Source of the DNA: Leptolyngbyaceae cyanobacterium
GTDB taxonomy: Bacteria > Cyanobacteriota > Cyanobacteriia > Cyanobacteriales > Aerosakkonemataceae
Assembly (NCBI GenBank): GCA_036703985.1
Contig: DATNQN010000008.1
Span: 1-64,000 of the forward strand
Direction: 5' to 3'
Length of the DNA stretch: 64,000 nt
In this document: positions 1 to 64,000 of the stretch, piece by piece
Layout of the letters: each line of letters begins with the position of its first letter
Numbering within the stretch: position 1 is the first letter of the stretch
Made by a program: the position numbers and the translations under genes
Notes under the pieces: model-generated
Told to the model about the DNA's origin: nothing
The model's database searches: none
The model's input: the letters and a program-made list of their open reading frames with translations, nothing else

Positions 1-101
1 GTTTTGTGTTATTCTGGCTTTCAAACTATATTTTTTTCTAGGTTCGTGGCGGCTTCTTGAGGCGCTCGCTTTCGCGCTTGCTCTCTCTCGACCGCTTTAC
101 T

Positions 102-130
102 AATCTAACAATCCTTCCATTGCTTGTCAA
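102..130 (-). promoter_or_regulatory. Strong sigma70-type promoter facing out of the window
   Basis: On the minus strand a perfect -35 TTGACA (130-125) is followed by a 17-base spacer and a -10 TAGATT (107-102). The transcript would run left out of the window through a structured, GC-rich leader (about 60-95) and then a stretch resembling the boxA-like leader of rRNA operons (GAACCTAGAAAA around 38-49). That it drives an rRNA operon or another highly expressed RNA is inference; nothing left of position 1 is visible. Confidence 0.5.
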
Positions 131-145
131 GCTTTTGGATAATCT

Positions 146-406
146 TTTTTTGAAAATTCAATTTCCTTTGCAACGCAAGGGTTTTGGCTACTAGATAAGG
201 TAAGCTTAACAGCAACGCGGTTCAGTCAGGGACTTCTGAAAGACCAAGAACCTGGATTTAATAAAGCGAGTTTTTATTTTGAAACAGTACTACTATTAAG
301 AGTATTAAGAGCGGAAACTGACTCATATAACTTAGCCGTCCAAACAGCAATACTGAAATGTTCTTTACCCTACCAAGTAATTCCTGTAGTTACGCTGAAT
401 GAATAG
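146..406 (+). pseudogene. Possible N-terminally truncated coding remnant
   Basis: An open frame without any ATG, GTG or TTG start runs from about 146 to a TAG at 404-406. Its translation looks protein-like (for example ETDSYNLAVQTAILKCSLPY near the end). I do not recognise the family. It may be the 3' remnant of a decayed gene, or simply a chance open frame in an otherwise gene-free 462-base stretch. Apart from this and the outward promoter I see nothing else in that stretch. Confidence 0.25.
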
Positions 407-462
407 CGCTAGTTACATTAATCAAACATATGATTAAATCGGGATTGATTTAAAATGCTTAT

Positions 463-1371
463 TTATGACTTGGTTTTATTCATAGTCTGAGTTATTTCAA
501 GGTAGATATGCTCTAAACTTACAGATTGGTAAGCTATTGATTTCAAAGTAATCCCATCAAAAATAGCAATAATTTCTTTTAACTCTAAATGTTTAGGTAG
601 CCAAAAAGCTAAGTCTTTACCATAGTGACGATAGGTAAATCCATGTTCGATGGCACGAGCGATCGTATTTTTTTCATCTGAACTTTGCACAAATAGGATT
701 TCCTGTGCAGGAATTAGTTTACGAAGCTCAACTAAACTGCCTTCTGCTGCAATTCTACCATCCTTAAGTATACCTATTTTTTGACAGAGCCTTTCGGCTT
801 CGTCTAATAAGTGGGTAGTTAATAAAATAGTAATGCCTTGATTTTTTAAGTCTTTGATTAACTCCCATATTTCATAGCGAGCTTCTATATCCAAACCAGT
901 TGTTGGCTCATCTAAAATAACCAGTTTTGGTTGATGGATTAAGGCAACTGCAATATTTAATCTCCGCTGCATTCCTCCGCTAAGAGTTTCTACAGGGCTA
1001 GTTGCTCTATCCAATAAATTAACTGCTTCCAAGCATTTTTGAATTTGTTGACGCCGATGTTTACCTCTTAGCCCATAAATTCGAGCAAAGAAATCTAGGT
1101 TTTCTTGGCAACTTAAACTTTTATAAAGTAAATTCTCTTGTGGTACGACCCCAATCAGGGGTTTGGTATTGTCAGAAATGGGTTGATTATTAATTGTTAC
1201 TTTTCCACTATCTGGCTTAAGCAAGTTACATATAATATTGATAGCGGTTGTTTTACCAGCACCATTAGGCCCCAACAATCCGTAAATCTCACCTGTTAAA
1301 ATATAAAAGTTTAAATTTCGTAATACTTTATAATTTCCGTAAACTTTATTAAGATTTTCAATTTGTAGCAT
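463..1371 (-). CDS. ABC transporter ATP-binding protein (ABC-2 exporter type)
   Basis: A 302-residue nucleotide-binding subunit of an ABC exporter that hydrolyses ATP at the inner face of the membrane to drive its partner permease. Visible motifs are Walker A (GPNGAGKTT, about residues 34-42), the signature LSGGMQRR, Walker B with catalytic Glu (LVILDEPTTGLD) and the switch His (TTHLLDEAE). The C-terminal extension of about 80 residues is typical of the drug/natamycin/Nod-type exporter ATPases. It lies 90 bp downstream of the permease gene on the same strand, so the two probably form one operon. The transported substrate cannot be read from the sequence. Confidence 0.93.
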   Translation of the reverse strand: MLQIENLNKVYGNYKVLRNLNFYILTGEIYGLLGPNGAGKTTAINIICNLLKPDSGKVTINNQPISDNTKPLIGVVPQENLLYKSLSCQENLDFFARIYGLRGKHRRQQIQKCLEAVNLLDRATSPVETLSGGMQRRLNIAVALIHQPKLVILDEPTTGLDIEARYEIWELIKDLKNQGITILLTTHLLDEAERLCQKIGILKDGRIAAEGSLVELRKLIPAQEILFVQSSDEKNTIARAIEHGFTYRHYGKDLAFWLPKHLELKEIIAIFDGITLKSIAYQSVSLEHIYLEITQTMNKTKS

Positions 1372-1461
1372 ATATAATACTTATTTATAACACTAAATTA
1401 TTTTAATTTTATTGTAAATCAGTTGTTTTGCATCACTATTTTTTATTTATAACAGGTAAAT

Positions 1462-2235
1462 TTATAGTCGTTTTTCAATACTTAACATTCGACGGTAAGA
1501 CAGCCATCCTATCATAACCATTAAAATAGCAAATATAGACAGAAAAGTTAGATTTGATGCAATTTGAGATAATTTATTACCGTTAGCTGATACCTCTATT
1601 AATGCGTAAACCATGTGATAAACGGGATTAAATTTAGCTAAATCGAGCAGGATTTTCGGAAATACAAAGGAAGGAATGAAGGCTCCACCCAAAATTAACA
1701 AAGGCACTCCAAAAGCAGCAACTAAAGAGTTTACATCTTCTGTGCGTCGAGCAAATTGTGTACCGAGAATAAATCCTACACCAACATACGAGATAATGCT
1801 GAGAAGAATTATGGCTGCGCCCAGGAGGAGAGAACCCTGAAATTTTGCGTTCCAGAAAGAAGCAATGGTATAAACCAGGAGTGTTTGACCGATACCAATA
1901 CAGGTATGAGCAAGAAAAATGCCCAAAAAGTAAGAAGTTCCACTCAGGGGTGAAATGAATAAACGTTTGAGGGTTTGCTGTTCTCGTTCTGCTACTACGG
2001 TTGCTACACTACCACCCAGGCAGCTGAAAAATAGGGCAGCGCCTACCAACGTGCTAGGCGCTGCATATTCAAAAGCTTGAGCCATTGACAGTTGGGCGCG
2101 TTCTGCCACAATAAAGCCGTTTAGTAAAAGAACGGAAACTGGAAAAATACTCCAGAAAATCAGGCTGCGTCGCCGCCGGAACAATTCTATTAAGATTCGC
2201 TGGGCTACAGCCAGTGTTTCGTGCCAGTATCTCAT
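1462..2235 (-). CDS. ABC-2 type transporter permease
   Basis: A 257-residue integral membrane protein with about six hydrophobic segments, first in a two-gene unit with the downstream ATPase. The EREQQTLKRLFISPL segment is the characteristic ABC-2 coupling region ('E-x-x-x-TL-x-x-L-x-x-x-P'). Size and layout match a half-size permease that acts as a dimer. Its ATG lies only 26 bp from the start of the divergent Rieske flavoprotein gene, so its promoter must sit in that gap or inside the neighbour's coding region. Substrate unknown; the carotenoid-like neighbour hints at a lipid or pigment, but this is weak. Confidence 0.9.
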   Translation of the reverse strand: MRYWHETLAVAQRILIELFRRRRSLIFWSIFPVSVLLLNGFIVAERAQLSMAQAFEYAAPSTLVGAALFFSCLGGSVATVVAEREQQTLKRLFISPLSGTSYFLGIFLAHTCIGIGQTLLVYTIASFWNAKFQGSLLLGAAIILLSIISYVGVGFILGTQFARRTEDVNSLVAAFGVPLLILGGAFIPSFVFPKILLDLAKFNPVYHMVYALIEVSANGNKLSQIASNLTFLSIFAILMVMIGWLSYRRMLSIEKRL

Positions 2236-2261
2236 TTTGTGAGGAGTTAGCAGAGTAGTTC

Positions 2262-4208
2262 ATGAATCAATTATCAAGGTACGGGCTTTCGCAGCCCATT
2301 TCTCGACGCACCCTGTTCAAGATGTTTGGTGTAGGTGCGGTGAGCGGTGTCGTAGGATACTCTCGGTTTTCTAAGCCGAAGCCAACTATCTTTCAGCAAG
2401 ATACCTTAGATTTGCCTTTTTGGGTTAGTCAGCCTCTTAGTGTGGTAGTAGTTGGGGGTGGATTGGCAGGATTAGCCTGTGCCTACGAACTTAGTCAAAG
2501 AGGTTTTGCGGTTACTCTTTTGGAGCGTGCGCCTCAGTTGGGAGGTAAAATCGCTAGTTGGCCGATTGAAGTTGGCGATGAAACTTTTATGATGGAACAT
2601 GGGTTTCACGGCTTTTTTCCTCAGTACTATAACTTAAAAAGTTTAGTAGCAGAGTTGGGAATTAAAGACAATTTTCTGGATTTAAAATTTTACTCTGTTG
2701 TCTATAAAGATAGTAAATATAAACCAGAAATTTTCCGACCTAGCCATTCTGCTTTTCCTTGGAATATAGTTGATTTAGGGGTGTCATCTCCTAATCGGCT
2801 ACAGTGGGGAATTAATTTAACTAAGTGGGAACATTGGCAAGTTTTTCGCGCTATTACAGGTTTTCAAACTGAGCGAACTTTTCAGAACCTCGATAATATA
2901 TCAGTTGCGGAATGGGTGGAAAAGGATTTTCCGAGAGGTTTGTATGACCTTTACTTTTTGCCGTTTGCTAAGTCTAGTTTAAATGCTCCCGATGAAATGA
3001 GTGTGGGGGAATTAATGCAGTTTTTCCACTTCTATTTCTTTGGTAATCCAGAGGGGTTGGCTTTTAATGGTACTAAACAAGATATGGGAACTAGTTTGGT
3101 GCAACCGATTGCGAGGTCAATTGAGAGTAAAGGTGGAAAAATTGTTACTGGTGCAACCGTTAGAGAAATAAACTGTGTAGACGGTAAAATTGCCAAATTA
3201 AGTTATCAGCAAGGTGATGGAGTAAGTGATGTTCCGTTTTGGGTGAAGCGCAACTCTGTTATCAGCGATAATAAAATTGAGTATTTTGGTGCTGGCGATG
3301 AAGTGTTTGCCGTTAAAGCTGGAACAGAGGAAGCAATTTCGCTAACTTGTACTCATCAAGGTTGTACTGTTCACAGAGAGGCTAATGGAGAGTTTCATTG
3401 CCCTTGCCACGGTGCCGTATTCGATGCTGAAGGTAAAGTGGTAAAAGGGCCAGCTAAGAGGGATTTGGCTAAGTTTAAAATTGTGGAACGTCAGCCAGAA
3501 AATTTGCAATTAGTCGCAGCAGTTCAGTCATCACAACAAGTTTTGGTTGATACTATTCAGGCTGATTATTATGTGATTGCTACGGATGTACCGGGAGTTC
3601 AACATCTGTTTAGTTTGATCGATGGTGATGTGAATCAGGTAACGAAAAGACAGGTGGAAAAATTGAAAGTAGCTGATCCTTTTGCTGTTTGTCGTTTCTG
3701 GTTTGATCGGGATTTTGAATGGAAGCAAAGTTGGTTCACTTCTCTATCAGGTTATCGGTTAACTGATAGTATTACCCTTTATCATCGGATTCAGGAGCAA
3801 TTCATTGCATGGGCGAATAAAACTGGTGGTAGTGTAGTTGAGTTACACGCTTATTGTTATAAGGAAAAGGAGTTTCCGACACAGGAAGCTTTGCTGACAA
3901 CTTTTGAAGAGGAGTTGTATGAAATTGTGCCTGAATTAAAAGGGGCAAATATTTTACATCGGGAATTGGTGAATCAGAAAAATTTCTCTGGTTATCCACC
4001 TAATAGTTATGCGGAACGTCCAAAGACTAGCACGGCGGTTCCTAATTTGTTTTTTGCTGGTGATTGGGTGAAAATGCCTTTTCCTTGTGGGTTGATGGAA
4101 AGGGCGGTTAGTAGTGGTTTATTGGCTGCTAATGAGATTTTGCATCAGGAGGGTTTAAAGAGGCGTCCTTTGTTATCGGTGAATCCTGAAGGTGTTTTGA
4201 AAATCTGA
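2262..4208 (+). CDS. Tat-signal FAD-dependent desaturase-like protein with inserted Rieske [2Fe-2S] domain
   Basis: 648 residues. The N-terminus has a twin-arginine-like signal (SRRTLFKMFGVGAVSG, residues 14-29). An FAD Rossmann motif follows (VVVVGGGLAGLACAYEL, about 61-77), and the body resembles phytoene/zeta-carotene desaturases (FFAGDW near the C-terminus is the second FAD contact). Between the two halves of the fold, residues about 343-410, lies a complete Rieske domain: Cys363-x-His365 and Cys380-x-x-His383 as cluster ligands, Cys368 and Cys382 as the disulfide pair of b6f-type Rieske proteins. Electrons could pass between cluster and FAD within one chain. The start has GAGGAG upstream. 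The substrate, perhaps a carotenoid or other polyprenoid, is inferred only from the fold. Confidence 0.85.
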   Translation: MNQLSRYGLSQPISRRTLFKMFGVGAVSGVVGYSRFSKPKPTIFQQDTLDLPFWVSQPLSVVVVGGGLAGLACAYELSQRGFAVTLLERAPQLGGKIASWPIEVGDETFMMEHGFHGFFPQYYNLKSLVAELGIKDNFLDLKFYSVVYKDSKYKPEIFRPSHSAFPWNIVDLGVSSPNRLQWGINLTKWEHWQVFRAITGFQTERTFQNLDNISVAEWVEKDFPRGLYDLYFLPFAKSSLNAPDEMSVGELMQFFHFYFFGNPEGLAFNGTKQDMGTSLVQPIARSIESKGGKIVTGATVREINCVDGKIAKLSYQQGDGVSDVPFWVKRNSVISDNKIEYFGAGDEVFAVKAGTEEAISLTCTHQGCTVHREANGEFHCPCHGAVFDAEGKVVKGPAKRDLAKFKIVERQPENLQLVAAVQSSQQVLVDTIQADYYVIATDVPGVQHLFSLIDGDVNQVTKRQVEKLKVADPFAVCRFWFDRDFEWKQSWFTSLSGYRLTDSITLYHRIQEQFIAWANKTGGSVVELHAYCYKEKEFPTQEALLTTFEEELYEIVPELKGANILHRELVNQKNFSGYPPNSYAERPKTSTAVPNLFFAGDWVKMPFPCGLMERAVSSGLLAANEILHQEGLKRRPLLSVNPEGVLKI

Positions 4209-4221
4209 GGTTGGGAGGGAG

Positions 4222-4261
4222 GCAAATGAGAGGGTAATTTCTCTCTCATTTGCTATTTTTT
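4222..4261. terminator. Bidirectional Rho-independent terminator
   Basis: An 11-bp perfect stem (GCAAATGAGAG at 4222-4232 with CTCTCATTTGC at 4243-4253) is followed by TATTTTTTT. It ends the Rieske flavoprotein transcript and overlaps the last codons and stop of the convergent Uma2 gene. Confidence 0.85.
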
Positions 4262-4896
4262 TGTTCTCTTAACCATTTGCGAAATTCTCTGATTGCTTGA
4301 CTTGTTCCAATTGTTTGACTCATTTTTAGAAAAGGAGTAATTTCTTCAATTACGGGAAAATTGGGAAAAGTTGGGCTGCTTTGAGACTCTACATATTTGC
4401 CTGATTGCAGTAGGTAAATTTGGATTTTTCCATTTTCATATCGCCAGATTTCTGGTACTCCCAAGGCTTGATAGGCGCTAACTTGGGTTTTGGATGTAAC
4501 ATCTATTTCTATTGCTAAATCTGGTGGTGGATCGATAGTTAAATCTATGCGAGTTTTGCCAATCATTTGAGCATAGTTTTGAATGTAAAAGCAGTCATCT
4601 GGCTCAATACCTGCTGCCATGTCTTCTCGTTTAAAGGTTGTCGATCCTAAAGGTTCCCAATTGCGATCGCATTCATCAAGCAAAGCTTTCACTAAGTCCC
4701 CAATAATTACTTTAGCTTTCTCATGTTCTGGTAGCGGCACCCTAATCTCCAAAGTTCCGTTAATATAAGCTAATCGAGAAGGACGTTTTTCTCCCAATTC
4801 TTCTAAAATCTGTTCAAATTCTTGCCAACTAACATCATGGAATAATACTCGATGTCCAGGCGGTACGCCAAGTTGCCGTAGTTGCAGCGTTACCAT
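4246..4896 (-). CDS. Uma2 family (DUF820) putative restriction-endonuclease-fold protein
   Basis: 216 residues of the Uma2/DUF820 family, very abundant in cyanobacteria and built on the PD-(D/E)xK nuclease fold. The segment DLAIEIDVTSKTQ matches the family's catalytic-like core (D...E-x-D/K arrangement), followed by LGVPEIWRYENGKIQIYLL, the family's most recognisable stretch. Biological substrate is unknown for the family. It converges with the Rieske flavoprotein gene and shares its terminator. Length is a little above the usual 185-200 residues because of the C-terminal tail. Confidence 0.9.
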   Translation of the reverse strand: MVTLQLRQLGVPPGHRVLFHDVSWQEFEQILEELGEKRPSRLAYINGTLEIRVPLPEHEKAKVIIGDLVKALLDECDRNWEPLGSTTFKREDMAAGIEPDDCFYIQNYAQMIGKTRIDLTIDPPPDLAIEIDVTSKTQVSAYQALGVPEIWRYENGKIQIYLLQSGKYVESQSSPTFPNFPVIEEITPFLKMSQTIGTSQAIREFRKWLREQKNSK

Positions 4897-5006
4897 TTGA
4901 TTCTCCTAAATTAGATGTTTTAGAAATTGTTATTTTTTTTGATATTAGCACTCCCCTAATTCTGGGAAGATTTAAGATAAATTAAATCTGTCAATCTGTC
5001 GCCAGT

Positions 5007-6551
5007 ATGAGCTATTGCCTCAATCTTAATTGCCCCAAACCGCAAAACCTACCGGGTGCAACATTTTGTAGTACTTGCGGTACTAAAATGTTGCTGAAAG
5101 ATCGCTACCGGGCTACTGATTTTCTGGGTGCTGGCGGTATGGGCAGAAATTTTTTAGCGATTGATGAAGACACGCCATCAAAAAAGCGCTGTGTTATTAA
5201 ACAGTTTTCTCCACATCCCGATATAGTTAGTAATCCAACAGCTTTTGAGAAAGCTGTTGAACTATTTAACCGTGAAGCGGCGATGCTCGATCGACTGGGC
5301 GATGAGTCTGCCCAAATTCCTCGATTGTTGGCATATTTGGAACAAGATAAACGCTTATATTTTGTGCAGGAATTTATTGACGGGCAAAATTTACTAAAGG
5401 AATTAGAAGAAAAGGGAATATACAAAGAAGCGCAAATTTATCAGTTATTAAATGATTTGCTACCAGTCCTGAAATTTATACACGAGCGGGATGTAATTCA
5501 CCGGGATATTAAGCCTGAAAATATTATGCGCCGCCAAAATGGTCAACTGGTGCTGATTGATTTTGGTATTTCCAAAGAATTGAGTGGAACAGTAAGTTCT
5601 TTGGGGACAACTGTGGGAACTTTGGGTTATGCACCACCGGAACAAATGACTTATGGTGTAGCTTATCCCGCAAGTGATATTTATGCTTTGGGCGTAACTT
5701 GTATTCATTTAATGACTAATGTTTGTCCAGATAAATTATTTAATCCCCAGGAAAATAGGTGGTTATGGCGAAATGTTTTGGCATCAAATAATATTGATAT
5801 TAGTCAGCAATTGGAGAATATTTTAGAGAAGATGCTGAAAACAGATCTAGGGGAAAGGTATAAATCAGTTGATGAAATAGTGAAAGATTTAAATCCTATA
5901 ATGGTTGGGATTTGGTATGGCGAGTTTGACAATGCTCCTGCTAGTCTGACTATTACCGATCAATTAGGTAATTCGTTTAGTGGAGTTCTCACAGTTCAAT
6001 ATAGTAAAGGTCTTTCTCGTATCGAAATTAAAGGCAACCTTGACCACAAAACAAATAATTTGAATATAAAAGAAATCCGTGTATTATCAGAACCTGAGCG
6101 AGGAGTATGGGTACTAGGGAAAAACAAAGGGCAGTTGTCATCAAATAAAAAACAAATATCTGGCACAGGGGAAGGCTACAGTTCATACTCTTGGTCATTC
6201 TCTAAAGCAGGAGAAAATGATGAAATTTGGTATGGCGAATTTGAAAATTACCCTGCTACTCTTTTTATTCATCGCCACTCAGATGAATATTTCGATGGAA
6301 CTTTAGCAGCTTTTCACTCAAATGGTCTAACTTACGTTGCTATTCAAGGAAACGTTAATATTAAAACAAATCAAGTAACAATACAAGAAGATAGTATGCT
6401 TCCGCAATCTCGGTCATTTGACTGGACACTTGGAAAAAATCGAGGAATTATGTCATTGGATGGAAAAAAAATGATAGGAAAGGGTCATGCTCCTCCTTTA
6501 AAGCCATACTGGTGGTCATTTTCTAAGGAAGATATGAATAGTTTTTCTTAG
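5007..6551 (+). CDS. Serine/threonine protein kinase with N-terminal zinc ribbon and duplicated C-terminal domain
   Basis: 514 residues. A four-cysteine zinc ribbon (Cys4, Cys9, Cys21, Cys24) precedes a Hanks-type kinase: glycine loop GAGGMGRNFLAI (41-52), Lys65, catalytic loop HRDIKPEN (165-172), DFG (185-187) and APPE (209-212). After residue 300 come two copies of a beta-rich domain of about 100 residues, each opening with IWYGEF and closing with a W(S)FSK motif (about 302-400 and 407-507). No membrane segment is visible, so it is probably cytoplasmic. The ribbon-kinase arrangement is common in cyanobacteria; the repeats may bind a ligand or partner. It may be cotranscribed with the small genes that follow. 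Confidence 0.9.
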   Translation: MSYCLNLNCPKPQNLPGATFCSTCGTKMLLKDRYRATDFLGAGGMGRNFLAIDEDTPSKKRCVIKQFSPHPDIVSNPTAFEKAVELFNREAAMLDRLGDESAQIPRLLAYLEQDKRLYFVQEFIDGQNLLKELEEKGIYKEAQIYQLLNDLLPVLKFIHERDVIHRDIKPENIMRRQNGQLVLIDFGISKELSGTVSSLGTTVGTLGYAPPEQMTYGVAYPASDIYALGVTCIHLMTNVCPDKLFNPQENRWLWRNVLASNNIDISQQLENILEKMLKTDLGERYKSVDEIVKDLNPIMVGIWYGEFDNAPASLTITDQLGNSFSGVLTVQYSKGLSRIEIKGNLDHKTNNLNIKEIRVLSEPERGVWVLGKNKGQLSSNKKQISGTGEGYSSYSWSFSKAGENDEIWYGEFENYPATLFIHRHSDEYFDGTLAAFHSNGLTYVAIQGNVNIKTNQVTIQEDSMLPQSRSFDWTLGKNRGIMSLDGKKMIGKGHAPPLKPYWWSFSKEDMNSFS

Positions 6552-6620
6552 TGCCCTGCACTGGGTTTTTGAGTTGCTATTTTACCGAAAGAAACTGAAG
6601 CGTGATAACTAATACTATCA

Positions 6621-6886
6621 ATGGCTGAACAAGAAGGAATTCAGCTTACTCCAGGTGGTGAAAAAAACTCGGCAATCTTGTTAACCTTAAAGATTACACT
6701 ATTGCCGATGCAATTCGAGAACGTGGCGGTGGTCAAGGTCAAGTTAATAAGTTACGATCGGATTATCAAAATCTCAAAGTTGGTGAATTAGCTAATCTCG
6801 CTGCTGAAGGAGACGCTGACGCTGAAACTGCTATTAAAATACTCAAACAAGCAAGGAAAAAACGGGAGAAATATGGCAACAGATGA
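6621..6886 (+). pseudogene. Small conserved-looking gene broken by a frameshift at an A7 run
   Basis: Translation from ATG 6621 gives MAEQEGIQLTPGGEKN and then loses sense, while a second frame from about 6662 reads well (DYTIADAIRERGGGQGQ ... ILKQARKKREKYGNR) to a TGA at 6884-6886. One extra A in the run at 6661-6667 would join them into a single 89-residue protein whose end overlaps the next gene by 14 bp, a typical translational-coupling layout. So this is a real gene carrying either a mutation, a sequencing error in the homopolymer, or transcriptional slippage. Function unknown; I do not recognise the family. Confidence 0.6.
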
Positions 6887-7289
6887 ATTTCCGATCGGAC
6901 AACTTCTAACAGCAGTATCAATACTAGAAGATAAAGAATTTTCTAGCAATGAACTCTGCCTGGATAAAATTCAATTATTCTTTCAAGATACTACAGTTAC
7001 CCTGCTACCAATTGTCGATACTGATGAAATAAAAATAATACAGGAAACAACTAACACACCTTCTGCGAAAAATACTCCATCTTGGTGTCAGTCTTTACTT
7101 GGTAAAAAGCTGATGACTGTTTGGATATGCGAAAATGACCAAGGTTATCGAGATCAAATAATTTTCGCTTTCGAGTATATGCGTCCCAGCATTGCTTTTG
7201 TTGCTGAAGGTTCGGTTCTCAAAGCTTTTCGCCACGAACTAATATCCCTTGTAAAAACTGAAACTCAGTTGCAACACAGCCCAGTTTAG
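6873..7289 (+). CDS. Conserved hypothetical protein
   Basis: 138 residues, soluble, with no membrane segment or motif I recognise. It starts inside the end of the frameshifted small gene upstream (14-bp overlap), so the pair were probably translated together. The N-terminal DEFPIGQLLTAVSILED and the central strands suggest a small alpha/beta domain. The start has GGGAGAAAT just ahead of the ATG. It lies 80 bp before glyS on the same strand and could contribute to its transcription. Confidence 0.6.
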   Translation: MATDEFPIGQLLTAVSILEDKEFSSNELCLDKIQLFFQDTTVTLLPIVDTDEIKIIQETTNTPSAKNTPSWCQSLLGKKLMTVWICENDQGYRDQIIFAFEYMRPSIAFVAEGSVLKAFRHELISLVKTETQLQHSPV

Positions 7290-7369
7290 CCGCAATATCC
7301 CAACTGGCATAACCCCACAACGATCGAATCGCGATAAACTGTTCTAGCTAGTTCGTTGAAATTTCCGTT

Positions 7370-9520
7370 ATGTCTACCTTTTTATTAGAAGTCGGTACAG
7401 AAGAACTTCCTGCTAAGTTTGTGGGGGATGCTATCCAACAATGGCAAACTCTCATCCCCAATAGCCTTAGCGAACAATACTTGACAAGTAACGCAATTTA
7501 TGTATACGGTACGCCTCGCCGTCTAGCGGTTTTGATTGAAGGACTACCCGCCCAGCAGCCCGATCGCGTAGAAGAGATTAAAGGGCCACCTGCGGCGGCG
7601 GCGTTTAAGGATGGACAACCTACGAAGGCGGCGGAAGGTTTTGCTAGGAAGCAGGGCGTGGCGTTGGAGGCGTTGGAAGTACGCCCTACGGATAAGGGCG
7701 ATTTCGTGTTTGTCCAGCAAAACATTCCGGGACGGGCTACGGCGGATATTTTGAAGGAATTGGTGCCCCAGTGGATTGTTAAGCTGGAGGGCAAGCGGTT
7801 TATGCGTTGGGGGGATGGGGATATTCGGTTTTCTCGTCCGATCGCATGGTTGGTAACATTATTAGATGATGTGGTGTTGCCAGTGGAAATTGACAATGGA
7901 TCGGAGATAATTAAGAGCGATCGCATTTCTCACGCCCATCGAGTACTACATCCCGAACCGATCGCGATTCCCCACGCTAATGATTATATAGAGTGTTTGC
8001 GATCGGGTTGTGTGGAAGTTAACCCAGAAGTACGAAAAGCAAAAATTCAAGAACAAGTTGCAGCCGTTTCTCAACAGCAAAATGGCTACACGGAAATTTA
8101 TCCAAATTTATTAGCAGAAGTGACTAATTTGGTAGAATGGCCTACTGCTGTGGTAGGTAAATTTGATGATGAATTTTTAGTATTACCTGCGGAAGTAACT
8201 ACTACAGTGATGGTAACTCATCAACGTTATTTTCCGCTTTTTAAAACGGCAGAAGCCAAAGAATTGTTACCAAATTTTATCACCGTTTCTAATGGCGATC
8301 CGGCGAAATCTGATATCATCGCTGCTGGTAACGAACGGGTGATTCGGGCGAGATTGGCAGATGGGCAGTATTTCTATAAATCAGACCTTGCTAAACCTTT
8401 AGAAAGTTACGTTCCCCAATTAGAAAAAGTGACATTCCAAGAAGATTTGGGAAGTGTCAGGGCAAAAGTCGATCGCATTACCAAAATTGCCGGAAAAATT
8501 AGCGAACAATTACAATTAAAGGCTGAAGATAGCCAAAATATTCAACGTGCGGCTTTCCTCTGTAAAGCTGACCTCGTTACTCAAATGGTAGGAGAATTTC
8601 CAGAATTGCAAGGAGTGATGGGGCAGAAATATGCAGCCGCCAGTGGTGAAAATGAAGCCGTCGCTAACGCAATTTTTGAACATTATTTGCCAAGAGGTGC
8701 AGGGGACAAATTACCGGAGAGTATCACGGGTCAAGTTGTTGGTTTAGCAGATAGATTCGATACATTAGTTAGCATTTTCGGTTTGGGAATGTTGCCTACT
8801 GGTTCATCCGATCCATTCGCATTACGTCGGGCTGCCAATGCTATTGTTAACATCACTTGGACGGCAGAATTACCGCTGAATCTGCAACAATTATTAGAGC
8901 AGATTGTAGCTGATTTTGTGGCAGCTTATCCGAAAACTAACGGTGATGAATTGTTGCAACAATTGCAGGAATTTTTCATTCAGCGCATCCGCACTTTACT
9001 CCAAGAAGATCGAGGTATAGATTACGATTTGGTGAATGCGGTTTTGGGAGAGAATGACTCGGAATATACGGAACGGGCGTTAAAAGATTTGTTGGATGTG
9101 CGAAATCGTGCTACGTTTTTACAAGAAATTCGTAACAATGGGAAGTTATCGGAAATTTACGAAACCGTTAATCGTTCTACTCGTCTTGCTGCACAAGGAA
9201 ATTTAGATAAACAACAGCTAGAACCTACATCTGTTGTTAATCCTGGGTTATTCCAAAAAGCATCGGAACAAGCTTTTTATGATGCGATCGTACAACTCGT
9301 TCCGCAAACTAAAGCATCTCAAGCACAACGTAATTATCAACAATTGGTTGATGCTTTGAGTGAAATTACTCCCAAGGTTAGCACATTTTTTGATGGCGCA
9401 GAAAGCGTGTTAGTTATGGATGAGAATTTGGAAATCAGAGGTAATCGTTTGAATTTGTTGGGATTGCTGCGAAATCATGCGCGAGTACTAGCAGATTTTG
9501 GGCCGATCGTGAAAAGCTAA
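7370..9520 (+). CDS. glyS: Glycyl-tRNA synthetase beta subunit
   Basis: 716 residues, full length for the beta chain of the alpha2beta2 bacterial glycyl-tRNA synthetase, which charges tRNA-Gly with glycine. The start [18 protein letters not shown] is the family signature; the [14 protein letters not shown] segment, the HD-like stretch around [17 protein letters not shown] and the C-terminal anticodon-binding helices ([17 protein letters not shown]) are all present. The alpha subunit gene glyQ is not in the window, which is usual in cyanobacteria. Essential housekeeping gene. Confidence 0.98.
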
Positions 9521-9536
9521 AGCTGAATAAGTGAAA

Positions 9537-9566
9537 AGAAACTGGGTTTCATAAACCTGGTTTCTT
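9537..9566. terminator. Hairpin of the GGTTTCTT/AAGAAACC family after glyS
   Basis: A stem of about 14 bp with two imperfect pairs (AAGAAACTGGGTTT against AAACCTGGTTTCTT) around a three-base loop lies 16 bp after the glyS stop. It has only a short pyrimidine tail, so termination is likely but not certain. It belongs to a dispersed hairpin family also seen at 20422, 27275, 33044 and 48222. Confidence 0.55.
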
Positions 9567-9593
9567 CTCCAGTTTCAAAAGAGGATGTAACCA

Positions 9594-9869
9594 ATGAATG
9601 AACTAGAATTAATTCGGAATTCCGCTACCCAATCAAGAAAAACTTATTGGAGTTCGGCTGTATCGTTAATACTTGTATTATTGATAACGATCGTATCTTG
9701 TATTACTAGTACAGGATTTGGGAACCCTTTAGGAGTTATTTTTGCGCTAATAGCTTTGTCGATATTATACACGATTACCTTGTTTATGACTCTCCGCCTT
9801 TTGTGTAAAGGAATTACCCAATTAGAAGCAAGAATTAACGAATTAGAGAGACGGATTTTATTAAAGTAA
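9594..9869 (+). CDS. Small two-helix membrane protein
   Basis: 91 residues: a polar N-terminus, two hydrophobic helices (about residues 21-41 and 44-68) separated by a short turn, and a C-terminal amphipathic, coiled-coil-like segment (ITQLEARINELERRILLK). The start is preceded by AGAGGA at good spacing. I do not recognise a family. The layout suggests a small inner-membrane protein that oligomerises through its tail. It sits alone between glyS and murD. Confidence 0.65.
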   Translation: MNELELIRNSATQSRKTYWSSAVSLILVLLITIVSCITSTGFGNPLGVIFALIALSILYTITLFMTLRLLCKGITQLEARINELERRILLK

Positions 9870-9983
9870 CAAAAAAATATTGATTCTCTTACTTGTCTCG
9901 CAGTAAATACAAAGTTTTACCTTTTCATTCTGATTCGCTACGATAAATATTGCAAAAACTGGGAAAAACTACCACAGTAAACT

Positions 9984-11345
9984 ATGCCTAACGCTCATAT
10001 TATTGGTTTGGGAAGGTCTGGTATCGCGGCGGCGCGAGTCCTCACAAGAGAAGGATACTCGGTAACGGTAAGCGATCGCAATTCCTCCGAAACCCTCCAA
10101 GCACAGCAACAAGAACTAGTCAACGAAGGAATTACCGTTAAACTAGGCTATTCCCTGTCATTAGAAGAAGCTGATTTACCTCAGTTAATTGTCGTTAGTC
10201 CTGGCGTACCTTGGGATGCACCAATTTTACTTCGCGCCAGAGAGTTAGGCATAGAAACCATTGGGGAAATGGAATTGGCGTGGCGATATATCAAATCACC
10301 TTGGGTAGCAATTACGGGTACTAATGGGAAAACGACAACCACTGCTTTAATTGCAGCGATTTTTCAAGCGGCTGGATGTAATGCACCCGCTTGCGGTAAC
10401 ATTGGATATGCTGCTTGCGAATTAGCTTTAGCTGACACACCACCAGATTGGGTAGTCGCGGAAATTAGTAGTTATCAAATTGAATCTTCCTCATCAGTTG
10501 CACCAAAAATAGGTGTTTGGACAACTTTTACGCCGGATCACCTCAGTCGTCACAAAACCTTAGAAAATTACTTTAATATCAAAGCGCATTTACTTACTCA
10601 GTCTGAATATCAAGTTTTTAATGGGGACGATCCTTATTTGCGAAACAATGCACCCAAACTTTTTCCCAATGCTTACTGGACAAGCGTAAAAGGGAAAGCA
10701 GATTTAGTTAGCGGTAAAGGTGCTTATATTGAAGATGGTTGGGTGTTATTTGAAAGTGAGAAAATTTTGCCAGCCAATAGTTTAAAAATGGTGGGAGAAC
10801 ACAACCAACAAAATTTGTTAATGGCGGTAGCAGTAGCGTGTTTAGCAGGAATTGACAAAAATGCGATCGCGCAAGCGATTACCAACTTCCCAGGCGTATC
10901 CCATCGTCTCGAACATATCTGTACTTGGGAAGGAATTGATTTTATTAACGATAGCAAAGCAACTAATTACGATGCGGCGGAAGTAGGATTAAACGCCGTT
11001 AACGCACCCGTTATTTTAATAGCAGGGGGAGAAGCAAAAGCAGGCGATGATCATGGTTGGATGAAAAAAATTCAAGAAAAAACAGCCGCAGTGTTGCTAA
11101 TTGGCGACGCTGCGACTGCTTTTGCTAAAAGATTAGAGGAAATTGGTTATGCCAATTTTGAAATAGTAGAAACAATTGAACGTGCTGTTCCTAAAGCGGC
11201 TGAATTAGCCAAAAAATATCAAGCCAAAGTTGTTTTATTATCTCCTGCCTGCGCTAGCTTCGACCAGTATCAAAACTTCGAGCAAAGAGGCGAAGATTTT
11301 CGTCAATGTTGCATAAAGTTTTTGGAAGAAATTAGGACTAAATAA
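9984..11345 (+). CDS. murD: UDP-N-acetylmuramoylalanine--D-glutamate ligase
   Basis: 453 residues, normal length for MurD, the cytoplasmic ATP-dependent ligase that adds D-glutamate to UDP-MurNAc-L-Ala in peptidoglycan synthesis. The N-terminal UDP-binding domain opens with [15 protein letters not shown]; the Mur ligase P-loop GTNGKTTTT lies at 112-120; the C-terminal domain begins near [11 protein letters not shown] with the family motif FINDSKATN and ends with [19 protein letters not shown]. It is monocistronic here, converging with the DUF1830 gene 3 bp beyond its stop. Confidence 0.98.
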
Positions 11346-11348
11346 AAT

Positions 11349-11624
11349 TTAGACGAATTGATCTGCAAATTCTTTAATTTGCAGGTCAAGGCAAGAAATA
11401 TTATCAGATAATATGGCGCTAGAAACTTTACCTGTATGAATTTCTAGGTGAGCTTCTGGGGGAGCTTCAAAAATTAGCCGTTGTCCTGGAAAGATCACTC
11501 GCTCAAAATACCAGTTGGTAATATTTGAGATGCGAGCGATCTGGATTTGACTGGTAGTGTTGACATAGCAGCAGAAAATGCGGTCAGCACGTTCGGAGGG
11601 GACAGAATCGAGAATTTGAGCCAT
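11349..11624 (-). CDS. DUF1830 family protein
   Basis: 91 residues matching the small cyanobacterial DUF1830 family: the core IFCCYVNTTSQIQIARI, the aromatic stretch NWYFERVIFPGQRLIFEAP and the acidic end. No membrane segment or catalytic motif is visible; function is unknown for the family. It is convergent with murD with a 3-bp gap between stops, leaving no room for separate terminators. Confidence 0.85.
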   Translation of the reverse strand: MAQILDSVPSERADRIFCCYVNTTSQIQIARISNITNWYFERVIFPGQRLIFEAPPEAHLEIHTGKVSSAILSDNISCLDLQIKEFADQFV

Positions 11625-11775
11625 GATGATATAGTTACTTGCTAGAAGCGGACGCTTTTTAACGAATCTTAACCTAAATAGCCACTCGCTCTAATATATC
11701 CCAGACTCAACTGAAAGGTCATGGAATTTTTGATTTTGGATTTTCAATTTTAGATTGAAAATTGACCAGACCCAT

Positions 11776-12192
11776 TTACTCGCGGCGTTCTTGGTAATCT
11801 TCTGAAGATGTAGGATCTAATTCCCAACGACGATCGTCTCTTTGTTCTAACATTTCTGTTGTCCAGAGAAAAGAGCGATCGTCCATCTCGATTCCCAAAG
11901 CACTCCCCAACTCATCAACAACGCTTTGATCGGGAGTAGCAGCCGTTCCACCAACTGCTTCCTCTCCTTCCGTACTAGCTCTTTCCCAAGCTGCATCTAC
12001 ATCGCCGCCAGATAGTTCGGGACTGGTAGATGTATATAGTTTTTCTTCATCCCGCAGTCTTCGCGTACCGATGTTGGAACCTGGTTCTTCCTTCACTCCC
12101 GTTCCATAAGACTCCGTAATTTCTTGAGGTAGATCTAAAACCAAAGCTTCTTGGTTTATATCGGATGTTTGTTGATTTGTCTGTTCAGCCAT
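11776..12192 (-). CDS. DUF6335 family protein, copy 1
   Basis: 138 residues, strongly acidic and hydrophilic. The family core is conserved with the second copy at 12430: LYTSTSP-LSGGDVDAAW, EAVGG--ATPDQ, VDELG and the end RWELDPTSSEDYQERR. The N-terminus is variable and glutamine-rich. No catalytic motif; the composition resembles small stress-associated proteins, but this is inference. Its upstream region carries the motif TCCAAAGTGATA (minus strand, 12262-12251), shared with copy 2. Confidence 0.85.
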   Translation of the reverse strand: MAEQTNQQTSDINQEALVLDLPQEITESYGTGVKEEPGSNIGTRRLRDEEKLYTSTSPELSGGDVDAAWERASTEGEEAVGGTAATPDQSVVDELGSALGIEMDDRSFLWTTEMLEQRDDRRWELDPTSSEDYQERRE

Positions 12193-12250
12193 AACAGCAA
12201 TACATAATTCTTCTACTTGTCCAGCTTAGTTTTTACTAGGCAAATTTATG

Positions 12251-12270
12251 TATCACTTTGGAGCGAAAAC
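12251..12270 (-). promoter_or_regulatory. Shared upstream motif, copy 1
   Basis: On the minus strand this reads TTTTCGCTCCAAAGTGATA, ending 59 bp before the ATG of DUF6335 copy 1. The 12-base core TCCAAAGTGATA is identical to that at 12938-12927 and the TTCG-T flank is nearly so, while the surrounding sequence has diverged. A binding site or alternative-sigma promoter element is the natural reading, not proven. Confidence 0.45.
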
Positions 12271-12429
12271 GATCTATCTCTTTTGAATGAAGAGAAGTTA
12301 ATTTAATAATAATAAAGACTTCAGAAGCCAGAATATTGAATAAGTCTGACTTCTAAATTTTGGATTCTGAATTTTGCCCTAGCGTAATTTTCCCGATTTA
12401 GAACGATAGCTAAACCAACATAATTAAGA

Positions 12430-12765
12430 CTATCTATAGCGACGTTCTTGGTAATCTTCAGCAGAATTAGGGTCTAATTCCCATCGTTTATCATCTCGTT
12501 GCTCGATAATCTCTGTCGTATGAAGATATGTGAAATTATCCATTTCCAGCCCGACAGCCGCTCCCAATTCATCAACTATATTTTGATCGGGAGTAGCGAC
12601 GGAACCACCTACTGCTTCATCACCTACCGATTCTGCTTGATACCAAGCAGCATCTACATCACCTCCAGATAATCGGGGACTAGTAGAGGTGTACAAACTT
12701 AATTCTTCAAGTAAAGGATGAGTGCCAACATTATGTCCTAGCACTTTGGGAATACCTATATCCAC
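12430..12765 (-). CDS. DUF6335 family protein, copy 2
   Basis: 111 residues from the GTG at 12765, chosen because AGGAG lies nine bases upstream; a TTG at 12795 would add ten residues but spans that ribosome-binding site. The core is closely similar to copy 1 (LYTSTSP, LSGGDVDAAW, VGG--ATPDQ, RWELDP, DYQERR), and both have a GTH/GTR-L motif before it (NVGTHPLLEE and NIGTRRLRDE). The pair arose by tandem duplication. Function unknown. The shared upstream motif lies 162 bp before this start. Confidence 0.85.
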   Translation of the reverse strand: MDIGIPKVLGHNVGTHPLLEELSLYTSTSPRLSGGDVDAAWYQAESVGDEAVGGSVATPDQNIVDELGAAVGLEMDNFTYLHTTEIIEQRDDKRWELDPNSAEDYQERRYR

Positions 12766-12926
12766 AGTCTTATTCTCCTGCGGCGAAGCCTGCAAATTTT
12801 GTTAATTTGCTGTCGATGTTATGGCAGCTTTTTTATCTGATTTTTAGCCGGGAATTTCTCTATAATTTGCCTCAAAGGTTCTTCTTATTTGAAAAAATAG
12901 ATCTATTTCTTTAGACCGAAATAATC

Positions 12927-12946
12927 TATCACTTTGGAACGAAGAG
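12927..12946 (-). promoter_or_regulatory. Shared upstream motif, copy 2
   Basis: On the minus strand this reads CTCTTCGTTCCAAAGTGATA. It shares the 12-base core with the copy at 12251. It lies between DUF6335 copy 2 and the divergent DUF2267 gene (84 bp from the latter's ATG), so it could serve either gene. Confidence 0.45.
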
Positions 12947-13029
12947 AACCATTATATGTGATGCCTACGCTGGAAATATGGACAACACAAAGATAGTTGT
13001 TAAGTCCAGGCACGAATTTTGAGGAAGCT

Positions 13030-13428
13030 ATGAAACGCAATGAGTTTATCAAACACGTTCAAAGCGTAGCTCAGCTTGGTTCGCAGGACGAGGCAGAGCG
13101 TGCTGTTCGTGCTACCCTCGAAACCCTTGCTGAAAGAATTGTTGGTGATGAAGCAAAAGATTTAGCTTCTCAATTGCCCTCGGAGTTGGGAGAGTACTTG
13201 CACGGTAGAGAAGGAGAAAACGGTCAATCTTTCTCTCTACAAGAATTCTATCAGCGCGTCAGCCAAAAAGAAAGAGTAGATCCGGTGACGGCTGCTACTC
13301 ATGCTCGCGCTGTCTTCTCCGTATTAAACGTAGCAGTTGAACCTGGTGAATTTGCAGATGTAGTAGCCAATTTATCTAAAGACTACGAAGATTTATTGCC
13401 AGTTGCCAACCCAACATCAGAAGCGTAA
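13030..13428 (+). CDS. DUF2267 domain protein
   Basis: 132 residues from the ATG at 13030, which has GAGGA immediately upstream; an earlier TTG at 12997 is unlikely. Family features are the opening MKRNEFIKHVQ, the ERAVRATLETLAERIVGDEAKDLASQLPSEL segment and the second helical half ending in LPVANPT. DUF2267 proteins are small all-helical proteins often found in stress-gene clusters; biochemical function unknown. It begins the run of plus-strand stress-type genes and is 93 bp ahead of the PfpI/ferritin-like fusion. Confidence 0.9.
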   Translation: MKRNEFIKHVQSVAQLGSQDEAERAVRATLETLAERIVGDEAKDLASQLPSELGEYLHGREGENGQSFSLQEFYQRVSQKERVDPVTAATHARAVFSVLNVAVEPGEFADVVANLSKDYEDLLPVANPTSEA

Positions 13429-13520
13429 ATAATTGGCGATCGCCAATTTTCAGGTTGCAGATTGAAAAATTTTCCATGTGCCATCTTTTGACTAAGATTT
13501 GAAAATTGTTGAGGAAATCC

Positions 13521-14618
13521 ATGTCATATTCTAATAATTCAATTGCCAAAAAAAGAGTTGCCATTTTGATCGAAACAGGCGTTGAAGATTCTGAGTTTCA
13601 AGTGCCTTACCAAGCAATGAAAATGGCAGGTTTCGATGCGGTTGTCTTGGGTTCGCGAATGAACAGTACCTATGTAGGTAAACAAGGCAAAGTCTCCATA
13701 CAGCCAGACGGTACGACAACCGAAGCGCGTCCGGAAGATTTCGATGCAGTGATCGTTCCTGGCGGTTTAGCTCCTGATACAATGCGTACCAATCCAAATA
13801 CAGTAAAATTCGTCCAGGAAGCAATGGCACAAGGCAAATTAATTGCTGCTGTTTGCCACGGGCCACAAGTTTTAATTGAAGGGGATTTGTTAAAAGGTAA
13901 AAATGCCACTGGTTTTATTTCTATCCGCAGAGATATGATTAATGCCGGAGCTAATTATATCGATGAACCCCTAGTCATAGATGGCAATCTAATTACATCT
14001 CGTCGCCCCGGAGATTTAGCAATTTTCACTACTGCTATTCTCAGTCGTTTGGGTTACGGTGGTAAAGAAGTCGATTTGCCTAATGAAAACGATGTCACTG
14101 CGGAATGGTGGAAACTGGCTGATGCTTGGGGTGGTTCTACAAAAGGCGATATTGCAAAAGCGTTAAATACGGCATTGGCGGGAGAACGTTATTCCTGTGA
14201 AGCTTTCGGGCAATATGTCGAAAAGTCATCTGATTCCCGAGTAAAAGCTTTGCTGCAAGAAATAATTGAAAATAAAAAGCAGCATATCCAAATGTTGGAA
14301 GAACGCTTGAATGCGCTGGGCGAAAAACCTTCTTTACCTGCCCAAGCTGCGGATACTTACGCTAAGTTAAAAACTGCGCTTCAAGGTAGCGATGAAGTGG
14401 CTATGTTGCGTCGCGCTTTGGGAGATATCCAAACGGCAGTGGTTGATGTTTTCCAGTTGCGAAATCAGTTAACCGATCCGGTGACAACGGAAATTTTCAG
14501 CGAAATAGAAATCGATCATGCTCGTTACGAACAACGTTTGGCAGAACTTTATCGTAACCGTTTGGGCGATCGATTGAAGCCTGCTAAACCTTCAACTTCT
14601 CCGGCGGTAGGAGTTTAG
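13521..14618 (+). CDS. DJ-1/PfpI family protein fused to a ferritin-like domain
   Basis: 365 residues from the ATG at 13521 (TTGAGGAAATCC upstream). Residues about 11-180 form a DJ-1/PfpI domain with nucleophile-elbow Cys112 (AVCHGP), adjacent His113 and the acidic VEDSEF loop; members act as proteases, glyoxalases or deglycases. Residues about 205-345 are a helical ferritin/rubrerythrin-like domain with spaced Glu/His patterns (LAGERYSCEAFGQY, QEIIENKKQHIQML, EIEIDHARYEQRL) that could bind two irons. This joins a glycation- or peroxide-related enzyme to a metal or oxidant sink. In relatives the two domains are often separate genes. Catalytic activity is inferred. Confidence 0.8.
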   Translation: MSYSNNSIAKKRVAILIETGVEDSEFQVPYQAMKMAGFDAVVLGSRMNSTYVGKQGKVSIQPDGTTTEARPEDFDAVIVPGGLAPDTMRTNPNTVKFVQEAMAQGKLIAAVCHGPQVLIEGDLLKGKNATGFISIRRDMINAGANYIDEPLVIDGNLITSRRPGDLAIFTTAILSRLGYGGKEVDLPNENDVTAEWWKLADAWGGSTKGDIAKALNTALAGERYSCEAFGQYVEKSSDSRVKALLQEIIENKKQHIQMLEERLNALGEKPSLPAQAADTYAKLKTALQGSDEVAMLRRALGDIQTAVVDVFQLRNQLTDPVTTEIFSEIEIDHARYEQRLAELYRNRLGDRLKPAKPSTSPAVGV

Positions 14619-14620
14619 AA

Positions 14621-14686
14621 ATGATGAAGTATGAAGGGTGAAGGATGAAGGAGAATTCAGGAGTCAGTAGTCAGTAGCCAGTATGA
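14621..14686. repeat. Short tandem heptamer-type repeats
   Basis: Runs of GATGAAG/TATGAAG/GGTGAAG/GATGAAG units followed by AGTCAGT units, the kind of degenerate short tandem repeats common in filamentous cyanobacteria. They fill the gap between the PfpI fusion gene and the SDR remnant. Confidence 0.7.
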
Positions 14687-14769
14687 GTTTTGGACAAAAA
14701 ACTATATCAGTAAACTGATTCTCTATTCTGGCTGCTCTGATGGTGTCTTCTGAATTCTTTTCAATACTG

Positions 14770-15061
14770 CTTGGACCGATCGAAAAACTGGGCCAATGGA
14801 TGCCAAGATGGAGGAAATCCTCATCGCAGCAGCACCGATGGCTTGTCGGGGTACGCCAGAATAAATGTTTTGGCATCTGATGAAGCGAGTTACGTCACTG
14901 GTGCGTTGTGGTGGTTAGCTGATGGTGGGGTTACCCTTGCTAAGGGAGCGGTAGGAGAGGATACGCCGCAGGATTTGCGATCGGAACCATCGGGAGAATT
15001 GCACCTAGATCCTTCTCTAGAAGGGTTAAAAAACAAACGGACTCACGCTATCAAGAAGTGA
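14770..15061 (+). pseudogene. Decayed short-chain dehydrogenase (glucose 1-dehydrogenase-like), C-terminal remnant
   Basis: The frame ending at 15061 (ASDEASYVTGALWWLADGG, then EPSGELHLDPSLEGLKNKR) is the C-terminus of a cyanobacterial SDR. Just upstream, in another frame, MDAKMEEILIAAAPMACRGT at about 14798-14857 is the preceding conserved helix, ended by a TAA and followed by a deletion. A fragment GPIE lies slightly earlier in a third frame. The Rossmann half and the Ser-Tyr-Lys catalytic residues are gone. So a once-intact SDR gene of the stress island has been lost by deletion and frameshifts. Confidence 0.8.
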
Positions 15062-15122
15062 CAGCAAAGTAGCAGTAATGGGCATGGGGCATTGAATTCG
15101 ATCGCAACGGAGGCTAAAAACG

Positions 15123-15788
15123 ATGAGCGAGCGATTTAAAAATAGAAGAGAAGCTGGTCAAAAACTAGCAAGCGAGCTTTCCGTTTATGCCAACCGTGCC
15201 GATGTTTTGGTGCTGGGATTGCCTCGCGGTGGCGTTCCGGTGGCTTTTGAAGTGGCAAAAGCGCTGAATGCTCCTTTGGATGTGTTCCTAGTTCGCAAAT
15301 TGGGCGTACCCGATCGGCCAGAATTAGCGATGGGTGCGATCGCCAGCGGTGGTATCCAAGTACTCAATCAGCCTGTCGTGCGATCGTTACAAATTTCCGA
15401 CGAGATTATTAACTGCGTCGCACGATCCGAACAGTTGGAGTTAGAGCGACGAGAACAAGTTTACCGGGGTAATCGTCCAGCACCTAAGCTGCAAGACCAA
15501 ATCATCCTTTTGATAGATGATGGTTTGGCGACTGGAGCTACCATGCGTGCTGCGGTGATGGCTTTGCGCGATCGGCAACCTGCTCGGATCGTGGTTGCCG
15601 TCCCCATTGCTCCCTCAGAAACTTGTTATGAATTGCGATCGGAAGTCGATGAGGTAATTTGCCCGATTATACCAGAGCGGTTTTCGGCAGTAGGCAGAGG
15701 ATACGAAGATTTTTCTCAAACTACTGATGAAGAAGTACAAGAGTTACTTCAAAAGTCAGAAAACAGCCAACTGGTTGCATTCCATTAA
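15123..15788 (+). CDS. Phosphoribosyltransferase family protein
   Basis: 221 residues with the type I PRTase fold. The PRPP-binding motif is IDDGLATGATM at 131-141; the upstream GLPRGGVPVAFEVAKAL and the loop VRKLGVPDRPELAMGAIASGG are characteristic of the DUF-like PRTases found in bacterial stress clusters. The base or ring substrate is unknown. Start chosen at the ATG with GGAGG ten bases upstream. It follows the SDR remnant and precedes the secreted small protein and alcohol dehydrogenase genes, all on the plus strand. Confidence 0.9.
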   Translation: MSERFKNRREAGQKLASELSVYANRADVLVLGLPRGGVPVAFEVAKALNAPLDVFLVRKLGVPDRPELAMGAIASGGIQVLNQPVVRSLQISDEIINCVARSEQLELERREQVYRGNRPAPKLQDQIILLIDDGLATGATMRAAVMALRDRQPARIVVAVPIAPSETCYELRSEVDEVICPIIPERFSAVGRGYEDFSQTTDEEVQELLQKSENSQLVAFH

Positions 15789-15816
15789 TTATCTATTACG
15801 CTCAAAACGAAACCTG

Positions 15817-15881
15817 TTTGTAGTAAGAACTTCAGTCTTTTTTCCTAAGTTAATGTCGAGAACTGAAGTCCTCACTAAAAA
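15817..15881. repeat. Imperfect inverted repeat (TAGTAAGAACTTCAGT / ACTGAAGTCCTCACTA)
   Basis: A palindromic interspersed repeat of the type 'TAGTGAGGACTTCAGT', about 65 bases with arms of about 16 bases. A degenerate second copy (GTAGTGATAACTTTATTGATTACTAC) lies at 15920-15945, next to the start of the following gene. Such elements recur across filamentous cyanobacterial genomes; no function is established. Confidence 0.65.
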
Positions 15882-15985
15882 CTTTTTGTATGTTTGAAAT
15901 TTTCAAGAATTTTGTTTGTAGTGATAACTTTATTGATTACTACGAATTTGTTGATTCAATAAAAATAAATGAAAGGGAGTATTTT

Positions 15986-16342
15986 ATGAATTTAATCATT
16001 GCTTGGCTAGGGCGACGAACGTTCGCTATTTTTATGGCGTCCGCATTATGTTTATTAATTTATAGTTTTAGCTACGGTCAACTGCCAGCGCAAGCAAAAG
16101 CTTTAACACCAGAGGCAGAGTATTACCGCGTAGAACCTGACTATGCTGGTAAGCAAATGTTCGATAATGCCAAACAGAAGGCCAAAGATATTACCGACAA
16201 TATTGTAGAAAAGCTGAATTTGGATGAACCGTCACCACCCAGTACGAAACAATTTTTCGAGCGGGTAGAAGACCAAATTAGAAATGTAAATGGAACTCAA
16301 GAAGGATATTCCCAAAGAGAATCTCAACTTAAAACTGATTGA
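15986..16342 (+). CDS. Small exported protein
   Basis: 118 residues from the ATG at 15986 (GGGAG upstream); the frame is open further back but that part spans the repeat. Residues about 10-37 form a signal peptide or anchor (FAIFMASALCLLIYSFSYGQLPAQA, AQA cleavage site). The mature part is charged and helical (AKQKAKDITDNIVEKLNLD). No known domain. Its layout resembles the secreted protein at 30040. It may be cotranscribed with the alcohol dehydrogenase 37 bp downstream. Confidence 0.7.
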   Translation: MNLIIAWLGRRTFAIFMASALCLLIYSFSYGQLPAQAKALTPEAEYYRVEPDYAGKQMFDNAKQKAKDITDNIVEKLNLDEPSPPSTKQFFERVEDQIRNVNGTQEGYSQRESQLKTD

Positions 16343-16379
16343 CAAATTAATAAATTGACTAGGCAAGGAGAACCAATTA

Positions 16380-17549
16380 ATGAAAGCAGTTTGCTGGCAT
16401 GGCGCTAATGACGTGCGGGTAGATACAGTACCCGATCCAAAAATACTTAATCCCCGCGATGCGATTATTAAAATTACATCTAGTGCCATTTGCGGATCGG
16501 ATTTGCATCTTTACGATGGATTTATCCCCACAATGGAAAAGGGCGACATTCTCGGCCATGAATTTATGGGGGAAGTAGTCGAACTAGGCAGTGAAGTAAA
16601 AAATGTGAAAGTAGGCGATCGCGTTGTCGTTCCCTTTACAATTTCTTGCGGAAATTGCTTCTTCTGCCAGCGAGATTTATGGTCATTATGCGATAACTCC
16701 AACCCCAATGCCTGGATGGTAGAAAAACAAATGGGATATTCACCATCGGGGTTATTTGGTTATTCCCATTTATTTGGTGGCTATGCAGGCGGACAAGCAG
16801 AATATGCCCGCGTTCCATTTGCTGATGTTGGCTTATTTAAGATTCCCGATGGCTTAACAGACGACCAAGTTTTATTCCTTACGGATATCTTTCCAACTGG
16901 TTATATGGCAGCAGAAAATTGCGACATTGAACCAGGAGATATTGTAGCGGTTTGGGGTTGTGGCCCGGTGGGACAATTCGCCATAAAAAGTGCTTATTTG
17001 TTAGGTGCTGAGAGAGTAATTGCGATCGATCGCGTTCCCGAACGCTTACAAATGGCAAAAGAACAATGCAACGCGGAAGTCCTCAACTACGAAGAAATTG
17101 ATGTTGGGGAAGCCTTAAAAGAAATGACCGGCGGACGTGGCCCCGATGCTTGCCTCGACGCCGTAGGAATGGAAGCACACGGCACCGGGCCAGATGCTTT
17201 TTACGACAAAGTAAAGCAAGCAGTACGTTTGGAAACAGATAGACCAACTGCATTAAGGCAAGTAATGGTTGCTTGTCGAAAAGGCGGTCATGTATCCCTG
17301 GCCGGAGTTTACGGCGGTTTTATAGACAAAATACCGATGGGCGCAGCTTTCAACAAAGGTCTAACTTTCAAAATGGGACAAACTCACGTCCATAAATATT
17401 TAAAACCTTTGTTAGAACTAGTTCAAAATGGGAAAATAGACCCCTCTTTTGTAATTACTCATCGCCTCAGTTTAGAGGAAGCGCCAAAGGGATACGAAAT
17501 TTTCAAACATAAAAAAGACAACTGCATCAAAGTGGTTTTAAAACCATAA
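16380..17549 (+). CDS. Zinc-dependent alcohol dehydrogenase, formaldehyde-dehydrogenase-like
   Basis: 389 residues of the medium-chain dehydrogenase family. Catalytic zinc ligands are Cys38, His60 and Glu61 ([12 protein letters not shown]); structural zinc cysteines are Cys90, Cys93, Cys96 and Cys104. The NAD(P)-binding loop is [20 protein letters not shown]. The long insertion ([35 protein letters not shown]) marks the glutathione-independent formaldehyde dehydrogenase-like subgroup common in stress clusters. True substrate unknown, probably an alcohol or aldehyde. AGGAG lies ahead of the ATG. It is followed at 82 bp by a small gene and a cupin gene on the same strand. Confidence 0.93.
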
Positions 17550-17631
17550 TTGGTCATTAGGCGCTGTCTACTACCAATCTTCCTCTCTTCCCTAGCCCTT
17601 TTTTCAATCACTTACATTTTTAGGAGGTTTT

Positions 17632-17841
17632 ATGCTTCTCAAGACAAAAGATGGCGGAACTTTATTAGAAATAGCTGATGTACAAGCTTTAATCAACCCA
17701 TCCAAAAATGAGGTAACCGCACGAGATCAAGAAGGTCAGGAAGAACAAGCTGCTACTGCTTATTCTAAGGATCAATTAATATTTCCTTCTGGCGAAGAGT
17801 TACCACGTTGTTGGAGAGATGCCAACTATACAAAAGCTTAA
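17632..17841 (+). CDS. Small conserved hypothetical protein
   Basis: 69 residues, acidic and soluble, with a clear ribosome-binding site (TAGGAGG) ahead of the ATG. It lies 20 bp before the cupin gene, so the two are probably cotranscribed. No family recognised; the ending LPRCWRDANYTKA with a single Cys-Trp pair is its most distinctive part. Confidence 0.75.
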   Translation: MLLKTKDGGTLLEIADVQALINPSKNEVTARDQEGQEEQAATAYSKDQLIFPSGEELPRCWRDANYTKA

Positions 17842-17860
17842 TTTCAAATAGGAGTTCCAC

Positions 17861-18199
17861 ATGGTTGATACCAGCGTTAAAAAATTAGAATCTACCTATT
17901 CTCCCCACGGTGAAATGGGTCAAAAATATCTAGCTTCTGGTAAAAGTGTTTCGATGCGTCTTTGGGAAGATGAACAACCAGGCGATGCTAAACCAGAAAC
18001 GCAGCGCGACTATGAAACAGTTGGTTATGTAATTAAAGGTCGTGCCGAATTTCATCTCGAAGGTCAAATGGTTTTACTTGAACCAGGTAGTTCTTGGGTA
18101 GTACCAAAAGGTGCATCTCACACTTACAAAATTCTGGAACCATTTACCGCAGTGGAAGCAACTTCTCCCCCTGCTCAAGTTAACGGACGGGATGAATAA
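17861..18199 (+). CDS. Cupin domain protein
   Basis: 112 residues forming one small beta-barrel cupin. The conserved glycine-rich turns are visible: GYVIKGRAEFHLEGQMVLLEPG for motif 1 and WVVPKGASHTYKI for motif 2, with His in motif 2 but few of the usual motif-1 histidines, so metal binding is doubtful. Role may be binding or sensing of a small ligand. It is second in a two-gene unit with the 69-residue protein and is followed by a terminator. Confidence 0.85.
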   Translation: MVDTSVKKLESTYSPHGEMGQKYLASGKSVSMRLWEDEQPGDAKPETQRDYETVGYVIKGRAEFHLEGQMVLLEPGSSWVVPKGASHTYKILEPFTAVEATSPPAQVNGRDE

Positions 18200-18225
18200 T
18201 CGATAAAAGTTGTTAATTTTGAATG

Positions 18226-18253
18226 GGGTGGACGATATCCACCCTATTTTTTT
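18226..18253 (+). terminator. Rho-independent terminator after the cupin gene
   Basis: A 7-bp stem (GGGTGGA with TCCACCC, loop CGATA) followed by TATTTTTTTATA, 26 bp after the cupin stop. It separates the alcohol dehydrogenase/cupin unit from the next gene. Confidence 0.85.
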
Positions 18254-18367
18254 ATAGATAAAGACTGAGAAACTATTATTACTTAAGAAAGATTATTTAA
18301 TAACTCAAAAAAAGCTATTGTTAAATTGTGTAAATAAAATGATAATTTTCAGGAAAGGAAAGATTAG

Positions 18368-19474
18368 ATGCAAAGCAATGTGATTAGCCCGTCGCTAAAA
18401 CATTGGCAGTATGGTACGCCAAAACAACCATCTCAGAATTCTATCTATGAAGTAGCAGAACAAGAGTTTATCAAACTGCTTGAACTGGAAAATTTGGATG
18501 ATAAATTGTCAGTCAAACCGGAAATAGCGGCGAATTTTGAAAGGGTATTGTGCGAAGCCATTTTAATTGCTTATAAAGAATCATCTAATAATGCAGATGC
18601 AGCACATCTTTTTTTACAGCGCGTGCTTTATCGCATTAATCGATTAAATTTGTTTTGGTATGACGATCTGCGCCACTATACCAACGAAAGGTCTTACTAT
18701 TTACAGAGAATTCGCGATCGCATCGAATCAGCTTGGCAGCCTTGGGAATTGTCCCACCTAGATGTGGAAGCGCTGCAAAAAGTTGATGCGAAACAAGCTT
18801 TAATCGAACGGGGAGACCGGGATCTCGATCCGCCTTTATCTGAAGATAGCCGATATATGCGCCAAGAAATGAGCGAGGCGGGATATCGTCATTTATTAGC
18901 GATCGCATCTTTCGATGGATTAGTAGAAGCCAGTCGCCTGTCTCGCATTTTAGGCGGCGCTGCTAATGAAGTACAATGTACTTTAGTCCGAGTACTGTTG
19001 GAAGAATACGGTAACGGTCGCCTTTCTCGCAAGCATTCTACTTTTTTTGCCCAAATGCTAGCAGAATTTGGCATGAATACGGAACCAGAAGGATATTTTG
19101 ATATAGTACCTTGGGAAGTTCTGGCATCGATTAATCATAACTTTTTGCTGACAGAATGCAAGCGATATTTCCTCCGTTATAACGGTGGCTTAACTTACTT
19201 TGAAATCGTTGGGCCTTCTATTTACAAAACCTATTTAACAGCAGCGCAACGTTTGCAATTATCAGATGCCGCAATGGGTTATTGGGAGTTGCACATTAGA
19301 GAAGACGAACGTCACGGTCGCTGGATGTTAGATGATGTTGCTTTACCGTTGGTCAATATGTACCCCGATCTAGCATGGCAAATCGTGTTGGGGTACGACC
19401 AAGAGAAATTGATGGCCGATCGCGCTGGTGCAGCAGTCGTGCGATCGATCCGTCAATTAGAAGCATCCACTTAA
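18368..19474 (+). CDS. Iron-containing redox enzyme family protein (haem-oxygenase-like fold)
   Basis: 368 residues, all-helical, resembling the haem-oxygenase-like diiron oxygenase superfamily. The C-terminal half carries the spaced Glu/His residues expected for iron binding: LLEEYGNGRLSRKHSTFF, and GYWELHIREDERHGRWMLDD with an E-x-x-x-x-x-E-x-x-H pattern. Family members oxidise diverse small molecules; the substrate here is unknown. The start has AGGAAAGG upstream. A terminator separates it from the previous unit; the methyltransferase gene follows 105 bp downstream. Confidence 0.8.
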   Translation: MQSNVISPSLKHWQYGTPKQPSQNSIYEVAEQEFIKLLELENLDDKLSVKPEIAANFERVLCEAILIAYKESSNNADAAHLFLQRVLYRINRLNLFWYDDLRHYTNERSYYLQRIRDRIESAWQPWELSHLDVEALQKVDAKQALIERGDRDLDPPLSEDSRYMRQEMSEAGYRHLLAIASFDGLVEASRLSRILGGAANEVQCTLVRVLLEEYGNGRLSRKHSTFFAQMLAEFGMNTEPEGYFDIVPWEVLASINHNFLLTECKRYFLRYNGGLTYFEIVGPSIYKTYLTAAQRLQLSDAAMGYWELHIREDERHGRWMLDDVALPLVNMYPDLAWQIVLGYDQEKLMADRAGAAVVRSIRQLEAST

Positions 19475-19579
19475 CAACAAATATTTCCCTTTGCCATTTA
19501 CTTATCTGTAATTTTCGGTAGCAAATAACATTGCTACCGGACAAATTTGCCTAATCCTTTCACCAATCATCATACTATT

Positions 19580-20377
19580 ATGTTCGATCAAACCATCGCC
19601 AATTCCCAACCCAAGTCTGTTTTTAGCCATAGCAAATCTCCTGTGGCAACTGTATCTAAAATTGCCAAGCGCAGTCCTTCGGGAAAAGAAGTTTTTGTTT
19701 GCCCAGAAGAATCTAATTTTTATTCTCAATGTTTAGATGCAATGGTACTTTGCCATACCGAAAGAAATGAAGTAGTTATAGAATTTGGTTCCGGCGATGG
19801 CTTGCCAATTATCAACTCGCTGCTGAAAGTTCAGTTTGACGGATTAATTCACGGTTACGAACTAAATAAAACCGCTTGTGAAATTGCCAATGCAAAAATA
19901 GCTAGTTATGAATTAGATGACAAATATGTAATTCATAACTCTTGTTTCTTTAGTTCCGTTAAACCTGATGCTAGATATTTGGTATCAAATCCACCTTATA
20001 TTCCTTCAATAGATAGCGATATTTATATGCCATTGCTACGGGGAGGAACTGATGGTTCTACAATTACTAGGAGGCTTTTATCTTTAGATTATGAAAATGT
20101 ATTGTTAATGGTTTCTAGCTATTCAAATCCTGTAGATACGATTGATTATGCTCTCGATCGAGGTTACCTAGTTTCTAAATTCCTAGTTTCTCCGCTTCAG
20201 TTCGGTTATTACAGTTCCGAACCAAAAGTCAGACAAACTATTGCCAAACTCAAAGAAATTAACAAAGCCTTTTACTCAGATAGCATTTACCTTTTGGCGG
20301 GTGTTTTATTCCAGAAACAGCATAATTCTTATGTAGATTTATCTGCGGAATTAAGGCAAATAATGACTAGTTTGTAA
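19580..20377 (+). CDS. SAM-dependent methyltransferase, HemK/PrmC-like
   Basis: 265 residues from the ATG at 19580; an upstream TTG at 19547 would add eleven unconvincing residues. The SAM-binding glycine loop is VIEFGSGDGLPI, and the NPPY motif (SNPPYIPS) marks the N6-adenine/glutamine-type methyltransferases that act on planar amide or amino nitrogens. It lacks the helical N-terminal domain of true PrmC, so the substrate is open. It closes the stress-gene island and is followed by a hairpin. Confidence 0.8.
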   Translation: MFDQTIANSQPKSVFSHSKSPVATVSKIAKRSPSGKEVFVCPEESNFYSQCLDAMVLCHTERNEVVIEFGSGDGLPIINSLLKVQFDGLIHGYELNKTACEIANAKIASYELDDKYVIHNSCFFSSVKPDARYLVSNPPYIPSIDSDIYMPLLRGGTDGSTITRRLLSLDYENVLLMVSSYSNPVDTIDYALDRGYLVSKFLVSPLQFGYYSSEPKVRQTIAKLKEINKAFYSDSIYLLAGVLFQKQHNSYVDLSAELRQIMTSL

Positions 20378-20421
20378 TTTTGGTTTCTTAGCCAGAATAA
20401 ATCTCAGTTTACTATGGCGTT

Positions 20422-20454
20422 AGAAAGTCGGTTTCTTCACAAAACCGACTTTCT
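20422..20454. repeat. Perfect 13-bp hairpin, GGTTTCTT family
   Basis: AGAAAGTCGGTTT (20422-20434) pairs perfectly with 20442-20454 around a seven-base loop. No T-run follows, so termination is possible but unproven. It lies between the convergent methyltransferase and receiver-kinase genes. Confidence 0.65.
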
Positions 20455-20567
20455 GTATACTCAGATATTGCACCAGGTATAGAAACTCCGTTTCTTAATT
20501 CTTGTTAAAAATGGTGAAAGATGTAAATATACCTTATCGATTTGGAATAGACTGTATAAGGAATTGA

Positions 20568-21878
20568 TTAACCTACCGATGTATCGCTCTTGCTCATATA
20601 CAATGGAATTTCTATAATAAATTCCGCACCCTCTCCATAGGATGAATTATACGTTAATTGACCTTTATGTTTTTCCACAATAATTTGATAACTCGTTAAT
20701 AGCCCTAAGCTAGTACTTTTACCCACAGGCTTAGTTGTAAAAAAAGGATCGAACAAATGACTTTTTAATTCATCTGGAATACCCACCCCATTATCTTTAA
20801 TACAAATTCTGGCAGTTTGCGAATCAACTAATTTAGTTGTAATCCAAATACTCGGAGAATAAACTTTTGTAATCTTTCGATCGATTACTAATTCTATAGC
20901 ATCAATAGCATTGTTTAAAATATTAAAAAAAGCTTGATTAATTTGGCTTGCATAACAAGTCACTAAAGGTAAATTGTCATAATCTTTGATTACTTTAATT
21001 TTTGGTTGTTTTTCTTCTGACTTAAGCCGATGTTCTAATAATAGTAGAGTACTATCAATTCCTTCATGAATATCGACAGCTTTAATATCTGATTCATTTA
21101 AACGGGAAAAAATGCGTAATGCCAGCAAAATGGTAGAAATACGCTCTGCTCCTGCCTGCATAGAGCCGATCATTTTTTCTATATCAGACTTCAAAAAATC
21201 TAAATCGATTTCTTCCTTAGCTTCTTCAATAGTTGGCGTAGAATTTGGATATTCTTGTTGGTAAAGATGAATCAAATACAGTAAATCTTGAATGTATTTG
21301 CGAGCCGGAGAAATATTACTAGATATAAAACCAACGGAATTATTAATTTCATGTGCCATTCCAGCAGCTAACTGACCCAAACTAACCATTTTTTCTTTTT
21401 GTACTAGTTGGGCTTGGGCTTTTTGAATATCAATTAATGCTTGTTGAAGTTCATAATTTTGTTTCTGTAATTGCTCCCTTAACTTTTTAATAGTCAGTTG
21501 ATTTTCCACTCTTACTAAAACTTCTTCAATTTGAAATGGTTTACTGATATAATCTGCGCCTCCCATTTGAAATGCTTTTATTTTATCTACCAAATCATCT
21601 AAAGCACTTAAAAAAATTACGGGTACAGAGTGAGTTTCTTCATCTTTTTTTAATTTTTCACATACTTCATAACCGTTCATTCCAGGCATATTAATATCCA
21701 ATAAAATTAGATCGGGCGTTACAGCTTTTACAGCAGTCAAAGCCATTTGGCCATTAATTGCTTTGCGAACGTTATAACCATACTGTTGCAAGGCAGAGGA
21801 TAAAAAGCGAATATTTTCAGGTATATCATCAACAATCAGTATATCGGCTTGAGAAATGAGCGATTGATTGTTATTCAT
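20568..21878 (-). CDS. Receiver domain-histidine kinase protein
   Basis: 436 residues. An N-terminal receiver (phospho-acceptor Asp61 in DLILLDINMPG; Lys113 in ISKPF) leads through a coiled coil to a histidine kinase with phospho-accepting His176 (GMAHEINN), N-box NILNNAIDAI and G1 box KDNGVGIPDE. The G2 box is altered: STSLGLL in place of GTGLGL. The gene starts 11 bp after the ethylene-receptor-like hybrid kinase and is surely cotranscribed, so its receiver is the likely phosphate acceptor from that kinase or its receiver. The output target is unknown; no DNA-binding domain is present. Confidence 0.92.
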   Translation of the reverse strand: MNNNQSLISQADILIVDDIPENIRFLSSALQQYGYNVRKAINGQMALTAVKAVTPDLILLDINMPGMNGYEVCEKLKKDEETHSVPVIFLSALDDLVDKIKAFQMGGADYISKPFQIEEVLVRVENQLTIKKLREQLQKQNYELQQALIDIQKAQAQLVQKEKMVSLGQLAAGMAHEINNSVGFISSNISPARKYIQDLLYLIHLYQQEYPNSTPTIEEAKEEIDLDFLKSDIEKMIGSMQAGAERISTILLALRIFSRLNESDIKAVDIHEGIDSTLLLLEHRLKSEEKQPKIKVIKDYDNLPLVTCYASQINQAFFNILNNAIDAIELVIDRKITKVYSPSIWITTKLVDSQTARICIKDNGVGIPDELKSHLFDPFFTTKPVGKSTSLGLLTSYQIIVEKHKGQLTYNSSYGEGAEFIIEIPLYMSKSDTSVG

Positions 21879-21889
21879 TTCTTTAGAGG

Positions 21890-24800
21890 TTAGGTTAGTA
21901 GAGATTGGGATATTTTCATAATTTGCTCAAACTGAAAATTATCAACTAAGTCGGTTAGGGCTTTCGCAATAGAAGCTTTTTCGGCAGGAATTTTTTCGAT
22001 TAGCTGAAAAATTAATAAATCGCTGCCTTGAGAAGCTGCATTGTATAATTCTTCTAACCACTCGGTTGGCATATTGGCAATTTCAGCATTTAAATCACGA
22101 ATATTGACGGCTTGTGGTAAGCTTTGCCAGTTATTCCCTATTTCTGAGATTTCTTCCTCATAAATATATCGAACACCTAAATGTTTGCTCATTTTTGCTA
22201 ATAATTCTTCTTCTTGAAACGGTTTCCGGACAAAATCATCGCATCCCGCTGATAAAATAAACTGTCGCTGTTCTTCAAAAGCGCTAGCAGTGAGAGCAAC
22301 GATTACCGTTGCCTGACCCTTAATGTGCGCTTTGATTTGTTTGGTAGCTTCATAGCCGTCCATGATAGGCATTCTCATATCCATCCAAATCAAATGGGGT
22401 TCCCAAGTTTCCCAAATACTTAAGGCTTCTTGCCCATTTTCAGCTTCACGCACTTGAAAGCCTAATACACTGAGTAATTTAACCAAGAGAAGACGATTGG
22501 TAGGTTTATCTTCAACTACTAAAATGCGATAAGTTGGTTGGTTAGGAGCTAAACCAATCACTTTTTTATTAATCAAATTGCTTTGACTAATTTGAATGCC
22601 ACTAACTTGATTAGCTTGGATATTAAAAACAAATTTAGAGCCGCAGCCCAGCTTGCTAGTGACACTAATATTTCCGCCGAGTAATTGGACAAATTTTTGG
22701 CTGATCGGTAAACCCAATCCAGTGCCTTTACCAGAGTTTAACCCTGCGGCAGTTTGTCCGAAGGCTTCAAATAATTTATCAAACTCATTTTGTGCAATGC
22801 CAGGGCCAGTATCTTCTACTTCAAAGGTAATTTTGGATTGGGAATCTTTCCGAGAATTTTCTGATTTTATTCGCAATATGACACTGCCTTTTTCCGTAAA
22901 TTTGATGGCATTGTCTACGATATTAATTAACACTTGGCGTAGTTTGCTTTCATCGGTTTTGATATATTTCGGTACTTCGGAAGCACAAATGAAATCCAGA
23001 TTTAAATTTTTAGATTGAGCTTTATACTTTAACATTTCTTCGAGGCTATCTAACAAGCTATATAGGTTGAATTCATTTTCATTGAGTGTAATTCGACCTG
23101 CCTCTATTTTTGACATTTCCAGAATGTCGTTAATTAGTTCCAGTAGATGCTCTCCACTGCGACCGATCAAATCTACGTACTGTTTATATTCGGTAGATAG
23201 AGAGACATCTCGATTCATTAGTTGAGTAAAACCAAGAATAGCATTAAGCGGAGTTCTGAGTTCGTGACTCATGTTAGCCAGAAATTCGCTTTTTGCACGG
23301 TTAGCAGCGTCAGCAGTTTCTTTGGCTTGTTTTAATTCTGCCGATTGCTGTTGAGTTGTTGTTAGCAATTCTGCTTGTTGAATTGCTACGCCTAACTGCG
23401 CTCCTATCTGCACTACCATTTTAATTTCTGCTTCTACCCATTGACGGGAACGAGAGTTTTGATAGATAGCTAGTAATCCCCAAAGCTGACTACTACAAAA
23501 AATTGGCACTATTATATAAGCTCTCGCTTGCAAATTTTCTAATAGTTCAATATAACAATCATCAAATCCAGCTTGATAAATATCAGAAACACAACGGTAA
23601 CTGGTTCCCTCCCGATAACAACCCCCTTGAGTATCTTGCAAATAAGTATCTTGAATTGAGATGTCGGCAATACCTAAGTTTTTCACGGTACAATCAGAAT
23701 TATCGACAGCTACTTTAATGAGTTCCGGGTGCTCGCTTTGTTCTTGTACTAATTTTTTCCACCCTTCTACTACTGACTCGGATACTAATTCCCCACTCCA
23801 GTCAGGATTAAAGCGATAGACAAGCACGCGATCGCAGTTGACCGCTTGCCGCAATTCTTGGGTAGTATTCTGGAATATAGTCTGAATTTCCAGACTTTGC
23901 CGCATTCTTTGAATTACTCTAGCGATCGCTCTTTCTCGTTCAGCAGTTTCTCGTAAAGCTAACTCTGCTCGTTTGCGATCGCGCGATTCCATTGCCAGCG
24001 AAATCATATAAGCTAAATTACTAGCAAAATTCTGCTCTTCTATACCCCAATATCTTTTATTTCCAGTATGTTCTAAACAAATTACTCCTATAGTTTCGCC
24101 TTTCATACTAACCGAAACATCTAAAATAGAAGTAATGCCAAAAATATTGAGATAATCCGTACCAAACTCTTTAGTGCGCGGATCGGTAAGAGCATTATGG
24201 GCTGCGATCGATTGCTCGGTTTCTAAAGCATAAAAATAGTTGGGATACTCGGTAACAGGAAGCTTTAATCCCTCACTATGCTGATTCTCGCTCAATTTAT
24301 ATAAATCCGCACAATGAATTTCTGAACGATCGTGGTTATAAAACCATATACTTACTCTTTCTACTTTCAAAATATGGCTTGCTAACCGAGTAATTTCTTC
24401 TAAAATATCCTTTAAGTTGCCATTGTATAAATTACTACTTTTTGCTAGCTCTATCAACCCTGCTTGCTGTTGTTTCAAGCGATGTTCGCTATTTCGCAAA
24501 GCCGATTCTGCGGAAATTCTTTCTTGAATTTCGGTTGCTAACGCAGCATTTGCTTTTAATAAATCAGCCGTGCGTTCTTGGACTCGCATTTCTAACTGTT
24601 CGTAGGCGCGACTTTTGGCATTTTCTGCTCTTTTTCTTTGTAGTTCGGCGGTCGCTCTAGCAGCAAATACTTTCATAATAGCTTTGGCATTTTCTTCGTT
24701 TACCAAAGGTCTGTCATTATTAATACATAAAATTCCGAGCGCTTGCTGTTGTCCGTCTAGCAGAGGTACGCCCAAGTAACATACTGCATCCATTGCTTTT

Positions 24801-25531
24801 AATCCATCAGCTTTTGGAAAGATTTCCTGTACTTTCTCTGGGTAATAAAACAATTTAGATTGCTTAATTACTGGTTCGCAAGGCGTATCCTTTAAATCGT
24901 ACTCAAAGTTAATTTCTGATTGTCCGTCTGCCCAAAAAGCAAGAGTTCTTAATTGTTCGGTTTGGTTATCTGAAACTTCTGCCACAAAAGCGTAGCGAAT
25001 CTGAAGTGCTGTAGCCAAGTTCTGCACTAAAGCGGAGAAAAACTTTTCTCCCGTAACGGAAGCCGTACCTGCTACAATACTTTTTAAGACTTGTTCCGCC
25101 TGTTGTCTTTCTGCAATCTCGCGTTGCAATTCCCGGTTAATTTCTTCTAGTTGTTTGGGTGTCTTGAGAGTTAAAAATTGAGGAAGCAGCCCGATCGTTG
25201 AAAAGGCTGTATAACAAGAAACTACAGCAGTAAAAGCTTTTTCAATACCGGAAATCCAGTAAGCTGGATGCCATAACGTCCAAATATCTATTAAGTGACC
25301 TGTCCCGCAAGCGAGAATAAATGTACCGAATAAAATAAATATTCCCTGAAATGGAATATCTTTTCGCCGAGCGATAAAGTAAATTAGCATCGCCGGAATT
25401 GAGTAGTAGGCAAGTGCAATTAGTAAGTCGCTCACAAGATGCAATCCAACTAGTGACTTTTGCCATAAGTAGCAATGACCGTGTGGAATGTACTGACTGG
25501 GTGAAAATATATTTTGTAAAACTTCCCACAT
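21890..25531 (-). CDS. Hybrid histidine kinase with ethylene-binding, GAF and cyanobacteriochrome-like domains
   Basis: 1213 residues. Residues 25-120 form three transmembrane helices of the plant-type ethylene-binding domain; Asp35, Tyr42, Pro46, Ile72, Cys75 and His79 match ETR1 Asp25, Tyr32, Pro36, Ile62, Cys65 and His69 with a constant offset of ten. Cys75 and His79 are the Cu(I) ligands. GAF domains follow at about 152-300, 355-518 and 533-722; the third has Cys659 (DIYQAGFDDCYIELL) at the bilin-attachment position of cyanobacteriochromes, followed by Tyr rather than His. Then come HisKA (His756), HATPase (DTGPGI 907-912) and receiver (Asp1051). The plan resembles Synechocystis Slr1212, an ethylene and light receptor. 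The receiver-kinase gene follows 11 bp downstream. Confidence 0.93.
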   Translation of the reverse strand: MWEVLQNIFSPSQYIPHGHCYLWQKSLVGLHLVSDLLIALAYYSIPAMLIYFIARRKDIPFQGIFILFGTFILACGTGHLIDIWTLWHPAYWISGIEKAFTAVVSCYTAFSTIGLLPQFLTLKTPKQLEEINRELQREIAERQQAEQVLKSIVAGTASVTGEKFFSALVQNLATALQIRYAFVAEVSDNQTEQLRTLAFWADGQSEINFEYDLKDTPCEPVIKQSKLFYYPEKVQEIFPKADGLKAMDAVCYLGVPLLDGQQQALGILCINNDRPLVNEENAKAIMKVFAARATAELQRKRAENAKSRAYEQLEMRVQERTADLLKANAALATEIQERISAESALRNSEHRLKQQQAGLIELAKSSNLYNGNLKDILEEITRLASHILKVERVSIWFYNHDRSEIHCADLYKLSENQHSEGLKLPVTEYPNYFYALETEQSIAAHNALTDPRTKEFGTDYLNIFGITSILDVSVSMKGETIGVICLEHTGNKRYWGIEEQNFASNLAYMISLAMESRDRKRAELALRETAERERAIARVIQRMRQSLEIQTIFQNTTQELRQAVNCDRVLVYRFNPDWSGELVSESVVEGWKKLVQEQSEHPELIKVAVDNSDCTVKNLGIADISIQDTYLQDTQGGCYREGTSYRCVSDIYQAGFDDCYIELLENLQARAYIIVPIFCSSQLWGLLAIYQNSRSRQWVEAEIKMVVQIGAQLGVAIQQAELLTTTQQQSAELKQAKETADAANRAKSEFLANMSHELRTPLNAILGFTQLMNRDVSLSTEYKQYVDLIGRSGEHLLELINDILEMSKIEAGRITLNENEFNLYSLLDSLEEMLKYKAQSKNLNLDFICASEVPKYIKTDESKLRQVLINIVDNAIKFTEKGSVILRIKSENSRKDSQSKITFEVEDTGPGIAQNEFDKLFEAFGQTAAGLNSGKGTGLGLPISQKFVQLLGGNISVTSKLGCGSKFVFNIQANQVSGIQISQSNLINKKVIGLAPNQPTYRILVVEDKPTNRLLLVKLLSVLGFQVREAENGQEALSIWETWEPHLIWMDMRMPIMDGYEATKQIKAHIKGQATVIVALTASAFEEQRQFILSAGCDDFVRKPFQEEELLAKMSKHLGVRYIYEEEISEIGNNWQSLPQAVNIRDLNAEIANMPTEWLEELYNAASQGSDLLIFQLIEKIPAEKASIAKALTDLVDNFQFEQIMKISQSLLT

Positions 25532-25837
25532 TTAGCTTTGTCTGGTTACTTTTAAAAGCAATCGTAATTATTCCAGAATAAATATTATCCTTACATATAG
25601 CTGCTATTTTTAACAAATTATTTTTTCAAAAAAACATTATTTATTAACAAAAATAATATAAAAAAATGTTAATTTAATGTATAATAAAATACCTTGTGGT
25701 AAGCATTTTCAAGAAAAAATACGCATTCCAGAGTATCAAATTTAGTAAAATTTTGTAACAACTGACGGCTCAGAAAAATTATTTGGTTAAGAATTGGTTA
25801 ATTTTAAGTATAGAAAAGGTTATCTCTATTAAAAGCT
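25532..25837. other. AT-rich divergent promoter region
   Basis: Gene-free region between the ethylene-receptor-like gene (leftward) and the small protein gene (rightward). It is very AT-rich, with a TATAAT at 25680-25685 on the plus strand but no convincing -35. Promoters for both genes must lie here. I see no repeat or RNA gene. Confidence 0.5.
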
Positions 25838-26104
25838 ATGTACGATCGACAAGAAGAGCAGAACCAACAAAGTAAGGATCGTTTTCTACACCCTCACCAT
25901 CGTTATTACGGTCACTTTACGCCAGAAAATATGACTTTCAACGCGAATTTACAAGAATTTGCCCAAAAAGTCACGTATATAGCTGCCCTCGAAACCGGGG
26001 GAAAGCTTTCTCCAGAACAAGCTTACAAACAGATTAAAGATTTGTGGCAGCAATTGAAGCAAACTAAAAAGGCGATGGCAATTGGTAAACATCCTCATCC
26101 ATAG
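25838..26104 (+). CDS. Small conserved cyanobacterial protein (DUF7219-like)
   Basis: 88 residues, soluble and histidine-rich at both ends (HPHHRYYGHFTPENMTFNANL and GKHPHP). The central part is helical (EFAQKVTYIAALETGGKLSPEQAYKQIKDLWQQLKQ). I believe this is the DUF7219 type of cyanobacterial protein, but I am not certain of the number. Function unknown. It is transcribed divergently from the ethylene-receptor-like kinase. Confidence 0.75.
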   Translation: MYDRQEEQNQQSKDRFLHPHHRYYGHFTPENMTFNANLQEFAQKVTYIAALETGGKLSPEQAYKQIKDLWQQLKQTKKAMAIGKHPHP

Positions 26105-26357
26105 AGCCAACATTTCACAAATGTTCATAATTTAAAGTAAAAAGTTTATTGGCTAAGCCCTGTTATAAATTAGCTAAGTAGATGAACAGAAAAATTTATG
26201 GTTGGGATAAGGCAAAAATTAAGAACTAGGAGGCAAAATCAAAAAAAAAGAGAGTCAAAGCTTAACTTTACTGTTCCTTACATACTTCTGTTGATTCGCG
26301 CTTCCCAACTTAATAAAACCTTTTCTGTTATACGAACGCGAATATATATATTAAACG

Positions 26358-26723
26358 ATGAGAAAATTATTAATTATTGAAGATGAAGAAATAATTCGGG
26401 AAAGCATCCTCGACATTTTAAATGTGAAAGGATTTAATGCCATTGGTGCAAATAATGGCCGGGTAGGATTGCAATTAGTAAAAGAATTCGTTCCCGATTT
26501 AATTTTGTGCGATGTAAAAATGCCTGAACTAGATGGTTATCAAGTGCTAAAAATTTTACGAGAAAATCCCAGCACTGCCAGAATTCCTTTGATATTTATT
26601 ACAGCACGATCTACCGAAGATGTGGTTTTTCAAACGGAAATGTTAGGTGCGGACGGCTATTTGATCAAACCATTTTCAACAGCTAATCTTTTAGAAATTA
26701 TTAGCATCTATCTTAAGGAGTAA
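26358..26723 (+). CDS. Single-domain response regulator
   Basis: 121 residues, a stand-alone receiver. Acidic pocket Glu8/Asp9, phospho-acceptor Asp52 (LILCDVKMPELDG), Thr/Ser in ITARS and conserved Lys in LIKPF are all present. With no output domain it probably relays phosphate or acts by protein contact. Its closeness to the ethylene-receptor locus suggests a CheY-like partner, but they are not in the same operon. A short frame at 26198-26380 overlapping its start is not considered real. Confidence 0.93.
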   Translation: MRKLLIIEDEEIIRESILDILNVKGFNAIGANNGRVGLQLVKEFVPDLILCDVKMPELDGYQVLKILRENPSTARIPLIFITARSTEDVVFQTEMLGADGYLIKPFSTANLLEIISIYLKE

Positions 26724-26997
26724 TTAAAATTAAATTCAGGCGTCAGGATTGAGTAGATAAGTAGGATGGCATGAATAAACGCACACGGACAGGGCGGGTA
26801 AGATAAGCGAGTAAAACGGTTGTATATCAAGCACTTTAACCAAACCTGTCCCTGCAAATCAACCTTCATTTTTTCACACTTACCTACTTATATTAGAAGA
26901 AAGAAAATTTCTAACTTCTCAAAAATTTTCGTTTCTTTCCATACAATCAATCGTTTCCGCCCAAAGGCAGACGATACGAGCAATTTTTGGGTTTAAA

Positions 26998-27264
26998 TTA
27001 CCTGATGGTGCAGCACCCGATATCGTAGAAGCAGCACTGAGTAAACTTAATTTGGAACCCAACGAAGTCGTAATGATTGCCGACACTCCCTATGATATTC
27101 AATCTGCCAATAAAGCTGGAGTGGAGGTGATTGCATTCCGTAGCGGTGGTTTTGATGATAGCCAGCTAAAAAATGCGATCGCAATTTATGACGACCCCGC
27201 TGATTTGTTAGCAAACTACGATAATTCCCCCTTAGCCCAAGAACCGATTTTAAACTCCAAATAA
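26998..27264 (+). pseudogene. HAD family hydrolase, C-terminal remnant
   Basis: The reading frame from about 26998 (PDGAAPDIVEAALSKLNLEP, then IADTPYDIQSANKAGVEVI, FRSGGFDD, AIYDDPADLLANYDNSPL) matches the C-terminal half of cyanobacterial HAD hydrolases, including motif III/IV-like KP-PDI and GDTPYDI; here the metal-binding Gly-Asp has become Ala-Asp. The N-terminal nucleophile motif (DxDGT) and cap are missing, and the frame upstream has no homologous sequence or good start. The gene is truncated at its 5' end and presumed inactive. Confidence 0.7.
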
Positions 27265-27274
27265 AAGCAATAAA

Positions 27275-27298
27275 CAGGTTTCTTCGTTAAGAAACCTG
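27275..27298. terminator. Hairpin of the GGTTTCTT family
   Basis: A perfect 10-bp stem (CAGGTTTCTT with AAGAAACCTG) and a four-base loop, 10 bp after the HAD remnant. No long T-run follows. It belongs to the dispersed hairpin family. Confidence 0.5.
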
Positions 27299-27342
27299 GG
27301 TTAGCTATAATTTTGAATATAGTTTTTAAGAAAAATTCTAAA

Positions 27343-29679
27343 ATGCCGCAATACTTCGGAAAACTACCCACAAACAATCAACCTTGGTCAGTTATTGGCG
27401 CTGTTGAATTAATAGAAAAAAACGACAAATATATTACTTGCCAATGCAATATATCTCGCGTACAGATTAGTATATTAGCACCCAATTTAATCAGAGTTCG
27501 TCTAGCACCAAATGGCGAATTCATGCCCCGTCGTCCTTGGGCAGTCAACTTAGATGATGCAGAATGGCCAAGCGTTCCCTTTGAAATTAAAGAAACAGAC
27601 AAAACGGTAGAAATCGAAACCGAAAAGATGCGCGTCTTGCTACATCGCGATCCTTTCCGCATCGAATATTTCGATAAAAATAACCGCCCCTTCGCTTGCG
27701 ATACAGACACCAGTATGGGTTGGCGAACAGGTGCGGTTGCTGCTTGGAAACGCATCGAATCTGACGAACATTACTATGGTTTTGGAGAACGGACGGGTTT
27801 TCTAGATAAACTAGCCGAAGTCAAAACAAACTGGACAGTTGATGCTTTAGATTACGGTTCTCTAACTGATGAAATGTATCAGGCAATTCCCTTTTATATC
27901 GCCTTACGTCCTCACGTTAGTTACGGCATCTTTTTCAACACAACTTTTTGGAGTCAATTTGATATTGGTGCTGAAAAACCAGGCGTTCTTAAAATGGAAA
28001 CTAGGGGAGGTGAATTAGATTATTACATTATTTACGGCCCCGAACCTGCCCAAATTCTCGATACTTATACCCAACTAACAGGGAGAATGCCCCTACCGCC
28101 GAAATGGTCGCTAGGTTATCATCAATGTCGGTGGAGTTACGAATCAGAAGAAGTAGTTAGAGAATTAGCATCAGAATTTCGCAAACGACAAATTCCGTGC
28201 GATGTCATTCATCTCGATATCGATTATATGCGCGGTTATCGAGTATTTACCTGGAGTCCGAAACGGTTTCCCGATCCTGCTAAATTAATTGATGATTTAA
28301 AACAGAATGGTTTCAAAACCGTAACTATTATCGACCCCGGCGTTAAATACGAACCGGAAGCAGATTATCACGTTTTTGATGAAGGACTAAAAAACGATTA
28401 TTTTGTCAGAAGTGCGGATGGAAAATTGTTTCACGGTTACGTTTGGCCAGATAAAGCAGTCTTTCCCGATTTCTTGCGTTCAGATGTGCGGAAATGGTGG
28501 GGAAATTTGCATAAAAGTTTAACTGATATCGGGATTGCGGGAATTTGGAATGATATGAACGAACCCGCTTTAGACGATCGGCCCTTTGGCGACCCCGGTA
28601 ATAAAATTTGGTTTCCCTTCGATGCGCCCCAAGGCGATCCCGCTGAAAAAACAACCCATTTAGAAACCCATAATTTGTATGGTTTGTCAATGTCAAAAGC
28701 TTGTTATGAAGGGTTGCAAAAATTACGTTCCACAGAACGATCGTTCGTGTTAACGCGATCGGGTTTTGCCGGAGTACAACGCTGGTCATCAGTGTGGATG
28801 GGTGACAATCAATCATTATGGGAACATCTAGAAATGTCCCTACCCATGCTTTCTAATATGGGATTATCAGGCGTAGCATTTGTCGGTTGCGATATAGGTG
28901 GTTTTGCAGGTAACGCCACTGCCGAATTATTCGCCCGTTGGATGCAAATGGGAATGCTTTACCCATTAATGCGCGGTCATTCTGCTATGAGTACCGCCCG
29001 TCACGAACCGTGGGTTTTTGGTGAAGAAGTAGAAAAAATTTGCCAGAAATATATCAATTTACGATATCAATTATTGCCATATTTTTATACCCTATTCTGG
29101 CAAGCATCAACCACTGGCGCACCGATTTGGCGACCATTAGTTTATCATTTTCCCAACGATACCAAAACTTATAAAATCTACGATCAAGTATTAATTGGTG
29201 ATTCTTTAATGGCAGCACCAATTTATCGACCAGGTATCGATCGTCGATCGGTTTATCTCCCAGAAGGCGTTTGGTATGATTGGTGGAATGGCGATCGCTA
29301 CGAAGGCCCAACCCATATCCTCGCCAACGCCCCCCTAGAAACCATGCCTCTCTATGTACGAGGTGGTGGAATAATTCCAATGGCACCCGTCATGCAATAC
29401 GTTGACGAACGTCCCCTCGATCGATTGACCCTACGCATTTGGCCCGGTACAAATGAATGGACAATGTATGAAGATGACGGTCATTCTTTTGAATATAAAA
29501 CAGGCGCTTGGGCAACCACTACTTATCGAGTGCATCCCAACGGTGAAAATACAATTGTCAAAATTGGAGAACGTACCGGACAATTTTCTCCCCCGCCTCG
29601 TGAGGTAATCGTAGAATTAGTAAGCGTCGGAGAACAACATTTTCAAGATGATGGCAGTGCCAGACAACTAATCTTTTAA
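27343..29679 (+). CDS. Glycoside hydrolase family 31 (alpha-glucosidase-like)
   Basis: 778 residues from the ATG at 27343; a TTG at 27313 would add ten residues. Family 31 retaining alpha-glycosidase: the nucleophile Asp lies in GIWNDMNEPAL, the acid/base region in SVWMGDNQSLWEHL, and RSGFAGVQRWSSVWMGD is the family signature. An N-terminal beta-sandwich and C-terminal domains (LYVRGGGIIPM) are present. No signal peptide is seen, so it probably acts in the cytoplasm on malto-oligosaccharides, glycogen products or an alpha-glucoside solute. Monocistronic. Confidence 0.95.
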   Translation: MPQYFGKLPTNNQPWSVIGAVELIEKNDKYITCQCNISRVQISILAPNLIRVRLAPNGEFMPRRPWAVNLDDAEWPSVPFEIKETDKTVEIETEKMRVLLHRDPFRIEYFDKNNRPFACDTDTSMGWRTGAVAAWKRIESDEHYYGFGERTGFLDKLAEVKTNWTVDALDYGSLTDEMYQAIPFYIALRPHVSYGIFFNTTFWSQFDIGAEKPGVLKMETRGGELDYYIIYGPEPAQILDTYTQLTGRMPLPPKWSLGYHQCRWSYESEEVVRELASEFRKRQIPCDVIHLDIDYMRGYRVFTWSPKRFPDPAKLIDDLKQNGFKTVTIIDPGVKYEPEADYHVFDEGLKNDYFVRSADGKLFHGYVWPDKAVFPDFLRSDVRKWWGNLHKSLTDIGIAGIWNDMNEPALDDRPFGDPGNKIWFPFDAPQGDPAEKTTHLETHNLYGLSMSKACYEGLQKLRSTERSFVLTRSGFAGVQRWSSVWMGDNQSLWEHLEMSLPMLSNMGLSGVAFVGCDIGGFAGNATAELFARWMQMGMLYPLMRGHSAMSTARHEPWVFGEEVEKICQKYINLRYQLLPYFYTLFWQASTTGAPIWRPLVYHFPNDTKTYKIYDQVLIGDSLMAAPIYRPGIDRRSVYLPEGVWYDWWNGDRYEGPTHILANAPLETMPLYVRGGGIIPMAPVMQYVDERPLDRLTLRIWPGTNEWTMYEDDGHSFEYKTGAWATTTYRVHPNGENTIVKIGERTGQFSPPPREVIVELVSVGEQHFQDDGSARQLIF

Positions 29680-29729
29680 AGATCTATCTGAAGAGGGTTA
29701 CTTTACACAAATTATCCACCAATCTTTTT

Positions 29730-29808
29730 GTAGGATGGGCAGTGCCAAAAAACGCCTTAAGCTTTAATTCAGTATACCAACGTTAGAAGTATGCACTGCC
29801 CACTCTAC
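29730..29808. repeat. MITE-like element with 16-bp inverted ends
   Basis: GTAGGATGGGCAGTGC (29730-29745) and GCACTGCCCACTCTAC (29793-29808) are inverted copies matching at 14 of 16 positions around a 47-base interior. 'TAGGATGGGCAGTGCC'-type palindromes are frequent between cyanobacterial genes. It is the main feature of the 360-base gap after the GH31 gene. Confidence 0.6.
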
Positions 29809-30039
29809 GAATTAAAGCAACAAATGACCAATGACCGAAATCTGTAATTTTGAACACCATTTGAATGTATCTTGAGATAGAAGCCCGAAAGCTAGCTAAA
29901 AGATTACCATGCTTTTGCATAAGAGAATTTACGCACCATTTAGGCAAATTGCTATTAGCCGATCGCTTCTCATAAATATAGAGAAGAGATAACTTATTCG
30001 GGCGTCAATTTTCACTAAAAAACAACGAGGAAAACTTAT

Positions 30040-30399
30040 ATGCAGCGTATTTTTTCAGCTATCAATCAAGCATTTGGCAAAACACTTTTACTATTCGGTT
30101 TGATCGGTTTGCTTAGTATTTCAAGCTTATTAATTTTTCCAACTCAATCCAGCTTAGCAGCTAATAGTAAAAGTTCGATTTCTCAGGAAAAAGTCACCAA
30201 TCAAAATACTGCCGATCATAATGCAGGACTTGGTAACCGTGAGGATGCTTACGAAAAAGCTGTAGAAGCGGTCGAAGATCCCAAAGGTTTAGAAAAGGTT
30301 TACGAAGAAAATTTAGATGAATACAAAGGAACCGAAGGCAACAACGGTATAGTAGAAGCAGCAAAAAGTTTGGTTGAAGACGTAACTGGACAGAAGTAA
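30040..30399 (+). CDS. Small exported protein
   Basis: 119 residues. Residues about 14-41 are a signal peptide (TLLLFGLIGLLSISSLLIF, ending near SLAANS). The mature part is hydrophilic and helical (DAYEKAVEAVEDPKGLEKVYEENLDEYK). Similar in plan to the protein at 15986. No recognised domain. GAGGA lies ahead of the ATG. It is followed by a block of short tandem repeats. Confidence 0.75.
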   Translation: MQRIFSAINQAFGKTLLLFGLIGLLSISSLLIFPTQSSLAANSKSSISQEKVTNQNTADHNAGLGNREDAYEKAVEAVEDPKGLEKVYEENLDEYKGTEGNNGIVEAAKSLVEDVTGQK

Positions 30400-30452
30400 T
30401 CAACTAACGGAAGGATGGAGCGAGGCAGTAACACAAAGAAAAAATAATAAAC

Positions 30453-30510
30453 ATCATCCTTCATCCTTCATCCTTCAAAATTCATCCTTCAAACTTCATC
30501 CTGTTCATCC
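30453..30510. repeat. Short tandem repeats (TTCATCC units)
   Basis: About seven degenerate copies of a TTCATCC/CATCCTT heptamer. The right half lies inside the 3' end of the leftward gene at 30489 and encodes its last residues, so the repeat has expanded into coding sequence. Confidence 0.75.
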
Positions 30511-30926
30511 TTTAATCCTGATAATCCCGATCGTAAATGTTTCCCCCATTCAACTGCCAGGGATAATTGCGTAAAAGGAATCCGAACAGTATCATCTTTT
30601 TCTAAAAACGAAAATTCTAAAGCTACTTTACCAGGTTGTAGGGGTGGATTATCTAAATCTACAGCATTTTCATCTATCATCAGACGTATATTATTAACAT
30701 TTTTGAGAGAAAAAGTTTTTAAATCAACAGGTTCTTTACGAGTCGGTTTACCCCAAGTTAAATCACTGCCATTTTGTCCCAAAACCGCATAAATATCGTA
30801 CTTCGATCGAGCAAATTGAGATGCCCAACGGCGATAAGCTTCCACTTTTTGAAATTCATTCCAGCCAGCCCAAGCCAACCAAATAAAAACAGCTAGCAAA
30901 GGTAGCCATAAAAGACCTCTCACCAT
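30489..30926 (-). CDS. Membrane-anchored conserved hypothetical protein
   Basis: 145 residues: an N-terminal transmembrane anchor (LLWLPLLAVFIWLAWAGW, about 5-22) and an extracytoplasmic or cytoplasmic beta-rich domain. No family name recognised. The last residues (GLKDEQDEV) are encoded by the heptamer repeat and are probably not ancestral. It is divergent from the subtilisin gene, with 114 bp between starts. Confidence 0.7.
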   Translation of the reverse strand: MVRGLLWLPLLAVFIWLAWAGWNEFQKVEAYRRWASQFARSKYDIYAVLGQNGSDLTWGKPTRKEPVDLKTFSLKNVNNIRLMIDENAVDLDNPPLQPGKVALEFSFLEKDDTVRIPFTQLSLAVEWGKHLRSGLSGLKDEQDEV

Positions 30927-31040
30927 AATTCCTTTCCCTTAATTTTTACTTCAAGTAACTATATTGCAACATCAGGTTTTCATTAGCGCTTGCTTGAGTT
31001 ATCGTGGTGATCGCACTGGCGCTTCCGCTGGCAGGTTAAG

Positions 31041-32807
31041 ATGAGAAAAATTTTTCTGCTGTGTTTGTTTATTCTGACGCTAGGATTTGCCCTCTTTAAT
31101 TTTAAAGGGCTGGCAACCAGTGGCAGTTATGATTCTATCGTGCTGGATTTCCGGGAAGACATTCCCGCTACGGAGATTACCGCACAGGTAAATGCGATCG
31201 CGCAAAAATTTCACACCACACCTTATCTAAATAGCGAATTTTCCGTAAAAGATAACGTCTACATTGTCAAAGGCGATACCCGATTACTCAAAGCCCTGAG
31301 AAAATCCGGCCTTGCCAAAAAGACAGAATCTATAGAACCCAACTATATCTATCAAGCTTACGAAATCCCCAACGACCCAGACTACAGCCAGCAGTGGAAC
31401 CTGCGAAGCATCAACGTCGAAGCCGCTTGGGACGAAACCAAAGGTAACGGAGTCACCGTTGCCGTAATCGATACAGGTGTCAGTAAAGTTCCCGACTTAG
31501 CAGACACCACCTTTGTCCAAGGCTACGACTTCGTAAACGACAAAGAATCAGCCGACGACGACAACGGACACGGTACTCACGTAGCCGGAACTGTCGCCCA
31601 ATCCACCAATAATAGCTACGGCGTAGCAGGCATTGCCTACCAAGCAAGCATCATGCCTCTCAAAGTGCTAGCTGCCAGCGGTGGCGGTACGGTTGCCGAT
31701 ATTGCCGAAGCAATCAAATTTGCTGCTGACAACGGCGCAAACGTGATTAACATGAGCTTAGGTGGCGGCGGTGCCAGCGACTTAATGCAAGAAGCCGTTG
31801 ACTATGCTTACAGCAAAGGCGTCGTCATCGTAGCCGCAGCAGGTAACGAAAACCGCAACTCTTCCTCATATCCAGCCCGTTATCCCCACGTCATCAGCGT
31901 ATCGGCACTCGGCCCCAACGGTGAAAAAGCTCCTTATTCCAACTTCGGTGCCGGTGTAGATATCTCTGCCCCCGGTGGTAGCGAAGCAGGTAAAATCCTG
32001 CAAGAAACCATTGACCCGGAAACTGGTGCTTCCGTCTTTGCTAGTTTCCAAGGTACTAGCATGGCTTCCCCCCACGTAGCGGGAGTAGCAGCATTAGTAA
32101 GATCTCTGGGTATCGATAACCCAGATGAAATTGAAACCATTCTGACCAAATCAGCACGAGTAGTCAAAGAAGACCCCCTCAACCATTTTGGTGCAGGTCA
32201 GTTAGACGCCGCAGGCGCAGTTCAACTAGCTGAAAAAGGACAAATTAACTTCCGCGACTTCTTCCGCTGGCTACAAAAGAATGGTTACCTCAACCTCCGC
32301 TTCTGGTTTGATGGCGGCGCAGTAGCACTTCTGCCTAAAGTTTTAATGGTACTGGGTTCCTATCTGCTAGCTTGGTTTTTACGCAATTACTTACCCGGTT
32401 GGAGTTGGTCACTCAGTAGTGGTCTAATTTTCGGCAGTTCCGGTTTATTCTTCCTGCGCGGTTTCTACATCTTCGACCTACCCCAATGGCCGTTAAGATT
32501 AATGGGTAGTTCCATTCCCGAATTAGGTAGTGCCGTTCAAGGTAGTAGTGCTTTAAATCCGATATTTGCTAGCGTGCTAATTCCCTTAGTTTTAGTAGCA
32601 TTGCTATTAGGAAATGCCAAGTGGAAATGGTTCGCCATCGGTTCTGGTTTAGGGGTAGCTAGCTGTTTGGCAGTCAGCGCATTTATGACACCCCAAGTAA
32701 TGTGGTTGGGTGATGGCATTTGGGCGCGTGGCTTCTTAATTGTCAACGCTTTACTTTGTTTGGGACTTGCTAGAATCGCAATGCAAGGAGAGAAACAAAC
32801 TGCATGA
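31041..32807 (+). CDS. S8 family (subtilisin-like) serine peptidase with C-terminal membrane domain
   Basis: 588 residues. A signal peptide (about 1-25) is followed by a propeptide-like region, then a subtilisin domain with the catalytic triad Asp144 (VIDTGV), His177 (NGHGTHVAG) and Ser340 (GTSMASPHVAG), and oxyanion Asn269. After residue 425 there are about five hydrophobic helices (427-448, 456-476, 505-523, 531-549, 564-581), an unusual C-terminal membrane domain for S8 peptidases. The protease domain would face the periplasm. The stop overlaps the DUF5818 gene start (ATGA), showing translational coupling. Confidence 0.93.
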   Translation: MRKIFLLCLFILTLGFALFNFKGLATSGSYDSIVLDFREDIPATEITAQVNAIAQKFHTTPYLNSEFSVKDNVYIVKGDTRLLKALRKSGLAKKTESIEPNYIYQAYEIPNDPDYSQQWNLRSINVEAAWDETKGNGVTVAVIDTGVSKVPDLADTTFVQGYDFVNDKESADDDNGHGTHVAGTVAQSTNNSYGVAGIAYQASIMPLKVLAASGGGTVADIAEAIKFAADNGANVINMSLGGGGASDLMQEAVDYAYSKGVVIVAAAGNENRNSSSYPARYPHVISVSALGPNGEKAPYSNFGAGVDISAPGGSEAGKILQETIDPETGASVFASFQGTSMASPHVAGVAALVRSLGIDNPDEIETILTKSARVVKEDPLNHFGAGQLDAAGAVQLAEKGQINFRDFFRWLQKNGYLNLRFWFDGGAVALLPKVLMVLGSYLLAWFLRNYLPGWSWSLSSGLIFGSSGLFFLRGFYIFDLPQWPLRLMGSSIPELGSAVQGSSALNPIFASVLIPLVLVALLLGNAKWKWFAIGSGLGVASCLAVSAFMTPQVMWLGDGIWARGFLIVNALLCLGLARIAMQGEKQTA

Positions 32808-33025
32808 GTATAACCGTCACTGGTACGATCGAACGAAAAGGATTAGGTACAGGAACGTGGGCTGTAGTAGCAGATAACGGCGAAACCTATGAACTCAAAG
32901 ACCCCCCGAAAGATTTACTGAAATCTGGTCAAAAAGTGGAAATCAAGGGCGAAATCCGCGATGATGTGATGACTCTTGCCATGATTGGCCCGGTGTTAGA
33001 AGTGAAGTCGTTTGATTTGAAATGA
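32804..33025 (+). CDS. DUF5818 family protein
   Basis: 73 residues forming a small beta-barrel, OB-like (VTGTIERKGLGTGTWAVVADNGETYEL, GQKVEIKGEIRDD). Function unknown. It overlaps the peptidase stop codon by four bases, so it is translated with it and may assist or bind the peptidase (inference). A strong terminator follows. Confidence 0.85.
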   Translation: MSITVTGTIERKGLGTGTWAVVADNGETYELKDPPKDLLKSGQKVEIKGEIRDDVMTLAMIGPVLEVKSFDLK

Positions 33026-33043
33026 TTTGATGTTGAATTTAAA

Positions 33044-33076
33044 AACCCGGTTTCTTCGAGAAACCGGGTTTTTTTT
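33044..33076 (+). terminator. Rho-independent terminator after the peptidase operon
   Basis: A 12-bp stem (AACCCGGTTTCT with AGAAACCGGGTT, loop TCG) followed by eight T. Clearest member of the dispersed GGTTTCTT hairpin family and the strongest terminator in the window. Confidence 0.92.
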
Positions 33077-33096
33077 GTTAGGCTTTTTGGAAAAGC

Positions 33097-33142
33097 GTCA
33101 GGGTGAATTTTTTACCACAGATGTCCACAGATAAACACAGAT
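33097..33142. repeat. Interspersed repeat (ACCACAGATGTCCACAGAT), left copy
   Basis: GTCAGGGTGAATTTTTTACC then ACAGATGTCCACAGATAAAC. An inverted copy lies at 33573-33641 and a third, longer one at 61608-61680. The left and right copies flank the thioredoxin-like gene. Confidence 0.75.
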
Positions 33143-33149
33143 ATAATTG

Positions 33150-33458
33150 TCATGCCTGTAAAATTTCTTGCAGTCTGGTTCTAAATTCCCCTTTGGGATG
33201 ACCGCCTTTGACTTCTCCCAAAATTTTAAATTCTCCTTCTGGAGAATCGCAAATAATATAAGTCGGCCATCCCATTTCTGATTTATCGGGATATTGACTT
33301 AATAAGATTTTACGATATTTCCGATAAGTAGCAGTGTCTTGCATTTTCACATCAATAAATTGCAAACCCAATTCTTCAGTTACTTTCTGGTCGTAAAAAG
33401 ACATTTTGTGGCAAATACCACAATCTTCTGAAGAAAACTTAATCACAGCACGATCCAT
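33150..33458 (-). CDS. Thioredoxin-like protein
   Basis: 102 residues with the redox motif CGIC (SSEDCGICHKMSFYD), normally CGPC in thioredoxin, and the cis-Pro loop MGWPTYIICD. It probably acts in cytoplasmic thiol-disulfide exchange or redox relay. ORF start ATG at 33458. The gene is bracketed by inverted copies of an interspersed repeat, which could have mobilised it. Confidence 0.88.
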   Translation of the reverse strand: MDRAVIKFSSEDCGICHKMSFYDQKVTEELGLQFIDVKMQDTATYRKYRKILLSQYPDKSEMGWPTYIICDSPEGEFKILGEVKGGHPKGEFRTRLQEILQA

Positions 33459-33572
33459 TGCAGAAACAATCCTTTATTTCTTAAACACTTTATATAAACT
33501 ATATTAGATTTAAAGCCAAACTCAATAAACCCATCTTTCCACCATCTGTACATCCTACCAAAAGGCTACAGT

Positions 33573-33641
33573 TACATCTACATCTGTGTTTATCTGTGTG
33601 CATCTGTGGACATCTGTGGTAAAAAAAATTAACCCTGACAA
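33573..33641. repeat. Interspersed repeat, right (inverted) copy
   Basis: Reverse-complement counterpart of 33097-33142: on the minus strand GTCAGGGTTAATTTTTTTTA precedes CCACAGATGTCCACAGATG and further ACACAGAT units. It lies between the thioredoxin-like gene and the end of the adenylate cyclase gene. Confidence 0.75.
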
Positions 33642-33659
33642 TTCCGCAAAAACTTCAAT

Positions 33660-35480
33660 CTAAAATCGATTAAATTTCCGATCGATCAACCAATAAGTAG
33701 TCATCAATCCCTTACCCTTGATCGAAATACTACCTCGTTCTTGAAAGCGATAGTTCTTTTTCAAACGTTCATAAACTGTTTCGCTAACTTGGATGTATCC
33801 CGCTTCTCCATGAGATTCCATGCGACTAGCAATGTTTACCGTATCGCCCCACAAATCATAAATCGACTTTTGCCTACCGATCACTCCCGCTACCACTGGG
33901 CCAGTATGAATACCCATCCGCAGGGTAATCGGTTGATTGTCTGGGGTGCGGAAGTTGGTAATTTCTCGCTGCATATCTAATGCCATTTCTGCGATCGCAA
34001 CTACATTATCAGGTCTGGGTTTGGGTAATCCACCCACTACCATGTAAGCATCGCCGATCGTTTTAATTTTTTCTACCCCATGTCGATCGGCTAATTTGTC
34101 GAAAGCAGAAAAAATATCATTGAGTAGCTTCACCAGTTCTTTTGGTGGAATCTGAGACGACAACGGCGTGAAGTTCACAATATCGGCAAACAAAACCGTT
34201 ACTTCGGCAAAGTTATCCGCGATCGTTTTTTCACCCCGCTTGAGACGTTCGGCAATTAATTGAGGTAAAACATTCAACAACAAGCGTTCCGCTAGCATCC
34301 TTTGCTGGCGGATTTCTACTTCTGCTTTCTTGCGAGCGCTAATATCGTGGACGCTACCTTCATAATGAGAAATCGAACCATCGTGATGATAAATCGTGCG
34401 AATGCTTTCCGAAATCCAAATAATCGTTCTATCTTTACAATAAACTTCTGACTCGCACTCGGTAATCGAATCTAAACCCCTCATATAAGCTACCAGTTCG
34501 TTCCAACGCTGGGGTCGCACGTATAGCTGTTTTCCGATATCCGTAATGCTATCCATCAACTCAGCACTAGATGCGTAACCGTATAATTTTGCGAGGGCTG
34601 GATTTGCGCTTAAATAACGTCCCTCTGGCGTTACCTGAAAAATTCCCTCAACCGCATTCTCAAATATACTGCGATATTTCTCTTCTGCTTGGCGTACTTC
34701 TCTGGTACGCTGTTCTACCCGCAATTCTAATTCCTGGGCTTGTTGCCGCAGTTTTTCTTCTGACTGACGCAACTCGATTTCTGCTTGTTTGCGATCGCTA
34801 ATATCATATAAAGTAGTCAGCAAAGTTGCTACTCCAGCCATCTGTAAAGGATGTACGGAAGCCGATACCCAAAATAGGCTACCGTCAATTTTTTTAACTT
34901 GCATTTCCCAATCCCGTACATACCCTTGTGCTGTCAGTAACTCTTGAATTTTTTGATAATCATCGCGCTCGGCAAAAAATGACTCCAGCTTCTGTCCGAT
35001 TAAGGCTTCCACATCCATTCCCAGTAGTTCGCCAGAAATAGAGTTAGCATAAGAGATCGCTCCATTATGGTGCTGAGTCAATATCATTAAAATAGATGTG
35101 GACTCGGAAATTGCCCGAAACAGTTCCTCGCTTTGGCGCATCGTTTCTACAGCTTGCGTGTAGAGTTGGTATTCCACGGTGTCGCCGTGTTCCGCCGTCG
35201 CTTGCAGCACGATTTCTAAATCTGCTTTATCTCGAGAAACCGTTTCTAAAATTTCTTGTAAGGTTGCTTGTGCTAGTTGGCGTTCGGCGACTTCTGCTTG
35301 TAATTGTTGATTGGAATCGTGCAATTGAGCTTCCACCACATCGCCATGTTCTATAGTAGTGAGCAAAGCTATTTCCAAATCGCTGTTCACTTGTTTGAGA
35401 TGTGCTACTTCTTGACGGAGACGTTCGATCTCCGCTAGAAGACTGGCTTCGCGATCGGTTATCTGCTCTAAGTTTCCCAT
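33660..35480 (-). CDS. PAS-containing class III adenylate cyclase
   Basis: 606 residues. An N-terminal coiled coil holds two copies of an EHGD module (44-55 and 97-106), then PAS domains (about 115-230 and 262-388) and a class III cyclase domain (about 400-600). Metal-binding Asp433 (FADIVNF) and Asp477 (GDAY), the adenine-specifying Lys471 and Asp542 (YDLWGD), and transition-state Asn549/Arg553 are present, so the product is cAMP. No membrane segment. It begins 6 bp after the STAS gene and is last in an operon with a diguanylate cyclase and two regulators; its N-terminal module is shared with the diguanylate cyclase. Confidence 0.93.
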   Translation of the reverse strand: MGNLEQITDREASLLAEIERLRQEVAHLKQVNSDLEIALLTTIEHGDVVEAQLHDSNQQLQAEVAERQLAQATLQEILETVSRDKADLEIVLQATAEHGDTVEYQLYTQAVETMRQSEELFRAISESTSILMILTQHHNGAISYANSISGELLGMDVEALIGQKLESFFAERDDYQKIQELLTAQGYVRDWEMQVKKIDGSLFWVSASVHPLQMAGVATLLTTLYDISDRKQAEIELRQSEEKLRQQAQELELRVEQRTREVRQAEEKYRSIFENAVEGIFQVTPEGRYLSANPALAKLYGYASSAELMDSITDIGKQLYVRPQRWNELVAYMRGLDSITECESEVYCKDRTIIWISESIRTIYHHDGSISHYEGSVHDISARKKAEVEIRQQRMLAERLLLNVLPQLIAERLKRGEKTIADNFAEVTVLFADIVNFTPLSSQIPPKELVKLLNDIFSAFDKLADRHGVEKIKTIGDAYMVVGGLPKPRPDNVVAIAEMALDMQREITNFRTPDNQPITLRMGIHTGPVVAGVIGRQKSIYDLWGDTVNIASRMESHGEAGYIQVSETVYERLKKNYRFQERGSISIKGKGLMTTYWLIDRKFNRF

Positions 35481-35486
35481 ATCGAA

Positions 35487-35828
35487 CTAAGCAAAATCTA
35501 ATTTTAACCCTGGCATTAAACGTTGGAGATTTTTTAAAGATTTAGTTTGCCAAAGTATTTTGTTTGAGCCTTGGAGAACTAGATGGATATTTCCCTTTTC
35601 TCGCACCTTGATCACGAACATAGATAGCATACTGATCCCGGAACTGTTAAGGAATTCCAAATCCCTTAAATTAATCGTAAATTGAGAAGATTTTTCAAGC
35701 GCGTTTACCAACAAATCCATCACGGGACGATATTCTTCCATTCCAGCCAGTCGCAAGAATCCCCGAAAAAATACGGTTGAAGTCTCCGGGGCATACCAAA
35801 CATGATAATCTTCGCTCTTAATTTCCAC
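35487..35828 (-). CDS. STAS-like anti-sigma-factor-antagonist family protein (slr1659-type)
   Basis: 113 residues with the STAS fold. The phosphorylatable-site region FLNSSGISMLSMFVIKV corresponds to the conserved Ser of SpoIIAA-type antagonists. It is the family associated with Synechocystis slr1659. It lies 6 bp ahead of the adenylate cyclase gene and 261 bp after the GHKL-type regulator gene, its likely kinase or partner. Role in partner switching is inferred from the family. Confidence 0.82.
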   Translation of the reverse strand: MEIKSEDYHVWYAPETSTVFFRGFLRLAGMEEYRPVMDLLVNALEKSSQFTINLRDLEFLNSSGISMLSMFVIKVREKGNIHLVLQGSNKILWQTKSLKNLQRLMPGLKLDFA

Positions 35829-36089
35829 CAGTCTTTTACTCCTTTACATATAGCATCATTTTATTAGTATAAAATTAATTGCTCCCACCTTTAAACAGAA
35901 GAAAAATCATTTTTGACGATCGGGAATTTTTCCACAGACAACTCTATATAATCAACTATACGCTACTCCTTATTCCTTTATTATGGCAGAGGACGCTCGC
36001 CAAATTAACGTTAATTTAAATTAAAGTTGCATTTGGCAATTTTTGCTCTTAGAGATGTCTGATGAAGGTCGGCCAATTAAAATTCTACT

Positions 36090-36692
36090 TCACAAATTAA
36101 GGTGGGCTAGTACGCTAATTTGAACGATTTCTAGCTGTTGGTCTACATAATCGAATTTCCAGCCTAAACGGGCATCGTAATCATTGATCATCGTTAACAA
36201 TCCCATGTTAGATTGTCCGTTGCCCAAGGCAGTTTTTTCCAATTGACGAGTGTATAATTCATCTGGGTCTGAATTAAGTAGTTCTTGAATAAATTGCTGA
36301 TACTTGTCCGCCATGATTTTGCTAGCATAATTGCTGACGCAGAATATGATTTCATGCTCGTAAAGATACAACGTAATACTAATTGGTAAATTGGCGGAAC
36401 GCTCGCTGAATTTTACGGCATTTTCTAAAAGCTCGTTGGCAATATAACTAACAACCGCTTTAACCGTATCTTTGCGATTGATATTACTTTCTGAAGCTGC
36501 ATCGCCAGGAAAAAAAGCCGCAAAGTAATCGCCTAAAAAATCTGCGGATATCCCGTTGTGTTCCCAGCGACGCTTGCGAGCCGCCGAAGCCGGGGAAAAA
36601 TTCAAAGTTAGGTATTCGTTACTAGTAGGAATTTCCGGCAGAAATTCCCCAAAAATTTGGACTTGTGAAAATAAATTCATAGTAGTTTCCAT
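36090..36692 (-). CDS. GHKL-type regulator (slr1658 family)
   Basis: 200 residues. The ANELLENAVKFSE segment is an N-box of the GHKL ATPase fold and SNMGLLTMINDY is a degenerate G-box, as in anti-sigma-factor-type kinases. Together with the STAS protein downstream it forms a partner-switching pair of the slr1658/slr1659 kind. It starts 15 bp after the diguanylate cyclase gene. Whether it retains kinase activity cannot be told. Confidence 0.8.
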   Translation of the reverse strand: METTMNLFSQVQIFGEFLPEIPTSNEYLTLNFSPASAARKRRWEHNGISADFLGDYFAAFFPGDAASESNINRKDTVKAVVSYIANELLENAVKFSERSANLPISITLYLYEHEIIFCVSNYASKIMADKYQQFIQELLNSDPDELYTRQLEKTALGNGQSNMGLLTMINDYDARLGWKFDYVDQQLEIVQISVLAHLNL

Positions 36693-36707
36693 TTATGATG
36701 AGGATCG

Positions 36708-37568
36708 CTAATCGCAATTCCAATGATGAATAATTTGATTTCTACCTTTTCTTTTTGCCAGATATAGTCTCTGGTCTGCTTGGTCTAGCAAGCTAGTTGG
36801 CGATCGCAGATGCGATGGAACAGTCGATGCTACCCCTATGCTTAAAGTAACATGAGCAGCCACGGCAGAACCAGGGTGAGGCATTTTCAGTTGCGCGATC
36901 GCCTTTTGCATTCTTTCCGCCACGCAGATCGCTGCGTTCTCTTCAGTTTGAGGCAAAACAGCCGCAAATTCCTCTCCTCCATAGCGAGCGAACAAATCTC
37001 CCGGCTGTTTTAAAATAGACTGAAGTGTTTTGGCCACTTGCTGCAAGCAAGCATCCCCCATTAAATGTCCGTAGGCATCATTGTATTGCTTAAAATAATC
37101 AATATCGCAAATAATCACCGACAATGGGGTTTGCTGTTGCCCCATTTGTTTCCACTGATAGCTCAAATAATGATCGAATTTCCGCCTGTTAGCAACTTGA
37201 GTTAAACCGTCTAGCTCGGCTAAGTACATTGCTTCCCGAAGTTTTTGTTGCCACTGCGTATCTACTACATCTCCATGCTCGACAATTGTCTGAACGATAA
37301 TTTCCAAATCGTTCTTTTCTCTAGAGATAATATTGAGCAAAGTTTGCAACATTGCTTCTGCCTTTTCACGTTCGGCAATTTCCGCTTCTAATTTAACATT
37401 CATGGTATGAAGTTGTGCTTCTACTAAATCGCCGTGTTCCGCCGTCGTAGATAGAGCAATCAGCAAGTCGCGGTTTTGTTGCTTTAAACACTCATTTTCA
37501 GTTCGCAAACGATAAAATTCAGCTAGAAGTTCGGTGTATCGAGCTTCTAGCATTTCACTTTCCACCAT
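36708..37568 (-). CDS. GGDEF diguanylate cyclase with EHGD coiled-coil N-terminus
   Basis: 286 residues. Two EHGD modules in a coiled coil (43-54 and 97-104, spaced like those of the adenylate cyclase) precede a GGDEF domain of about 165 residues with active GGEEF at 197-201 (RYGGEEFAAVLP) and metal ligand Asp in VIICDIDYFK. The RxxD inhibitory site before GGEEF is absent. It makes c-di-GMP. First gene of the four-gene operon ending in the adenylate cyclase. Confidence 0.93.
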   Translation of the reverse strand: MVESEMLEARYTELLAEFYRLRTENECLKQQNRDLLIALSTTAEHGDLVEAQLHTMNVKLEAEIAEREKAEAMLQTLLNIISREKNDLEIIVQTIVEHGDVVDTQWQQKLREAMYLAELDGLTQVANRRKFDHYLSYQWKQMGQQQTPLSVIICDIDYFKQYNDAYGHLMGDACLQQVAKTLQSILKQPGDLFARYGGEEFAAVLPQTEENAAICVAERMQKAIAQLKMPHPGSAVAAHVTLSIGVASTVPSHLRSPTSLLDQADQRLYLAKRKGRNQIIHHWNCD

Positions 37569-37917
37569 AAATCTCCGGTATTCGTCACTTAATTAATGTC
37601 GATCTAATTTTAACCCTTTTATATTAAGTTATAAACGCGCTAGTGATGAACTAAAGTATTTAATTTAACGTTGAAAAGTTAGTTTAAGAGTTGGCTGGCT
37701 AAAACAAAAAGATATAATTGATGATGTTTATGGCTTCTACTAAGTTTAAAAGCTTCCAGCAGTATTACTTTAATACAGTTCAAAATTCTTAAATAAGATT
37801 CTATTAACAATTAGCATAGTATTATGTAAAAATATGAATAGAAAACTAGTATTACCTTGAAACAGCACGAACTCCCAATAAAAATAAATCGAGATCGGAA
37901 CCGCTCCGGGGGCAAGA
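37569..37917. other. Divergent intergenic region, no gene seen
   Basis: The 349-base gap between the diguanylate cyclase operon (leftward) and the hybrid kinase (rightward). It is AT-rich and must hold both promoters. I see no repeat, hairpin or RNA gene. Confidence 0.4.
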
Positions 37918-40900
37918 ATGGAATATAAAGATCCCTTGCTGTTCTCCCGTTCCAATCAATACGGCGATCGCAACTTTATCACCGTACCTGTAGATATATC
38001 GCTATACGAGCTAGTAAAGCTGATGGTGCAAGCTAGGAATTGGGATGATAGCTTGGCATCAAAGGCAAACCCCAAAAGGGAGAATGGGATTCCAGCCAGC
38101 TGTGCTTTGATATTAGAGGACAAACGGTTAGTAGGCTTATTAACCAAAGGGGACTTAATTGAGTTAACGGCACGGGAATGCAATTTTCGAGATACTTTGG
38201 TTGGGGAAGTGATGACGCGGCAGTTAATCACTGTTCGCGAGTCGGAAGCTACAGATCCCTTAAGACTCAATCAAATACTAAGCCAGCATCGCATTAGCCA
38301 TTTACCGGTGGTGAACGAGAAAGGGGATCTGGTGGGATTAGTCACTTATGAAAGCATTTGTACGGCATCGCCACCCACAGATTCGGAGATTTTGACCGAA
38401 ACCAGTATTTTACAAGCCCGTTCTCAACAAGCCGAAGCTTCTTTACGGCGCAGTGAAGAAAAATATCGCCGCATTGTAGAAACTGCAAACGAAGGAATTT
38501 GGGTGATCGATGCGAACGCCAATACCAATTTCGTCAACCCAAAAATGGCCCAAATGCTGGGTTATACGGTTGATGAAATGGTGGGAAAACCTTTGTTTGC
38601 ATTTATGGACGAAATAGGAGTGGCGATCGCGTTTGAAAAATTAAAATTGCGGCAGCAAGGGGTAGTTGAGAAACACGAATTTAAGTTTTGTCGCAAAGAC
38701 GGTAGCGAACTTTGGGCTTTATTATCTGCTAGCCCGATTATAGATGCCACTGGCAACTACGTCGGCGCTTTGGCAATGGTAACCGACATTACCGATCGCA
38801 AATTAACAGAAGAAGCGCTCAGAGAAAGCGAAGAACGCTGGCAACTAGCTTTAAGAGGCAGTAATGATGGTGTTTGGGATTGGAATATCAGAACCAACGA
38901 AGTATTTTTCTCATCTCGTTGGAAAGAAATGTTGGGATATGAAGACCATGAAATTAGCAACTCTTTAGATGAGTGGTCTAAGCGAGTACATCCAGAAGAC
39001 TTAGATCGAGTATTCAAAGCAATTGAAGATCATTTTGCCAAGAAAACACCCTTTTATATTACAGAACATCGAGTTCTCTGTAAGGATGGCACTTATAAAT
39101 GGATTCTCGATCGCGGACAAGCTTTGTGGGATGAAAACAATAACGTCCTTCGGATGACAGGTTCTCACAGCGACATCACCGATCGCAAATTAGCAGAAGA
39201 AGCGCTCAGAGAAAGCGAAGAACGCTGGCAACTAGCTTTAAAAGGCACTCAAGACGGCATTTGGGACTGGAATATACAAACCGATCGCGTATTTTTTTCC
39301 GATCGCTGGAAAGAAATGCGCGGTTTTGCACCCGATGAAATCACCAATTCCCTAGCAGAATGGTCTCAGGGCATTCATCCCCAAGACATCGAAAAAGTGA
39401 TGGTTGCTCTCAACGAACACTTAACTAAAAAAACTCCCTTTTTCAGTGCCGAGTACCGCGTCCAGCGGAAAGATGGCAGTTATATTTGGGTTCTCGATCG
39501 AGGACAAGCCCTGTGGGATGAAACCGGAAAACCAGCGCGAATGGCGGGATCGGAAACCGATATCAGCGATCGCAAACAAGCACAGGAAGCACTCCAAGAA
39601 AGCGAACAACGTTATCGAATACTGCTGACTCACGTTCCCGTCGGTATTTTTCAAACCGACGCCCAAGGCAACTGCTTATACGTAAATCCTTACTGGACGG
39701 AAATCACCGGATTATCGCTGGCACAAGCAGCCGGTCGAGGATGGGCAACCACACTGCATCCAGACGATCGCGATCGAATTTTTACAGAATGGAATAACGC
39801 TACTCAACAAGGGCGTTTATTTGCAATGGAATATCGCTTCTGCAAAGCAGATGGAAAAATTGCCTGGGTATCCGGTAAAGGAGTTGCCGTTCGTAACGAA
39901 TCAGGAGAAATTACCAGTTATTTCGGCACGGTAATCGATATCACCGAACGCAGGGAATTAGAACAAAAATTAGCTGAAAAGCAACAATTACTCGATGCCT
40001 TCATCACCAGCGCCCCAGTTGGCATGACCGTACTCGATCGTCAGTTACGCTTTTCATTTATCAACGAAGCATTAGCAGAAATTAACGGGGTTCCCATCTC
40101 AGAACACATCGGTCAAACCCCTTGGGAAATCGTACCAGACCTCGCACCCAAACAAGAGAAAATCTTCCATCACGTTCTGAGGACTGGCGAACCCGTTCTC
40201 CATGTAGAAATTAACGGCGAAACCAAAAAATTCCCTGGCGTCAAAAGGACTTGGTTAGTTTCCTATTTTCCCATTCGTTGTCCCGTTAATCAACCTATTG
40301 GCATTGGCATCGTAGTAGTAGAAATTACCGATCGCAAACAAGCAGAAGCCGCCTTACAAGAAAGTGAAGAAAAGTTCCGCCAACTAACGGAAAATATCCA
40401 TCAAGCCTTTTACATGGTGTCCACCAATTGCGAAATTCTCTACATTTCTCCCGCTTACGAACAGATCTGGGGGCGGAGTTGCGAAAGCTTAGTACAAAAC
40501 TCCTACTCTTGGATGGAATCCGTTCATCCAGAAGATTTCGACCGCATCGCTGTAGCGATGAAAGCACAAATCGAACGAGGGCGAGAATTAAAAGACACTT
40601 ACCGAATTATTCAACCAAATGGCTCGATTCGCTGGGTTACTTCTCGGTCTTTTCCTATATATAATAATGAAGGAAAAATCTATCGTTTCGCAGGCATTAC
40701 CGAAGATATTACCGAGCGCAAACAAGCAGAAAACGCTCTACAACAACAATTACACAAACTATTACTTTTGCAGCAGATTACCGATGCAATTCGGCAAAAC
40801 TTGAATACCCAGCACATCTTTGAAACTGCTGCCATTCAAGTCGGACAAGCATTTGGAGTGAATCGTTGCTTGATTCATTCTTACATCACCCAACCAGAAC

Positions 40901-42807
40901 CTCAGCTTCCGTTAGTAACCGAATATTTGAATGGAGATTATCCATCGGTAAATGGAGTGAAAATACCCGTGGCAGGTAATTTTCATGCTGAAGCAGTTTT
41001 AATCAAAGATCGAGCAATTGCTACGCCTGATGTTTATCAAGAAGCTTTATTTGCGCCCGTGGTGCAATTATGCGATCGATTGCAAATCAAATCAATGTTA
41101 GCAGTTCGCACGTCTTATCAAGGAGAACCCAACGGCGTGATCGGGCTGCATCAGTGCGATCGCATTCGTAATTGGACAACCGATGAGATCGAATTACTCG
41201 AATCAGTTGCCGCTCAAATGGGTATTGCTTTAGCTCAAGCTGCTTTATTAGAAAAAGAAACCAAAAGAAGTGAAGAACTGACGATCAAAAATTTAGCTCT
41301 AGAAAAAGCCAAACAAGAAGCAGAAAAAGCCAACCGTTCCAAAAGCGAATTTCTAGCCAATATGAGCCACGAAATTCGCACCCCTATGAATGCTATTTTA
41401 GGATTTTCCGATTTGTTGCGATCGGTTGTTAAAGAACCACAAGCTAAATCTTATTTAGATGCGATCGCAACTGGTGGAAAAACCCTCCTCGCCCTAATAA
41501 ACGATATTCTCGACCTCTCCAAAATAGAAGCCGGAAAATTAGAGATTCACTACGAACCAGCTAACATAAGAAGCTTAATTCAAGAAATTCAACAAATTTT
41601 TACTCAAAAGGCGAATGAGAAAGGTTTAATATTGCGATCGCAAATTGACGAGAACGTACCAAAAGCAATTTATATTGATGAAGTTCGGCTGCGCCAGATT
41701 CTTTTTAACGTAGTTGGTAACGCCATCAAATTTACCGAACAAGGAAACATTCAAATATCCTGTCGCGCCCAGACTTATTCGATACTCGATCGAGAAAAAA
41801 TTTGGCTGGAAATTGCAGTTGAAGATACGGGAATAGGAATTGCTCGCGATCAACAAAGCCGCATTTTTGAAGCATTCGTACAAAGTGTGGGACAAAGCAA
41901 TCGCAAATATGGTGGAACAGGTTTAGGATTAGCCATCACTCGCCGTTTGATCCAGATGATGGGTGGAACAGTTATCCTGCAAAGCGAACTGGGTAAAGGT
42001 AGTATTTTTACTTTTGTTTTCTCAGAAGTTTTACCTGCTGAAAAAACACCGGAAGAAGCGGTGCTAACCTTGGGGAAAGATGAAGACTTCAACCAGTTCG
42101 CACCTTGCCAAATATTAGTTGTAGATGATGTCTACTCCAATCGTGAATTAATTAAAGGATACTTTACTCAAACCCATCATTCTTTGTTATTTGCAGAAGA
42201 TGGAGAAGAAGCGATTCGGCTTGCTCAAATTCATCAACCAGATTTAATTTTACTCGACTTGCGAATGCCGCGAATGGATGGCAGAGAAGCCGCCAAACAT
42301 CTCAAGAAAAATGAATTAACCCAACATATTCCTATCGTAATTCTTACTGCTTCATCTCAAAAAGAAGAACAATTTGAAGTAGAACAAATTTGTCAAGGAT
42401 TTTTGCCAAAGCCAGTCAGCCGCACTCAATTAGTAAGCGAACTTAAAAAACACTTAAAAGGGTTTTCCGAACCTTCGTTCCTTTTATTAGAAGATGAGAA
42501 TTATCCCGCAAAATCTATGAATGATTTATCATTTAGCGGTATGAAGAATTTACCAGAATTACTCGTCAAATTAATCAGGGAAGAAGAAATGACTTGGCCC
42601 AATTTACGTAAAACATTGAAAATGCGAGACCTTCAACAATTCGTCGAACGATTGGAAAGTTGGTCGCGCGAACACCAATGTCAGTTGTTATCAAACTATG
42701 CTAATTCTCTCAAAAATCAGTTAGAAACTTTTGATTGGGAACGCATTCCTAAAACTGTGGAAAACTTCCCTTCCGTGCGACGATCGCTTCAAGAATTCGG
42801 AAGTTAA
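37918..42807 (+). CDS. Hybrid histidine kinase: CBS pair, six PAS, GAF, HK, receiver
   Basis: 1629 residues with no membrane segment. A CBS pair (about 20-150, adenosine-ligand type) is followed by six PAS domains (about 170-295, 302-425, 431-553, 559-678, 685-804, 815-935), a GAF domain (945-1110), HisKA with His1151 (NMSHEIRTPMNAIL), HATPase (DTGIGI, GGTGLGL) and a receiver with Asp1447. PAS2 and PAS3 are a recent internal duplication, also visible in the DNA (about 38791-38860 and 39176-39245). A C-terminal helical region after the receiver could be an Hpt-like relay, but lacks a clear Hpt His. It is divergent from the second-messenger operon. Confidence 0.95.
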   Translation: MEYKDPLLFSRSNQYGDRNFITVPVDISLYELVKLMVQARNWDDSLASKANPKRENGIPASCALILEDKRLVGLLTKGDLIELTARECNFRDTLVGEVMTRQLITVRESEATDPLRLNQILSQHRISHLPVVNEKGDLVGLVTYESICTASPPTDSEILTETSILQARSQQAEASLRRSEEKYRRIVETANEGIWVIDANANTNFVNPKMAQMLGYTVDEMVGKPLFAFMDEIGVAIAFEKLKLRQQGVVEKHEFKFCRKDGSELWALLSASPIIDATGNYVGALAMVTDITDRKLTEEALRESEERWQLALRGSNDGVWDWNIRTNEVFFSSRWKEMLGYEDHEISNSLDEWSKRVHPEDLDRVFKAIEDHFAKKTPFYITEHRVLCKDGTYKWILDRGQALWDENNNVLRMTGSHSDITDRKLAEEALRESEERWQLALKGTQDGIWDWNIQTDRVFFSDRWKEMRGFAPDEITNSLAEWSQGIHPQDIEKVMVALNEHLTKKTPFFSAEYRVQRKDGSYIWVLDRGQALWDETGKPARMAGSETDISDRKQAQEALQESEQRYRILLTHVPVGIFQTDAQGNCLYVNPYWTEITGLSLAQAAGRGWATTLHPDDRDRIFTEWNNATQQGRLFAMEYRFCKADGKIAWVSGKGVAVRNESGEITSYFGTVIDITERRELEQKLAEKQQLLDAFITSAPVGMTVLDRQLRFSFINEALAEINGVPISEHIGQTPWEIVPDLAPKQEKIFHHVLRTGEPVLHVEINGETKKFPGVKRTWLVSYFPIRCPVNQPIGIGIVVVEITDRKQAEAALQESEEKFRQLTENIHQAFYMVSTNCEILYISPAYEQIWGRSCESLVQNSYSWMESVHPEDFDRIAVAMKAQIERGRELKDTYRIIQPNGSIRWVTSRSFPIYNNEGKIYRFAGITEDITERKQAENALQQQLHKLLLLQQITDAIRQNLNTQHIFETAAIQVGQAFGVNRCLIHSYITQPEPQLPLVTEYLNGDYPSVNGVKIPVAGNFHAEAVLIKDRAIATPDVYQEALFAPVVQLCDRLQIKSMLAVRTSYQGEPNGVIGLHQCDRIRNWTTDEIELLESVAAQMGIALAQAALLEKETKRSEELTIKNLALEKAKQEAEKANRSKSEFLANMSHEIRTPMNAILGFSDLLRSVVKEPQAKSYLDAIATGGKTLLALINDILDLSKIEAGKLEIHYEPANIRSLIQEIQQIFTQKANEKGLILRSQIDENVPKAIYIDEVRLRQILFNVVGNAIKFTEQGNIQISCRAQTYSILDREKIWLEIAVEDTGIGIARDQQSRIFEAFVQSVGQSNRKYGGTGLGLAITRRLIQMMGGTVILQSELGKGSIFTFVFSEVLPAEKTPEEAVLTLGKDEDFNQFAPCQILVVDDVYSNRELIKGYFTQTHHSLLFAEDGEEAIRLAQIHQPDLILLDLRMPRMDGREAAKHLKKNELTQHIPIVILTASSQKEEQFEVEQICQGFLPKPVSRTQLVSELKKHLKGFSEPSFLLLEDENYPAKSMNDLSFSGMKNLPELLVKLIREEEMTWPNLRKTLKMRDLQQFVERLESWSREHQCQLLSNYANSLKNQLETFDWERIPKTVENFPSVRRSLQEFGS

Positions 42808-43102
42808 AATTTAGGAAAGAAAATATTCTCATACTGCATGACTTTGGGAATGTTTAATATCATGATTTATGATTAAATAATCAGAATTAAAAAAGTTTCT
42901 AAATTCTGGCTCCTCCAAAATCGCTTTTTCCGATCTTAGGTTGTAAGAATTTTAAGATACAAAAATTAATATAAATTTTTGATGAAGTAATCGGCGATGT
43001 AACAATAATGTTTAGAAACACTTCATCATAGCTTTGCTCTAAAATCTCATTGACGAGTTAATATAGCTCTAAATATCGAAATTACTCCCTGAATAAATAA
43101 CT

Positions 43103-43132
43103 AAAAAACCCTCGACTTGTTGAGCCGAGGGG
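43103..43132 (-). terminator. Minus-strand Rho-independent terminator
   Basis: On the minus strand CCCTCGGC ... GTCGAGGG forms a stem of about 8 bp followed by TTTTTT (43108-43103). It would end a leftward transcript, but no leftward gene lies to its right before 45333, so it implies an unannotated minus-strand RNA. Confidence 0.6.
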
Positions 43133-43257
43133 AAGTTGTCTTATCAGGGTGCATCTACCATCTCTTTGTCCGATCGTTTTCAATCAAGATCGGGATAAAT
43201 TTATATGTTCGGTCAATTTTTCCATTTAATATCTAAAATCGCACTACTCCAAAAGGC

Positions 43258-43302
43258 GTTTCTCATCTTCAAAGTAAAGCCTACGTGCTGAGAAACTTTT
43301 TT
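43258..43302 (+). terminator. Plus-strand terminator-like hairpin
   Basis: GTTTCTCA (43258-43265) pairs with TGAGAAAC (43289-43296), followed by six T. It lies 455 bp after the hybrid kinase and 86-98 bp ahead of the next plus-strand start: a late kinase terminator, the end of a small RNA, or an attenuator. The rest of the 580-base gap 42808-43387 is AT-rich and shows nothing else. Confidence 0.6.
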
Positions 43303-43399
43303 CTGTGAAATCAATCTATACAGTATAAAGTCTAACTATTCACCTTAGAGGCTAGCAAAGCCAAAGAGATTCGGGCGAAGAGCAGGAGTGAACGGCACT

Positions 43400-45148
43400 G
43401 TGACTGAACAATTTCACATATCCGTAACCCCAGTAGGAGAAAATCAGTATTTACTACGAACGGAACGGGTAACATTAGGAGCAACATCAGCCCAAGAACT
43501 AGTAGTTTGGCCGATCGCAGATTGGCTAAGTCAGACTAAACTACTGCTAAACTTACCAGAAATCGAGATAAACGAGACGTTCGATCGCGCCTCAGTCACG
43601 GATAGTATTTATGTAGATTATCTTTGCCAACTAAATAAAAACGATCGCCCATCAACTCTACCTTCCTCACCCGCTCATTCCATCTCTTCCTCTGAGATAT
43701 CACTGGCGTCTTTAAGTCAACAAATATACCAAGCTTTGTTCCAAGGCAGTTTGGTAGATAGTTGGAACCAAGCCCAAGCAATAGCTCGGCAACAAGGAAA
43801 AACGTTGCGGTTGCGGTTGATACTCAAGGAAAAGCGCTTAAAGTATCTTCCTTGGGAGCTTTTCCAGGTGGGAGAATGTCTGTGGGATGCCCAAGCCGAT
43901 CGCCAAACCGCAAATATTGCCCGATTAGAAGAAGAAGTTGACTTTTCGGAACTAGACTCATTTAGTAGCCAAGAGTGGGGAATCCTCCCTGATGAAGAAG
44001 AAATAGATAATGGGGAAGCAGAAGAAGATACCGCTTTTATTTCCGGTTTGTTGAGCCAAATGTCTCGACCCCAACCCAATGCTCATCTTTTCAGCGAAGA
44101 TACGGAACAGCCGAAACCAGAACAAATCAACCAGATTCCCCACCCTATCGAACCCGAACCCGTTTCTTCATCGAATGGGGAAAAGCCGATCGATAAAGTT
44201 TCAGTTCGTCTTGCTTCCCAGTCGGCGTCTCGTCAGCGTCACCAACTGGTGTTTTTGTCTGTAGGGTTGTTAGCTTTAGCTTCGGTGAGTTTTTTGTTTG
44301 CGGGAAATCGCTGGTTATCAATACGGCTAAGTTCGCCTACTTTGTTACAAAATAAGGTAAATTCTGGCCAATCTTCCACGGAAGCTTTACCAAGCTTGTC
44401 TGTGGAGATGAAAAAAGTTGATAGCTCCACATTAGCAGCCAAAGCGATCGACTATTTCAGCCAAGGAAATTTCACCGCCGGACAACAAATTGTCGAAATT
44501 TTACTGGATAGAGAAGCTCTTCCCCAAGCAAAAACTGCTTTGACAGCCATACCAGTCGAGCAAAGAAACCTTCCCGCTAATAGTTTTCTCCTCGGTCGGC
44601 TAGCTTGGCAATCAGTACAAGCAAGTAACCAAGGTTACACTTTAGATGATGCGATACGTTATTGGGAAACTGCCTTAAAAGGAGAACCAACTTCTCCGGC
44701 GTACAATAACGCTTTAGGGTTTGCTTTTTACGCCAAGGGTAATGATACCCGTGCTAACCAAGCTTGGTTTGAAGCTTTATACCAAACGCAAGAACAAATC
44801 GCCAACGCAAAACAAGCTAATAAACAAAAATCCGAGGGAGCGATCGCAAATCCTACTACAGTAGCTGCCAGTCAAGAAGCTTTAACTTCATACGCCGGAC
44901 TAGCCCTAGTATTAGCGCGATCGGCCAAAAATCAACCCGCCGATAAGCGATCGCATTTGCTTTCCGAAGCCGTCAAACTGCGCCAGAAAGTAAACCAGGA
45001 CAGTCCGAGCGAATTTCAGCCAGAATCCCTGAAACGTAATTGGCTGTGGACTGATAAAGCCATTCAAGACTGGCAAACTCTCCAAAAGGTTAAATATAGC
45101 GATCGTCAAACCAATTCAAAATTCAAAATTCAAAATTCAAAATTATAA
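43400..45148 (+). CDS. Membrane protein with CHAT-N-terminus-like region and TPR tail
   Basis: 582 residues from the GTG at 43400, preferred because AGGAG at 43384-43388 lies eleven bases ahead; the GTG at 43388 overlaps that site. Residues about 100-165 (ASLSQQIYQALFQGSL ... LRLRLILKEKRLKYLPWEL) resemble the N-terminal region of CHAT-domain proteases, without any His-Cys catalytic part. An acidic linker, one transmembrane helix (about 283-303) and TPR-like helices (AKAIDYFSQGNFTAGQQIVEI, AIRYWETALKGEPTSPAYNNA) follow. The last residues (NSKFKIQNSKL) are encoded by an ATTCAAA heptamer repeat. Function unknown; likely a scaffold at the membrane. Confidence 0.7.
   Translation: MTEQFHISVTPVGENQYLLRTERVTLGATSAQELVVWPIADWLSQTKLLLNLPEIEINETFDRASVTDSIYVDYLCQLNKNDRPSTLPSSPAHSISSSEISLASLSQQIYQALFQGSLVDSWNQAQAIARQQGKTLRLRLILKEKRLKYLPWELFQVGECLWDAQADRQTANIARLEEEVDFSELDSFSSQEWGILPDEEEIDNGEAEEDTAFISGLLSQMSRPQPNAHLFSEDTEQPKPEQINQIPHPIEPEPVSSSNGEKPIDKVSVRLASQSASRQRHQLVFLSVGLLALASVSFLFAGNRWLSIRLSSPTLLQNKVNSGQSSTEALPSLSVEMKKVDSSTLAAKAIDYFSQGNFTAGQQIVEILLDREALPQAKTALTAIPVEQRNLPANSFLLGRLAWQSVQASNQGYTLDDAIRYWETALKGEPTSPAYNNALGFAFYAKGNDTRANQAWFEALYQTQEQIANAKQANKQKSEGAIANPTTVAASQEALTSYAGLALVLARSAKNQPADKRSHLLSEAVKLRQKVNQDSPSEFQPESLKRNWLWTDKAIQDWQTLQKVKYSDRQTNSKFKIQNSKL
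45113..45144. repeat. ATTCAAA heptamer repeats at a gene end
   Basis: Four copies of ATTCAAA(A) run into the stop codon of the TPR protein gene and encode its last residues, so the natural C-terminus was probably changed by repeat insertion. Confidence 0.75.
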
Positions 45149-45149
45149 T

Positions 45150-45216
45150 CAGTGGGGGCTTGTACCCACTACTGATTAAAGACCACTAAACGAATTTCAG
45201 CGGGGGCTTGTACCCA
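45150..45216. repeat. Two direct copies of CAGyGGGGGCTTGTACCCA
   Basis: Copies at 45150-45168 and 45199-45216, start to start 49 bp. Each contains a GGG/CCC hairpin. They lie in the gap between convergent genes and may have a terminator role. Confidence 0.6.
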
Positions 45217-45332
45217 GAATTAATTAATTCAAAATAAATCTTATTCTGAATGCAAGCATTTTGATTTGAATTTTGAATTAAAAAAATGGTCAAAGCGATT
45301 AGGACACAAGTGAGAGAGCGAACCTTTCGATT

Positions 45333-46055
45333 TCAGAGTTTTCGCAGAAAGGAAGACAGAGGATGCCGTTTTCGTAAATCCATGCTTTCTGCCAATTTTC
45401 CATTATTCTGATTCTTCCGCTGCTTCTTGGACATTACAGGTGATTTTTTCGCCGCACCAGCCATAGCCGCTTTCCCAGATGCAGCACGTTGAGATAATTT
45501 CGGTTTAGGTACGGTTCGTTTAGGTAATGAGCCGTTTTTTTGCTGTGGTTGTCCAACTGCTTGGCTAGTAGTAACAACTTTCGATGTCAGAGGTTTGCGA
45601 AGCCTGCGACGCCTGCGAGAACCTTTAATTTGATTAATAATTACCCAAGAGCCAGTAGCGCAACCCAACCCGGCTAAACCAAACAACCAGCCCGGTAACT
45701 GCGGTGATTCTTCCGTTGGGGGAAGGGGATTTTCAGCCAATGTAGAATTATCGGTTTCCGATGATTCCACAGTTTTCATAGTGCCTGGATTAGCTAATCC
45801 AAGGATGGCAATCACGGCGACTAACAACACCGTCGCCCAAGCAAAACCCCAAATTAGCAGAGGTTGCTTCTGAATTAGTTTGATAACGGGATTAACTTTA
45901 CTCAAAGATGCAGGTTTTCTCGGTACTTGGTTAACCTTAGCTGCGTTTGAGCGAGATAATTTCTGAGATGCGGCTGCGGGTTTAGCACTACGCCGACGGT
46001 GCGTAGCCCTTTGCGGGGGAGGTAGTTGCTCTCGTGCAAGTTGGTTGTTTGCCAT
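45333..46055 (-). CDS. Basic proline-rich membrane protein
   Basis: 240 residues from the ATG at 46055; a GTG two codons earlier is an alternative. Very basic N- and C-terminal parts (RRATHRRRSAKPAAA; AKKSPVMSKKQRKNQNN) flank two hydrophobic helices (about 70-90 and 123-145). No family recognised. It could be a small membrane protein with nucleic-acid- or membrane-binding tails; composition bias makes homology unreliable. Confidence 0.6.
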   Translation of the reverse strand: MANNQLAREQLPPPQRATHRRRSAKPAAASQKLSRSNAAKVNQVPRKPASLSKVNPVIKLIQKQPLLIWGFAWATVLLVAVIAILGLANPGTMKTVESSETDNSTLAENPLPPTEESPQLPGWLFGLAGLGCATGSWVIINQIKGSRRRRRLRKPLTSKVVTTSQAVGQPQQKNGSLPKRTVPKPKLSQRAASGKAAMAGAAKKSPVMSKKQRKNQNNGKLAESMDLRKRHPLSSFLRKL

Positions 46056-46145
46056 GCCCACTCTTCAATACGTACAACGTATCATTGCCTTTAGATTTTA
46101 CGCGCTCATCTAAAAAGTAGGCAACATTCTATTGAATGAAAGTGG

Positions 46146-46235
46146 GTAATGGGTAGTAGGTAGTAGGTAATGATACTAATTTCAAGAATGGCGATATTTT
46201 TTATCACCTACTAAATATTACCTACTACCTAATAA
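46146..46235. repeat. Inverted GGTAGTAGGTAAT repeats
   Basis: GGTAGTAGGTAGTAGGTAAT (46152-46171) and, in inverse orientation, ATTACCTACTACC (46217-46229) with related units between. It lies just downstream of ddl and upstream of the basic membrane protein gene and could fold into a large hairpin. Confidence 0.6.
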
Positions 46236-46252
46236 AAATTAGAAAGAAAAAT

Positions 46253-47329
46253 TTATGATTTCTTTAGATTTTCTCCAGAATTACGCTCTAACGCGGCTTG
46301 AATTAATTTGTCTACTAACTCTGGAAAAGGAACGCCGCTAGCCGCCCAAAGTTGGGGATACATACTGGTAGCGGTGAAGCCCGGTAGAGTATTAATTTCG
46401 TTAATTAATACTTCTCCCGTATTTTCTAGATAAAAGAAATCGACTCTTGCTAAACCGGAAGCATCTACAGCTTGAAAAGCTGCGATCGCCATTTGTTGAA
46501 TTTGCTCTGCTATTTCTGCCGGTATCTGAGACGGTATGAATAAATCGGCTTTTCCTTCTGTATATTTAGTTTCATAATCGTAGAAATCGCTATTGTAAGT
46601 AATTTCTCCGATGACAGAAGCTTGGGGAACGTCGTTGCCCAAAACCGCGCATTCAACTTCTCTAGCTACGACACCTGCTTCGATGATGATGCGCCGATCG
46701 TAACTGGCAGCATTATCTAAAGCGGCTTCTAATCGATCGCGCGATCGGACTTTGGCGATCCCAACTGAAGAGCCTAAATTTGCAGGCTTCACAAAATAAG
46801 GATAATCCCCTAATTTAGCCTCGATTTCATCGCAAAGCTTCGGGAAAACACAAGGATTCGACCAAATCTGAGAGCGGCTGACTGCCATATATTTTACTTG
46901 TGCCAAACCTGCTTGGGCAAAAGCCGTTTTCATGGCAATCTTATCCATGCCAACCGCCGATCCCAATACTCCAGAACCCACAAAGGGAACTTGCATCAAA
47001 CTCAGCAATCCCTGTACCGTGCCATCTTCTCCGTTAGGGCCATGTAAAATCGGAAACCATACATCTACTGAAGCTGCCTCAGCCGGAAATTGCCACAAAT
47101 TACCATTTGTGACTGCTTGTTGGGGAACGCCGGCATCTAGTACTTGTTGAGCAAATTCCGTTCCTTGCCAAAAACCATCTTTTTGAATGTAAAAAGGCAA
47201 TAATTCGTATTTTTCTGCATTCTGCTCGGCTCTGATTCCTTTTGCGATCGCTCTAGCAGAAATAATCGAAACTTCGTGTTCTCCCGAACGACCTCCAAAC
47301 AATAGCCCCACGCGCATCTTATTCACCAT
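46253..47329 (-). CDS. ddl: D-alanine--D-alanine ligase
   Basis: 358 residues from the ATG at 47329 (AGAGG upstream); starts at 47317 and 47344 are also possible. The ATP-grasp ligase joins two D-alanines for peptidoglycan precursors in the cytoplasm. Motifs: N-terminal [31 protein letters not shown], the ATP-binding [12 protein letters not shown] and metal-binding [12 protein letters not shown]. Full length for the family. Confidence 0.96.
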
Positions 47330-47501
47330 TGACACCTCTGACACTCCTCTTCGCAGTTAGCCTATCACAACCGGAATATTGCATCGATTTGCAAATTAAC
47401 TACCTACCGCTTTCAAACTACCCCTATTTTTTCCGTTCGTTTGTTATCGAACAAAACCAAAGATTATCATAATTAAAAGATGTAAAGAAATGTAAATAAC
47501 G

Positions 47502-48218
47502 ATGTCAGACAAGGTAGTAGTAATAGTAGGCGCGACTGGTGGTATAGGTTCGGCGTTAACCCGCAAACTAGCACCGATGGGTAATCGTTTGGTGTTAGCA
47601 GCTAGAGATCGCGATCGATTAGCCAATTTAGCATCATCCCTGCCAGAAACCCAACCCAGTCAATTCTTAACCATACCTTGCGACATCACTCAACCCCAAC
47701 AAGTAAAAACCTTGATGGAAAAAGCAGTTGCTCAGTTCGGTCAAATTGATGCGTTAGTAAATGCGGCTGGTGCGGGCATCCTCAAACAATACAACAAAAT
47801 CGAACCAGCGGATTTGGATGCCATGCTGGATCTAAATTTAAAAGGTAGCTTCTACACTTGCCAAGCAGCAGCAGAAGTCATGAAAGAGCGCAAATCCGGC
47901 CATATTTGCAACGTAGTCGGAATTTTAGGCAAACATTCGATGGCAATGGCAGCAGCTTACTGCGCTTCTAAGTTTGCGGTAGTTGGTTTCAGCAAGTGTA
48001 TGGCGGATGAGTTGAAGCGCTTCGGAATTAAATTCACTCTTTTTTACTTCGGCGGGATCGATTCTCCCTTTTGGGATAACGTGAATCTAAAAGTCGATCG
48101 ATCGAAAATGCTGAGTAAGGAAACGGCGGCGGAAGCAATTTTGTTTGCCCTGAGTGCCGAACCGCAAGCAGTCCCGATGGAAATTAACATCCAACCCGAA
48201 AGTCACTTGTTTTTTTAA
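47502..48218 (+). CDS. Short-chain dehydrogenase/reductase
   Basis: 238 residues. NAD(P)-binding GATGGIG (about 10-16), NAG-like loop VNAAGAG, catalytic Tyr-x-x-x-Lys in AAAYCASK and upstream Ser, all of the classical SDR type. The substrate is unknown. Located 174 bp from ddl in divergent orientation; a palindromic hairpin follows. Confidence 0.93.
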   Translation: MSDKVVVIVGATGGIGSALTRKLAPMGNRLVLAARDRDRLANLASSLPETQPSQFLTIPCDITQPQQVKTLMEKAVAQFGQIDALVNAAGAGILKQYNKIEPADLDAMLDLNLKGSFYTCQAAAEVMKERKSGHICNVVGILGKHSMAMAAAYCASKFAVVGFSKCMADELKRFGIKFTLFYFGGIDSPFWDNVNLKVDRSKMLSKETAAEAILFALSAEPQAVPMEINIQPESHLFF

Positions 48219-48221
48219 TCG

Positions 48222-48249
48222 ATAGGTTTCTTTCTTAAGAAAGACCTAT
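48222..48249. repeat. Hairpin of the GGTTTCTT family after the SDR gene
   Basis: ATAGGTTTCTTTCTT pairs imperfectly with AAGAAAGACCTAT. Ends the SDR transcript or is a passive member of the repeat family. Confidence 0.5.
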
Positions 48250-48312
48250 AAATCTCTGTAAAAAGGCAAAATTTAGAGCTAAAGAAGCTTAAAGACTGGA
48301 TTTTCCAAGGCT

Positions 48313-49428
48313 ATGAAAATCGATCGCGTTCACTTCTATGTAGAAGACGCTCGGAAATACCGCAACTGGTTTGTCGATCGCTTCGGCTTTCAAGCATTAG
48401 GAGGTGATTCTAACTACCATACTCGCCGGGAAACCGTTAAAAGCGGCCCAGTCTATTTCGTGCTTTCTTCGCCTCTTTCTTCTGCCAGTCCAGTAGCGGA
48501 CTATTTGGATTTACATCCCCCAGGAGTAGTAGATATTACTTTTCGCGTTCCAAATATAGAATCCCTAGTGGATAGAGCGACTAGCGAAGGAGTAAAATTC
48601 CTGCAACCGCTCCAAAAAACACGAACCGGGAATTCTGACTTCAAATGGTGTCAAATAGCTGCCTGGGGGGGTCTGCGCCATACGCTGATCGAAGAGGAAC
48701 CAGGGAAAGGAAAAAATGAAGAGAATAGCAGCGCGATGGAAAATCCAAGCGATGCTCCCATCTCTTATCTCGGCATCGATCATATCGTGCTGAACGTGAA
48801 TGCTGGCGAAATGGAAAAAGCAGTTACTTGGTATGAAAAGGTACTGGGATTTCAACGCCAGCAAAAATTTAGTATTCAAACCGAGCGATCGGGTTTACAC
48901 AGCCAAGTAATGTATCATCCCAGCGGTTGGGTAAAACTACCAATTAACGAGCCAGCATCAGGTAATTCTCAAATTCAAGAATTTTTAGATGTTAATAAAG
49001 GGCCAGGAATTCAACATATCGCTTTGCAGGCACTCGACTTGGTATCCACAGTTAAGCAACTGAGAGCAGCTGGTCTACCCTTTATTCAAGTTCCTCCCAG
49101 CTACTACAGCCAGTTGGAGCAACGGCAACCATTCCCTCTCTCAGCCAAAGAATTAAAAGAAGTAGCCAAACAGCAGATTTTAGTGGATTGGGAGACAGAT
49201 ATCAACCAATTACCAACAGAATTTTCCCCTTTGTTGCTTCAAACTTTTACTAATCCAATTTTTAGCCAGCCTACTTTCTTTTTCGAGTTAATCGAGCGAC
49301 GAGTCTGCTGTATCAATGGCCGACAACAGCAGGCTGAAGGTTTTGGGGAAGGAAACTTTCGCGCCTTATTTGAAGCGATCGAACTAGAGCAGATGAAACG
49401 AGGCAGTTTAGGGCTAAATAAATCATAA
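48313..49428 (+). CDS. hppD: 4-hydroxyphenylpyruvate dioxygenase
   Basis: 371 residues with two vicinal-oxygen-chelate (VOC) domains. Iron ligands are the His in LGIDHIVLNV, the His in GIQHIALQ and the C-terminal Glu in FFFELIERR. Converts 4-hydroxyphenylpyruvate to homogentisate, the aromatic head precursor for tocopherols in cyanobacteria, using non-haem iron and O2. The sequence is divergent and may be one of the cyanobacterial paralogues, but the ligands are intact. Confidence 0.85.
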   Translation: MKIDRVHFYVEDARKYRNWFVDRFGFQALGGDSNYHTRRETVKSGPVYFVLSSPLSSASPVADYLDLHPPGVVDITFRVPNIESLVDRATSEGVKFLQPLQKTRTGNSDFKWCQIAAWGGLRHTLIEEEPGKGKNEENSSAMENPSDAPISYLGIDHIVLNVNAGEMEKAVTWYEKVLGFQRQQKFSIQTERSGLHSQVMYHPSGWVKLPINEPASGNSQIQEFLDVNKGPGIQHIALQALDLVSTVKQLRAAGLPFIQVPPSYYSQLEQRQPFPLSAKELKEVAKQQILVDWETDINQLPTEFSPLLLQTFTNPIFSQPTFFFELIERRVCCINGRQQQAEGFGEGNFRALFEAIELEQMKRGSLGLNKS

Positions 49429-49544
49429 AAGAGTAGGTAAATGGGGAAAATAAGTTAATTTTTAGGCTTCGTAATACATCATTTATACTTCATCCTTCCC
49501 CATTTTTCCCTTTGCTCATTTACCTAACCCCTAGCCCTGACAAC

Positions 49545-50150
49545 TCATCGTAAAAAGCTGGTTACTAGCCAGAGAATAATAAAAGTTATGCAAGCAGCAA
49601 AGCGTTCCACAGTTAAAGGAATAAGATTAATTTGAGTTTGGAGTAACGGATTAAGCGCAGCAGAGAAAGCTAAACCAGTGATTAATGCTAATAAGGACAT
49701 TAGCATGGCTCGACCCAGCTTATTCTCCTTACGAGTAAGAAAATAAAGACTGACTAATACTCCTGCCGCCAACGCCACGGAAGCATTGTAAAAACTCAAA
49801 GCAGCCAAACAAAGAAAAATACCTGCCGGCCAGAGGATATCACCCCGACTGGGAGTATCGAGTAGCCCTTGCAGCCATGTGGGGGTTTGTTTGACGGGAG
49901 TAGGCGAGGTACTCGGCGGTGCTTCCGATAAGCGTTCTGCAAACCGGATACCTTCTGGAACCTTAATTTTGCCTTCCTGACGCATCCGCAAACGTTCCAT
50001 CAAAATCGCATCATAAGCGGTTTCGATCGTTTCCTGTCGCTTCGGGTCGCTACTATGCTCTTGAGTCAAGCGATTACGAGCAGTTTGAATTTCTTCAAAG
50101 GTAGCGTCTTCGTTTAGCCCCAACTGTTTGTAGGGATTTTCAGCATTCAT
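49545..50150 (-). CDS. CPP1-like family protein (chaperone-like protein of POR1)
   Basis: 201 residues. An N-terminal J-like helical domain without the HPD motif (NPYKQLGLNEDATFEEIQTARNRL) and about three to four transmembrane helices from residue 107 to the end. The plant CPP1 stabilises protochlorophyllide oxidoreductase; the cyanobacterial role is probably similar thylakoid protein care (inference). Confidence 0.88.
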   Translation of the reverse strand: MNAENPYKQLGLNEDATFEEIQTARNRLTQEHSSDPKRQETIETAYDAILMERLRMRQEGKIKVPEGIRFAERLSEAPPSTSPTPVKQTPTWLQGLLDTPSRGDILWPAGIFLCLAALSFYNASVALAAGVLVSLYFLTRKENKLGRAMLMSLLALITGLAFSAALNPLLQTQINLIPLTVERFAACITFIILWLVTSFLR

Positions 50151-50548
50151 TTAAAACCTCCAAGACATCCCAATTCTGCCAAAGATCCTATTCGACCCCA
50201 AACTGATGGCGGCGTTAGGAGATATTATCTCCTTATCCGACTGGTTGGGGCTAGCATTTGATTGTTACCCAGTGATAAAAGCCATACTCCTGGAAGCTAG
50301 TTTAGCCTGATACCCGGAACAGAATCATTCCCATCAAAGGAAAACCTCTTGTTCTATGTAGAGTCTAGCTACTTAGTAGGGCATACTAATGCTGGGCTGC
50401 TATGAAATCCTTTAAAATGCTGGATACACGATAATGCGGCAAATTTTTCCCCAAGCCTTGCTCCCGATACTCGACCCCAGAGTTCAGAACTTCTCTTTTG
50501 TTTGCTCTTTAATCCTCAACTTTAAATTTATAGTGTGAAGTGGTGGCC
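50151..50548. other. 398-base intergenic region
   Basis: Between the divergent CPP1-like and response-regulator genes. A small palindrome GGAGATATTATCTCC lies at 50218-50232, possibly an operator. No RNA gene or repeat recognised. Confidence 0.4.
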
Positions 50549-51283
50549 ATGTCTCTCGCCAAGATACTTGTCGTTGATGACGACCCTGCGGTTCGCAACT
50601 TAATCCAGCGTTTCTTAACTAAACAAAACTACCAAATGGAGTCTGCCGCAGATGGGAAGACAGCCATAACGGTGTTTGAGCAGTTCAACCCGGATTTAGT
50701 GATTCTGGATGTGAATTTGCCCGATGCAAATGGCTACAACCTTTGCCAAGAAATGCAGAGCCGCACGGGTGTGTTTGTTCTCATGCTAACTAGCCGGACA
50801 GACGAAGCTGATAAAATTACAGGGTTTTCCAAAGGTGCTGATGACTATATAACAAAACCTTTTAGTCTAAGCGAATTGGGAGTCAGAGTAGCAGCGATTT
50901 TGAAGCGCCAGCGAGTTGTTACGACGGCAGAACAGCAACGGATTGTTTTTGACCAGTTGATGATCGATCCAGTTCGTCGGGAGGTAACCCTGAACAACGC
51001 GAGCGTACCTTTAACTGCCCTTGAATTTGATTTATTACATTTTTTGGCCAGCCATCCCGGACGAGTTTGGCGTCGTTCCGAACTGATCCAAGCTGTATGG
51101 GATTACGAATATGTAGGCGACCAAAGAGTAGTTGACGTTCATATCGGCCAAATTCGGAAAAAGCTAGAAATGGATACCAATCAGCCTGAATTAATTCAAA
51201 CAGTGCGAGGTGTTGGCTACAAATTTGAGGTTCCAGTTATTACTAATCATAGTAATGAGGCAGCAGATACTTCTGGGCCGTGA
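50549..51283 (+). CDS. OmpR-type response regulator
   Basis: 244 residues from the ATG at 50549 (a GTG three codons earlier is in frame). Receiver with Asp54 (LVILDVNLPD) and an OmpR/PhoB winged-helix domain from about 135 (PLTALEFDLLHFLASHPGRVWRR, then VVDVHIGQIRKKLE, ending GVGYKFE). Binds DNA when phosphorylated. Its neighbour at 51365 is a close paralogue. Ends at a clear terminator. Confidence 0.95.
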   Translation: MSLAKILVVDDDPAVRNLIQRFLTKQNYQMESAADGKTAITVFEQFNPDLVILDVNLPDANGYNLCQEMQSRTGVFVLMLTSRTDEADKITGFSKGADDYITKPFSLSELGVRVAAILKRQRVVTTAEQQRIVFDQLMIDPVRREVTLNNASVPLTALEFDLLHFLASHPGRVWRRSELIQAVWDYEYVGDQRVVDVHIGQIRKKLEMDTNQPELIQTVRGVGYKFEVPVITNHSNEAADTSGP

Positions 51284-51294
51284 CCTAATTGGGG

Positions 51295-51323
51295 GTCTGG
51301 CTCTTATCAGGCCAGACTTTTCT
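51295..51323 (+). terminator. Rho-independent terminator between the regulator paralogues
   Basis: A 7-bp stem (GTCTGGC with GCCAGAC, nine-base loop) followed by TTTTCT. Separates the two regulator genes, so the second probably has its own promoter. Confidence 0.8.
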
Positions 51324-51364
51324 ATCCCTTTATTCAGTTTGAAGTATGTGCTTAATACTTGATT

Positions 51365-52108
51365 ATGAAAAGTGACATAGGTCGCAAAAAAATTTTGATT
51401 GTAGATGACGACCCAGCAATCCGTAATTTAATTTATCGTTTCTTAAGTCAAAGTAAACAAAATTATTATCTGGAGTCAGCTTCAAATGGTGAATCAGCAT
51501 TAGAGTTGTTTGAGCGGTTTCAGCCTGACTTAGTGATTTTAGATATAATTTTACCGGACGCGATCGGCTTTAAAATTTGTGAAAAAATGAAGAGCCGGAG
51601 TAGTGTTTTAATTATGTTTCTAACTTGTTTGACCGATGTCAAGTCTCAAGTACTTGGGCTGGAGTCGGCTGATGCGTATGTTACTAAGCCTTTTTATGTG
51701 GAAGTTTTAGAAAAACAGGTAGAGGCTCTTTTGCGGCGAGCTAATTTGAGTTTAACTAATATTCAACGACAGCCTCTAGTTTTTGAACAATTAGCGATCG
51801 ATCCGGTACGCCGTGAAGTTACTCTTAATAATCAAAATGTACCTTTAACGGCTTTAGAATTTGATTTATTGCATTTTTTGGCCAGCCATCCCGGACGAGT
51901 TTGGCGGCGCAAAGAGCTAATCAGAGAGGTATGGGGTTACGAACATATAGGAGGAGAAGGCGCAGAAGATCGAGTTGTAGATGTTCATATCGGCCAAATA
52001 CGTAAGAAAATTGAATTGGATTCTACTCAACCAAGCTTGATTCAAACAGTTCGCAATGTGGGGTATAAATTGGAGCTTCCTAATTCAACTCCTGTGGAAA
52101 ATAAATAA
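51365..52108 (+). CDS. OmpR-type response regulator, paralogue
   Basis: 247 residues from the ATG at 51365. Receiver with Asp60 (LVILDIILPD) and winged-helix domain. The receiver has diverged from its neighbour, but the helix region LTALEFDLLHFLASHPGRVW is identical in protein and nearly so in DNA (about 35 bases), which suggests recent gene conversion. The two likely share operators and differ in input. An extra GGEGAEDR insert lies before VVDVHIGQIRKK. Confidence 0.94.
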   Translation: MKSDIGRKKILIVDDDPAIRNLIYRFLSQSKQNYYLESASNGESALELFERFQPDLVILDIILPDAIGFKICEKMKSRSSVLIMFLTCLTDVKSQVLGLESADAYVTKPFYVEVLEKQVEALLRRANLSLTNIQRQPLVFEQLAIDPVRREVTLNNQNVPLTALEFDLLHFLASHPGRVWRRKELIREVWGYEHIGGEGAEDRVVDVHIGQIRKKIELDSTQPSLIQTVRNVGYKLELPNSTPVENK

Positions 52109-52171
52109 AAGGGTAGTGGGTAGTGAGTAATGGTATTTCGGAGCTATCTTTATTTATCAAATTTGAGAAAT

Positions 52172-52216
52172 AATCGGTCATGAATCGAAGTGAAAGATCC
52201 ATGACCGATTTTTTGT
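52172..52216. terminator. Bidirectional Rho-independent terminator
   Basis: An 11-bp stem (AATCGGTCATG with CATGACCGATT) around an 17-base loop, followed by a T-run. Serves the response regulator gene and, on the opposite strand, the convergent DUF2811 gene. Confidence 0.88.
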
Positions 52217-52230
52217 TTATGATTTTCTCT

Positions 52231-52461
52231 TTAATTTCCAGCAGAGTTACGGAATAAAGTTTCCAGATATACTTGGGCAGCCCGACGATAGCTACGGGAT
52301 GTTTCCGGTGTGTTACTAGTACCGTTTTGCAGTAAAAATAGGGAGAGCGCAGCAGTAAATACCCGGTCTTGATCCCAATCTGGATGAGTTTCTAAGTAGG
52401 TTTTGAGGGATTCGTGGAGTACTTCTGGGATTTCAGCCAGCATACTAACATTTGTGTTCAT
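52231..52461 (-). CDS. DUF2811 family protein
   Basis: 76 residues from the ATG at 52461, with GAGGTG at good distance. The frame is open to 52587 but that extra part is low-complexity and made of GTGAGTGG repeats. Core VSMLAEIPEVLHESLKTYLE ... DWDQDRVFTAALSLFLLQNG. A small helical cyanobacterial protein of unknown function. Confidence 0.85.
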   Translation of the reverse strand: MNTNVSMLAEIPEVLHESLKTYLETHPDWDQDRVFTAALSLFLLQNGTSNTPETSRSYRRAAQVYLETLFRNSAGN

Positions 52462-52866
52462 GGGCACCTCACAGGAAGAGGGGTGAAGGGGCAGGGGCAG
52501 AGCAGGTGAGTGGGTGAGCGGGTGAGTGGGTGAAAGGTAAGGACACAGCAGCCGAACTAATTTCTGAATTCTGAATGAATATTTCATCTTTCAGGCTTTA
52601 TCCCTTGTCTTTGTCCAATCACCGATCGCTAATTTCGATCGCGTATATAGGTCAGCCGCATCATTGTCGTCTAAGAGGGGGTGGGGTTGTCAATGCTGCG
52701 AAATGTTAAGACTGCCTTTATAAAAACTACATGATTACGAAACAATAGGACTTTCAGCCCTATTTTTGTTACATTTCTTTATTAAAACTGGTTTGATTTG
52801 AGCTATTAGAGGATTTCTCAAAAAATCCCCAGCGTGACATGAAGAGCTTATGCAGTCGTTTAAACC

Positions 52867-52985
52867 TGTGGAAAACTATTTAGACTCTGTGGAAAACTTT
52901 CTGCTAGGCTGTGGAAAGAGTGTGGAATCAGTGGGGAAATTTTTGGCAAAAGATAAGAATTGCAAAAAATTCGGTCTGTGGAAAC
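52867..52985. other. Cluster of DnaA-box-like sites; candidate replication origin
   Basis: Five TGTGGAA(A/T)N sites in one orientation: TGTGGAAAA at 52867 and 52888 (exact reverse complement of the cyanobacterial DnaA box TTTTCCACA), TGTGGAAAG at 52910, TGTGGAATC at 52921 and TGTGGAAAC at 52977, with a weaker GTGGGGAAA at 52931. Start-to-start distances are 21, 22, 11 and 56 bp, close to whole helical turns. An AT-rich stretch lies to the left (about 52730-52830). This accounts for most of the 592-base gap between DUF2811 and the HD-GYP gene. No dnaA or dnaN is in the window. Confidence 0.55.
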
Positions 52986-53053
52986 CATGAAAATTAAGTT
53001 ACTCAGCCAATCGCTCGCTTACTTGCCCTGCCCCGTCACGGACGAGCGATCGA

Positions 53054-54739
53054 TCAATAATTAAGGATATGACCCAAAACTGAAAAAACTTGCTGTTGCT
53101 CGAAAAGCTCCACCAGATCGAGATTAATTTTATTTTTATGAGCTTCTTGTCGAAGTATTTGCAGGGCGGTGGAGACTGGTAATCTGTCTTTATAGGGGCG
53201 ATCGCTGGCAGTCAGCGCATCGTAGATATCCGCGATCGTCAAAATCTGAGTTTGGATCGGAATATTCTCTTCACTCAAGCCTTGGGGGTAGCCGCTACCA
53301 TCGAGCTTTTCATGATGGGCGTAGGCGATTTTAGGGATATTTTTCAGATGTTTCGTCCAGGGAATGCGCTGGAGAAATTTGTAAGTGTGAGTAACGTGGG
53401 CTTCGATCGCTAAGCGCTCTTGATGGGTGAGATTACCTCTAGGTAACATGAGTTGAGCCATTTCCTCTAAAGAAACCAAGGGCTTAAGCTGACCGTCAAT
53501 GTCTCGATATTTATACTCGGCTAGTTGTGTGAGTTGGGCGAGGGCTTCTTCTGATAAAGCCTTAAATTTACTAGTTTCCAGGGCTTCCGGTTCATTTACT
53601 TCGATAATTAGTTGCCAGTATTTATTCAGTTTTTCGATACTTTGAGCTAACTGGATATCCAGTTGTTCGACTTCTTGACAACAAGTACAACGGCTTTGGG
53701 AAGTTTCTTTGAACAAATGAGAGCGATCGGACAGCCCTAGCAGATATTGATATTTAGATTGAGTAACTTCCATTTCTAGGGTTCGTTGGGCGAGGGCGAA
53801 GCGCTGGCGAAGAATTTCCAGTTGTTCGGGGTAGAGCTTTTTCCGCTTGCCTAAAATGGCTTCCGGGACGCAAACTTTACCGAAGTCGTGCAAGAGAGCG
53901 GCGTAACGAATTTCTTGGATTTGCCGATCGTTAAAATGAAGCGATCGCAAAGGCCCGCTATTCACTGCATCGATCTGTTGGCTAAGCGCCATCACCAGTT
54001 GAGCGACTCGTTCCGAATGACCCGATGTGGTGGGGTCGCGCATTTCAATCAGTTCGACGGAAGCTTTCACGAATCCCTCGAACAAATTTTCGATACTTTC
54101 CTGTAGTTGATTGCGTTCGATGGAGATAGCGGCTTGGGAAGCTAGCGATCGCAAAAGTCTTTCTTCCCAATCCGAATAGGGCTGCGTGACTTTAGCCACG
54201 TTATCCACGGTAATCACTGCATCGTGCTTGATTTTACGATTGATCAGTTGCAGGATGCCGATTACTTCTCCATCTTGGTTTTGCATCGGCAGCACCAATA
54301 CCGAGCGAGTACGGTAGGAAAAAGTTTCATCAAAACTCTTATCTAGCTGGTATTCGATCTCTGCTGGTAAATCGTAAGCATCTGGCAAACTCAAGCTTTT
54401 ACCGGTGAGGGCTACATAACCAGCCAGACTTTTGCCATTGAGGGGCATGGCAAATTCTTCTAAGGTGATGTGGGGCTGAGAATCATTTTGGGCGGCTTTA
54501 AAGATCAGTTTAGGGATGGCGTCGCTATGATCGATCAGGTAAACGCTACCAGCATCGCTACACGTAATTTCCCGACTCTTTGACAAGATCAAATTCAGCA
54601 ATTCCCCTAAATTTTGACTGCTAGAAAGAGCGGTACCGATCGCTAACAGCTGCTCGATTAATTCCACTTGCTGAGCAGATTCTTGGAGCATAAGTTCGTG
54701 GTTGGGAAGGGGGATCAGCTGGGTATCGAGAACTATCAT
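53054..54739 (-). CDS. GAF-HD-GYP c-di-GMP phosphodiesterase-like protein
   Basis: 561 residues. A GAF domain (about 25-210) is followed by an HD-GYP domain whose HD pair is His284-Asp285 (LLHDFGK) and whose second metal motif is HHEKLDGSGYP (475-485). Between them lies an insertion of about 130 residues (300-430) containing a Cys cluster CTCC (351-354). HD-GYP enzymes degrade c-di-GMP. The only leftward gene in this part; the DnaA-box cluster lies just downstream of it. Confidence 0.92.
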   Translation of the reverse strand: MIVLDTQLIPLPNHELMLQESAQQVELIEQLLAIGTALSSSQNLGELLNLILSKSREITCSDAGSVYLIDHSDAIPKLIFKAAQNDSQPHITLEEFAMPLNGKSLAGYVALTGKSLSLPDAYDLPAEIEYQLDKSFDETFSYRTRSVLVLPMQNQDGEVIGILQLINRKIKHDAVITVDNVAKVTQPYSDWEERLLRSLASQAAISIERNQLQESIENLFEGFVKASVELIEMRDPTTSGHSERVAQLVMALSQQIDAVNSGPLRSLHFNDRQIQEIRYAALLHDFGKVCVPEAILGKRKKLYPEQLEILRQRFALAQRTLEMEVTQSKYQYLLGLSDRSHLFKETSQSRCTCCQEVEQLDIQLAQSIEKLNKYWQLIIEVNEPEALETSKFKALSEEALAQLTQLAEYKYRDIDGQLKPLVSLEEMAQLMLPRGNLTHQERLAIEAHVTHTYKFLQRIPWTKHLKNIPKIAYAHHEKLDGSGYPQGLSEENIPIQTQILTIADIYDALTASDRPYKDRLPVSTALQILRQEAHKNKINLDLVELFEQQQVFSVLGHILNY

Positions 54740-55741
54740 GTATTTTTCACCCTAATATTCCAAATCAGGCTGGCTCACTCACCGATCGATTTAAGATTGA
54801 ACTAATGGCCCCAGAAATGTATTGAGCGGTTGAGACCGTTTTTGGTTTTGGTTATTTTTGCTTGAGATTGAAAGTGGGAAAAATAGATTTATTAAATTTT
54901 TTCCTAAAAGAGATTGTTTTAACATTCTAATTAACGAAACTATGGTTGGTGATTACCATCCTGACTATGTATGAAAGTTATCCTATAGATAGATGACTAA
55001 AGCAAGGTGGCAAAAATAAACCATCAGTTTGATTTTCGATCTCCTTGCCTAGTTTCCTTACCTTTATAGCTATCAACACAGATCGAAAATTTCTGTCTAT
55101 GCCCATAAGTAGTAGTTGGGTTGGTCAAAAGTACGCTCTACTCGAACTAATTTTAAATTTAGCTATATATAGCAATCCTAAATGAATTGCGAACAACTAG
55201 ACCCCACCCTAGCCCTCCCCTTGGTAAGGGGAGGGCTAGGGTGGGGTTGATTACTCAAATAGGATGGCTATAAAAGGAATTTGTTAGCGGTAAAGGTAAA
55301 CCCAGGTCGATTGCTTCAATTTGAGTTAAGCGATCGCAAAATTGTGTCATGAGTTACTACTTGGGGTTAGCGTGCAGGCTGGAGGAACTGATGATTCATA
55401 CTCCAAATTAGCAAGATTTCTCCCTAATTAGGGAGGATACTTTCGGTAGAGTCTCTAGCTGGTCGGTGGTTGAGTAAATTTGTCGGTACTGAAAAAGCTC
55501 GTTCGGACTGGGTGGCAAATCAACAAAAAGCCAAAACGATAAAACTTATTTATGAAAAGTTGTAAATTTCTTTCACAAGAACTTGACTCGGGTAATTAAT
55601 TTTCTGTAGCGTAAGTTACAGAAGTAAATTAATGTTAGCCCATTAGCTAAGAGCGTTTGAGGGAAAGCGGAAAGAGTCTTACCGTTCCGCCGGATCGTCA
55701 TCAAGCCTTGGCTGTGAGGCATTTACCCAGGCAAGAGAACT
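54740..55741. other. 1-kb intergenic region with one strong palindrome
   Basis: No gene is visible. The only clear structure is the palindrome at 55201-55247. Shortly before the next gene the leader is partly structured (GCGGAA at 55667-55672 pairing with TTCCGC at 55685-55690). The region between is AT-rich with no coding signal. Confidence 0.5.
55201..55247. repeat. Perfect 22-bp palindrome
   Basis: Arms 55201-55222 and 55226-55247 (core ACCCCACCCTAG and CTAGGGTGGGGT) pair perfectly around GGT. GC-rich, unlike its AT-rich setting, so probably an interspersed palindromic element rather than a terminator, since no T-run follows. Confidence 0.85.
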
Positions 55742-55999
55742 ATGAAAATTGACATCCACAAACCAGAAGTTGGTGCTTCCCCCCGCTTGTATGCCCAAAA
55801 GTGGTCGCTCGACAGCGAAGGAAATTCTCGGCAGCAGGAACTCCAACCTTCCACATGGGTAAAACTTTTAGAACTTCCGAACCCTTTTAGTTTTGATGAA
55901 GCTTTTCTTCTGTGTCAAAATTCCCAAGACGAATGGCTAGCTTGGATTCCAGATTACGGCGAGGCGGTACTGCATACCCGTCAATTTTGCTTAACTTGA
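55742..55999 (+). CDS. Small conserved hypothetical protein
   Basis: 85 residues, soluble and acidic. Its second half is predicted to form a small beta-sheet (FSFDEAFLLCQNSQDEWLAWIPDYGEAVL). No known family recognised. A terminator follows 70 bp after its stop, so it is monocistronic. The long structured leader hints at post-transcriptional control. Confidence 0.75.
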   Translation: MKIDIHKPEVGASPRLYAQKWSLDSEGNSRQQELQPSTWVKLLELPNPFSFDEAFLLCQNSQDEWLAWIPDYGEAVLHTRQFCLT

Positions 56000-56425
56000 T
56001 TGATTTAGGCTGAGAGATGGCGATTTTCTCCTGACAATAGAGAGTAATACGGGTAATAGGTGTAGCAGTAGAGACGACTCAAGAGGTCGTCTCTCCTATT
56101 TTTAGGCAGAATTGACTTCTCCCTCGGCTGAAGTAAGAGGGATTCTCAATAGTTGTTTTGAGTTGTTTTGCAATGAGATGAATCCACATTACTGCTGAAA
56201 GACGGTTAGGCTTTGTTCGCTGTGAAAGTCAAGGTCTTTTTTTTGTACCCGCGAACAATTGGGTACATTCAAACACTTGTCTGCGATCGAAATACAAGCC
56301 ATTTTACGGATTTTTGTTTATGATGTGGAAAACCGATGAGGGGTCAGACCCCTCACCCCCCTATTAAAAAATATTAAGAGGGGCTTTCTGTTGAAAATTT
56401 CCGGTTTGGTCTGAGTGGCAGAAAT
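56000..56425. other. 426-base intergenic region
   Basis: Contains the terminator at 56070-56105 and a GAGGGGTCAGACCCCTC palindrome at 56338-56354 followed by a C-run, probably the remains of an interspersed repeat. Nothing else is evident. Confidence 0.5.
56070..56105 (+). terminator. Rho-independent terminator
   Basis: A 9-bp perfect stem (AGAGACGAC with GTCGTCTCT, loop TCAAGAG) followed by CCTATTTTTAG. Ends the 85-residue protein gene. Confidence 0.85.
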
Positions 56426-57217
56426 ATGGCAGTAAATAGCGCACACGTCAAACGATTGCTAGAAACCAAACAATGCCAGGGTGGTGACCTAAGCGAGGCA
56501 TCCCTAGCAAGGTTAAATCTGAGTGGAGCCGACTTAAGCGGTGCCTGCTTGGTGTTTGCGAACCTAAATGGTGCGAACCTGAGCGGTGCTAACTTGAGCG
56601 GGGCGGATCTCAGTTTTGCCAATTTAGTTTCGGCTAATCTGGTAAATGCTGACTTAAGCGGGGCAGATTGCAAAGGGCTAAACCTGTTTGATTGTCAGAT
56701 GAATCGCGTCAATTTAAGTGGTGCTGACCTGGGTTTTGCCAATATGGTTAACGTCAATTTGGCGGAAGCTAATTTGAGTGGTGCTGATTTAGATGGTGCC
56801 AACATGATCGGTGGCAATTTAAATCAAGCCAATCTTTGCGGGGCTGACTTGGGCGGTGCTAATTTGGGTAATGCCAATTTAGTAGCAGCTAATTTGTCTA
56901 ACGCTACTTTATGCGATGCTCGTTTAGTGGGTGCTGATTTAAAAGATTCTAATCTTTGCGGGGCGGACTTAAGAGATGCCAATTTGTTAAACGCTAATTT
57001 AACTGGGGCGAACTTGAGTAGCGCTAATTTGAGTGGTGCTAATTTAGCTAATGCTAGGCTAGATGGCGTAATTGGACTCTACAGAGAAGATACTGTGGTA
57101 GTTAGACAAAATGAACCTCCAATGTCTAATATGCCTTATGTAAATCTCTCTCAACCTAGTTTGTACGCTCCTGCTAACAATAATTTCCGATTACCAAGAC
57201 CGGGGTTGCCATCTTAA
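56426..57217 (+). CDS. Pentapeptide-repeat protein
   Basis: 263 residues. About 35 tandem pentapeptides of the A(D/N)LSG type from residue 20 to 210 (for example ADLSGACLVFANLNGANLSG) form a right-handed quadrilateral beta-helix. Short N-terminal helix (VKRLLETKQCQGGDLSEASL) and a flexible C-terminal tail. Family members are common in cyanobacteria; functions vary and cannot be read here. No membrane segment or signal. Confidence 0.95.
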   Translation: MAVNSAHVKRLLETKQCQGGDLSEASLARLNLSGADLSGACLVFANLNGANLSGANLSGADLSFANLVSANLVNADLSGADCKGLNLFDCQMNRVNLSGADLGFANMVNVNLAEANLSGADLDGANMIGGNLNQANLCGADLGGANLGNANLVAANLSNATLCDARLVGADLKDSNLCGADLRDANLLNANLTGANLSSANLSGANLANARLDGVIGLYREDTVVVRQNEPPMSNMPYVNLSQPSLYAPANNNFRLPRPGLPS

Positions 57218-57293
57218 AATAATAAGTTAAGAATTAAAAATTAAAAATTCCTAGAGAATGCTCTGGCGTAATATTTTTAATTTTTAATTGACT

Positions 57294-57375
57294 AGGACTT
57301 ACGTTTTGACATTAAATAGGCAGGTTTATTGTTATTTTTCTGCCTGATTGATGAGTAGTTTTGTACGTAAGTCCT
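57294..57375. repeat. MITE-like element with 10-11-bp inverted ends
   Basis: AGGACTTACGT (57294-57304) and ACGTAAGTCCT (57365-57375) are perfect inverted ends of an 82-base element with an inner GGCAG/CTGCC hairpin. 'GGACTTACG' ends are frequent in cyanobacterial mobile elements. It lies between the convergent pentapeptide and DUF3082 genes. Confidence 0.6.
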
Positions 57376-57402
57376 TTTAGTCTTTCGTGCTATCGATTTT
57401 AA

Positions 57403-57747
57403 TTAATTTTGGGGCGGCGCGGGTTGATTTTTTAGTTGTTGGATAGAAAGTTGCACCGCCAGAGCAATTAAACCAAGAGCAATTAAACCAAAAATGCCTG
57501 TTGCTAAAGTGCTGATACCAACTACTAAAGTACGAACGGCAACGGTAATGTTGATAACTGCGACATTATGAGACTGAATTGGTTTGTTGGCAAAGGTTTG
57601 GGCGATCGAGGATGTGAGTAAATAGCTGCCTGTAGACATGGCGATCGCGATCGCAGAACCAATCAAACAACGCCAAGGACTCGGTTGAGATGAGCTTTGT
57701 TCAGTTAATTTTGGTTGATTTGTTTCAGTTGGTGTGGGATTAGCCAT
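57403..57747 (-). CDS. DUF3082 family protein
   Basis: 114 residues. A proline- and glutamine-rich N-terminal tail precedes two transmembrane helices (about 30-48 and 71-95), the pattern of cyanobacterial DUF3082. Function unknown. It lies 32 bp downstream of ispE on the same strand, probably in one transcript. Confidence 0.85.
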   Translation of the reverse strand: MANPTPTETNQPKLTEQSSSQPSPWRCLIGSAIAIAMSTGSYLLTSSIAQTFANKPIQSHNVAVINITVAVRTLVVGISTLATGIFGLIALGLIALAVQLSIQQLKNQPAPPQN

Positions 57748-57779
57748 AAATGATTTATTAGTTTGAGTTTAGTGAAGAG

Positions 57780-58727
57780 TTAGCTAGCAACGCGAATGCC
57801 CGTGGGAATAAATTGAGCGAGCCAAAAGTCGAGATCGGGGTCGGAAATGGCGCTGGCTACTTCATTTTTAACTTGTTCGGCTTGAGCAAGAGATTTGGTA
57901 AGGGCGAAAACGGTTGGGCCGGAACCTGACATCATCGTACCTAAAATTTCGCTGGTACGGGCAAAAGCTTCTCGTAATCGCAATACTTGGGTATGGGCTG
58001 GTAAAACGACTTTTTCTAAATCATTGTAGAGATATTGACCGATTTTAGCGCTATCTTTATGGGCGATCGCATTTACCAAAGCTCCTGATTTTAGGTTGGC
58101 AGAATGTGCTTCCCAACTTTGGCGATCGTATTTATAAGAACTTTCAAATTGTTGTTTGTAGGTAGTGTATGCCCAAGCAGTAGAAACTTGCAAACTGCGA
58201 TATTTAGCTAATACTAAATAAAGATGATCTAAATCTGGTAAAGGGGAAAGCTTTTCACCTCTACCCGTCGCAATTGCCGTACCGCCAGCGATACAGAAAG
58301 GTACGTCAGAGCCGAGTTGAGCGGCTAATTCTTGTAATTCCGATTGAGTTAAGCCCAAATTCCACATTAAATCTAAACCAACTAATACGGCGGCTGCATT
58401 TGTAGAGCCGCCAGCTAATCCTGCCGCCACGGGAATGCGTTTATCTATATCAATTTCTACACCGCCGTACTGAGCAAAGGCGGTAGGAAATTGTTCTGCC
58501 ATTAATATAGCGGCTCGATAAGCAATGTTACTTTTATCTAGGGGTACTAATGGGTGGTTGCAATGAATGCGAATGGCGTCAGTGCCGTTGGAATGTAAGC
58601 GTATGTAGTCTGCCAAATCTATACTTTGCAGTATCATTGCTAGCTCGTGATAACCATCCGGACGAGCGCCGATAATTTCTAGATAGAGGTTAACTTTAGC
58701 TGGGGCAATTAGAGTGTAGGAACGCAT
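57780..58727 (-). CDS. ispE: 4-diphosphocytidyl-2-C-methyl-D-erythritol kinase
   Basis: 315 residues, GHMP kinase family. The glycine-rich ATP motif is PVAAGLAGGSTNAAAVL; the N-terminal YTLIAPAKVNLYLEIIGARPDGYHEL and C-terminal MMSGSGPTVFAL are family signatures. Phosphorylates the C2 hydroxyl of CDP-ME in the MEP pathway that supplies isoprenoids for carotenoids and chlorophyll. The rsmA gene lies 64 bp upstream on the same strand. Confidence 0.97.
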   Translation of the reverse strand: MRSYTLIAPAKVNLYLEIIGARPDGYHELAMILQSIDLADYIRLHSNGTDAIRIHCNHPLVPLDKSNIAYRAAILMAEQFPTAFAQYGGVEIDIDKRIPVAAGLAGGSTNAAAVLVGLDLMWNLGLTQSELQELAAQLGSDVPFCIAGGTAIATGRGEKLSPLPDLDHLYLVLAKYRSLQVSTAWAYTTYKQQFESSYKYDRQSWEAHSANLKSGALVNAIAHKDSAKIGQYLYNDLEKVVLPAHTQVLRLREAFARTSEILGTMMSGSGPTVFALTKSLAQAEQVKNEVASAISDPDLDFWLAQFIPTGIRVAS

Positions 58728-58791
58728 TCGATTTTAGAGTTTTGATTTTAGATTTTAAATTGGAAAAGGGTTAAGATGGAGGATTTTTTTA

Positions 58792-59610
58792 TTATCCACT
58801 GATTGGTAACATATTGCTCAATTTTACCCAATGTTCCAGGCTGAGATCTTCTGCACGAGCTTGTGGGTTTATTTCTAATTGTTCCAGCACTTCGGTTAAG
58901 CGATCGCGCTCGATTACACTTTTTAAATTATTTCGCAACATTTTGCGCTTTTCGGCAAAGCCGAGTTTTACCAATGCTTCTAGAAATTTGGGATCATCGG
59001 CAGTTTGGCGGATGTGAGGACGCAAACGCACTACGGCAGAGTCTACTTTAGGGGCTGGGTAAAAATCTTTAGCCGGTACGATACAAATTAATTCGCAACT
59101 TGCTAAATATTGTACTCGCACTGTTAAGGCTCCAAATGCTTTCGATGAAGGTTTGGCATATAATCTTTCAGCTACTTCTTTTTGAACTAAAAGTACGATC
59201 GAATCAAAAGGTTTGGGGTTAGGATAAGAAATCGTACCTAATAGCTTTTCTAAAATTGGCCCGGTGATATTGTATGGGATATTCGCAACTACTTTATGTA
59301 AATTTTGGAAAGCCGGAAAGTTAGCTAAGTTAGCTTCTAAATCGATATTTAATATATCTCCTTGTAAAAGCAAGAAATTTTCTGTTTTGCCCAATTTTTT
59401 GGCTAATGATTGACATAAGTCGCGGTCAATTTCTACCGAGACTACAGATTCGGCTAGTGGCAATAATCGGCGGGTGAGGATACCGGTACCGGGGCCAATT
59501 TCTAAAATGCGATCGCTTTTGCTAATTTCTGCGGCGGCGACGATTTGATTGAGCGCTTTATCACTTTTCAGCCAGTGCTGGGCAAATTGTTTACGGGGTT
59601 GATGATACAT
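58792..59610 (-). CDS. rsmA: 16S rRNA adenine dimethyltransferase RsmA/KsgA
   Basis: 272 residues. SAM-binding ILEIGPGTGILTRRLL, catalytic NIPYNI and the N-terminal RKQFAQHWLKSDKALNQIV are the family features. Dimethylates two adjacent adenines (A1518/A1519) near the 3' end of 16S rRNA. Cotranscription with ispE is likely, as often in bacteria. Confidence 0.97.
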   Translation of the reverse strand: MYHQPRKQFAQHWLKSDKALNQIVAAAEISKSDRILEIGPGTGILTRRLLPLAESVVSVEIDRDLCQSLAKKLGKTENFLLLQGDILNIDLEANLANFPAFQNLHKVVANIPYNITGPILEKLLGTISYPNPKPFDSIVLLVQKEVAERLYAKPSSKAFGALTVRVQYLASCELICIVPAKDFYPAPKVDSAVVRLRPHIRQTADDPKFLEALVKLGFAEKRKMLRNNLKSVIERDRLTEVLEQLEINPQARAEDLSLEHWVKLSNMLPISG

Positions 59611-59743
59611 CGCAATTTTAGATTTTAGACTTTAGATCGATCGGTTTACAAAGACAATATTTAATTTTACTGGAAAAGACGGATCTCGGTTGACAATGTG
59701 AGTAATTAGATTAAATTGAACCTACCACCACGAGAGGTTGTTG

Positions 59744-61573
59744 ATGTCTACCTCATCTATACTAGAACGGCGTACAATTAGCAATAGTGAAGGTTTAACA
59801 GAGTTCAACAATTTTTTCAAAAATAACGAACAGGCTGCTGATGAGGCGGCAACTAAATTAAAGGCATATTGGCATAAGTGGGCGGTGGCATTTGATGCTC
59901 AATGGTTTGCGCCAACTGAAATTAATGCTAAAATTTTAGTTGGCAAAAAGTTAGCGCAAGAAGTAGAAAACGCCAAGTTTAAAGTAGCGGTAATAATTAA
60001 ACAGGCTTTAGAAGGAAAGCAAGTACTAGCACCCGTAACTCCTCCGACGAATCCAGTCAATAATGATGATGCCGTAGCAGCTTTTTATTCAATATTTAAA
60101 AGCCAGCAGATAGCAGATAAAGAGGTAGAAAAATTAGTTACTCATTGGAATCAATGGGCGATCGCATTTGGCGGACAATGGTTTGCTCCCGCCAATTTTA
60201 ATGCTCAAGTCGTTGCAGGTCGATTAATTGCCAAAGCGATGAACGATGCCAGAAGCAAGGTATCTAATGCAATTAAACAAGCAATCGAAGGTAAACAAAT
60301 CAATTCTTTTTCAGATCGGGAACTTGAGGATAATCATCAATCTCCTCCCATTTTACAAGATAAGTTAGAGCAAGCAAAAGACCGATTACAAGTTTTTAAG
60401 GATTTTGTAAAAATTGAGGTTAATATGGGTGCGAACGCTAATAAGTTGGCGTTTCTATATCGAGGACTGCAATCTTCGCCTTATAAACAAGAAATTAACA
60501 ATTATCCAGAGCGGTTAATAGAAAAACCTGATGGTGTAAGTGTAGTTTCTTATGGTGAAACTGTGGTTTTAAAAGAATCTAATAAAACGGTGACATTTAG
60601 CCCTTATCCTGAGGTTGGCAAAATGCCGGAAATCGATCCGAAAGGATTAGATTTTTTGCATGGGGACATTAAGGAAGCTTGTGTTTGTGTTGGTAGTTTC
60701 GTAAAAGACAAATTGAAAGCTAATTGGTTAGGTAGAAATGCGATTACTAAAGGACAGTTTTGGAGCGCTACAAAAATTATTCCGATTTTGAATGTATTGT
60801 CTAGAGCAAATAGTAATTCAGCCGATACAGATATAGATAATTGCGTAATTAGAGACCGCGATCGCCGAAAAAGAGATATGCCGTTTTATGAGGTAGCTTG
60901 GGATGTCGTTAGTTATGGCGATCGCATCGCTAGTTCCAACTCATTAGCAGCCATGCTCAAACGATTTGAAAGTCGATCCGGGTTGGAAAATTGGACGAAA
61001 AAAATTACGGGCAATAGTAATTTAAACTTTCGTGGTTCTTACGGAGAACCAGCTTTTATTTACAATCCAGAAGTATACGACTTAAAAAAAAGAAAAGTCC
61101 TGCTAACTTCTGCTATAGAAGGAGTTGCCGGAGAAAACTTATTAACTGCTTACGATCTAACGCGCTTTATTTCTATGTTAGGATGGCATCATTATATACC
61201 TCAAACATCCCGATTTCCAGGCGCACAGTGGAGCAGTTTAGAAAGCATAGTGAGAGCGATGGGTACGGATGCTTGCCGTTATGTTGATGCGGCAATTAAA
61301 ATGTTAGGATTGGAAAGCTTTATTAAGTCACCAGTAATTATTTCTAAGCTAGGAAATGGCTATAGTAGCAGTAGAAATAGATATGAATTCGTGTATGTAT
61401 CTCTAGTGCAGTTTGTGGATGAACTTCCGAAAGCACAAGGAAATCCAGCTAAGTTAAAAACTGTTAGTATGGCTTTACGGGGAGCTAGTCGCGATGCAGT
61501 GCAGCTTGATGCAAGAATGGCAACAGAAGTAACGGAAATTTTGCGCCGAGTGGTGATGGAAGAGTTAGCTTGA
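59744..61573 (+). CDS. Penicillin-binding-fold protein with duplicated N-terminal domain
   Basis: 609 residues from the ATG at 59744 (GAGAGG six bases upstream); a TTG at 59738 is less likely. Two repeats of about 75 residues (about 18-93 and 110-185, each with W-A-AF---WFAP and I-KQA-EGKQ) precede a long domain. In it SATK (Ser341-Lys344), SSN (Ser397-Asn399) and KLG (Lys535-Gly537) stand in the order and roughly the spacing of the SxxK, SxN and KTG motifs of class A beta-lactamases and penicillin-binding proteins; LTAYDLTRFISML resembles the TTP-x-x-MA helix. No signal peptide or membrane helix is seen, so it seems cytoplasmic, which is odd for that fold. Function unknown. Confidence 0.6.
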   Translation: MSTSSILERRTISNSEGLTEFNNFFKNNEQAADEAATKLKAYWHKWAVAFDAQWFAPTEINAKILVGKKLAQEVENAKFKVAVIIKQALEGKQVLAPVTPPTNPVNNDDAVAAFYSIFKSQQIADKEVEKLVTHWNQWAIAFGGQWFAPANFNAQVVAGRLIAKAMNDARSKVSNAIKQAIEGKQINSFSDRELEDNHQSPPILQDKLEQAKDRLQVFKDFVKIEVNMGANANKLAFLYRGLQSSPYKQEINNYPERLIEKPDGVSVVSYGETVVLKESNKTVTFSPYPEVGKMPEIDPKGLDFLHGDIKEACVCVGSFVKDKLKANWLGRNAITKGQFWSATKIIPILNVLSRANSNSADTDIDNCVIRDRDRRKRDMPFYEVAWDVVSYGDRIASSNSLAAMLKRFESRSGLENWTKKITGNSNLNFRGSYGEPAFIYNPEVYDLKKRKVLLTSAIEGVAGENLLTAYDLTRFISMLGWHHYIPQTSRFPGAQWSSLESIVRAMGTDACRYVDAAIKMLGLESFIKSPVIISKLGNGYSSSRNRYEFVYVSLVQFVDELPKAQGNPAKLKTVSMALRGASRDAVQLDARMATEVTEILRRVVMEELA

Positions 61574-61607
61574 ATGAGTTATTTATGATTATCAAAAGAG
61601 GTAAGAA

Positions 61608-61680
61608 ATTTTTTTTACCACAGATGTCCACAGATAAACACAGATAAACACAGATGAACGCAGATGAACACAGATGTAAT
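61608..61680. repeat. Interspersed repeat (ACCACAGATGTCCACAGAT), third copy
   Basis: TTTTTTTTACCACAGATGTC then CACAGATAAACACAGATAAAC and further ACAGATG units. Same family as 33097 and 33573; this copy has more tandem units. It lies in the gap before the AIM24 genes. Confidence 0.75.
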
Positions 61681-61855
61681 TGTAGATAACGCATAAGGTA
61701 GATAGAGCTAATTATTCTGAATCCTGAATTCTGACTCCTGAATTCTATTCTATTGCGATCGCAAACATTTCCATATTTTTTTTAAGAACACTGGACAGTA
61801 CAAAAAATTCTGCCAAACTGGGATTGATATCTTCCAATGGGAGGAGAATTTAACA

Positions 61856-62521
61856 GTGAAATACGAAATTCGCTATAAACCTGCTTTTGCGGCTATTTTT
61901 ATTACCTTGAGTCCTGGGGAAAGCATTACGGCGGAAGCTGGAGCAATGACGAGTATGGATGCAAAATTTTCCATGAAAACCGAATTTTCCGGTGGTTTTA
62001 TTTCAGGATTAATTAAAAAGTTTTTTGGTGGAGAAACTTTGTTCGTTAATGTATTTACGAACCAAAGTCAGCAGCCTTTAAACTTAGTTTTAACTCAATC
62101 AACTATTGGGGATATTGGGTGCATAGATTTAAGAGGCGGCCAAGAAATTTGCTTTCAGCCAGGTGCATATATTGCCCATAGTCCTGGTGTAAAGATGGGC
62201 GTACAATGGGCAGGTTTTAAGAGTTGGATTTCAGGAGAAGGCTTATTTAAATTGAAATTGAAAGGCAACGGACAAGTGTTTTTTGGTGCGTATGGTGGAA
62301 TTACTAAAAAACGGATTAGCGGCGAATTTATTGTGGATACTTCTCATTTAGTTGCCTATGATTCTAGTATTAAAATGAATATAGGATTAGCTGGTGGTTT
62401 AATTGGTTCTGTAACCTCCGGTGAAGGATTAGTAAATAAACTGTCGGGAAACGGCGAAATTTATTTACAATCCAGAAGTATTCAAGGACTAGTTAAATAT
62501 TTACGACCGAAAATGTTTTAG
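61856..62521 (+). CDS. AIM24/TIGR00266 family protein, copy 1
   Basis: 221 residues from a GTG with GGAGGAG nine bases upstream. Family features: GESITAEAGAMTSMDA, the GGFISGLIKKFFGGETLFVNVF turn and FIVDTSHLVAYDSSI. The protein forms a trimeric beta-prism-like fold. Function unknown in bacteria; yeast Aim24 is mitochondrial. First of three tandem copies on the same strand. Confidence 0.92.
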   Translation: MKYEIRYKPAFAAIFITLSPGESITAEAGAMTSMDAKFSMKTEFSGGFISGLIKKFFGGETLFVNVFTNQSQQPLNLVLTQSTIGDIGCIDLRGGQEICFQPGAYIAHSPGVKMGVQWAGFKSWISGEGLFKLKLKGNGQVFFGAYGGITKKRISGEFIVDTSHLVAYDSSIKMNIGLAGGLIGSVTSGEGLVNKLSGNGEIYLQSRSIQGLVKYLRPKMF

Positions 62522-62577
62522 TAATTAGTATTTGTGGCGGATAAAGATTAGGAATAATAAAAGGAGATGTAACGTAA

Positions 62578-63255
62578 ATGAATGTAGAACTTTTACATCA
62601 ACCGGATAGTACGATCGCGCGGGTTACTCTTGACGGGAAGGAAGAATTAGTAGCAGAAGCTGGCTGTATGATTGCGATGAGCGGTTTCATTAACGCCAGC
62701 ACTACTTTGCGACAAGGAAAAGGAGGAGGAATTTTAGGCGGATTGAAACGTTTAGTAGGAGGCGAATCTCTATTTTTAAGCGTTTTTCGATCTCCAATGG
62801 CGGGAGGAGAAATATTTCTTGCCCCAAAACTAATGGGAGATATTTTTACTTATGGAATGACGGGTAGTGAGTTAGTCGTTCAATCAACTTCTTATCTAGC
62901 CAGCGAATCGAATGTTGATATTGAATTGGGTTTTCAAGGCTTCAAATCTTTATTTTCTGGGGAATCTCTATTTTGGTTAAGTTTGAGCGGTCATGGTTAT
63001 GTATTGCTCACTTCTTTTGGCGCTGTTTATGAAGTAGATGTAAACGGCGAATATATTGTCGATACCGGACATATCGTAGCATTTGAAAAAAGTTTGAATT
63101 TTAAAATTACCAAAGCTAATACTAGTTGGGCTGGTGCTTTTTTTGGTGGAGAAGGATTAGTTTGTCGTTTTGAAGGAAAAGGTAAAGTATTTTGCCAAAC
63201 TCATAACCCCGGCGCATTCGGTCGCCTGGTTGGTTCTCAATTACCACCGAGATAG
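62578..63255 (+). CDS. AIM24/TIGR00266 family protein, copy 2
   Basis: 225 residues with AAGGAG ahead of the ATG. Core motifs as in copy 1: VAEAGCMIAMSG, GGILGGLKRLVGGESLFLSVF, YIVDTGHIVAFEKSLNF. 56 bp after copy 1. Sequence divergence between the copies suggests different partners. Confidence 0.92.
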   Translation: MNVELLHQPDSTIARVTLDGKEELVAEAGCMIAMSGFINASTTLRQGKGGGILGGLKRLVGGESLFLSVFRSPMAGGEIFLAPKLMGDIFTYGMTGSELVVQSTSYLASESNVDIELGFQGFKSLFSGESLFWLSLSGHGYVLLTSFGAVYEVDVNGEYIVDTGHIVAFEKSLNFKITKANTSWAGAFFGGEGLVCRFEGKGKVFCQTHNPGAFGRLVGSQLPPR

Positions 63256-63282
63256 TTGGTGATGGGAAGAAATTCCCAATGA

Positions 63283-63320
63283 GAAATGACAAATAACAAA
63301 TGACAAATGACAAATGACAA
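63283..63320. repeat. AAATGAC heptamer repeats
   Basis: About five copies of AAATGAC/AAATAAC lie directly before the start of the third AIM24 copy and replace its usual leader, with no clear ribosome-binding site left. Confidence 0.7.
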
Positions 63321-63322
63321 TT

Positions 63323-64000
63323 ATGAATGAAATTGCATATCACATCGAACATTCTCCTGCTTATGCTTCCTTGCGATTGGACTTAAAAACCAGTCAAAAA
63401 GTATTAGTAGAATCTGGTGCAATGGCAGCAATGGACACTAATATTAAAATGCAATCAAAAGTGCAAGGAGGTTTCTTAAAAGGTCTTGGTCGAATGGTCA
63501 GTGGCGAATCATTTTTTGTAAGTGAATTCACTGCTGAAGGAAGACCGGGACAATTATATATTTCTCCGGGGGTTCCGGGAGATATCCAACATTATCATTT
63601 AGATGGTAATGGTTTGATGCTTCAATCTTCTGGCTTTGTTGCGGCTAGCCCAACTGTGGAAATAGATACCAAATTCCAAGGATTTAAGGGCTTTTTTAGT
63701 GGTGAATCGCTATTTTTATTGAGGGCTACTGGCAAAGGCGATATTTGGTTTAGTTCTTATGGAGCAGTTGTGGAAATTCCCGTAGAAGATAATTATGTGG
63801 TCGATACTGGTTACATTGTGGCTTTTGAAGATACGCTGAATTATCAAGTTGAAATGTTGGGTGGTTTGTCATTTAAAGGTTTGAAAACTGGGATTTTAGG
63901 TGGTGAAGGATTGGTTTGTCGCTTCAGCGGTCGAGGGCGTTTATGGATTCAATCTCGCGAAATTTATGGTTTGATTAATTTCTTAAATCCTTTCCGCCCA
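63323..64000 (+). CDS. AIM24/TIGR00266 family protein, copy 3 (truncated by window end)
   Basis: 226 codons visible from ATG 63323, with no stop before the window ends. VESGAMAAMDTNIKMQSKVQ, GGFLKGLGRMVSGESFFVSEF and NYVVDTGYIVAFEDTLNY are the family motifs. Nearly full length judging by copies 1 and 2. The start follows the heptamer repeats. Confidence 0.88.
   Translation, partial: MNEIAYHIEHSPAYASLRLDLKTSQKVLVESGAMAAMDTNIKMQSKVQGGFLKGLGRMVSGESFFVSEFTAEGRPGQLYISPGVPGDIQHYHLDGNGLMLQSSGFVAASPTVEIDTKFQGFKGFFSGESLFLLRATGKGDIWFSSYGAVVEIPVEDNYVVDTGYIVAFEDTLNYQVEMLGGLSFKGLKTGILGGEGLVCRFSGRGRLWIQSREIYGLINFLNPFRP

Follow-up and report, generated by a model that had tools for sequence, protein, structure and literature searches.

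A conserved array of DnaA boxes upstream of the cyanobacterial DUF2811 gene: probably a DnaA-operated control region and not a chromosomal origin

In cyanobacteria, the described pattern of the chromosomal origin (oriC) is a cluster of the 9-mer TTTTCCACA beside dnaN (excerpts of PMC4674748). As far as the available parts of the sources report, this cyanobacterial DnaA box was bound by domain IV of DnaA in EMSA with the Cyanothece oriC, where two of the three boxes were bound in the footprint (PMC4674748), and DnaA was detected by ChIP-qPCR at the oriC of S. elongatus (PMC6478999). According to a further source, consulted in part, dnaA is dispensable in Nostoc PCC 7120, Synechocystis PCC 6803 and Synechococcus PCC 7002, and the function of DnaA remains unclear where cyanobacteria keep dnaA yet replicate without it (Ohbayashi et al. 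2020; PMC7198777). Sites outside oriC are described from other bacteria. In the sections available on B. subtilis, several intergenic sites outside oriC are bound by DnaA, which also makes direct contact with the promoter regions of sda and of other genes that it regulates (PMC8203912). The E. coli loci datA, DARS1 and DARS2, which are non-coding and lie outside oriC, are presented, in the available parts of PMC4585315, as groups of DnaA boxes that keep their internal spacing and come with additional binding blocks. The intergenic cyanobacterial site described here shares its location outside oriC with the former, and its conserved spacing and extra blocks with the latter.

The window, i.e. 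the whole stretch of DNA that was analysed, comprises 64,000 nucleotides from the genome of a Leptolyngbyaceae cyanobacterium (G000; 7.68 Mb in 151 contigs). The site occupies the intergenic region that separates the 3' end of a GAF/HD gene (53054-54739) from the DUF2811 gene (52231-52461); the two genes share the minus strand. The original prediction had described five TGTGGAA sites in a single orientation at distances of 21, 22, 11 and 56 bp, two of them exact cyanobacterial DnaA boxes, and had read them as a helically phased DnaA-box cluster and a candidate oriC. Inspection of the sequence and a motif scan recovered all five sites, with starts at 52867, 52888, 52910, 52921 and 52977 and the same spacings, and confirmed two exact copies of TTTTCCACA on the minus strand (52867-52875 and 52888-52896). 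Four of the five sites belong to a conserved element; the fifth, the isolated box GTTTCCACA (52977-52985, minus strand), falls outside it in the alignment and has no counterpart in the other rows. The tally was also short by one, as the weak unit ATTTCCCCA at 52932-52940, which is in register at 11 bp, had not been counted. The terms 'DnaA-box cluster' and 'helically phased' are both supported, and more firmly than could be known from the window.

Same-strand TTCCACA sites reached a maximum of four within 70 bp in the window, whereas the maximum in 200 dinucleotide shuffles was one (194 shuffles) or two (6 shuffles). A genome-wide count of box clusters, suggested earlier as a check, was carried out on the complete 7.68 Mb. 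The pattern TTTTCCACA-N0-30-TTTTCCACA occurred five times, its reversed control not at all. The five occurrences are at three places, namely the window site, contig C70 and the dnaA-dnaN intergene. The pattern TGTGGAA-N2-32-TGTGGAA occurred 10 times in the whole genome, compared with three times for its control, and eight of the 10 occurrences were at the same three places. The array on C70 (C70:139823-139873 of G000; L005, L384) is a second one outside oriC, with two exact copies of TTTTCCACA 22 bp apart in head-to-tail orientation and ATTTCCACA 20 bp further on, and sits between the 3' ends of guaA-like and cation-efflux-like genes (named by eye). Small arrays resembling it were seen at G041:C1:1684427 and G016:C1:2785644.

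The window site is very probably not the chromosomal origin. The original prediction had named a densest cluster elsewhere, for example at dnaN, as evidence against an origin here, and this is where it was found. At C21:5795-5968, flanked by dnaA (C21:4300-5709) and dnaN (C21:6165-7346), seven exact boxes plus near matches occur within 174 bp in both orientations, compared with two exact boxes at the window site. Since a cluster of TTTTCCACA beside dnaN matches the described cyanobacterial oriC, the reading of the window site as an origin was abandoned. The remark that dnaA and dnaN are not near the site was correct, as both are on contig C21. Moreover, in the complete relative G081, which has a clear GC skew, the cumulative minimum was at 4.62-4.68 Mb (sampled in 20-kb stretches), beside dnaA at position 1108 of the 4.68-Mb contig; the element is located at 3.75 Mb, about 0.9 Mb away. 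The sampled GC skew was irregular in G276, G315 and G211. The oriC reading was rejected on the dnaA-dnaN cluster of the own genome and the skew minimum of G081.

In four dnaA-carrying genomes of family f13 (G048, G395, G354 and G192), the only strict box pairs genome-wide were at the element and the dnaN neighbourhoods contained at most one exact box, so the role of the element appears separable from initiation at oriC. No exact pair was found near dnaA in the two f13 genomes inspected for this (G048 and G395). Two further genomes, G016 and G176, had no exact box at dnaN, yet strict pairs elsewhere. A four-box core at L230 (G018:C1:2841765) has the 11-54-9 spacing of the dnaN-side cluster of G163. 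The dnaA (C1:1045) and dnaN (C1:4139893) genes of G018 are each over 1 Mb away from this core, which is possibly a relocated oriC core. In family f39, oriC was not found within 16 kb around dnaA of G125. A second match resembling the DNA polymerase III beta subunit (38.6 bits, in a 495-aa open frame) was observed away from dnaN at C85:16746-17123 of G000.

We examined the DNA upstream of DUF2811 in other genomes. Similarity searches found DUF2811 in 51 of 60 genomes, including our own. All 30 loci taken from this 60-genome search, own included, had at least one exact TTTTCCACA upstream of DUF2811, and 27 of them had an exact pair 21 bp apart (L041, L045 and L047 are variants). When L041 was omitted, the other 29 loci aligned almost without gaps from TTTGCAATTCTTAT across the boxes and TGGGGATTT as far as the promoter. 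All 30 loci were used to build a model of 162 positions, R1. In the own genome, match positions 2-155 of R1 covered 52814-52967 on the minus strand (109.7 bits, E = 3.4e-31), and the runner-up, at oriC, scored 25.9 bits.

All parts of the conserved element and its surroundings are on the minus strand, and we list them from the upstream side. The upstream edge of the array is formed by the block AATTCTTAT (52953-52961; inside TTTGCAATTCTTATCTTTT), which is highly conserved in the 30 aligned loci. It is followed by the unit ATTTCCCCA, a weak DnaA-box-like sequence whose columns are conserved in the same alignment, by a second weak unit, GATTCCACA (52921-52929; 11-bp register, from sequence and alignment), and by the DnaA box CTTTCCACA (52910-52918), which has one mismatch to TTTTCCACA in the motif scan and is conserved in the alignment. 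Of the two strong, exact boxes, the upstream one has near-invariant alignment columns, and the start of the promoter-proximal one is 182 bp away from that of the -35 element. Further downstream, the alignment reveals the conserved block TGGGGATTT (52823-52831), which may be a degenerate inverted box, given an inverted TTATCCACA downstream of the array in two f39 genomes, a conserved TGTAACA (52767-52773) in the interval between array and promoter, and a conserved block AACATTTCG (52699-52707) adjoining the -35 element. TTGACA at 52688-52693 was assigned as the -35 element from the box-TTGACA distance across loci, and GACAAT at 52663-52668 as a -10-like element from its position; ACAAT or AAAAT was seen by eye at about this distance in most of the promoters displayed. 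Together they form a putative DUF2811 promoter, whose activity we infer from sequence. The gene itself encodes 76 aa (PF10929, E = 4e-28 with 52231-52470 scanned); the ORF list begins the frame at an earlier ATG (52231-52587).

The arrangement was followed in 80 named cyanobacterial loci, i.e. the best 80 of 536 by DUF2811 similarity, many of them metagenome-assembled, which span Argonema, Okeania, Trichodesmium, Moorena, Microcoleus, Nostoc, Arthrospira, Pleurocapsa, Pseudanabaena, Acaryochloris and others. R1 matched upstream of DUF2811 in 77 of these best 80 (weakest score 17.9 bits; Nostoc loci L203 and L205 are among the carriers of the element), and the three misses have short flanks of just 281 (L143), 10 (L180) and 59 bp (L182) upstream. 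Box spacings in the 77 loci were 11 (93 times), 21 (90), 22 (55) and 12 bp (17), with every other value occurring once; control sequence of the same loci contained two pairs within 60 bp. This is a DnaA-box cluster outside oriC with conserved spacing, as in sites of the datA/DARS type. In 72 loci, a strong box and a TTGACA stand 150-240 bp from each other; when the pair nearest 183 bp was picked per locus, the distance was 181-186 bp in 57 of them. The unselected offsets peak at 182-184 bp too, with the next box at 203-205 bp. The remaining eight of the 80 loci were without a pair in this range. The interval between TTGACA and the ATG ranged from 63 to 417 bp. Hence, the boxes hold a conserved position relative to the putative promoter, as at DnaA-regulated promoters. 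An HD-GYP gene neighboured the site in just 13 of the 80 loci, compared with 80 of 80 for DUF2811 (flanks up to 3 kb, some short), and a role of this upstream gene was rejected. From the near-fixed box-TTGACA distance and this difference between the two neighbours, the array appears to be linked to the promoter, and the pair of them to DUF2811.

Co-occurrence with dnaA was studied in an even sample of 386 genomes of the phylum (requested completeness at least 90%). DnaA domain IV was found in 363 of the 386 genomes, and R1 at E = 1e-6 or better in 111, in a search with stricter filters in which weak matches are lost. Within the window's order, represented by the 105 genomes listed (the tables were sorted by kinship and the same-order rows taken as complete), the element was present in all 86 genomes with dnaA and absent from 18 of the 19 genomes without dnaA, G215 being the exception. 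Element and dnaA are associated (Fisher's exact test, p = 2e-19, ignoring kinship), and by this genome comparison the upkeep of the boxes would depend on DnaA. We repeated the search with full scoring for the 19 genomes without dnaA, for 19 genomes with dnaA chosen within the same families or families next to them, and for G203 and G151. Genomes with dnaA scored 40-104 bits. Among those without dnaA, G215 scored 55.6 bits, G180 and G297 scored 27 and 26 bits, with matches that are remnants at the locus, and the rest at most 23.5 bits. Strict box pairs anywhere in the genome occurred in 19 of 19 genomes with dnaA, versus two of 19 without (G049 and G297).

DUF2811 itself was absent from 13 of the 19 same-order genomes without dnaA and from none of the 86 with dnaA, and the copies in G335 and G180, which are without dnaA, contain stops. 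The genomes without dnaA G401 and G021 kept the DUF2811 frame and the block AATTCTTA, with no box within one mismatch; in G021, the longer DUF2811 match contains a TAG and the domain match is free of stops. These are the most telling cases; as their present sequences read, the boxes of at least two genomes have disappeared ahead of the gene. R1 was trained on DUF2811-upstream DNA, and the 13 genomes without DUF2811 are therefore not independent tests of the boxes. The independent tests among genomes without dnaA are six, of which five (G021, G401, G335, G180 and G297) are without an intact array and one (G215, 55.6 bits) has one. On a dnaN tree of 27 genomes, which includes seven of the 19 genomes without dnaA, with the other 12 outside it, the dnaA state changes five times. 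Among 200 pairings of independent pairs, agreement was 5-0 in 131, and 4-0 plus one tie in the other 69; with five pairs, the test cannot reach p = 0.05. Lineages that lost dnaA lose the boxes and often lose or break the gene, and this comparison points to DUF2811 being of use chiefly to cells that have DnaA.

Several genomes deviated from the general pattern. Nine of the 60 genomes were without a DUF2811 match; three of these (G015, G022 and G049) are without dnaA, and the other six (G002, G025, G027, G032, G039 and G040) were outside the dnaA survey. No genome of family f41 was among the 111 with R1 matches, though f41 genomes have dnaA and two to five DUF2811 genes. Two f41 loci were inspected, of which L118 contains two boxes 11 bp apart and L114 a single box. 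Small f41 genomes (1.6-3.7 Mb, e.g. G350, G358 and G391) have two to five DUF2811 matches each. G203 (family f42, with dnaA) scored 29.0 bits beside dnaA, and the matches at its two DUF2811 genes reached only 23.1 and 20.2 bits. The sole R1 match of G360 at 1e-6 was not beside its DUF2811. Matches in G144, G133 and G166 (31-39 bits) do stand upstream of DUF2811, the copy downstream of the match in G144 being just 36% identical to the best query. In family f39 (G125 and G270; L392 and L391), the DUF2811-upstream array consists of six or seven boxes of the TTATCCACA/TTATCCCCA type, not TTTTCCACA, mostly spaced by 10-11 bp and with an inverted TTATCCACA downstream. A different candidate box type is found here at the same place upstream of DUF2811, and this change could be matched against the residues of DnaA domain IV.

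Copies outside the chromosome were found as well. DUF2811 matched 13 plasmid records from Nostoc, Acaryochloris, Aulosira and Leptolyngbya. Among the nine plasmid loci fetched (L398-L406), seven had R1 upstream of DUF2811 (39.5-59.9 bits), with L398 and L405 being without the element, and in L399, L401, L402, L403 and L404 the last strong box was 182-183 bp from TTGACA, as calculated from positions. With R1 and this distance retained, the array, the putative promoter and the gene occur jointly as a unit outside the chromosome. The plasmids with DUF2811 are mostly large, four of the nine were typed as conjugative, and one Nostoc plasmid copy lies near a ParM/StbA gene. No DUF2811 match was found in 50,697 phage records.

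The only Pfam match of the DUF2811 protein above chance level was PF10929. NCBIfam contained no match, and among solved structures there was no significant relative (best E = 0.45). AlphaFold2 models had mean pLDDT values of 57.8 and 61.6, too low for a fold search, and contained helices only. By eye, the N-terminal half recalls what we take to be a ribbon-helix-helix protein, although these low-confidence models show helices only. The name DUF2811 was not found in the open-licence PMC literature searched, and titles and starts of abstracts in this literature yielded no description of the element.

We consider it probable that DnaA acts at this site to control the DUF2811 gene from upstream, and that the site is not an origin. 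The two strong boxes, head-to-tail and 21 bp from each other, would bind DnaA, which would spread from there to two or three weaker boxes at distances of 11-22 bp on the upstream side; all of the boxes are predicted to face the same side of the helix. The resulting nucleoprotein array would stand at a near-fixed distance, mostly 182-184 bp or about 17 helical turns, upstream of the TTGACA promoter that is predicted to transcribe DUF2811, and would switch the gene by the level or the nucleotide state of DnaA. Binding of DnaA at the element, for which the binding of TTTTCCACA at the cyanobacterial oriC speaks, its cooperative assembly and the control of DUF2811 transcription are what we infer. 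Compared with classical bacterial activators or repressors, the array is a long way from the -35 element, about 180-250 bp upstream, and this counts against the reading, as do the f41 genomes, G203 and the two plasmid loci without the element.

An explanation that we regard as unlikely is a site that titrates or modulates DnaA like E. coli datA or DARS, which would store, inactivate or recharge DnaA, with the proximity of DUF2811 being secondary. Such a site would account for several boxes with a conserved flanking block AATTCTTAT, as datA and DARS2 pair their boxes with IHF or Fis sites (available parts of PMC4585315), and for conserved spacing and loss of the element with dnaA. However, if DUF2811 were a bystander, a near-fixed distance from the array to its promoter, its joint occurrence with the element on plasmids and its own loss in most genomes without dnaA would all be unexpected. 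A conserved distance between element and dnaA was not seen in complete genomes either; calculated by hand from coordinates, it is about 0.1 Mb in G076 and about 2.4 Mb in G067. A chromosomal replication origin, perhaps a second or ancestral one, is very improbable, even though strong and weak boxes cluster beside AT-rich DNA and the four f13 genomes with dnaA have their sole strict pairs at the element, with at most one exact box in the dnaN neighbourhoods examined. The denser dnaA-dnaN cluster of the own genome and the sampled skew minimum of G081 beside dnaA contradict it, conservation of a promoter and of the linkage to a single gene is not what marks an origin, and the published read depth of Synechococcus PCC 7002 peaks around dnaA in the part of PMC7198777 available.

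The array might also serve another transcription factor with a DnaA-box-like site, the co-loss of DUF2811 and dnaA being indirect, e.g. through genome erosion in symbionts. The flanking blocks AATTCTTAT, TGTAACA and AACATTTCG suggest that further proteins bind, some of the genomes without dnaA are small, and published cyanobacteria without dnaA include symbionts (PMC7198777, in part). We nevertheless judge this improbable, as the boxes are erased in G401 and G021 while flank and gene remain, genomes without dnaA of up to 5.9 Mb are also without the element, and the strict pairs separate the genomes with dnaA from those without (19 of 19 vs. two of 19). The TTATCCACA form in f39 is, moreover, another known form of the DnaA box (PMC4674748, in part). 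A structured RNA, such as a leader or riboswitch, could be suspected from the long conserved intergenic stretch, and is extremely improbable: none of the four predicted pairs in the array part had changes on both sides, Rfam gave no match for the element, and RNA was rejected on these two results. The array also lies upstream of the putative promoter, and its conserved features are boxes and spacing.

Control of DUF2811 by DnaA therefore remains our preferred reading, and we tentatively extend it to a dedicated cyanobacterial DnaA-DUF2811 circuit. The array would sense active DnaA and set the level of DUF2811, which would feed back on DnaA or couple the state of replication to another process. 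Such a circuit might be an ancestral second function of DnaA, persisting where DnaA is dispensable for initiation, collapsing on loss of dnaA, and present on large plasmids as well. The element is a concrete candidate for the role of DnaA in cyanobacteria that replicate without it, as it comprises one site and one gene and its upkeep follows dnaA in the sampled order. DUF2811 gains its first functional lead, and the locus illustrates that clusters of DnaA boxes alone can mislead origin prediction.

Compared with known systems, the element uses the same DnaA-bound 9-mer TTTTCCACA as the cyanobacterial oriC at dnaN (in the available parts on Cyanothece 51142, PMC4674748, and S. elongatus, PMC7198777 and PMC6478999). 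The oriC boxes of the own genome, however, occur in both orientations by dnaN, whereas those of the element are head-to-tail before DUF2811. The excerpts of PMC4585315 do not describe datA and DARS as the promoter-upstream region of one gene, and these loci use IHF and Fis sites. Unlike at sda, the array described here is near-fixed across much of a class of bacteria, the -35 element follows it at a distance of about 180-250 bp, and its presumed target is DUF2811, a protein of 76 aa with PF10929 as its only Pfam match. Sda itself is a small protein. By analogy, the nearest known logic would be the direct control by DnaA of a gene such as sda, with datA/DARS as the main alternative.
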